A stretch of DNA of 38,244 nt from Synechococcales cyanobacterium RM1_1_8 (lineage in GTDB: Bacteria > Cyanobacteriota > Cyanobacteriia > PCC-9006 > JAAUQQ01): the NCBI GenBank assembly GCA_012032745.1, contig JAAUQQ010000004.1, positions 1 through 38,244 on the forward strand, written 5' to 3'. The translations under genes were made by a program, and so were the position numbers. A model generated the notes under the pieces. The model was not told where the DNA came from. It made no database searches and worked only from the letters and a program-made list of their open reading frames with translations. Of the stretch, positions 1 through 38,244 are shown one piece after another; the first letter of the stretch is position 1, and each line of letters starts with the position of its first letter.

Positions 1-34
1 TGGGGTGGTGGGGAGATAGGGGGGATGGCTGAAG

Positions 35-1444
35 TTATTGGCGAGGCCCCGGTAGGACAATGTTCAGCAGTAACGCGGTTAGGCCGCCCGTGCTGATGCC
101 TGAGGAAAAGATGCTTTTTGCCAGGGGAGGCAGTTGTTCGAGGATATCGGGTACGACGCTGACCCCGAGGCCGAGACCGAGGGAGACCGCCAGAATAATT
201 GAAGCACGTTTGGTGAGGTTGACGCAGGAGATGATCTTGATTCCGGCCACGGCTACGGTGCCAAACATGATGATGGTTGCGCCGCCTAGAACGGGCTGGG
301 GAATGGTTTGGAATACGCCTGCGACGACGGGCACTAGGCCGAGCAAAACGAAGATGCCAGCGATGAAGTAGCCCACATAGCGGCTGCCGATGCCGGTGAG
401 CTGGATGACGCCATTGTTTTGGCTGAAGGTGGTGTTGGGGAACGTGTTGAAGATAGCGGCGATCGCTGAATTGACGCCATCTCCCAAAATCCCGCCCTGA
501 AGACGATCAAAATAAACTTTTCCAGTAATCGGCTGTCCCGAAATTAGCGAGGTGGCCGTCAAGTCTCCAGTAGATTCAATCGTTGTGATCAAATACAGGA
601 AAGCAAAGGGCAGGAATGCAGCAATATTGAAGCCAAATCCATACTTAAAGGGAATTGGAATGGTGACCGGCGCTAAGCCACCCAAATTGCTAAAGCTCAC
701 CATGCCCATGGGAATCGCTACGATATAGCCCACAATCAGGCCGATCGCCACAGAAGCCATGCGCAGAAAACTGCTGGTGGTGTTGTTCAAAACCACAATC
801 ACGGCCAGAACTAAACCCGCTAGCAACAGATTGGGAGCGCTGCCGAAGGTGCCTGCTCCCTTCGCTGCGAAGCCGCCACCGATGCTGGTCATGCCCACAT
901 TGATCAAAGTCAAGCCAATCAGCGTCACCACAATGCCGGTGACCAGCGGCGTGATGATCTTGCTAGCAAAGCCCATGAATCGGCTAAACACCATTTCGAT
1001 AAACGAGCCAAAAAAGCAAAGCCCAAAGATAGTTCCCAAGGCTGTCTGGGCCGATCCCCCAGCGCCTTTGACTCCCAATCCTGCAGCAATAATTGGGCCG
1101 ATAAAGGCAAAGCTGGTGCCCTGGATGCTGAGCAGCCCAGAGCCTACGGGACCAATGCGTTTGGCCTGAATAAATGTGGCCACACCGGAGACAAACAGCG
1201 ACATGCTGACCAGGTAAGCGGCATCGGCAGGCTCCAATTCCAATGCTCCTGAGATAATCAAGGCGGGAGTAATAATGCCGACGAAGGAAGCAAATACATG
1301 TTGGAGGGCGGCAAAAATCGTATCTCGCAGGGGCGGTCGAGAGTCTAAACCATAGATCAAATCCGTTTCAAAGGCGACCGTTTGGGTTGGTGCGGCATCC
1401 AGCGTATCGGCCTGGCTGGAAGGAAGGTTTTGGCTAGTGCTCAT
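35..1444 (-). CDS. NCS2-family nucleobase:cation symporter (xanthine/uric acid/uracil permease-like)
   Basis: ORF 35..1474 (-); multi-TM protein with NCS2-like motifs (QHVFASFVGIITPALII, NNGVIQLTGIGSRYVGYFIAG, PQPVLGGATIIMFG). Internal ATG (MSTSQN) is the likelier start. Confidence 0.9.
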   Translation of the reverse strand: MSTSQNLPSSQADTLDAAPTQTVAFETDLIYGLDSRPPLRDTIFAALQHVFASFVGIITPALIISGALELEPADAAYLVSMSLFVSGVATFIQAKRIGPVGSGLLSIQGTSFAFIGPIIAAGLGVKGAGGSAQTALGTIFGLCFFGSFIEMVFSRFMGFASKIITPLVTGIVVTLIGLTLINVGMTSIGGGFAAKGAGTFGSAPNLLLAGLVLAVIVVLNNTTSSFLRMASVAIGLIVGYIVAIPMGMVSFSNLGGLAPVTIPIPFKYGFGFNIAAFLPFAFLYLITTIESTGDLTATSLISGQPITGKVYFDRLQGGILGDGVNSAIAAIFNTFPNTTFSQNNGVIQLTGIGSRYVGYFIAGIFVLLGLVPVVAGVFQTIPQPVLGGATIIMFGTVAVAGIKIISCVNLTKRASIILAVSLGLGLGVSVVPDILEQLPPLAKSIFSSGISTGGLTALLLNIVLPGPRQ

Positions 1445-1507
1445 CGTTAAAAGCTCCAAGAAGGAAAGGCTCAATCAGGGAAAATTGAAAGGACAGCTTG
1501 AGGCATC

Positions 1508-3418
1508 TTAGAACCGAAATTGAGTCCTCAGATTGCCAACCCAAATCGTTGGATTATCGCTAAAGTTGTTGGGGTTACGAACCATATAAATTGCGGGTAC
1601 GAGGGCAATATTGTCGCTCAGTGGGAAGTAGTAGGTGGCTTCAAACTCATGTTGAATACCCCCGTCGCCGCCGCCGGAAACAAGATACTGCCGCCCATCC
1701 AAAATCGAATAGGGAATGCCATAGGAGAGGGTCAACAATGCGCCCTCCCGCCCTAGGTCAGGCAGGGCAACTCCTCCTTGAACCGCCTGGGCATTGACTT
1801 CCCCATCGACCAGGGCACGATTCTGGGGATCGAGGTTGGTGCTGCCATAGTAGTAGCGGCCAAAGAGGCCGATTCTCTTGGCCAACCGCCAATCAAAACT
1901 GATACCAAATGTGTCTGCCGTTGCACCATTTAAGCTACCGCCTTGGCCATCATCGGCCACCCCATAGATCGGCTCGCTGGTGGCTCCACCGACACCAAAG
2001 GCAACGCTACCATCGGCATTGACAATGCGGGCATTGTTGTCCAGATTGGTGCGGGTATAGAGCAGCCGCACATTCATCTTGTCGAAGGGCTTGATGTTTG
2101 CAGCGGCGGTCAAGGTATTGGTGCCGCCGAAGATGCCTTCAGTCGCATTGGTCGCAGTATTGAACAACGTATTGTTAAGAAACTCAGTGTTCTCTCCCAA
2201 GTAGCCCACATTCAAATCCAGCCAATCCGTCGCATTCCAGCGCACCACAGCGCCAGCACCTCGATCAATTGCGTTGGCGAGGGTACTGCCGCTGGCATTG
2301 AAACTGCTCGCACCGTTGAGGAAAAAGGTGTAGGCATTGCCATCAAAGTAGCGATACCAGTTGATGCGGGGGCCAACAACGACCTTGATCTTTTTGCCAA
2401 TGGGGAAGTCATAGAACAGTTCCCGCACTACCGGAACATTGGCACTGGTGGTGCCCGCTTGGTCAGTAAAGGGCGTGCCAAAGGTATTGAATAGGCCCGC
2501 CGAGGCATAGGAATTGGCGGGGGAGAAGCTGTTGCCAACGGCCAGTTGGGTGACCAGGCTATCGCGGCCCGTGAAGGAGGTGGTTAGGTTGAGAAAACTG
2601 TAGGAACCAAAGGTGATATTGGGATCGTCATCGGTAGTCTGGACCAGGGGCCTGCCATCCAGCCCGCGCCCGGCTCCGCGCAGGTTGAGGGGACCGCCCA
2701 GGCCGCGAGCTTCGATTTGGACATCGCCGCCAGCAGTTGCTCCGGTGAGGTTAAAGAAAACATTGCCGCTGAGCTTGGTCGTGGTCGAAAACTGGTTGGC
2801 TTCCAGCTCCGCTGTTCTGGCTTCTAGGCCATCAATGCGCCCGCGCAGGGTGGCCAGCTCAGCCTGGAACTCCTCTTGTAGACGCTGGATAATTGCCAAG
2901 TCCTCCTGGGTGGTGGAGTCAGCAGTTGCAGAAGCAATTAATTCATTGACGCGATCCAGGCAGGCATTGAGGCCAGCGGCGAACTCGTAGCGCGTCATGG
3001 CGCGATCGCCCCGATAAGTACCATCAGGATAGCCTGCGATACAGCCGTAGCGCTCAACCAAGGATTGCAGGGCCTGGAAAGCCCAGTCCGTCGGGCGTAC
3101 ATCGCGAAGCTGGCTGACACTGGTGACCTGGGCCATGGGATCGTCCGGGCTGAGGACAGCCTCGGAAGTCAGGGGATCCTGGAGATCAAGCTCCAAAGCA
3201 GGCGCGAGGTCAAACTCGCTTTCAGGCTTTAGCTTCAATGCTGGGTTAGGGGCTGGGTTAGGGGCTGGGCTGGAGGCAATGCCCGGCTCGGGTGCAGCAG
3301 CGCTGGGCTGAGCCAGGCCCAGGATGGCACCTGCCGTAGCACCCAGGACCAATGGAGCTAAAAGCTTTGACCTTGAATCTCTGTGATTCAACCCATCCTT
3401 TCTGATAAAAGCGGCCAT
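1508..3418 (-). CDS. Cyanobacterial SLH-domain porin (OprB/SomA-like carbohydrate/iron-uptake porin family)
   Basis: Signal-like N-terminus, SLH motif (LRDVRPTDWAFQALQSLVERYGCIAGYPDGTYRGDRAMTRYEFAAGLNACLDRV), coiled coil, long beta-barrel region ending in F (LRTQFRF). Confidence 0.9.
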   Translation of the reverse strand: MAAFIRKDGLNHRDSRSKLLAPLVLGATAGAILGLAQPSAAAPEPGIASSPAPNPAPNPALKLKPESEFDLAPALELDLQDPLTSEAVLSPDDPMAQVTSVSQLRDVRPTDWAFQALQSLVERYGCIAGYPDGTYRGDRAMTRYEFAAGLNACLDRVNELIASATADSTTQEDLAIIQRLQEEFQAELATLRGRIDGLEARTAELEANQFSTTTKLSGNVFFNLTGATAGGDVQIEARGLGGPLNLRGAGRGLDGRPLVQTTDDDPNITFGSYSFLNLTTSFTGRDSLVTQLAVGNSFSPANSYASAGLFNTFGTPFTDQAGTTSANVPVVRELFYDFPIGKKIKVVVGPRINWYRYFDGNAYTFFLNGASSFNASGSTLANAIDRGAGAVVRWNATDWLDLNVGYLGENTEFLNNTLFNTATNATEGIFGGTNTLTAAANIKPFDKMNVRLLYTRTNLDNNARIVNADGSVAFGVGGATSEPIYGVADDGQGGSLNGATADTFGISFDWRLAKRIGLFGRYYYGSTNLDPQNRALVDGEVNAQAVQGGVALPDLGREGALLTLSYGIPYSILDGRQYLVSGGGDGGIQHEFEATYYFPLSDNIALVPAIYMVRNPNNFSDNPTIWVGNLRTQFRF

Positions 3419-3436
3419 TCAATTTTCTCCGGAACT

Positions 3437-3454
3437 CACACACACACACACACA
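3437..3454. repeat. (CA)9/(TG)9 dinucleotide microsatellite in the leader of the porin gene
   Basis: Sequence reads ggaactcacacacacacacacacaaatctg, about 19 bp upstream of the porin ATG (minus strand). Confidence 0.95.
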
Positions 3455-3706
3455 AATCTGACAGCCCAAAGCAGGCGTAAGGAAAGGGTTAAAGAAAACT
3501 GGATTTTGAAAAGTTAAAATAAAGGGCGATCGCCCTTGATTCTTCTCTCTAAATTCCCTGCATTCTGGAAGCTGCTTAGCCCGACAGAGGCTGTCGTTTT
3601 ATACAACCTAAGCGCTAGCTTCAATTGAAATTGTGTTTCAAAATACGATATGCAAAATACCCGCCTCTGGGATCAGCTATCTTGTCTGCTTTTGACCTGT
3701 TCCATC

Positions 3707-4093
3707 CTAGCTGCCGCGATAGGTGCTGTAGGACCAAGGCGAGACCAGGAGCGGCACATGGTAGTGGAGACTGGCATCGGCAATGCAAAATCGAATTGGC
3801 ACCGTTGTCAAAAACGGATGCTCACTGGGAAGCAAAAGCTGAGTTTTGGCAAAATAAGGACCAACCTCAAACAAGATTTCATACAGCCCCACCTGAAAAT
3901 CCTCTGCTTCTAACAGAGGAGCATCGGTGCGACCATCGGCATTGGTTTCCACGGTTTTGAAGTGCTGATGCTTGATCCCCGCTCCAATTTCAGCTTCGCC
4001 AGTGGCCTGTTCTAGCCTCCAAAGGGACAGCGCCATTCCAGCAGCGGGGCAACCCTGGGCCGTATCCAAAACATGCGTTGACAACCATCCCAT
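3707..4093 (-). CDS. uraH: 5-hydroxyisourate hydrolase (transthyretin-like)
   Basis: N-terminal [37 protein letters not shown]-terminal signature (YRGS) of HIUase. Confidence 0.93.
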
Positions 4094-4198
4094 ACCTAAT
4101 CTCTCCTCACTCCGATGGAGCCCAACCCGAACCCCTAATTTCCCGACCCATTACCTCTCCCCGACTCCCGACTCCCCACTCCCTAATTCCCTATTCCC

Positions 4199-5368
4199 CT
4201 ACCCCATCGGCCCTCCCAAAATAATCCTCGCCAACGCCCCAGTCACCGCTTCCGGCGGCTCCTGTTTCAATTCTTCATACCACTCCTCAGTCATCTCCGG
4301 ATGCTTGCCATAAATCGTATCCGTGCGTCTGCGGGCCTTGAGCACCAGCTCCGACGTGCGAGCTTTGCGGGCCTGCTCATAGCGCCCTAGGGCATCGCTG
4401 ACACTGAGATTCGTTGTTACTAAATAGCGGGCCAGCATCGCGGCATCCTCCATGGCTTGGCAGCCGCCTTGGCCTAGGGTGGGGGTGGTGGCATGGCCGG
4501 AGTCGCCCACCAGGACAATGCGGCCCTTGGCCAGGTGAGCCGGGGGATCAATATCGCTGATTTCTAAGCGGTTGGCCTGTAGGGGATCCAGGGTCTGAAT
4601 CAACGTTTGGACGGCAGTAGGCCAGCCGAGAAATTGCTCCACCAACTCCTGGCGTCGATCCTCGGGGGGAACCTGGCTGCCCTCGGCCATGGGCGCGCCG
4701 AAGAAATAGTAGAAGCGATCGCCCCCCACGGGCATCATCGAAGCTCGCTTGCCCTCGCCCACATACAGCACCCAGTTATCGGCCTCACAGAGCTCCGGCA
4801 GGGCGGGCACCAATCCATTCCAGTTGACATAGTCCGCATAGCGGGTGGGAATGGCTTCGCCGAGTACATGCTCCCGCACGATGGACCGAATGCCATCGGC
4901 CCCAATAATCAGATCCCCGCTGGTGCGGTGGCCGTTCTCAAACACTGCTGTGGCGCTGGTTTTATCCTGCTCCACCCCAATGCATTTCATGCCCAGTTGC
5001 ACTTCCACTGCGCCAAAGGCATCGAGCAACATTTGCTGCAGGTCGGTGCGGGCGACGGGGTAGGGACGCTGGCCCACGGTTTGGAACAGCGGCTGGAGGT
5101 CTATCTGGCTGAGGGGCTCATCCTTGTGGCTGCGGTATTCCATGCGATTCATTTCGCCCCCGATCGCCGCAATCTCTCGCCCTAAGCCCAGTTGATTCAG
5201 CACCTTGACGCCGTTGGACCAGAGGGAAATGCCTGCGCCTGCGGGGCGGAGCTGGTGGGTGCGATCGTAGATTTCCACCTGGTAACCCAGTTGCTTTAGA
5301 GCGATACCAGTGGTGAGGCCACCAATGCCCGCGCCGATAATGATGGCTTTGAGGTCATACATAAGCAA
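4199..5368 (-). CDS. hpxO: FAD-dependent urate hydroxylase (HpxO-like flavoprotein monooxygenase)
   Basis: GAGIGGLTTGIALKQLGY Rossmann motif, YADYVNWNGLVP, YVGEGKRASMMPVGGDRFYYFF, GDSGHATTPTLGQGGCQAMEDA, ending LGGPMG; the pattern resembles HpxO more than generic salicylate hydroxylases. Confidence 0.85.
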   Translation of the reverse strand: MLMYDLKAIIIGAGIGGLTTGIALKQLGYQVEIYDRTHQLRPAGAGISLWSNGVKVLNQLGLGREIAAIGGEMNRMEYRSHKDEPLSQIDLQPLFQTVGQRPYPVARTDLQQMLLDAFGAVEVQLGMKCIGVEQDKTSATAVFENGHRTSGDLIIGADGIRSIVREHVLGEAIPTRYADYVNWNGLVPALPELCEADNWVLYVGEGKRASMMPVGGDRFYYFFGAPMAEGSQVPPEDRRQELVEQFLGWPTAVQTLIQTLDPLQANRLEISDIDPPAHLAKGRIVLVGDSGHATTPTLGQGGCQAMEDAAMLARYLVTTNLSVSDALGRYEQARKARTSELVLKARRRTDTIYGKHPEMTEEWYEELKQEPPEAVTGALARIILGGPMG

Positions 5369-5459
5369 GTAAAGAATCGGGGAATGAATCGTGGAAAGAT
5401 GAAGTTATAGGTTCCAACCTGGACCGCTTCCCAGGAAGCTTGAGCCATCGGCCAAAGCT

Positions 5460-5475
5460 ATTCTCAAATATCCTC
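5460..5475. repeat. Remnant terminal inverted repeat (ATTCTCAAATATCCTC) of the MITE family found at 30022-30151
   Basis: 15/16 match to ATTCTCAAACATCCTC with shared upstream flank GCCAAAGC; no matching left end found nearby. Confidence 0.6.
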
Positions 5476-6002
5476 TGAGGTTGGAGGCCAGAAGATGTCC
5501 AAGGCCCAGATTAGCACTGGCTCTGGCAATTCCGATAGAGCCTAGAAGCTTCCCTCCATATCATTCACGCTAGATCCTAAGCTCGGCTCCGCTTGGGCAT
5601 AGGATGCAAAACCAGGCTGGTTCCCAGACTTGAGCTTCCAGACTTGAGCCCCAGCTTTTGCCTCTCACGGCGAGACGAGTAAATCACTGTTCTTTCGAGC
5701 TGTCTTTAATCGCTTGTTAGGAAAAATATAACGACACTGCAATAGGTGAAATTGTAGCTTCAGTTACAGAAAAGACGAGGAGTGAAGGTTGAGGATTCTA
5801 GCATAACGATGGCTTCTACTCTAAACAGATTTCATGCCCATGCAAACGAACATTTGATAGTAGTATAAGGGCGTTCACCTCATTTTTACGACTGTGCTTG
5901 GGGGGCTGATGTTGGCCCAGGCGTTTACAGGCATTAAGATTGTTCAAAATGTCATCGGTGATGTTTGGGAGAGGGCTTAGTGATTTTGTCTGGGGATAAA
6001 GT

Positions 6003-6093
6003 AGCTAGTAGACTCGGGCATGGGTTTTGTCCCCCTCACCCCAACTTCCCTCCCACAAAGGGGAGAGGGGCTCCGATCCGTCTCCCCTTCTCC
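6003..6093. repeat. Dispersed ~90-bp repeat, copy 1
   Basis: AGCTAGTAGACTCGGGCATGGGTTTTGTCCCCCTC...CTCCCCTTCTCC aligns along its length to 29894-29983. Confidence 0.8.
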
Positions 6094-6124
6094 AATCGAA
6101 AGCACTCAGATCATCTGGGGCCGC

Positions 6125-6448
6125 TTACTTTTGGGCTGCCGCGATCGCGCTAATGCCACAAATAATCAACCCAATGCCCAACCACTGCAACAGCGGCACT
6201 TTTTCATTCAGTACAACCCAGCTACATAAAGTTGTTGCAACAACCGTTAGCCCCAAAAGAAGGGGATAAGCGAGGGATAAATTGCTTTTGCTCAGCACCA
6301 CAATATAGGCTACGGTGCTGATTCCATAGAGTCCCAAGCCACTGATCAAATATGGGTTTATCAGCCCCTTCCCTGCCCCTTGCTTCAGCAACAGTTGCCC
6401 CGAGGTGTTCAGCACCGAGCTAAATAGCATTAGCAGTATAAATTGCAT
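6125..6448 (-). CDS. EamA/SMR-like small membrane transporter
   Basis: Four predicted TM segments: MQFILLMLFSSVLNTSGQLLLKQG...LAYPLLLGLTVVATTLCSWVVLNEKVPLLQWLGIGLIICGISAIAA; start inferred at internal ATG. Confidence 0.8.
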   Translation of the reverse strand: MQFILLMLFSSVLNTSGQLLLKQGAGKGLINPYLISGLGLYGISTVAYIVVLSKSNLSLAYPLLLGLTVVATTLCSWVVLNEKVPLLQWLGIGLIICGISAIAAAQK

Positions 6449-6630
6449 TCTTTTGGCTCCAGCACCAGGGTTAATGGGCACGTCACGGGCGGCATCCCAT
6501 ATTACGATGCTGAGGGAAGGGCTGGCCAGCTCTGGCCCAGACCGTAGAAGCCCCGAGTTTGATCTCGATTTAGGGATCATCGATCATCAATACCACCCTG
6601 GTGTCTAGCAGCGCCCCTGCTCCCATAAGT

Positions 6631-6776
6631 CTGGAGCTATGGTCGTTTGTGGATGATAAGGGCAATGTGTATATCGGCAATGTGCAATGGTCTACACCGA
6701 TTTTTGGGAAACCTACGAGACCGTTATTCCGGCGAAGCGTCATCGTGCCGTCGGCAAAGAGAGTGGTTTGACAAGC
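6631..6776 (+). pseudogene. Remnant of IS1-family transposase (InsB-like)
   Basis: Fragments LELWSFVDDKGN and, in a different frame, VYTDFWETYETVIPAKRHRAVGKESGLTS, matching the IS1 DDE transposase pattern; the middle and C-terminus are missing. Confidence 0.75.
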
Positions 6777-6848
6777 AAAAAAATCAGCGAAAACGATACC
6801 CATCGAGACAGATTTAGCCCCAAAAACGTTATTTCCCCAAAAATCGCA

Positions 6849-7505
6849 TTAAAACTCAATCCCAGCCTGGGCCTTGACGCCCTGTTCCCGGAACGGGTGC
6901 TTCACCAAGGTCATCTCCGTCACCAGATCGGCGGCATCGATTACGGCCTGGGGAACCCCCCGACCCGTCAAAATCACGTGGGAATCTTCAGGTTTTTCGG
7001 CCAAGCCCGCCAACACCGTTTCGGGGGACAAATAACCCAGCTTGAGCGCAATATTAATTTCATCTAGCAACACTAGACGATAAGTGGGATTGCGGATGTA
7101 GGAGAGGGCCGCTTGCCAGGCTTCCTCAGCCTTGGCGATGTCGCGATCGCGATCCTGGGTCTCCCAGGTAAAGCCCTCGCCCATGGCCTTAAACACCAGT
7201 TGATTGCCTTCCCAATGGCGAAAGGCTGCCTTCTCCGCAGGCTCCCAAGCCCCTTTAATAAACTGGATAATCGCAACTTGGTAACCATGGCCCAAAGACC
7301 TGAGAACCATCCCCAGCCCCGCCGTCGTTTTCCCCTTGCCGGTGCCCGTATGGACAATGATTAAACCCTTCTCTTGGTTCCGCTCGGCGAGGCGTTGCTG
7401 CTGAACTTCCTTACGCCGCTGCATTTTTTTTTGATACTGCTGATCAGTGAGACTCGGGGCAGCCTCAGAGAGGGTTTGGGCTTCGCGGTCGAGGTTCTGG
7501 GACAT
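6849..7505 (-). CDS. cobO: Cob(I)yrinic acid a,c-diamide adenosyltransferase
   Basis: GLIIVHTGTGKGKTTAGLGMVLRSLGHGYQVAIIQFIKG P-loop plus LVLLDEINIAL and VILTGRG motifs; start inferred at MSQNLD. Confidence 0.93.
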   Translation of the reverse strand: MSQNLDREAQTLSEAAPSLTDQQYQKKMQRRKEVQQQRLAERNQEKGLIIVHTGTGKGKTTAGLGMVLRSLGHGYQVAIIQFIKGAWEPAEKAAFRHWEGNQLVFKAMGEGFTWETQDRDRDIAKAEEAWQAALSYIRNPTYRLVLLDEINIALKLGYLSPETVLAGLAEKPEDSHVILTGRGVPQAVIDAADLVTEMTLVKHPFREQGVKAQAGIEF

Positions 7506-7696
7506 GGCGGGGCGGCGGCGATAGTTCCACGGAGTTGCAGCAGCATCATACCCCATAATCAGGGCTCCTGCCTAGGGCAAAGGCTGCCCAAGAAAGGCTG
7601 TCCGAGACTGGAACGAGGCTGATAAACGGGCCGAAGAGGCTGGCCGATCAGCTCACAAACAACTACAGACCTGGCATTTAGGTTGGGAGATGGCAA

Positions 7697-8056
7697 CTAG
7701 GCCACCTCCACAAGAATGTCGCCATCTTCAATGCGCGTGGCGAATACGGGCAGGGGCGTTTCCGCCTTGAGCTTGCCCATGAGCTGGCCCACAACGGGCG
7801 GAAAGGGCGTCCAGGTGCTGGCTGCCCCCGTGCAAAGGTTAAAGGCACTGCGGTGGAAGGGGCAGACCAGCTCGCCCTCTGGGGTAATCTTGCCGTTTTT
7901 CATCGGCAAATTCATGTGGGGGCAACTGTTGGAGACGGCATGGATGGTGCCCTCATGGTTCAGCAGCAGCAGTTTTCTGCCATCCACTTGCACAACCTGG
8001 CGGCTGCCAGCAGGGAGTTCGGATTCGGAAAGAACTTTGGTCCAGCCCATAGTCAA
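7697..8056 (-). CDS. Rieske (2Fe-2S) domain ferredoxin-like protein
   Basis: NSCPHMNLPM...LVCPFHRSAFNLCTG Rieske motifs (CxH...CxxH). Confidence 0.9.
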   Translation of the reverse strand: MTMGWTKVLSESELPAGSRQVVQVDGRKLLLLNHEGTIHAVSNSCPHMNLPMKNGKITPEGELVCPFHRSAFNLCTGAASTWTPFPPVVGQLMGKLKAETPLPVFATRIEDGDILVEVA

Positions 8057-8212
8057 TGGCTCCTGAAGATCAGCAAAATTTATCGAAACCTAAAAACAGC
8101 GATTTGATCAATAGATGTCTGTAAATTGATTCCCATTATCTCTTAAAACTGTCCAGGGATAAACCTGTCCAGGGGAGCCGCCGCACAACACCCCGATCAA
8201 CATCCTCTAAAC

Positions 8213-8650
8213 TCAATGCAGCCCAGCAGGGCTCTGGTGCTCGATAATCGGGCAAATCACCCCCGCTTGGGCTTGGGCGCTGCCTTCTTCCTGCATCAAA
8301 ACCTCTAGCTCCCCTTTAAGCTGGGATAGCTGGGCAATCTTGTGATCAATTTCCCGAACTTTATCCTGGAGCTTGTGCTTCAGCTCCTGGCAGGGAGATT
8401 GACCCCGATCGCGAATCTGCAACAGCTCCCCAATTTCCTGGAGGCTAAGACCGAGCTGCTGCGATCGCTTAATAAACGCCAATCGCGCCACCACGGTCGG
8501 GGAAAACAGCCGAAACCCACCCTCCGAACGCTGAGCAGCCGTCAACAGCCCCAGCTCCTCATAGTAGCGAATGGTCTTAATCGATACCTGGCTGCGGTCC
8601 TTGAGTTGGCCGATGCGCAGCAAAGCCGCAGCGTCAGAGGTCGGAGCCAT
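8213..8650 (-). CDS. MerR-family transcriptional regulator
   Basis: RIGQLKDRSQVSIKTIRYYEELGLLTAAQRSEGGFRLFSPTVVARLAFIKRSQQLGLSLQEIGELL winged-helix signature. Confidence 0.92.
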   Translation of the reverse strand: MAPTSDAAALLRIGQLKDRSQVSIKTIRYYEELGLLTAAQRSEGGFRLFSPTVVARLAFIKRSQQLGLSLQEIGELLQIRDRGQSPCQELKHKLQDKVREIDHKIAQLSQLKGELEVLMQEEGSAQAQAGVICPIIEHQSPAGLH

Positions 8651-8744
8651 GGCTTGTTCTCAGACTACAGGCAACGGTACGGAAAACGTCATGGGCAAAA
8701 GGACATGGGCACAACATCCAGGCTCTGAGCCTAACGCAACGCTC

Positions 8745-9311
8745 CTAGAATTTCGCTAAAAGCGACTTAAAGCGCTTGTCTTGGCGCAGGCGATTCAGCT
8801 CCGGGTCCGTTTTCGCCAGGGATACATATTCACGGGCATTGAGCGTGAGCGCCCGTTCTAGATCCTTCAGCGCCAGCTCAACACCTCCCTGGAGGGCTTG
8901 GGCACAGGCTCGGTTGTACCAAGCCTCGTGCTTGTCAGGCTTGGCAGCAATGGCCCGATCATAGCTGGCGACCGCCTCACCATAGCGACCCAGGGCCACC
9001 AGCTCAATACCTTGATTAAACCAGGCTTCATGCTTATCGGGCTTGAAGGCCACTGCGCGGGCATAGCTGGCGATCGCCGCTTCCGGCTGGCCCAGGGCCA
9101 CTAGGGCAATGCCCCGATTATACCAAGCCTGGTGGTAGTCAGCCTTGAGGCGAATCGCAGCATCATAGTGCTGCACCGCTGCTTCAAAATCGTGGCGGGC
9201 TGCGGCCTCACAGCCTTTGCCATATTCAGACTCGTGGGGTTCCATGGGCTCATTCCAAAGGCGTCTGGCTTCAACAAAGTCAATGGGCTGCGACAGTAAC
9301 CGTAAGGGCAT
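8745..9311 (-). CDS. Tetratricopeptide repeat protein
   Basis: At least three TPR units (AWYNRGIALVALGQPEAAIASYARAVAFKPDKHEAWFNQGIELVALGRYGEAVASYDRAIAAKPDKHEAWYNRA). Confidence 0.9.
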   Translation of the reverse strand: MPLRLLSQPIDFVEARRLWNEPMEPHESEYGKGCEAAARHDFEAAVQHYDAAIRLKADYHQAWYNRGIALVALGQPEAAIASYARAVAFKPDKHEAWFNQGIELVALGRYGEAVASYDRAIAAKPDKHEAWYNRACAQALQGGVELALKDLERALTLNAREYVSLAKTDPELNRLRQDKRFKSLLAKF

Positions 9312-9466
9312 TGGTATATTAATTTACTCACTTATTCCTGTATACGCAAGCTGCGGGATCGATCCGCAAAATTTGATATCTAGGCGGCTACTTGCCAAAA
9401 GAGAATAATCGATGTCAATTTTCTCTAGCTCGATTTTTATAGCGAAGGCAACGTTCAATCCTCCTA

Positions 9467-9514
9467 CCCAGTTCAAGACCCAGTTCAAGACCCAGTTCAA
9501 GACCCAGTTCAAGA
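9467..9514. repeat. 12-bp tandem repeat (CCCAGTTCAAGA) x4
   Basis: Four consecutive perfect copies read directly, followed by a partial cccaga. Confidence 0.97.
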
Positions 9515-10466
9515 CCCAGATCGACTCCCAAATCGCTGCCCAATTCAGGCAAAGTTCAGGCAAAGTTATAAGCCTTTGAAGAATAAAGGATCCTGGGTGA
9601 ATCGTGAAGCGTAACCCTGATGGAATGGCGACTACAGCGCCTCTGACTGGGTTGGGTGCGATCGCAGCCAGGCTCCGTTGGAGATCCTAGGCATATGGTT
9701 CAAATTAATACTCGCCATCGGATAATCGGCCTTCAAATTAGCTCCCAAAATTGGCAAAAAAAATTGGCCCATCCCATTGACCAATCAAACTGGCCCATCC
9801 CATTGGCCAGGGACATCACGGCATTGATTGTTTGAGCGGCCCGTGAACGCCGAGGGAATTCACGGGCGATCGCTCCCAGCCGCCTAGCCAATACCGCGCT
9901 CACTGGCGCGGTAGGCAGAAGCGACCAAAGCCGACCGGCCTGTGGCTCGATAGGCCAGTAAGGGCTGGGTGAGGGCTGCCTGGCTGCGACCACCGCTGCG
10001 GTGAGCCAGGCTCACCCCGAGGACAGGGCTGGTGCTCCAGGCCGTCGCCAGGAAGCAGAGGAAGCCGGTGCTGATCTTTTGCGTTGTGAGAGTCATGGAA
10101 GTTAAGTCCGTTGCAGGTAGATGTCATGTCTGACCTACTTAGACTGCTCAGTTCCCAATCACCTCAATCTTTTTTCGTGTCGAAATAAAAATTGTCCCCA
10201 AACGGTCTAGCGGGGGGCTTTTAGACCATGCTGGGGCGGAATCACACTGAATCACATAAATACGATGCCGATTTTTTCAGGGCTCGCCGGGCGGCTCGGC
10301 AAGGCTGAGCAAAGCTTGTGTCAGTTGAGAAACTGTCCTCCGTACAAATCCACAATGATGCAATCAATGGTGACAGTGAACCATTGAAATTTCGGATGAC
10401 GCTGCTCGGCCACCAGAGGCAAAATCCCTAGCCCTTCCCCCTAGCTCTTCTCCCTAGCTCTTCCCT

Positions 10467-13082
10467 CTAGCCCTTCACGTAGGCCACTGTCACGCCCGTA
10501 CCGCCATCGGCTTTTTCCGCTGGCTCAAACCGCTCGATGCAGCGGTGCTGCTTGAGAAAATCCTGGATGCCTCGCTTCAACCGCCCCGTACCGTGGCCGT
10601 GGATCACCCAAATCGGGCCGCCCTGGGCTTCGGCAATGAAGCGATCCAACTCGATTTCAGCATCGTCCACCCGCTGGCCGCGAATATCGAGGGTGTTACG
10701 GCTGGTGCGGATCGCTGGGGGCTCCAGGGCTGGCTGGGGCTCCATAGCCTTGCGCTTTTGGGAGTCTGGCTTGGGGGGGAGTTCGGCTTTTTCGCCGTTG
10801 AGTCCTTCAATGTCGGTCAGGGAAGCGGTGGTTTTCAAGATGCCAAAACGCACCTGGATGACGCCGTTTTCATCGGGGTTGGTCAACACTTCTGCCACTT
10901 GATTGCCCAGTTTGAGCAGGCGGACGCGCTCGCCCACCTTCGGCTGGTAATTGGTGCGGCGGGGCGTGGAGGGTTGTTCGGGCAACTGCTGGGCGGCGAT
11001 CGCCTCCACGGCCTCCCGAGCCTGCTGGGCTCGCTGGGCCAGCTGCGGCCCCCGCTGGAGCTTGCGAATCACCCCGGCAATTTCTCCCTTGGCTTCGGCC
11101 ACGGCGGCCTGGATGGCCTTTTCCTGGTCCTGCTTCAACACCTGTTCCCGCACCCGCAGTTGGGCAGCCTTATAGGAAACTTCGTTATAAAACTTCTCCG
11201 CTCGGGCCAGCAGGGCCGCCGCCTGGGCGGCTTTTTCCTCCTGCTCCCGGCGCTGGGCTTCGAGACCGGCAATCACCTGGTTGACTTCGCCCGAAGCACC
11301 GGGGGCAACCAGCTTCTGGGCCGCATCCAGGATGCCCTGCTCCATGCCGAGGCGCTGGGCAATGGCCAGGGCGTTGGAACGGCCGGGAATGCCCCAGAGC
11401 AGTTTGTAGGTGGGGGAGAGGGTTTGGACGTCAAATTCCACCGAGGCATTTTCGAAGCGATCGTCCTGGTATTTCAGCGCCTTGAGTTCGCCAAAGTGGG
11501 TCGTGGCCACGGTTAGCAGGGTCTGATCCGCCAGGTGGCGCAGCAGGGCGATCGCCAAAGCGCTCCCTTCAGACGGGTCGGTGCCCGCTCCCACTTCATC
11601 GAGCAACACCAGGGCATTGGCCAAGGGAGCCGGACATGGAGCTGGACTGGGTTCGGGCTGGACTGGTTCGGGCTGGACTGGCTCGGGCTGGACTGGTTCG
11701 GGCTGGGCTAAAGGCAGTGACTCCGGCGCGGGAGAGGCATCCGGGCAGGAATCTGCTGATGAATTGGGTGGTAAATCTGGCGATGGCTCTATGGGCGAAT
11801 CTGAAAGTCCATTTGCATCCGCAGCGGCGGATGAAGCAGCGGGGGCGATCGCCGCCAAAATCCGCCCAATGCGTTTGATATGGCCAGAAAACGTCGAGAG
11901 GCTCTGCTGCAAAGACTGTTCATCACCAATGTCCGCCAACACCTGCTCAAACCAGGGCAGCTCCACCGGCACATTGGCCGGGACATAGAGGCCCGCCTTG
12001 GCCATCAGCGCCGCCAGGCCCAGGGTTTTGAGCGTGACGGTTTTGCCCCCCGTATTCGGCCCGGTGATGGCGATGACTCGGGTTTTGGGATCGATCCGCA
12101 GACTGGTGGGCACCACAGCGGGGCCTTCGCCATGGCGCGCCTGCCAAACCAGCAGCGGATGGCGCAGGTTGCGCAGGACCACGGACTCGGCAGTGGGCTG
12201 GACGAAGCGGGGCCGGTTGGCCTCGGCCCAGTAGCCATAGCGGGCGCGGGCGGTGGCCAGGTCGAGCAGGGTGGCGATCGCCAATAGCTGTTCCAAGTCC
12301 TCCAGCCGCTCCGCCACTGCTTCCGACAGTTGGCGGCAAATTCGCTCTTCCTCGATCTGCTCCTGGCGCTGGAGCTGGCGCAAGCTGTTGTTGCCATTGA
12401 CCACCGCATTGGGTTCGATGTAGAGCGTCGCCCCCGTGGAAGACAGGTCATGGACAATGCCGTTGATCACGCTCTTGTGGGTCGCCTTGACCGGAATCAC
12501 AAAGCGGCCATCCCGCTGGGTAATCACCGTTTCCTGGATCGCCATGGGCTTGGCCTGCATGATCCGCTGGAGCTTGCGGTAAACCTCATCCCGCTGGGAC
12601 TTGAGCTGGGTGCGAATGCCGCCGAGTTTGTCACTGGCGCGATCGGTGACCTTGCCGCGATCGTCGATGCAATGGTGAATCTGCTTTTCCAATTCCGGAT
12701 GGGTGCGCAGCTCGACGATGCAACTGGCCAAGGTCGGCACCTCCATCCCATGGCTATCAATCAGCCGCCGCAGACTCCGCGCCCCCGCCAGGGTCGTCGC
12801 CACATTAAACAATTCCTCGCCGGACAGAACCCCGTTCCGCCCCGCCCGCTCCAGGGCATCGCCAATGTCTTGAATCCCCTCAAAGGACAGGTTCACCGCC
12901 AGGTCCAGCTCCAGGTGCGTCACCTCAGCGGTCTGGGTCAACAGTACTTCGCTCTCCGCCTGGGTCGTAGGAATGCGTAGGTTGCGGGCGGCGATCGCCC
13001 CCAGTTTTGTCACAGCAAAAGTCGCCACCTGCTCACAGAGCAAAGGCCATTCCAGGAGATTGAGGGTTTCAGTTTGGATCAA
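10467..13082 (-). CDS. mutS2: Endonuclease MutS2
   Basis: MutS core, VIAITGPNTGGKTVTLKTLGL Walker A, LVLLDEVGAGTDPSEG Walker B, C-terminal Smr domain (LDIRGQRVDDAEIELDRFI...VIHGHGTGRLKRGIQDFL). Carries an unusual Pro/Ser-rich insertion. Confidence 0.96.
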   Translation of the reverse strand: MIQTETLNLLEWPLLCEQVATFAVTKLGAIAARNLRIPTTQAESEVLLTQTAEVTHLELDLAVNLSFEGIQDIGDALERAGRNGVLSGEELFNVATTLAGARSLRRLIDSHGMEVPTLASCIVELRTHPELEKQIHHCIDDRGKVTDRASDKLGGIRTQLKSQRDEVYRKLQRIMQAKPMAIQETVITQRDGRFVIPVKATHKSVINGIVHDLSSTGATLYIEPNAVVNGNNSLRQLQRQEQIEEERICRQLSEAVAERLEDLEQLLAIATLLDLATARARYGYWAEANRPRFVQPTAESVVLRNLRHPLLVWQARHGEGPAVVPTSLRIDPKTRVIAITGPNTGGKTVTLKTLGLAALMAKAGLYVPANVPVELPWFEQVLADIGDEQSLQQSLSTFSGHIKRIGRILAAIAPAASSAAADANGLSDSPIEPSPDLPPNSSADSCPDASPAPESLPLAQPEPVQPEPVQPEPVQPEPSPAPCPAPLANALVLLDEVGAGTDPSEGSALAIALLRHLADQTLLTVATTHFGELKALKYQDDRFENASVEFDVQTLSPTYKLLWGIPGRSNALAIAQRLGMEQGILDAAQKLVAPGASGEVNQVIAGLEAQRREQEEKAAQAAALLARAEKFYNEVSYKAAQLRVREQVLKQDQEKAIQAAVAEAKGEIAGVIRKLQRGPQLAQRAQQAREAVEAIAAQQLPEQPSTPRRTNYQPKVGERVRLLKLGNQVAEVLTNPDENGVIQVRFGILKTTASLTDIEGLNGEKAELPPKPDSQKRKAMEPQPALEPPAIRTSRNTLDIRGQRVDDAEIELDRFIAEAQGGPIWVIHGHGTGRLKRGIQDFLKQHRCIERFEPAEKADGGTGVTVAYVKG
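11644..11707. repeat. 15-bp coding tandem repeat encoding (QPEPV)n inside mutS2
   Basis: ggactggttcgggct-type units repeated about four times, encoding QPEPVQPEPVQPEPVQPEP. Confidence 0.9.
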
Positions 13083-13168
13083 GGCAGCAGTTCTAAAACG
13101 GTGAAATGGATATGAATGTCGGGGTCAGGAGGGGCGGGAAACGAGGTCACTCAAATCACGCGGGAGGC

Positions 13169-13546
13169 TCAGACAGCCACTGTACCCTTGACGGGAGTCG
13201 CCGCCGGTTCATAGAGGTACTCAAACCAATTGCCATCGGGGTCACGGCCATAGAACGAAGCCGTACCATCCCGGTGCTCATGGATAGGGGTGAGCTTAAT
13301 GTCGGTTTGACTGAGGCGATCAAAGGCTTCGTTGACGGCGGCGCGATCGTCAAACACAAAGCCAAAATGGGGGCCAGCCTGATCATAGCCCGGACCAAGC
13401 AGCGCCAGGCCATCATCCCCCGCCTTGAGATAGGCCCAGTCCGCATCCTTCCAGGCCAAGTCCATACCGAGGTTCTGGTAAAATTCGGCGGCTTTTTCAA
13501 TATCTTTAACGCAAATGGCAACGTGACCGAGTCGTTTGACTTGCAT
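13169..13546 (-). CDS. VOC (glyoxalase/bleomycin resistance) family protein
   Basis: LGHVAICVKDIEKAAEFYQNLGMDL...FYGRDPDGNWFEYLYEP. Confidence 0.9.
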   Translation of the reverse strand: MQVKRLGHVAICVKDIEKAAEFYQNLGMDLAWKDADWAYLKAGDDGLALLGPGYDQAGPHFGFVFDDRAAVNEAFDRLSQTDIKLTPIHEHRDGTASFYGRDPDGNWFEYLYEPAATPVKGTVAV

Positions 13547-13866
13547 GGTGGCTGATGGCTGAATGGAAGGACTGATGCAACGATTAAGTCTAAAACGGTG
13601 GATCAACCCAAAATAGAAAGAGCACGTTTTCTAGCAGCTTCTCTCCCCACATTTTAGAGGGCAACGCCAATGTATGGGGGTTGGCCGATGGAGATCCAGC
13701 ACAAGCAAATTATGCCTAGCTCACAGGTAGGCTAGCCCCCAAACAACACATTGGTCCCGGTGCTCCCTCCCCTGCACCAGATTTACTATCCCCAGCCCAC
13801 CTACAGGGCAACAACAGATGTTACGTTAGGTTACGTTGAATTGAGCGGCGTTTATCGCTGTATGTC

Positions 13867-14376
13867 ATGAAGCTTTCTCGCTATTTTGCCTGGGCTTTAT
13901 CTTTGTTTTTCGCCATTCTGCTGCTCCTACCAGCCAATGCACTGGCCTCTAGCTCCAGTTCTCTCAAAAGCTCATCCCTACTCAAGGCTGAAGATTTGAA
14001 TTTCGCGGGGCAAAATCTACAAACGAAAGAATTTGTCAGCGAAAAGTTTGATGGTGTTGATTTCCAGGGCGCAGATCTGCGAGGCGTGGTGTTTAATGGC
14101 ACTTCGCTTAAGGGCGCAAACCTATCTGGGGTAGACTTCACCGACGGCATTGCCTATTCATCTAGCTTTCGCGATGCCAATTTGAGTGGAGCCATTTTCA
14201 ACTCGGCACTACTGCTACAGTCCTATTTCACCAATGTAAACGTCACCGATGCAGATTTCACCTTTGCAGTAGTGGATCGGGTGCAATTAGCCAATCTGTG
14301 CGCTAACGCCAGCGGGAAAAACCCAGTAACAGGAGTCGATACCCGTGATTCCCTCGGTTGTTCAGAGATGGATTGA
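13867..14376 (+). CDS. Pentapeptide-repeat protein, probably exported/lumenal
   Basis: Signal-like N-terminus (SRYFAWALSLFFAILLLLPANALA) then A(D/N)LxG-type repeats (FQGADLRGVVFNGTSLKGANLSGVDF). Confidence 0.9.
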   Translation: MKLSRYFAWALSLFFAILLLLPANALASSSSSLKSSSLLKAEDLNFAGQNLQTKEFVSEKFDGVDFQGADLRGVVFNGTSLKGANLSGVDFTDGIAYSSSFRDANLSGAIFNSALLLQSYFTNVNVTDADFTFAVVDRVQLANLCANASGKNPVTGVDTRDSLGCSEMD

Positions 14377-14409
14377 CGGACCGTCTAAAACATCGGTTGA
14401 GCACCCCAA

Positions 14410-14453
14410 CCAACGGCAGCAACAAATGCAAATAGCTAAATTGCTGCCGTTGG
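14410..14453. other. 13-bp perfect stem hairpin downstream of the pentapeptide gene
   Basis: CCAACGGCAGCAA / TTGCTGCCGTTGG. Confidence 0.75.
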
Positions 14454-14492
14454 GGTAACGTGAATTTTCTAGGATCTAATCCACAATTCAAG

Positions 14493-14526
14493 AAGAGCTG
14501 TTTGGTCACTTGACCAAGCAGCTCTT
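14493..14526. terminator. Probable bidirectional terminator hairpin between the pentapeptide gene and the rRNA operon
   Basis: AAGAGCTGTTTGGTCA-CT-TGACCAAGCAGCTCTT, followed on + by TTCT and on - by TCTT; lies between the convergent 5S and pentapeptide genes. Confidence 0.7.
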
Positions 14527-14539
14527 TTCTAAACTAAGA

Positions 14540-14656
14540 CCTGGCATCGAGCTAGTTTAACGAGCAGCGACCCGCTCACTATCTTCGCCGCAGATGCGTT
14601 TCACAACCGAGTTCGAGATGGTTCGGAGTGGTTCCACATCGCCATAGACACCAGGA
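14540..14656 (-). rRNA. rrf: 5S ribosomal RNA
   Basis: Reverse complement TCCTGGTGTCTATGGCGATGTGGAACCACTCCGAACCATCTCGAACTCGGTTGTGAAACG...; ends approximate. Confidence 0.95.
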
Positions 14657-14825
14657 ATGCGATTGAATTCACCATCTTGCACTCACACAAGATGGAGAAC
14701 CCAGAAGGCTGCATAGAGTCACTAGCTTTCTCAAACTAGCAAACATGATGAACTAAACACCAACCACCCGATTCAAATCCCTTCCTCGCAGAAGAAAACT
14801 AGAATCAAAGTCAATCAGCCATTGA

Positions 14826-17763
<2,938 letters not shown>

Positions 17764-18045
17764 TCATGCATACCGCATTACCAATAGCTCTCGCCCTAAG
17801 GCTCAAACTATAACTAACGCAGCCACATCAGTCCAATTCTTGGTGTCTGTAAAATCAGTTCACTCTTGGAAAGCAAACTGATACTACCCATTCATCATTT
17901 CTCTATGCAGTTTTCTAGGTTCTCGTTGAGTTGAAAACTCAACAATCTCTTCTCTTAAACTAGGTCGCTGTTACACTTACCTGCCGTAGAAAATAAGGTG
18001 TTGAATTTCAGTCCCTCTATCTCACTCCGTAAAGCTCGCTCCTAA

Positions 18046-18118
18046 TGGAGGTTAGCGGACTTGAACCGCTGACATCCTGCTTGCAAAGCAGGCGCTCTAC
18101 CAACTGAGCTAAACCCCC
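18046..18118 (-). tRNA. tRNA-Ala(TGC)
   Basis: Reverse complement GGGGGTTTAGCTCAGTTGGTAGAGCGCCTGCTTTGCAAGCAGGATGTCAGCGGTTCAAGTCCGCTAACCTCCA, 73 nt cloverleaf. Confidence 0.97.
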
Positions 18119-18167
18119 AAATTAATTCGGAGTTCTACGCATTACTTCAATAATTCGTGGTAATTGG

Positions 18168-18241
<74 letters not shown>

Positions 18242-18386
18242 GAATATTAAATGAACCACTCAACAGAGCAATTGAAAGCTTAAAGGTGTAAGACACTTCG
18301 GTCAAACACAAATCCTCGAACGACCTTGGGATAACTTCATACTCACCTAATTCAATGTGGTTCGGCGTAGTACAAGCAGGTCTCCC

Positions 18387-19875
<1,489 letters not shown>

Positions 19876-20279
19876 ACCCTTAATTAAAAAGGCAATAGAA
19901 AGAAAACATTAGTCTCAATTAATCCGTAAATTAATCAATCAAATGCTCCCTAGCCGGACTCTTAATCCGATCTTTTTCGTATCCGAAAAAACTTAGTTAT
20001 GTCAGGTAAACCTGACCTCGCTAAGCTTAGTTCTTTGACGAGAACTTTGGCTTTAAACTTTCAATCTATTGCTCTGTCTAGGTTCTGGCCCCTCGGAAGC
20101 GTTGCCGCTCCGTTTGGCGCTTTACTAAAGTAGCGTAGGTTGGCGAATCGTGTCAAACGTTTTTTTGAGAAAGTTTCTACTGGATGCGGGATGTAGCCTC
20201 AAACACTGGCTTGAAGGGAATTTTGAGGATTTGATCGAAGCGGGTGGATTATGATCGCTTCGCAACGTGAACAATTTTT

Positions 20280-21194
20280 GTGATGATCTCTACGGAGAAA
20301 ACGATGGTTGGACTGCTGCCTTCCCGGATTATTCTCGATCCGCTGCTGGCTGATTGGCTGCGGGAGGATATCGGACGGGGCGATCGCACCACAACGGGCG
20401 TTCTCTCCCAAGGCGATCGCCCCGGCACAGCCACTTGGATCGCCAAAGAGACCGGAGTCGTCGCAGGCTTACCCATGGCAAAACGGGTATTTGAGCTTTT
20501 AGACTCTGCTGTAGAAGTCCAGATTCAAGTCCAAGACGGAGAGGTCTGCCAAGTGGGGCAGCAGCTTCTCTCTATCCATGGTCCCTTGTCAGCACTGTTA
20601 ACGGGGGAGCGGGTGGCGTTGAATATCGTGATGCCGCTGAGTGGCATTGCGACGGCGACGCGGGCCTATGCAGAGCGGATTGCGGATTTGTCGGCTCAGC
20701 TCGTGGATACGCGGAAGACGACGCCGGGGCTGCGGATTTTGGAGAAGTATGCGACCCAGGTGGGGGGAGCGATCAATCACCGGATGGGGCTGGATGATGC
20801 GGTGATGATTAAGGAGAATCACATTGCGGCGGCGGGAGGAATTGAGCGGGCGATCGCCGCCGTCCGCGAAACGATGCCCTATCCCTTGTCGATAGAAGTG
20901 GAAACGGAAAATCTGGATGAGGTGGCCGAGGCGGTGGCCCATGGGGCGGACATCATCATGTTGGACAATATGTCGCTGGCGTTGATGGGGGTGGCGATCG
21001 CGCTGATCCGTGCAGAGAATCCGCGCATCAAGATTGAGGCTTCGGGCAATATTACCTTGGAGACGATTCGGGCGGTGGCGGAAACCGGGGTGGACTATAT
21101 CTCGACGAGTGCGCCGATTACGCGATCGCCCTGGCTCGACCTTAGTATGAGGATCCAAGCGGGGAAGACCTCGCCTAAAACCCTAGCCCTATGA
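20280..21194 (+). CDS. nadC: Nicotinate-nucleotide pyrophosphorylase (carboxylating)
   Basis: LREDIGRGDRTT, VALNIVMPLSGIATATRAY, DTRKTTPGLRILEKYA, GGAINHRMGLDDAVMIKENH, IKIEASGNITLETIRAVAETGVDYIS. Confidence 0.97.
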   Translation: MMISTEKTMVGLLPSRIILDPLLADWLREDIGRGDRTTTGVLSQGDRPGTATWIAKETGVVAGLPMAKRVFELLDSAVEVQIQVQDGEVCQVGQQLLSIHGPLSALLTGERVALNIVMPLSGIATATRAYAERIADLSAQLVDTRKTTPGLRILEKYATQVGGAINHRMGLDDAVMIKENHIAAAGGIERAIAAVRETMPYPLSIEVETENLDEVAEAVAHGADIIMLDNMSLALMGVAIALIRAENPRIKIEASGNITLETIRAVAETGVDYISTSAPITRSPWLDLSMRIQAGKTSPKTLAL

Positions 21195-21332
21195 ACCGGC
21201 GATCGCAGCCCCTATGAAGCCGCATCCAACCTGTTCCTAAGCGGGTTGGGCGATCGCCCCCATTTAGCCTGTGATCGCCCAACCCCATCTCAGTTCAAGG
21301 AGCATGGCCAAGCCCTTAAACCCAGCGCTTGA

Positions 21333-21965
21333 CTAGAGTGCGGATGGGTCCAGACCGGGCGGCAGCAGCACCGCGTCAATCACATGGATGACGCCATTGC
21401 TGGCGGCCACATCTGCTTGGACGACGTTGGCACCGTTGACGGAAACCGCCCCTGCATCCGCAACGAGATCCAAGTCTTTGCCTTCAACGCTGGGCACTGG
21501 GCCGGTGGTGACTGCACTCGCAGGCACATTGCCAGCGACGACGTGGTAGGTGAGGATTTGAGCAAGCACGGCTTGGTTTTCGGGCAGCAGGAGCTTGTCC
21601 AAGACGCCAGCGGGGAGGGCGGCGAAGGCTTCATCGGTGGGGGCAAAGACGGTGAAAGGCCCCGGTCCGTTGAGGGTATCGACCAAGTCAGCAGCTTGGA
21701 CAGCGGCGACGAGGGTGTTGAAGGAACCGTTGGCGATCGCGGTCTCAACAATCGTCTGGCTGGCTGCGGCCTCCGGGGGTGCGGTGGTCTCCGAGGGCAT
21801 CGTCTCGCTGGGTGCGGTGCCCTCGGTGGTGGATGGCTCGGTCTCGGCAGCAGGATCTGGGGTGGTCGCGGTCGGGCTTCCACAGGCCACGGCAACGGGC
21901 AGCACGAACAGTCCTGCGGCAATGCCTGCGAATTTGCCAAATTTGAGAGAGCTGAAGCGTTTCAT
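21333..21965 (-). CDS. Fasciclin (FAS1)-domain lipoprotein
   Basis: Lipobox-like VAVACGS; FAS1 motifs [24 protein letters not shown]...[17 protein letters not shown]...[11 protein letters not shown]...[13 protein letters not shown]. Start inferred at MKRFSS. Confidence 0.93.
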
Positions 21966-22230
21966 GGTGTTCTCTAGAGAAGTAGGGAGAAAACGGAGGC
22001 TGGGTCTGTTATCCCAAGAAGTGGACTCAACAGCATCGTTCAATAGGTATACGAGGCGAGATGGCGATCGGATGACTGTTTTTTTGACTGCGGAAAACCT
22101 CGCAGCAGAACGTAGTGCCCAAAGCTGCGCCTAGGGCCACCTAGGGCAGCGTCAATCCTCAAGATGAGATTGCAGGGTAATCGGTATAGGGTAGTTGGGA
22201 CTGCTTACCGATGACTTATTACCAACCGGC

Positions 22231-23100
22231 TTAACTGGCGCTCTTCAGGACCAATGGCCCCGCCGAAGTCGTTGGATCCGTCGGCCCATCCAGCGTAATC
22301 AACAACTGGGCAGGGTTCTGGGTGCAGACTGGACTGGGCGCAATCCATTGCGCCGTGCCCTGGTCATCTTGGCGAAACTGCCCACAATACATCGGCGCAG
22401 CAGTTGGCGTAGCAACTGCCCATAGTCGATAAATCTGAGACTCTGGCAGCCTGGGCAGGTCTTGGGCCACCAGCGTCACAGCCCGATCGCCCGGCTTCGC
22501 GAAAATACGCGCCTTGGCCACGGGAGCATTGTTGGCATTGGGCATGGCACCCACCAGGGCATAGCTCTGGGCCTCGGACTGGCTGAGCTGGGCGATCGCC
22601 CCCTGGCTCGCTTGCAGCTCATCGCGCAGTCGCACTAGCTCAACAGTTGTTGACTCAACTTCTTGCTGGAGGGTGATCGCCCGCTGGGACTGCTGACGGA
22701 GCTGAACCTGACTCACCCCCAGCGCTGCAACGGCAACCGCCGCAATCGCCGTACTCAGCACCGGCATCCACCGCTGCCCACGGCGGCGGGGCCATACCCC
22801 CATGGGTACGACATTAGACGGGGGAGTTGTTTGTGTCCCGCTTCTAGCGGCGATCGGCTGGTCCAGGGACTGATCGGCAGCGCTGAGAATCTTCGCCTTC
22901 AGACCTGCCCCAGGTTCCACCATCGGCAGGGCATAGGGCATCAGCGAAAAGGCTTCTTCAAAGGCTGCAATGTCCCGAGACAGGGCGGGTTCTTCAGCCA
23001 ATGCCCGCTCCAGTTGAGCCGCTTCCCTGGGGCTCAGGTCATCGAGAACATAGCCTGCCGCTAAATCAATGGGATGGGGCTCGGGAGTAGAGGAGGTCAT
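22231..23100 (-). CDS. Anti-sigma factor, RskA-like (C-terminal anti-sigma-K domain)
   Basis: LAAGYVLDDLSPREAAQLERALAEEPALSRDIAAFEEAF, single TM, C-terminal LPRLPESQIYRLWAVATP...LLITLDGPTDPTTSAGPLVLKS. Confidence 0.9.
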   Translation of the reverse strand: MTSSTPEPHPIDLAAGYVLDDLSPREAAQLERALAEEPALSRDIAAFEEAFSLMPYALPMVEPGAGLKAKILSAADQSLDQPIAARSGTQTTPPSNVVPMGVWPRRRGQRWMPVLSTAIAAVAVAALGVSQVQLRQQSQRAITLQQEVESTTVELVRLRDELQASQGAIAQLSQSEAQSYALVGAMPNANNAPVAKARIFAKPGDRAVTLVAQDLPRLPESQIYRLWAVATPTAAPMYCGQFRQDDQGTAQWIAPSPVCTQNPAQLLITLDGPTDPTTSAGPLVLKSAS

Positions 23101-23125
23101 GGCGATCGCAACATCAGCACAATAA

Positions 23126-23746
23126 TCAAATCAAAGGGGTAAGAGCAGCCCGCAGCTTCTTCAGCGCCTGCCGAGCACGGGACTTGACCGTCCCCAGGGG
23201 GATGCCGTCTCGCTGGGCGATCGCCGACTGGCTGAGCCCGTCATAGTAGGCGGCTTCTAAAAGTTGTCTATCGTCGGCTGAAAGCTGCTGAAGCGCTTCA
23301 CGAACTGCAGTGGAACGCTCTTCTAAGGTAACAAACTCTAGCGGTGGATTATAGTCAGGTACGCAATCTGAGAAGGTTTGGATGCGCTGAAGCTTTTGCT
23401 GGCTGGCGGAGCACGATCGCAGGCGGTCAAGGGAGCGCGATCGCGCCAGGGTGATCAAAAACCCACTCAGCGACCCGCGCTTGGGCTGATAGATTTCACT
23501 GCGCTGCCAGAGGCGCAGGAAGATTTCTTGGGTCACCTCCTCCGCTTCTTCGGCGCTGCGCAGGATCCGGACCGCCGTGCTGTAGACCAGCTTGCCGTAG
23601 CGATCGTACAGCACCTCCAGGGCTTCGACCTGCTGCGCCCGAATCGCCCCAAAAATCTCTAGGTCGGTGGACTGCCCATCCACAGGGGAGCGGCGGAGGC
23701 ATCGAATCCATACATCTGAGTCAACGCAAAAAGGAGAATCAACCAT
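23126..23746 (-). CDS. ECF-type RNA polymerase sigma factor (SigK-like)
   Basis: ALEVLYDRYGKLVYSTAVRILRSAEEAEEVTQEIFLRLWQ (region 2) and DRQLLEAAYYDGLSQSAIAQRDGIPLGTVKSRARQALKKLRAAL (region 4). Confidence 0.94.
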   Translation of the reverse strand: MVDSPFCVDSDVWIRCLRRSPVDGQSTDLEIFGAIRAQQVEALEVLYDRYGKLVYSTAVRILRSAEEAEEVTQEIFLRLWQRSEIYQPKRGSLSGFLITLARSRSLDRLRSCSASQQKLQRIQTFSDCVPDYNPPLEFVTLEERSTAVREALQQLSADDRQLLEAAYYDGLSQSAIAQRDGIPLGTVKSRARQALKKLRAALTPLI

Positions 23747-23881
23747 CCAGTTTAGCGGCTAGGCAGGTGAAAACAGCGTATAGGCTAGGTTCAACTCCTG
23801 AACGCAGCCCCCATCGCCCAAATGTCCTAAGTGATGTGGCAACGGCTATAGAATAGAAGCAGACCATACGATTTTGGTTCC

Positions 23882-24508
23882 ATGGTTCAATCCCGACCGG
23901 CGAGGACGCTCCAATTGAGTGACTTGAGGGACAAGTTTGGGCTCACACGTACCGACGAAGCAGCGTTCTTCCCAGAGTGGGAAACCGACTTGCCTGAATT
24001 GTCCGTGGCGGAGCAGCGGCGGCTGGATGAAGTGCGATCGCACTACCTCTATCTACTGGAATATCCGGTGCTGGAAAGCATCGTCAAAATGGTCGTGCTG
24101 TCGCCGATTCTGGAACTCGCTGGCTTTTATCACCCTCCCTTTCGAGTCTCAGGGGAAGTGGGGGTGAGGGTGACAGCCTATGATAATGGTGAAGTTATTC
24201 AAGGCAGTATTGATGTCTTGGTGGTGCAGCAACAGCTCTGGGTGACGGTGATCGAGGCAAAGAATTCGGAGCTGTCCCTGACGAAGGCGCTGCCCCAAAC
24301 CCTGGCCTACTTGCTCGGTGGTGCAGCGCAGCAACGTCCGGTATTTGGCGCGATCCTCAATGGCACTGAGTTTATCTTTATCAAACTAATGGGCGGAGCA
24401 GAGCCGAGGTATGGGCTCTCTGATACGTTTTCGCTGCTGAACCGGGATAATAATTTGCCTGGGGTGGTGCGAATTTTGAAGCGATTGGGGCAGTTGGTGG
24501 CGGAATAG
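23882..24508 (+). CDS. HsdR_N-like (type I restriction R-subunit N-terminal) nuclease-fold protein, orphan
   Basis: GSIDVLVVQQQLWVTVIEAKNSELSLTKALPQTLAYLL resembles the D...ExK core of the PD-(D/E)XK fold; no hsdM/hsdS nearby. Confidence 0.7.
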   Translation: MVQSRPARTLQLSDLRDKFGLTRTDEAAFFPEWETDLPELSVAEQRRLDEVRSHYLYLLEYPVLESIVKMVVLSPILELAGFYHPPFRVSGEVGVRVTAYDNGEVIQGSIDVLVVQQQLWVTVIEAKNSELSLTKALPQTLAYLLGGAAQQRPVFGAILNGTEFIFIKLMGGAEPRYGLSDTFSLLNRDNNLPGVVRILKRLGQLVAE

Positions 24509-24518
24509 ATGGGCAGTT

Positions 24519-24728
24519 TTAGGCCCATCCTTTTTTCACTAGCCACTGGTTGAGGCCGGTGAGTTGCGTGATCGCCCAGTTGATCCAGGGGTGACCTGGT
24601 TGTTGGGCTGAATGGGCTGCTGCTCGCTCTGCCTGCCTTTGCTCATGGTCAATCCTACGCTGTCTCAACCGTAGAATCCGCTGGGTGTTTTCATCGTTGA
24701 GCTTGCGAATCTCTTCAATTGTTGCCAT
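24519..24728 (-). CDS. Small hypothetical protein, basic coiled-coil N-terminus
   Basis: MATIEEIRKLNDENTQRILRLRQRRIDHEQRQAERAAAH...; ATG overlaps the end of the preceding interrupted ORF. Confidence 0.55.
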   Translation of the reverse strand: MATIEEIRKLNDENTQRILRLRQRRIDHEQRQAERAAAHSAQQPGHPWINWAITQLTGLNQWLVKKGWA

Positions 24729-24924
24729 TTTCTAACCTTCTCTCTATGGCTTGGATTCTTTCCTCGATAGCGATGACATCATCGGCTAAGTTGCTGATTT
24801 GAATGCCTTGAATTTTTTGTTCAGCTTGGACTTAATCGAGCCGCTCATCTAGGGCTTCGGCGATCGCCTCAATCTGAAGTTCCAGCCGACGAATCAGCAG
24901 ACTATTCCGTTCGCGGGGTTCCAT
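24715..24924 (-). pseudogene. Small coiled-coil ORF interrupted by an in-frame TAA
   Basis: In-frame translation MEPRERNSLLIRRLELQIEAIAEALDERLD*VQAEQKIQGIQISNLADDVIAIEERIQAIERRLENGNN*; the stop is at 24832-24834. Confidence 0.6.
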
Positions 24925-24927
24925 GGC

Positions 24928-25146
24928 CTAAAGTCCCAAAATCTCATTGACTCGGGAACGTTTAGTTTCTAGCGCTTCCAGGACATCATCGGTGATGGAA
25001 TCTGGATCTTTGGCATACATTTCTTGCAGCAGGCGTTCACTGGCGAGGATGCGAGTTTGGCCTGCCAAGCCCACTTTTTCCCACTCGGTGGTGGTGCGGG
25101 CCTCGGCAATGAGGCTAGCCATGTCGTGAACGCTCCGACGATTCAC
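24928..25146 (-). CDS. Small hypothetical protein (MASLIAEARTTTEWEKVGLAGQTRILASERLLQEMYAKDPDSITDDVLEALETKRSRVNEILGL)
   Basis: ORF in track; stop 3 nt before the ATG of the next ORF; N-terminus uncertain because the IS-like hairpin overlaps the listed start. The ATG at about 25122 is an alternative. Confidence 0.5.
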   Translation of the reverse strand: MNRRSVHDMASLIAEARTTTEWEKVGLAGQTRILASERLLQEMYAKDPDSITDDVLEALETKRSRVNEILGL

Positions 25147-25514
25147 TGCTAAGCAGTAGAATCGCGGCTTCCTTGTCCGGCACTCTCCCCTATGGGGCAG
25201 CTACAGTTGTCCAAGATAGGCGGCGCTCTCGCCTACTGCCAGGAACTTTTGCCTTGACAGCACTCCGAGTCGTTTCCGCTCGTGAGTTGAAGTGATTATT
25301 GACAATGCCATGCCAGCTTTTGACCGGCTCCCTACTTTTAACAATCGGGCGATACCGGACTTACAGGTTCAGTTGTACCTTACCGAGCAGGTCTTGTATC
25401 TACCCGGTACTCCAGAGTTCTTGTCTGGCGGGTAATAGTGCCGTACTCAGCTAATTCCGACCCTAGCACATTGTTGCCCGCCGCTAACTAACGATTCACC
25501 TATCGGTAGAATCG
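25139..25514 (-). mobile_element. Non-autonomous IS200/IS605-like element (PATE-like) bounded by related hairpins; possible orphan omegaRNA
   Basis: Flanking hairpins CGATTCACTGCTAAGCAGTAGAATCG (25139-25164) and CGATTCACCTATCGGTAGAATCG (25492-25514); no ORF in the track between them; structured non-coding interior. Confidence 0.55.
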
Positions 25515-25794
25515 TAGGATGCGCGGCGGTTTTGCTCAAGGTTAATCATCGTGCGCTTGGGCTGATCTTTTTTGAGCATCGACAGTTTGGAGGATTTCGC
25601 GATGTTTACACAAAACTCTTTCTAACACCATCATACACAGCTTGTGCTTTTCCTATCTCACCGAAACCGACATTGCGCAGGACGCCACCTTAGCGATTCA
25701 TCCAAAAGCTTGCGTAGCGATCACTGGCTAGAATCCGGCCCAGCGCCACCAATCCAGATAAGATCCAGAGAGACCTGTCCCAGCGCCCTTTTCC

Positions 25795-27555
25795 ATGAAA
25801 TCGACGATCACCCAGCTCAAGTCCAGCTTCGAGACCGCCTTGGTCAACGCCTTTGGTGCAGACATGGCTGGGACAGACCCGATCCTCGTGCCATCGAGCA
25901 ACCCCAAGTTTGGCGACTTCCAGGCCAATGTGGCCATGTCCCTGGCGAAAAAGTTGAAGGATAAGCCTCGGGCGATCGCAGAGAAGATCGTTGAGCATCT
26001 GGATGTCTCGGCGCTGTGTGAGGAACCGGCGATCGCAGGCCCCGGTTTCATCAACCTCAAGCTCAAGCCCAGCTATATCGAAGGGCAGCTTAAGGCGATA
26101 CAAGGGAGCGATCGCCTCGGCATCGCGCCTTCCGCTACGCCTCAAAAGGTCATCGTCGATTTCTCTAGCCCGAATATTGCCAAGGAAATGCACGTGGGCC
26201 ATTTGCGCTCCACCATCATTGGCGATTCGCTTTCGCGGGTGCTGGAGTTCCAGGGCCACGATGTGTTGCGGCTCAACCATGTGGGGGATTGGGGCACCCA
26301 GTTCGGCATGTTGATCACACAACTTAAGGAGGTTTGCCCGGAGGCCCTAACGGATTCTGAATCGGTAGAGATTGGCGATCTCGTGGCCTTCTATAAACAG
26401 GCCAAGGCGCGTTTTGATGAGGATGAGGCGTTCAAGGAAACTTCGCGCCAGGCAGTGGTGGGCTTGCAGTCCGGCGATGCGGATTCGCTCAAGGCTTGGG
26501 GCGTGTTGTGCGAGCAGTCGCGCAGGGCGTTTGAGGAAATCTATGGCCTGCTGGACATTGAAATCGAAGAGCGGGGCGAGTCGTTTTATAACCCCTATCT
26601 GGGGGATGTCGTTGAGGGTTTGACTGAGCAAGGTCTGCTGGAAGAGAGCGATGGGGCTCAGGTGGTCTTTTTAGAAGGGTTCAAGAATAAGGAAGGCGAT
26701 CGCCAACCCCTGATCGTCCAAAAGTCTAACGGCGGCTTTAACTACGCCACCACTGACCTGGCCGCGATCCGCTACCGCACCGGCACCGATGGAGCCCAGC
26801 GCATCATCTACATCACCGATGCGGGCCAGGCCAATCACTTCGCCCAGGTGTTCCAGGTGGCGGGTCGTGCGGGCTGGATTCCCGAGGATGTGAGCCTAGA
26901 GCATGTGCCCTTTGGGGTGGTGCAGGGGGAGGATGGCAAGAAGTTTAAGACGCGATCGGGCGAAACGGTGCGTCTAAAAGATCTGCTGGATGAAGCCGTG
27001 GTGCGGGCGCGCAAGGACATTGAGCAGCGCATCGCCGAGGACGATCGCGAGGAGACCGAGGAATTTGTTTCCACGGTGGCGGAAAAAGTCGGCCTCGGCG
27101 CGGTTAAGTACGCCGATCTGAGCCAGAACCGCACCAGCAACTACATTTTTAGCTTCGACAAGATGCTGGCGCTCCAGGGCAACACTGCGCCCTATATGCT
27201 CTATGCCTATGCGCGGGTGAAGAGCATTAGCCGCAAGGGCGGTGTGGATTTTGAAGCGTTGGCGGCTCAGGATGTTGAGCTATCGCTGAGCGAGGAGACG
27301 GAATTGGCCCTGGCGAAGCATATTTTGCAATTGGATGAGGTGCTGGATGCGGTGGAGCAGGAGCTGCTGCCCAATCGCCTCTGTCAGTATTTGTTTGAGC
27401 TGAGCCAGAAGTTTAATCAGTTCTATGAGCAATGCTCGGTGCTGAAGGCGGAGGAGCCGCAAAGGACGTCGCGGTTGGTGTTGTGTGACTTGACGGCGCG
27501 ATCGCTCCAGCTCGGTCTCTCCCTGCTGGGTATCGAAGTCTTGGAGCGAATGTAG
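25795..27555 (+). CDS. argS: Arginyl-tRNA synthetase
   Basis: [74 protein letters not shown]-terminal anticodon-binding DALR region. Confidence 0.98.
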
Positions 27556-27625
27556 GTTGTCTACAATGGTCCAGAGAGGCAACTGAGCCTTCAGTGTCAC
27601 CCCATCCACCTAACGGCACCATCCT

Positions 27626-27988
27626 GTGGATAAAATCACGACTCCAACCCACTCATCCCCCAGCCTCAGCGAGCTAGAAAGACTCATCGAGTCGATCGTT
27701 CAACGCCTGCTTGAGATTCAATCTTCTCCAGAAGACATCGTGCCAGAGCCCGCCGCTTCCCAATCCAACGGCCTCGATTTCTTGGCCAGTAGCGCTCAGC
27801 TATTGCAAGAGGCGATCGCCCTCAATACAGAAACGCCCATCCTCAGCATTGTCGAAACCGCGCTGCGCGAATACGTCGCTCACCGCAAACGCCTCCAAGT
27901 CATCGAACTCTTTGGCACCCTTGACTACGAAGATGACTATGACTACAAGCAGCACGCCAAGAAATCTTATCCGGCCTACGAACCGTAG
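27626..27988 (+). pseudogene. VapB-like antitoxin whose 3' end is fused by deletion into vapC sequence
   Basis: VETALREYVAHRKRLQVIELFGTLDYEDDYDYKQ resembles VapB; the tail HAKKSYPAYEP is vapC DNA read out of frame. Confidence 0.65.
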
Positions 27989-28232
27989 AGCAGTTTGAAC
28001 GTTTGCGAACCACACTGCGAGCCTTTTCAGATCTGCCCTTGGCGGCTGACGATTACGAACTAGCTGCTGAGTTTTACAACACTTGCCGCCGCGACGGAAT
28101 CCAGGACTCAAATACCGACTTTTTGATCTGTGCTGTGGCCTCTCGACGCAACTACGAGATTTTACGACTGACCGAGATTTTGAGAATTTTCAAACCTTTC
28201 TTCCGGTGCGCCTTTTGCAGCCTGGAGTCTAG
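27951..28232 (+). pseudogene. VapC-like PIN-domain toxin remnant, N-terminus deleted and frameshifted
   Basis: AARQEILSGLRTVEQFERLRTTLRAFSDLPLAADDYELAAEFYNTCRRDGIQDSNTDFLICAVASRRNYEIL, then after a 1-nt shift near 28163 TTDRDFENFQTFLPVRLLQPGV*. Confidence 0.8.
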
Positions 28233-28241
28233 AGAGGCTAG

Positions 28242-28739
28242 TTGGAACACCTGCCCCTGGTAGCAGGGCTGTGCCCTGAACACCTTCCGAATGCAGCTCC
28301 TGCCAACCGTATTCAAGAGACAAAGCAGGAGGCAGGAGCCTCAAAAGAGCCAATTCCCAGGCAGAGCCTAGGAACTAAGCAATGGGTTGAGACTCAGCAG
28401 CAGCAACTTAAAGCCTCTCAATGGCAATCGGTCGTTCAAGCCGCACAGCGCCTTCCGCCCAAATCGCCGGAGTTAACCGAGAAGGTGGAGCGCCTGGTCA
28501 GTTACTTGACGACCAACCAAGAGCGCATTGACTACAAACGCTATCTCAAGCGGAAACTGATGATTGGCTCAGGCGTCGTTGAGAGTTCCAATCGCCGTAT
28601 CGTCACCGTTCGGCTTAAGCAGTCCGGCATGTTCTGGTCCAAAAACGGCGCTCAGGCCGTCATGGTGCTCAGGGCGGCTTACCTTAGCGCTTCTTCAACA
28701 TGGCATAATTTCTGGCTCAAAAACGCCCTCCCTTCATGA
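28242..28739 (+). pseudogene. C-terminal fragment of an ISKra4/ISLre2-like transposase
   Basis: TTNQERIDYKRYLKRKLMIGSGVVESSNRRIVTVRLKQSGMFWSKNGAQAVMVLRAAYLS; the N-terminal catalytic part is absent. Confidence 0.7.
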
Positions 28740-29084
28740 GCGCGCTTTTTTCGTTCACCCCGAAGTGTGCCTTCTTACCCGGCAAGCTGTGAAATGGGGT
28801 ATTGCATGAAGGCTTTATCAGAGCGATTGGCCTGGCTGACTGACACAAGCCCTGGTCAGCGCTACATACAGTGTTTGACTGAGAAGACTACACGCTTCAT
28901 CTAGCGCTTCCAAAAGATGTGTCAGTCAATCAGGCGATTAACTCAATTGTATATAAAGTTTTATCGGAGCGATTGACTCAGATGCTGAGAGAAGACTAAA
29001 TTTATCCTCATAAAGATATCGAATGCTAAGAAAAATAGGTTTTGCGCCGACTCACAACTTCCTAATACATTTGAAAGGTCTCTA

Positions 29085-29630
29085 ATGAATTTTATTAGCG
29101 GTTTGTCTTGTATTGTTTTTACGGCTTTCTTAGCTAATACAGGCGTTGCTGTAGCTGCAGTAGCCGAGCAGGTATCCAATCCAGTTTCATCTGATCAAGC
29201 TGAACCTTTCGTGATGGCTAATATTTTTATTGACATCCAGAGGGCTGTTCAAACTATAGATAGGGTAAATCAAATTAGGTTGCAGGAGCAACGCAGACGG
29301 GAAGAGGAACGCAGACGGGAAGAACTAGAAGCTGCCCGACGGGAAGCCACTGAGCAGCAGCGCCTAGAGGCAGAACAGCGGCGACAGTATTTTGAAAGCC
29401 TTCCCCCAGAAGAGAAGGAGGCTTATCTGGCTGAACAACGCGCTCTTCAAGCACAACAAGCGGATGCAGCGTCCAGTCTATTGCTGTTAATGCTAGGTGC
29501 ATTTTCAGAAGGGTCTGGTTCAACCCAACAAGACAGCGAACGTGATGTGTGGTGTGCCGCCGATGATGGTGGCTTCTACCCAGTCCGTGTGCCGGCGGGT
29601 GAGCCCCTCCCTAATGCTACTTGCGGGTGA
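29085..29630 (+). CDS. Hypothetical secreted protein with Arg/Glu-rich coiled coil
   Basis: Signal-like MNFISGLSCIVFTAFLANTGVAVAA; EQRRREEERRREELEAARREATEQQRLEAEQRR; C-terminal paired Cys (VWCAADDGG...NATCG). Confidence 0.6.
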   Translation: MNFISGLSCIVFTAFLANTGVAVAAVAEQVSNPVSSDQAEPFVMANIFIDIQRAVQTIDRVNQIRLQEQRRREEERRREELEAARREATEQQRLEAEQRRQYFESLPPEEKEAYLAEQRALQAQQADAASSLLLLMLGAFSEGSGSTQQDSERDVWCAADDGGFYPVRVPAGEPLPNATCG

Positions 29631-29688
29631 TGGCCTCTGCGATCGCCGAACAGATTGCTATGATCAAAGCATCTCAAAGGAGCAGCCT

Positions 29689-29911
29689 GTGGTTACTTCA
29701 GCGCCGCCTCAGTTCCAGCCCTGGCCCATCGTGCTTCAGTTCAATCCCCTGCTGACGTTCGATGACGAGCAGTTCTTTGACTTTTGTCAGCTCAACCGAG
29801 ACTGGCAATTTGAACGCAGCGCAGCAGAAGAATTAGTCATCACGCCGCCCACTGGCTCCGAAACAGGCGGCTACAACTTTGACCTGACCGTGGAGCTAGT
29901 AGACTTGGGCA
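29689..29911 (+). pseudogene. 5' fragment of a Uma2-family (DUF820) endonuclease-fold gene
   Basis: GTG start after AAGGAG; VVTSAPPQFQPWPIVLQFNPLLTFDDEQFFDFCQLNRDWQFERSAAEELVITPPTGSETGGYNFDLTVEL, then runs into the dispersed repeat. Confidence 0.75.
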
Positions 29912-29983
29912 TAAGTTTTGCCCCCCTCTCCCTAATCCCTCTCCCACAGGGGGAGAGGGACTTCGATCTGGCTCCCCTTCTCC
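29894..29983. repeat. Dispersed ~90-bp repeat, copy 2
   Basis: AGCTAGTAGACTTGGGCATAAGTTTTGCCCCCCTC...CTCCCCTTCTCC aligns to 6003-6093. Confidence 0.8.
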
Positions 29984-30021
29984 ATAAAATGGAGAAGAGG
30001 TTGGGGGATGAGGTCGGCTTA

Positions 30022-30151
30022 GAGGATGTTTGAGAATTCGCCAAAGCCAGCGATTCCATACCCAGCAAGCTAGGCTGTTCCCGCTTTTTTAATCAAAAGT
30101 ACGGGCTATGGGCACCATCAGCTACAGCCAAAGCCATTCTCAAACATCCTC
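30022..30151. mobile_element. 130-bp MITE with 16-bp perfect TIRs and TTA target-site duplication
   Basis: TTA|GAGGATGTTTGAGAAT ... ATTCTCAAACATCCTC|TTA. Confidence 0.82.
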
Positions 30152-30359
30152 TTAAACCTGATTTGTTGACGCTCCATCCCTAGCGTCGCCGTACGAGAGC
30201 GCGAGGTTTAGAGGCTTCCAGGCAATCGCCCTCTACCAGCGCCCGACCACCCACCCACCGCCAGCGACCCCAATCGAGTATCGCCCCACCCCGGCAGCTT
30301 CTCAGGGGATTTTCATCAACCCAAGCTCTAATAGGATGGAATGATGCATCGCGACGCCC

Positions 30360-31153
30360 ATGACTGTTTCTTTCAATCGTTCCGACTCAATTGATCTGCG
30401 CTTGAGGCCAACCAACGTGCCAGATTGGCGAGTCACTCAGAGCTTAGGCCAGGGGTTAGAGCACATCCTCGTGGTGATTCCAGCCCGCGATGAAGAAGCC
30501 ACCATTGTGCCGGTGATTCAGGCCTTGCAGGCTGCCGGGCTCAGCCAAATTCGGGTGGTGGATAATGGCAGCCGCGATCGCACCGCCCCCCTCGCCCGCG
30601 CCGCCGGTGCCCAAGTCATCCAAGAACCCAAGCCTGGCTATGGTCAAGCCTGCTGGCAGGGGCTCCAAGGCCTAGATCGCAGCATCGACTGGATTTTGTT
30701 TTGCGATGCCGATGGCAGCGATGACCTAGAGCGGCTCTCTGACTTTTTTGCCCTGCGATCGCGCTACGACTTCATCCTCGGCGATCGCGCGCCACCCCCG
30801 GCGGACGCCAAGCCCTAACGCCCGTACAGAACTTTGGCAATTGGCTCTCGACCCAGCTAATCGCCTGGGGCTGGGGCTATCGCTATCACGATCTGGGTCC
30901 GTTGCGCATGATTCGGCGGGAGGCGTTTGAGCAGATCGGGATGCGCGATCGCGGCTTCGGCTGGACCGTGGAAATGCAGGCCAGGGCAGTGGAGCTGGGG
31001 CTGAGGATTGCGGAAATTCCCGTGGGATATCGCGATCGCCAGGGCGGCAAGTCCAAGATTTCCGGCACCCTCAAAGGCAGCGTTCAGGCGGGCAGCATTA
31101 TTCTCACCACCCTCGGCAAGCTCTATTGGCAGAAGGTGATAGGTCATAGGTGA
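30360..31153 (+). pseudogene. Family 2 glycosyltransferase (DPM1-like), frameshifted
   Basis: Frame 1 ILVVIPARDEEATIVPVIQALQAAGL...ILFCDADGSDDLERL...ILGDR, then a -1 frame RATPGGRQALTPVQNFGNWLSTQLIAWGWGYRYHDLGPLRMIRREAFEQIGMRDRGFGWTVEMQARA...SGTLKGS; break at about 30786-30790. Confidence 0.85.
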
Positions 31154-31230
31154 TGGGCAATAGGCTGGAATCTATCACCCATCACCATTTCACTTCATAA
31201 CTCACCCCCTATCCATAACCAATTCATAGC

Positions 31231-32586
31231 GTGACGCGATCTTCCAACCTAATTTTGTATCTGTCTGCAACCTTTTTGATTGTGGGCGCGATCGCCCTGG
31301 TCCCCCACGGCAACTTCCTCAACGAACAAACTGCCGTCCCCGGCTTTTGGCGAGCCATGGCAATCATGAATGCAGGCTTTATCCTCTCCTGGTGCCTGCC
31401 TGCCCAGGCCGTTCCCGCAGCTTGGTTTTGGGTCGTTGCTGTAGCAACCCGCATCGCCGCCCTGGGCATGTACCCTGGCGACGATGTCTGGCGCTATCTC
31501 TGGGAAGGGCACATCCAGCTCCAGGGCTTCAGTCCCTACGACGTTGCACCGGATGCCAACCTGCTGGAGCCGCTGCGCACGGGCTGGTGGTCGATGATCA
31601 ACCACAAAGATGTCTCCGCCATTTATCCGCCCCTGACCCAGTTGGGCTTTTGGGCGATTAGCCTGCTGAGTTCATCGGTCTATTTGTTTAAGCTGGGCTT
31701 TGTGGCCGCAGACCTAGGCATTTGCACGTTGCTGGGGCGGCGGTTTGGCTATGGGGCGACGCTGTTGTATGCCTGGAATCCGCTGGTAATCTATTGCTTT
31801 GCAGGGGGTGCCCATTATGACAGTTGGTTTTTGCTGCCCTTGGTGATGGCTTGGCTGTGGTGGGAACAGCCGGATCCCCCTCGCTCCCCCCTTTCCCAGC
31901 TCAACGCCGCTTTCTGGCTCGGATGCAGCATCGCCATCAAATGGATGTCCCTCCCCATTCTCAGCTTCCTCGTCTGGCAGTGCTTCTGGTCTACAGATCG
32001 GCCTCGGCAGTTTTCCAGGCATCCGTTCGGGGCTCGTCTCAAACAAGCTCAGTGGCTCGGTGCTGCTGCCCTGGGGCTGGTCGCCCTACTGCCAGTTGTA
32101 ATTACAGCATTGCCCTATTGCAGCCTGACGTCTTGCCCCCTCATCCCCACAGGCTCCGTCTTTGTTTCCCATGGGCGCAGTGCAGAGTGGATTCCCCATT
32201 GGGTGGCGCAGAATTGGGAGCCATCGTTAAGCACCAATGCCATTTATGCCATTCCCTTGATGATGGCGATCGCCTGGCTCCTCCTCCGAGCCCGCAGCTT
32301 TGGTCAATTCGCCGAGTGGTATTTCATTAGCCTGCTGCTGATTTCCCCCATTGTCCATGCTTGGTATTTCACCTGGCTGGCACCCTTCGCGGTGGCTAGC
32401 CGCAATTGGGGCACCAAATTTGTCAGTGTTTCGGCCTTGGCCTATTTTGTGCTTCCCCACCAGGTAGCCCTGGGAGATTCCAGTTGGTGGATGGAACAGA
32501 GCGATCGCCTACTGCTCTGGATCCCCTTTTGCCTCGGCCTACTCCTCAGCGCCATTCAAGCCCAGCGCCTCGCCCAAACAAGGTAA
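31231..32586 (+). CDS. Multi-TM membrane glycosyltransferase (polyprenol-phosphate-dependent, GT87/GT-C-like)
   Basis: Many TM segments, YPGDDVWRYLWEGHIQLQGFSPYDVAPDA, AIYPPLTQLGFWAISLL, LYAWNPLVIYCFAGGAHYDSWFLLPLVMAWLWW. Confidence 0.78.
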   Translation: MTRSSNLILYLSATFLIVGAIALVPHGNFLNEQTAVPGFWRAMAIMNAGFILSWCLPAQAVPAAWFWVVAVATRIAALGMYPGDDVWRYLWEGHIQLQGFSPYDVAPDANLLEPLRTGWWSMINHKDVSAIYPPLTQLGFWAISLLSSSVYLFKLGFVAADLGICTLLGRRFGYGATLLYAWNPLVIYCFAGGAHYDSWFLLPLVMAWLWWEQPDPPRSPLSQLNAAFWLGCSIAIKWMSLPILSFLVWQCFWSTDRPRQFSRHPFGARLKQAQWLGAAALGLVALLPVVITALPYCSLTSCPLIPTGSVFVSHGRSAEWIPHWVAQNWEPSLSTNAIYAIPLMMAIAWLLLRARSFGQFAEWYFISLLLISPIVHAWYFTWLAPFAVASRNWGTKFVSVSALAYFVLPHQVALGDSSWWMEQSDRLLLWIPFCLGLLLSAIQAQRLAQTR

Positions 32587-32726
32587 GACTTTTTTTAGCG
32601 GCCTCTCAGACGATCTTCAGCTAGCTCAGCTTCAATGAGTTTCAATGAATGGATTTCAATCCGTTTTGAACGAACTTTCGCCGCTTTCAATCCATGTCAA
32701 CCTCCCCTGGGCACAACGCCGATATC

Positions 32727-33629
32727 ATGCATTATCACGGGCTTCGTCACGGGCTCATCCTCGGAAGTCTCTTACTGGCGACGGGTTTGGCAGGCTGCCA
32801 GGTCAATACTACGGCGGCTTCCACCGCTGACACCGTGGCAACAGCGAATGCCGTGACAGCTACGACCAATGCTTCTGGGGCTGCTTCTGGCACCCCAGCA
32901 ACGCCTGTGACCCTAGCAACTGCGGACTATGCGGAATTGCTCATCACCTACGTCAATGACCAGGCCATGGTGGACTACGGGGCTCTCCAGCAAAACCGCC
33001 AGGGCCTCGATCGCTACAATGCCTCCCTCGCCAGCGTCCCCCCGAGCCAATTTGAGAGCTGGAGCGAACCAGAGCAGATCGCCTTTTTGATCAACGCCTA
33101 TAACTCCCTGACCCTGGCTTCCATCATCGACCAAACCCCGATCAAGGCCAGCATCAAAGACATTAACGGCGTCTGGCGGGGCCGTAAGCATGGCATTGCC
33201 TCCGAGACAAAAACCCTGGATGAAATCGAGCATGAAACCCTGCGCGTAGACTACAACGAGCCTCGCATCCATGCGGCCCTGGTCTGCGCCGCTATGAGCT
33301 GCCCACCCCTGCGCAAAGAGCCCTACAGCGGGGAACAGCTAGAGGCCCAACTCGATGAGCAGGTGAAGATCTGGCTGGCCAGCCCTGAAATCGGCCTGCG
33401 TATCGATCGCGAGGCGAACAAAGTCTATTTGTCTTCTATTTTCAAGTGGTTCGGCGAGGACTGGCTGCCGGACTATGGCACCGATAGCGGCTTTGCGGGG
33501 AACGAAAAAGAGCGCGCCGTGCTCAATTTTGTCAGTAACTATGTCAGCCCAGAAGACAAAGCTTATTTAGAAGCAGGGGGCTACGGCTTGGACTATCTGG
33601 ACTATGACTGGGCTTTGAATCAGTCCTGA
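32727..33629 (+). CDS. DUF547-domain lipoprotein
   Basis: Lipobox LLATGLAGCQ; EQIAFLINAYNSLTLASIID...RIHAALVCAAMSCPPLRKEPYSGEQLEAQLDEQ. Confidence 0.87.
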   Translation: MHYHGLRHGLILGSLLLATGLAGCQVNTTAASTADTVATANAVTATTNASGAASGTPATPVTLATADYAELLITYVNDQAMVDYGALQQNRQGLDRYNASLASVPPSQFESWSEPEQIAFLINAYNSLTLASIIDQTPIKASIKDINGVWRGRKHGIASETKTLDEIEHETLRVDYNEPRIHAALVCAAMSCPPLRKEPYSGEQLEAQLDEQVKIWLASPEIGLRIDREANKVYLSSIFKWFGEDWLPDYGTDSGFAGNEKERAVLNFVSNYVSPEDKAYLEAGGYGLDYLDYDWALNQS

Positions 33630-33780
33630 TCCCCCCATTCTCTCCGCCTTAGCCCACCACACAGGCCCATCTCCGGAGCGAATCTCGAAGGAGGAGCGAG
33701 GGCATCTCCCCGGCCTGCGATCGACCAAACCACCCATCAAGGATTATAAAAACAGTCAAGAGAAGCTTTGCCCTGGGGAG

Positions 33781-33812
33781 ACTTATGTCTAGAATCACTT
33801 ATGTCTAGAATC
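33781..33812. repeat. 16-bp direct tandem duplication (ACTTATGTCTAGAATC x2)
   Basis: Read directly. Confidence 0.95.
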
Positions 33813-33864
33813 AGTAAATTCACCCTGGTAGCCGCGCCGACAGCCCTGTAGGACCGCGCTGATT

Positions 33865-33920
33865 GACAATGGCCCCAGGACAATGGCCCCAGGACAATGG
33901 CCCCAGGACAATGGCCCCAG
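33865..33920. repeat. 14-bp tandem repeat (GACAATGGCCCCAG) x4
   Basis: Four perfect copies read directly, ending about 31 bp upstream of the SLH-protein ATG. Confidence 0.97.
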
Positions 33921-33951
33921 ATTGCCCCATTCCCCGAGTGAACTCCGCCCC

Positions 33952-35171
33952 ATGACTTACTCCCCTGACGATCCCCAACCGCGTCAACCCCAGCGCCCAG
34001 AAGACGACGCCGCCGCGACACCCCTGTCCCAGCGCCTCAACCTCGGCTCCGATGAATGGATCGCCATTCTGGTGGCCTTTGGCGTCATCGGCACTATCTT
34101 TTTCTGGAGCATCCGCCCCCAGGCCACCGCCGATGGCGGGGGCTGGCTCAACAATGGCTTCGGCTTAGCTACGGGCGAGGCAGACTCCAGCGCCGATGCA
34201 GGGCTGGGTGGCATGGCTGCCGGTGTGGCACCCGAGGCCGATGGCGGGAGAGCAGCCTTGGAGGATGGCGCGGCCCAGGCCGAGGTGGCCCCCTGCGCTC
34301 CCCCTCTGCCAGCCTGGGGGCAGCCGCCCAGGACGATGAGCCAGAATCCACCCTGCCAGCCCGCACAGGCCTAGCTGGTGCAGCGGCGGCTGGGGGGGCG
34401 ATCGCCGCTGGCAATCTTCCCGCCGGTGCCACCCCCGAGGCCCCTGCCCCACCAGTAGCGGCTCCCGCTTCCCCAACTCCAGCGACAACGGCCCCCGCAA
34501 CACCAACCGCGACCGTCTCACCCAGCCCCGCTGTCCCCGTCGCCTCAGCGGATCTCGACACCAGCGTTCCCACGGTCGATCCCAGCTCCTGGGTCGCCCC
34601 CTTTGCAGCCTCCTTAACCCAAGCCAACCGCTTTGGCGAGCTGCCCAATACCCAGGGGAGCTTCGATGTGGATGCCCCGATCACAAGGGCCGAGTTTGCC
34701 AGCTTAATCAACCAAGCCGAGCAGGCCAATGGCGATGCCGCAACCGCAGCGAGCCAGTTCACCGACATCGAAGCCTCCTTTTGGGGCGCGCAGGGCATCG
34801 CCGGAGCCAATGCGGTGGGCTTCATGAGCGGCTATTCCACGCCCCAAGGTCTGGTCTTCCGTCCCGAAGAGCAGATCCCCCGCTGGCAGGTGTTTGTCAC
34901 CTTGGCCAGCGGCCTTGAGCTGGCTCCCCCAGCGGATGTGGATGGATTCCTCAGCGGCTATGACCTGACCGGGGTTCCGAACTGGGCCAGGGCCCAGGTG
35001 GCGGCCACGATCAATGCGGGCCTCGCCATCAACGCCGACCGCAGCAAGGGCCTGGAGGGAAATCGTCCCACAACCCGAGGAGAGGCCACGGCCATGCTCC
35101 AGCAGGTGCTCCAGCGCCAGAATAAGGTGCAGGAGAAGGTCGATGCTAGCCCGTTTGTGATTAAGAAGTAG
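33952..35171 (+). pseudogene. SLH-domain membrane-anchored protein, split by a frameshift in a C5 run
   Basis: N-terminal frame MTYSPDDPQPRQPQRPEDDAAATPLSQRLNLGSDEWIAILVAFGVIGTIFFW...; C-terminal frame ...FDVDAPITRAEFASLINQAEQ...FTDIEASFWGAQGIAGANAVGFMSGY... (SLH). The frames join near 34289-34294. Confidence 0.8.
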
Positions 35172-35263
35172 TTAGCCCTCACCCGCCGCCTCGACCCGCT
35201 GCCTGGCCTGCTCCAGGCCGGGGGTCAGGCTTGGTCAAGTCAAAGCGGCGGCTGGGACAGCCT

Positions 35264-35833
35264 TCACACCGCCGGTGAAAAATTGAGATTCACCCCTTGG
35301 TTGGCGGCGATCGCCAGGCGATAGATCGCTTCCAAATTCATCGTCATGCCTTCACTCAAACGGCTTTCCACCAGGCTCACCGGCATCGTCCGCTTCGGCA
35401 GGATCGTCAGGCAATAGGACAGCCGCGTCTGGGGCTGATCGGCCTCAGGCTCCAGCGCCTCCAGCTTCCAGGCTCCCTTCATATACTTAAAATCCCCCTC
35501 CACCATGGCAAAGTGAATGGCATTGGGATATTCCTCTTCCATGTCCAAGACGACACGGGCTGAGAAATTCAGCTTCAGCAGCTTCTGGGCACCCACCTGT
35601 TCGAGGCGAATTTTGCCCTCCCCTTCGGGGTGGGGCAGCCGTCGGCTGAGGGTGAGGCTGGGGATGATTTCTGCGAGGCGATCGTAGCTGGTCAAAATGC
35701 GCCAAATCGTGTCAGCCGCGCAGGGAATGACGACAGAGGCACAGAGATCCCGCTGCCGCCCTGCCGCCGTGGTGGAGAGGGCGATGGGGCGGGATAAAGG
35801 CGGACTGGAATGGCCGGGACTGGCGTTAGTCAT
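35264..35833 (-). CDS. SRPBCC (START/polyketide cyclase-like) family protein
   Basis: SVVIPCAADTIWRILTSYDRLAEIIPSLTLSRRLPHPEGEGKIRLEQVGAQKLLKLNFSARVVLDMEE. Confidence 0.85.
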   Translation of the reverse strand: MTNASPGHSSPPLSRPIALSTTAAGRQRDLCASVVIPCAADTIWRILTSYDRLAEIIPSLTLSRRLPHPEGEGKIRLEQVGAQKLLKLNFSARVVLDMEEEYPNAIHFAMVEGDFKYMKGAWKLEALEPEADQPQTRLSYCLTILPKRTMPVSLVESRLSEGMTMNLEAIYRLAIAANQGVNLNFSPAV

Positions 35834-36317
35834 AGCATCGAATCATGGCATCGAATCGTGGCATGGCATCGGTCATAGCAATGGTGCAGTCTGGGCATGA
35901 CTGGGCATGACTGGGCTTGACAACCAACATACCCCTCCAGCGCCAACCCTGCCTAGGTCCAAATGCCCAGGTTTGGCCATGGAATCTCGCGAGATGCCGC
36001 ACAGGTACGTAGTGCCTAGGCAAAGGGTAGCACAGTCATCCTGCCAGCTTCGCTCGGGGTGGACAGGCTGATAGCTGTCTGGGCGTTTGCTTCTGATGGG
36101 CATTTGGCGGTGGCTGGCCCTAGCATCTATGTGGCATTTGCTCACAGTGGTGTGGCACATATATGACATAAATTTCCCCGCTCAATTCCGAGGGCACGGT
36201 TTAGTTCCCCGCCCTGAAGGGAATGCTGAAGGAGTGGGAAACACCATGCTTCAGCGCGATCGCAGCGATCTCCCTCGGAAGCGAAAACGCCGCTGAGTCA
36301 GCAGGCTGCACTGGTCA

Positions 36318-37755
36318 TTGAGTTTCTATAAATTGCGCCGCTCAGAACAGGATTCGCCCGTGGAAACCGCTGTTGCCTTCGAATTTTGTCATCCCAGATC
36401 CGTCCTAGCTGCTGCCGCTGCAAGCAACATCAGCCACGTTCAGCTCAGCGACCCAGCCATCACCTGGCATCTCTACTTCCGCGAGGGGCAGCTTGTCTAT
36501 GCGAGCAACTCGGCTGATCCCTTTGAGCGCCTCGAACGGCACCTGCGCAGCCTCGCCGGTCTGCTCACCGCCCTCGACAAAGACGTGCGCAATGAAATGC
36601 GCAGTCGTTTTTCGGAGGATGGCGATCCCCAGGCCCCAGGCTCTCCCACAACGGACCTGTGCCATGACACTGGGCTGTGCCATGATTACGGCGCGATCGC
36701 CTGGGCTGTTCAAGAACTCTACATCGATGCCATCAGCGCAGGCACCCTAGCCAGCAAAATCACCGCCGAGGTGATGGAGGGCTACATTCAGCTGCCCGAA
36801 GCCAACTACGGGATCAAACGCCAAGTTCTCCCGCAGCTACCGATCTTTTGCACCCTGCAAATCGTTCCATTTCTGGAGCGGGTGGAGGAGCGCCTCGCGG
36901 TCTGGCGTAGCCTCGCACCCCACCTGGTCTCGCCCTACCAGCGGCCCTACCTGGCCAGCAAAACCCTCGCCCGCACACGCCTCAAGGAAGACCGCGTCAA
37001 TCAGCTCAGCAAATTGCTCGTGGGCTTCAACTTCCGCCAGCTCGGCATGATCGTCCGCCAGGATGAGCTGCTGTTTGCCCAGCGGCTGTATCCCTTGATG
37101 GCGGATCAGATTATTTTGCTGCGATCGCCCCTCTTCCCCTTTGACAAGCTGCCCTACCCCCGCGCCGCTGACTCTCCCCATCCCAAGCCCCCCCAGCAAC
37201 CTGAGCACCAATCCCCCAGAAAATTCCCCATCAAATCCCCCAACCAGCAACAGCCCTAGCCTCAGTCGCCCCTTCCCCAGCGACGATGAACAGCCCGAAC
37301 AAACCGTCATCCAAATCGGCCCCCTCGCCAGTGCAGAGCCCTCGGAAGACACCCTCGGCATGGATGACGACAACAGCGCCCTGGCCGCCAACTGGCACAT
37401 TGCCTGCATCGATCCAGACCCAGCGCTCACCCAGACCATTCGCCCACTGATTGATGGGGCCGAGATCTCCCTCGTCCAGATTACAGATCCCACCCAAGCC
37501 CTGTCCCTCTTTGCCCAAACGCCCCCCAACTTGATCTTCCTCCAGGCCCAGATGCCGGTGATTGATGGCTACGAACTCTGTAGCTTGATGCGGAAATCTC
37601 CATCGCTCAAAAACAAGCCCATTATCTTGATCCTGCCAAAGAAAAGCCTCCTGGATAATGCCAGAGTCAAAATGGCTGGAGCCACCGACGCCCTCGACAG
37701 CCAATGCAGCGGCAAGGATCTGCTGAGGATGATTTTCCGCTACCTCAGCAGCTAG
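36318..37755 (+). pseudogene. PatA/PixG-like response regulator (DUF4388 plus C-terminal REC), split by a frameshift at a C7 run
   Basis: Frame 1 LYFREGQLVYASNSADPFERLERHLR...ELYIDAISAGTLASKI (PatA-type); frame 2 WHIACIDPDPALTQTIRPLIDG...PNLIFLQAQMPVIDGYELCSLMRKSPSLKNKPIILILPKKSLLDNARVKMAGATDALDS (REC). The frames join at 37188-37194. The listed start is TTG. Confidence 0.82.
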
Positions 37756-38142
37756 TTATCCCACATTTGTACGACAGCTTGACAAAATATTAGCATTAAG
37801 AAAATGTAGAGATCAGTCTGACTGATGGGCATATTAAAGGCAACGTGAACATAACTTTACAACAATGAGATTCAGAACCTTACTGTTAATAAAATAACTG
37901 TTCAAGACCTTCATCAAGCTGCTCACATTTAGCTGCTCACATTCAGCTTTGCCATCCCCATTGAGACAGCTCCAATCCAGACATCTCTAATCCAGATAGT
38001 CAGGACTGAGACGCAAAGCAAAAACCCAAAAGCAAAAATCGGAACAACCCCTAACAACGCTCCAGGGTAAGTGCTCCCATCCCTTCCAACCCATCTACCC
38101 CTGCTACCTACGCTCAAGATTCAGCGCAAGGATCATCCCCTC

Positions 38143-38244
38143 ATGCCGGAAACCTGTATTGCCCCCACCCAATGCTCACCCGCCGAGTTGGCAAGACAAC
38201 TCAATAACCTCTCCAGCGGCTGTTTGCACGTTCGAGGGGCTGGC
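38143..38244 (+). CDS. Partial CDS at the window edge, possible second PatA-like (DUF4388) protein
   Basis: MPETCIAPTQCSPAELARQLNNLSSGCLHVRGAG..., open to the end of the window. Confidence 0.45.
   Translation, partial: MPETCIAPTQCSPAELARQLNNLSSGCLHVRGAG

Follow-up and report, generated by a model that had tools for sequence, protein, structure and literature searches.

Four genes on the minus strand of a cyanobacterial contig, encoding a urate hydroxylase (HpxO), a 5-hydroxyisourate hydrolase (HIUase), an outer-membrane porin, and an NCS2 permease, probably form a nitrogen-regulated, two-membrane module for the scavenging of urate and related purines. The stretch that we analyzed (38,244 nucleotides, hereafter the window) is the whole of contig C249, from a cyanobacterial genome that is fragmented into 486 contigs and is 87.7% complete. 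Inspection of the open reading frames found all four genes to be open and intact, and their products score above the curated cut-offs for their families, which confirms the gene set, the order (hpxO–uraH–porin–ncs2), and the strand that an earlier note on this DNA had assigned to them. The genes, together with two candidate control sites considered below, are as follows:

4199..5368, minus strand: hpxO, FAD-dependent urate hydroxylase (NF033623; 46% identity to 3rp6)
3707..4093, minus strand: uraH, 5-hydroxyisourate hydrolase with C-terminal YRGS (TIGR02962; best solved relative 4q14)
1508..3418, minus strand: outer-membrane porin with SLH and OprB domains, from a separate clade linked to purine and N-heterocycle genes (PF00395 and PF04966; tree)
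35..1474, minus strand: NCS2 xanthine/urate-type permease (TIGR03173)
5725..5767, minus strand: NtcA-type class II promoter-like site of hpxO, GTAACTGAAGCTAC-N23-TATATT (strict motif, once in the window)
3605..3646, minus strand: NtcA-type promoter-like site of porin–ncs2, GTATTTTGAAACAC-N22-TAGGTT (core motif)

The listed start of hpxO is a TTG codon at 5368, with an in-frame ATG two codons downstream at 5362; for ncs2, an ATG at 1443 is a more likely start than the TTG at 1474. Given the gaps between hpxO and uraH (105 bp), between uraH and the porin gene (288 bp), and between the porin gene and ncs2 (33–64 bp), two transcription units are likelier than one. A single operon is disfavored, the 288-bp gap having a promoter-like site of its own. 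The window also contains G-rich, repeat-like intergenic stretches (at 4100–4200 and 1–40) and a complete rRNA operon (5S–23S–tRNA-Ala–tRNA-Ile–16S, 14539–19874, minus strand) that is usable for identification of the organism.

In a profile search HpxO scored 581 bits against the NCBIfam equivalog NF033623, for which the cut-off is 500, and the protein aligns almost full-length with the structure of Klebsiella HpxO (3rp6), the identity extending over 384 residues. Arg204 and Tyr216 of the Klebsiella enzyme, which we take to be active-site residues, are kept in the window protein and are invariant in all 52 rows of our alignment besides Klebsiella (45 cyanobacterial rows and 7 from Marinomonas, some rows being one genome seen twice). 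Structure 3rp8 differs from 3rp6 in having Gln in place of Arg204. It is very improbable that the flavoprotein is a related aromatic monooxygenase and not a urate hydroxylase. Such an assignment could draw on Asp293 of Klebsiella HpxO, presumably a urate contact and not, as far as we are aware, a defining one, which is replaced by Thr in the window protein and likewise in 31 of the 45 cyanobacterial rows. The other 14 rows have Asp, and because the residue varies within the family it is not diagnostic. The equivalog score, the invariance of R204 and Y216, and the fact that in most cyanobacterial loci hpxO adjoins uraH and/or uraD all argue for urate hydroxylase instead. HpxO is also rare in the phylum: 25 of 388 cyanobacterial genomes have a match of at least 580 bits, the next match scores 250 bits, and by this measure HpxO is sharply set apart from the other flavoprotein monooxygenases of cyanobacteria. 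No match was found among the listed relatives of the organism, three from its genus and two from its family, most of which have incomplete genomes.

The uraH product scored 118 bits against the TIGR02962 equivalog (cut-off 87), and its best solved relative is an HIU hydrolase. The permease scored 438 bits against TIGR03173 (cut-off 414), and the solved structures closest to it are of chains that bear the name uric acid-xanthine permease. It is like UapA and the bacterial xanthine/urate permeases of the NCS2 family in its TIGR03173 match and its QNNG motif (here QNNGVIQLTG), and a preference for urate or for xanthine is not readable from its sequence. Judged by family membership, the predicted urate chemistry of the cluster is well supported.

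What is the setting of hpxO in other cyanobacteria? The adjoining uraH and/or uraD are often joined by ncs2, and some loci add genes for PuuE, allantoate amidohydrolase, 8-oxoguanine or guanine deaminase, or a GntR regulator. A VanA-type Rieske oxygenase recurs in the purine clusters (L065, L068, L069, L074, and L075), where it might oxidize hypoxanthine or xanthine instead of xanthine dehydrogenase. An SLH porin is found near hpxO in seven cyanobacterial genomes, including that of the window, and beyond these seven Leptolyngbya foveolarum has a partial SLH porin gene near hpxO. The exact porin–permease–uraH–hpxO order, which the earlier note had raised as a possibly conserved one, is not maintained across cyanobacteria; the genes reassort in many arrangements. 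The purine-utilization (hpx) genes of Klebsiella include hpxO and genes for a permease, an OHCU decarboxylase, and an HIUase (PMC4562309), all of which have counterparts in the present system. Cyanobacterial relatives likewise encode PuuE and a Rieske oxygenase nearby, along with a regulator of the GntR type, whereas the outer-membrane porin and the NtcA-type promoter-like sites are additions of the cyanobacterial system.

The OHCU decarboxylase, which the earlier note had placed outside the window, is indeed encoded elsewhere in the same genome: uraD lies at the edge of contig C70 (C70:10–468), which cuts it near its first codons, and the gene that follows it encodes an 8-oxoguanine deaminase (664.7 bits; cut-off 532). 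It is plausible that these two genes directly continue the window cluster, since the direction of uraD fits a leftward continuation and the end of the window is G-rich and of low complexity. Such G-rich sequence may be why the contig breaks off before uraD. Searches of the genome, run family by family, also revealed an AllC-type hydrolase on C336 (397 bits), which matches at 58% a cyanobacterial allC that adjoins hpxO. Neither an allantoinase (PuuE or AllB) nor the Mo-subunit of xanthine dehydrogenase (MoCoBD_2) was found above cut-off in this genome, about 12% of which is missing. A candidate HpxD-like Rieske oxygenase was rejected, the matches being only partial (33–41%).

We turn now to the porin, which has an SLH domain at residues 105–147 and an OprB barrel and which scored 382 bits (cut-off 100) against NF033921, an NCBIfam family named "iron uptake porin." SLH porins are multi-copy, with 2 to 14 per genome, and hence chance proximity to hpxO had to be tested. 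The present genome has four full-length NF033921 porins and one split copy, which occupies two reading frames (G000:C334:12469–13856) and possibly reflects a frameshift or an assembly error. The hpxO-linked porins and nine others are 47–62% identical to the window porin, and full-length porins outside this group are at most 42% identical. In a 68-row tree, one clade of 16 (SH-aLRT 100, stem 0.71) includes all seven full-length hpxO-linked porins. A profile search for the clade found 37 copies in 28 of 388 cyanobacterial genomes. HpxO is present in 18 of these 28 (Fisher 1.3e-18, kinship ignored), the association being weak when stratified by family (p = 0.07), and seven HpxO genomes are without a clade porin. 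Could the window porin be an ordinary SLH porin, a channel for iron or inorganic ions that lies here by chance? Its NF033921 score and the several family copies in the genome are what such a view would predict. We nonetheless regard it as improbable, as the clade is separate from most other porins in the tree, its linkage to purine genes is seen repeatedly, with differing gene orders, both on chromosomes and on a plasmid, and its promoter-like sites appear to resemble those of nitrogen control, not iron control.

The linkage emerged from a comparison of clade porins with the other SLH porins of HpxO-bearing genomes, in which we scored core purine genes (a reference set drawn from the hpxO loci) within 8 kb. 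Such a gene was found near 11 of 37 clade porins and near 0 of 40 others (p = 1.3e-4), and with the seven seed porins left out the counts were 4 of 30 and 0 of 40 (p = 0.03). The four linked non-seed loci are 8-oxoguanine deaminase–porin–alr–allC (in which the gene that we take to be alr was named by sequence recognition), uraH–porin, guaD–porin, and ncs2–porin. The earlier note's proposal of a porin role in purine uptake, drawn from gene order alone, thus gains support from the association of the clade with purine genes elsewhere among cyanobacteria. Against it, 26 of 37 copies have no core purine gene nearby. Since the clade also occurs away from purine genes, the range of nitrogen compounds that its porins serve may extend beyond urate. 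Six more of them adjoin genes for a BMP-type ABC importer, a ring-opening amidohydrolase, or XDH-like proteins, for an overall count of 17 of 37 that includes gene families picked after the loci were seen and named partly from sequence recognition. The clade porin is beside a BMP-family ABC importer in L190, L203, L206, and L208, some of which also have cysteine hydrolase or amidase genes, and these loci suggest a second organic-nitrogen uptake context. In L199 and L200 the neighbors are xanthine-dehydrogenase-like by sequence recognition, the large subunit gene being about 1 kb away in L200. In L211 (3080–9080; complete genome G014) the clade porin gene, which is downstream of ncs2, is split by an insert of about 4 kb into separate N- and C-terminal parts.

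Promoters activated by NtcA have the sequence GTAN8TAC, centered near –41, together with a –10 box of the form TAN3T. In ChIP data GTN10AC is the best-conserved core, and in published examples the NtcA site and the –10 box are 21–24 nt apart, mostly 22 (PMC3898017, PMC9430850). An NtcA site had been anticipated upstream of position 5368, and we found a candidate at 5725–5767. This is the sole match in the window to the strict motif followed by N23 and a –10 box (0.01 expected in shuffles; both N22 and N23 were examined, so the expectation figures for the single window are slightly generous). Since the site is 399–405 bp from hpxO, a long leader is expected; no credible Rfam match to a riboswitch was found at 3400–6200. 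The candidate site of the window porin has a CAC half-site, which tells against the proposed module. In the window the NtcA motif stands out from shuffles only when combined with a spaced –10 box: strict GTAN8TAC alone is near chance (2 found versus 1.76 expected), and matches in a sigma-70 scan were no more frequent than in shuffles. Across the clade, GTN10AC-N22-TAN3T is upstream of 16 of 36 porins as compared with a mean of 1.0 in mononucleotide shuffles, and the signal spikes at a spacing of 22 alone, with counts of 0–4 at other spacings. The N22 site was also found for 4 of 11 ncs2 genes and 7 of 43 other SLH porins (clade versus other porins, p = 0.012).

These sites bear on the main rival to a purine channel, namely that the clade is a general nitrogen-limitation channel for urea, nitrate, or small organic nitrogen compounds, with its proximity to purine genes reflecting shared NtcA control and not purine selectivity. 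NtcA-type sites do precede clade porins far from purine genes (for example, in L183, L187, L193, and L210), and the importer, amidohydrolase, and XDH-like neighbors, recognized partly by sequence, would also suit a general channel. On the other hand, the purine linkage is specific to the clade, with no instance among the 40 other SLH porins, and an enzyme as rare as HpxO is present in nearly two-thirds of the clade genomes. We judge a general channel to be unlikely, with perhaps a one-in-four claim on the evidence.

A search of plasmid records, independent of the sequences that built the porin clade, gave plasmid ABRG53c of Pseudanabaena sp. ABRG5-3 as the best match for the porin and the best plasmid match for hpxO. 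The plasmid carries hpxO, uraD, puuE, and genes for a ring-opening amidohydrolase and a gamma-glutamylcyclotransferase together with uraH and the porin gene, as well as genes for an ABC importer, 8-oxoguanine deaminase, a Zn-hydrolase that matches cyanobacterial allC at 64.8%, and a GntR regulator. Its porin, annotated "iron uptake porin," is 59% identical to the window porin. The sequence GTAACCTGATATAC-N22-TACAGT is located 68 bp upstream of the start of the plasmid hpxO, and no NtcA-type N22 promoter-like site was found for the plasmid porin. Locus L204 of genome G197 similarly has a gamma-glutamylcyclotransferase-like gene, uraH, the porin gene, and an ABC importer, and because their gene content is alike the two may share ancestry.

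The gene identities, the presence of uraD in the genome, the porin clade, its linkage, and the promoter pattern are supported at the level of sequence, and they suggest the following scheme. Under nitrogen limitation NtcA would activate hpxO–uraH and porin–ncs2. Urate, and probably xanthine too, would enter by the SLH/OprB porin in the outer membrane and then by the NCS2 symporter in the inner membrane. HpxO would convert urate to 5-hydroxyisourate, HIUase would convert this to OHCU, and UraD, encoded elsewhere in the genome, would yield allantoin. The AllC-type hydrolase would act after the allantoinase step, which was not found in this genome. As to the clade as a whole, we tentatively propose, at somewhat short of even odds, that it is a previously undescribed family of outer-membrane channels, under the control of NtcA, that admit purines and other N-heterocycles and are at present annotated "iron uptake porin."

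The window porin shares its SLH and OprB architecture (the NF033921 family) with SomA/SomB, Slr1908, and Anabaena Alr4550 and All7614, and differs from them in belonging to a separate clade linked to purine genes. The role proposed for it, passage of purine compounds across the outer membrane, is like that of Tsx, the nucleoside channel of the Escherichia coli outer membrane, which belongs to another family and has no SLH anchor. We found no description of a cyanobacterial purine porin in the open-access literature. The major outer-membrane proteins of Synechocystis, according to PMC9705863 (citing Kowata 2017), pass inorganic solutes and not organic ones, and a dedicated porin for organic nitrogen would therefore be useful. 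Our results suggest that the label "iron uptake porin" is misleading for this clade, and for the passage of organic nitrogen across the outer membrane they point, in sequenced strains, to a specific clade of porins, with a candidate class of substrates and a candidate regulator. If the proposal is correct, the clade lets some cyanobacteria bypass an outer membrane that is nearly closed to organic nutrients, and urate, for example from animal waste or dead cells, could be a nitrogen source for the cyanobacteria that carry the genes.
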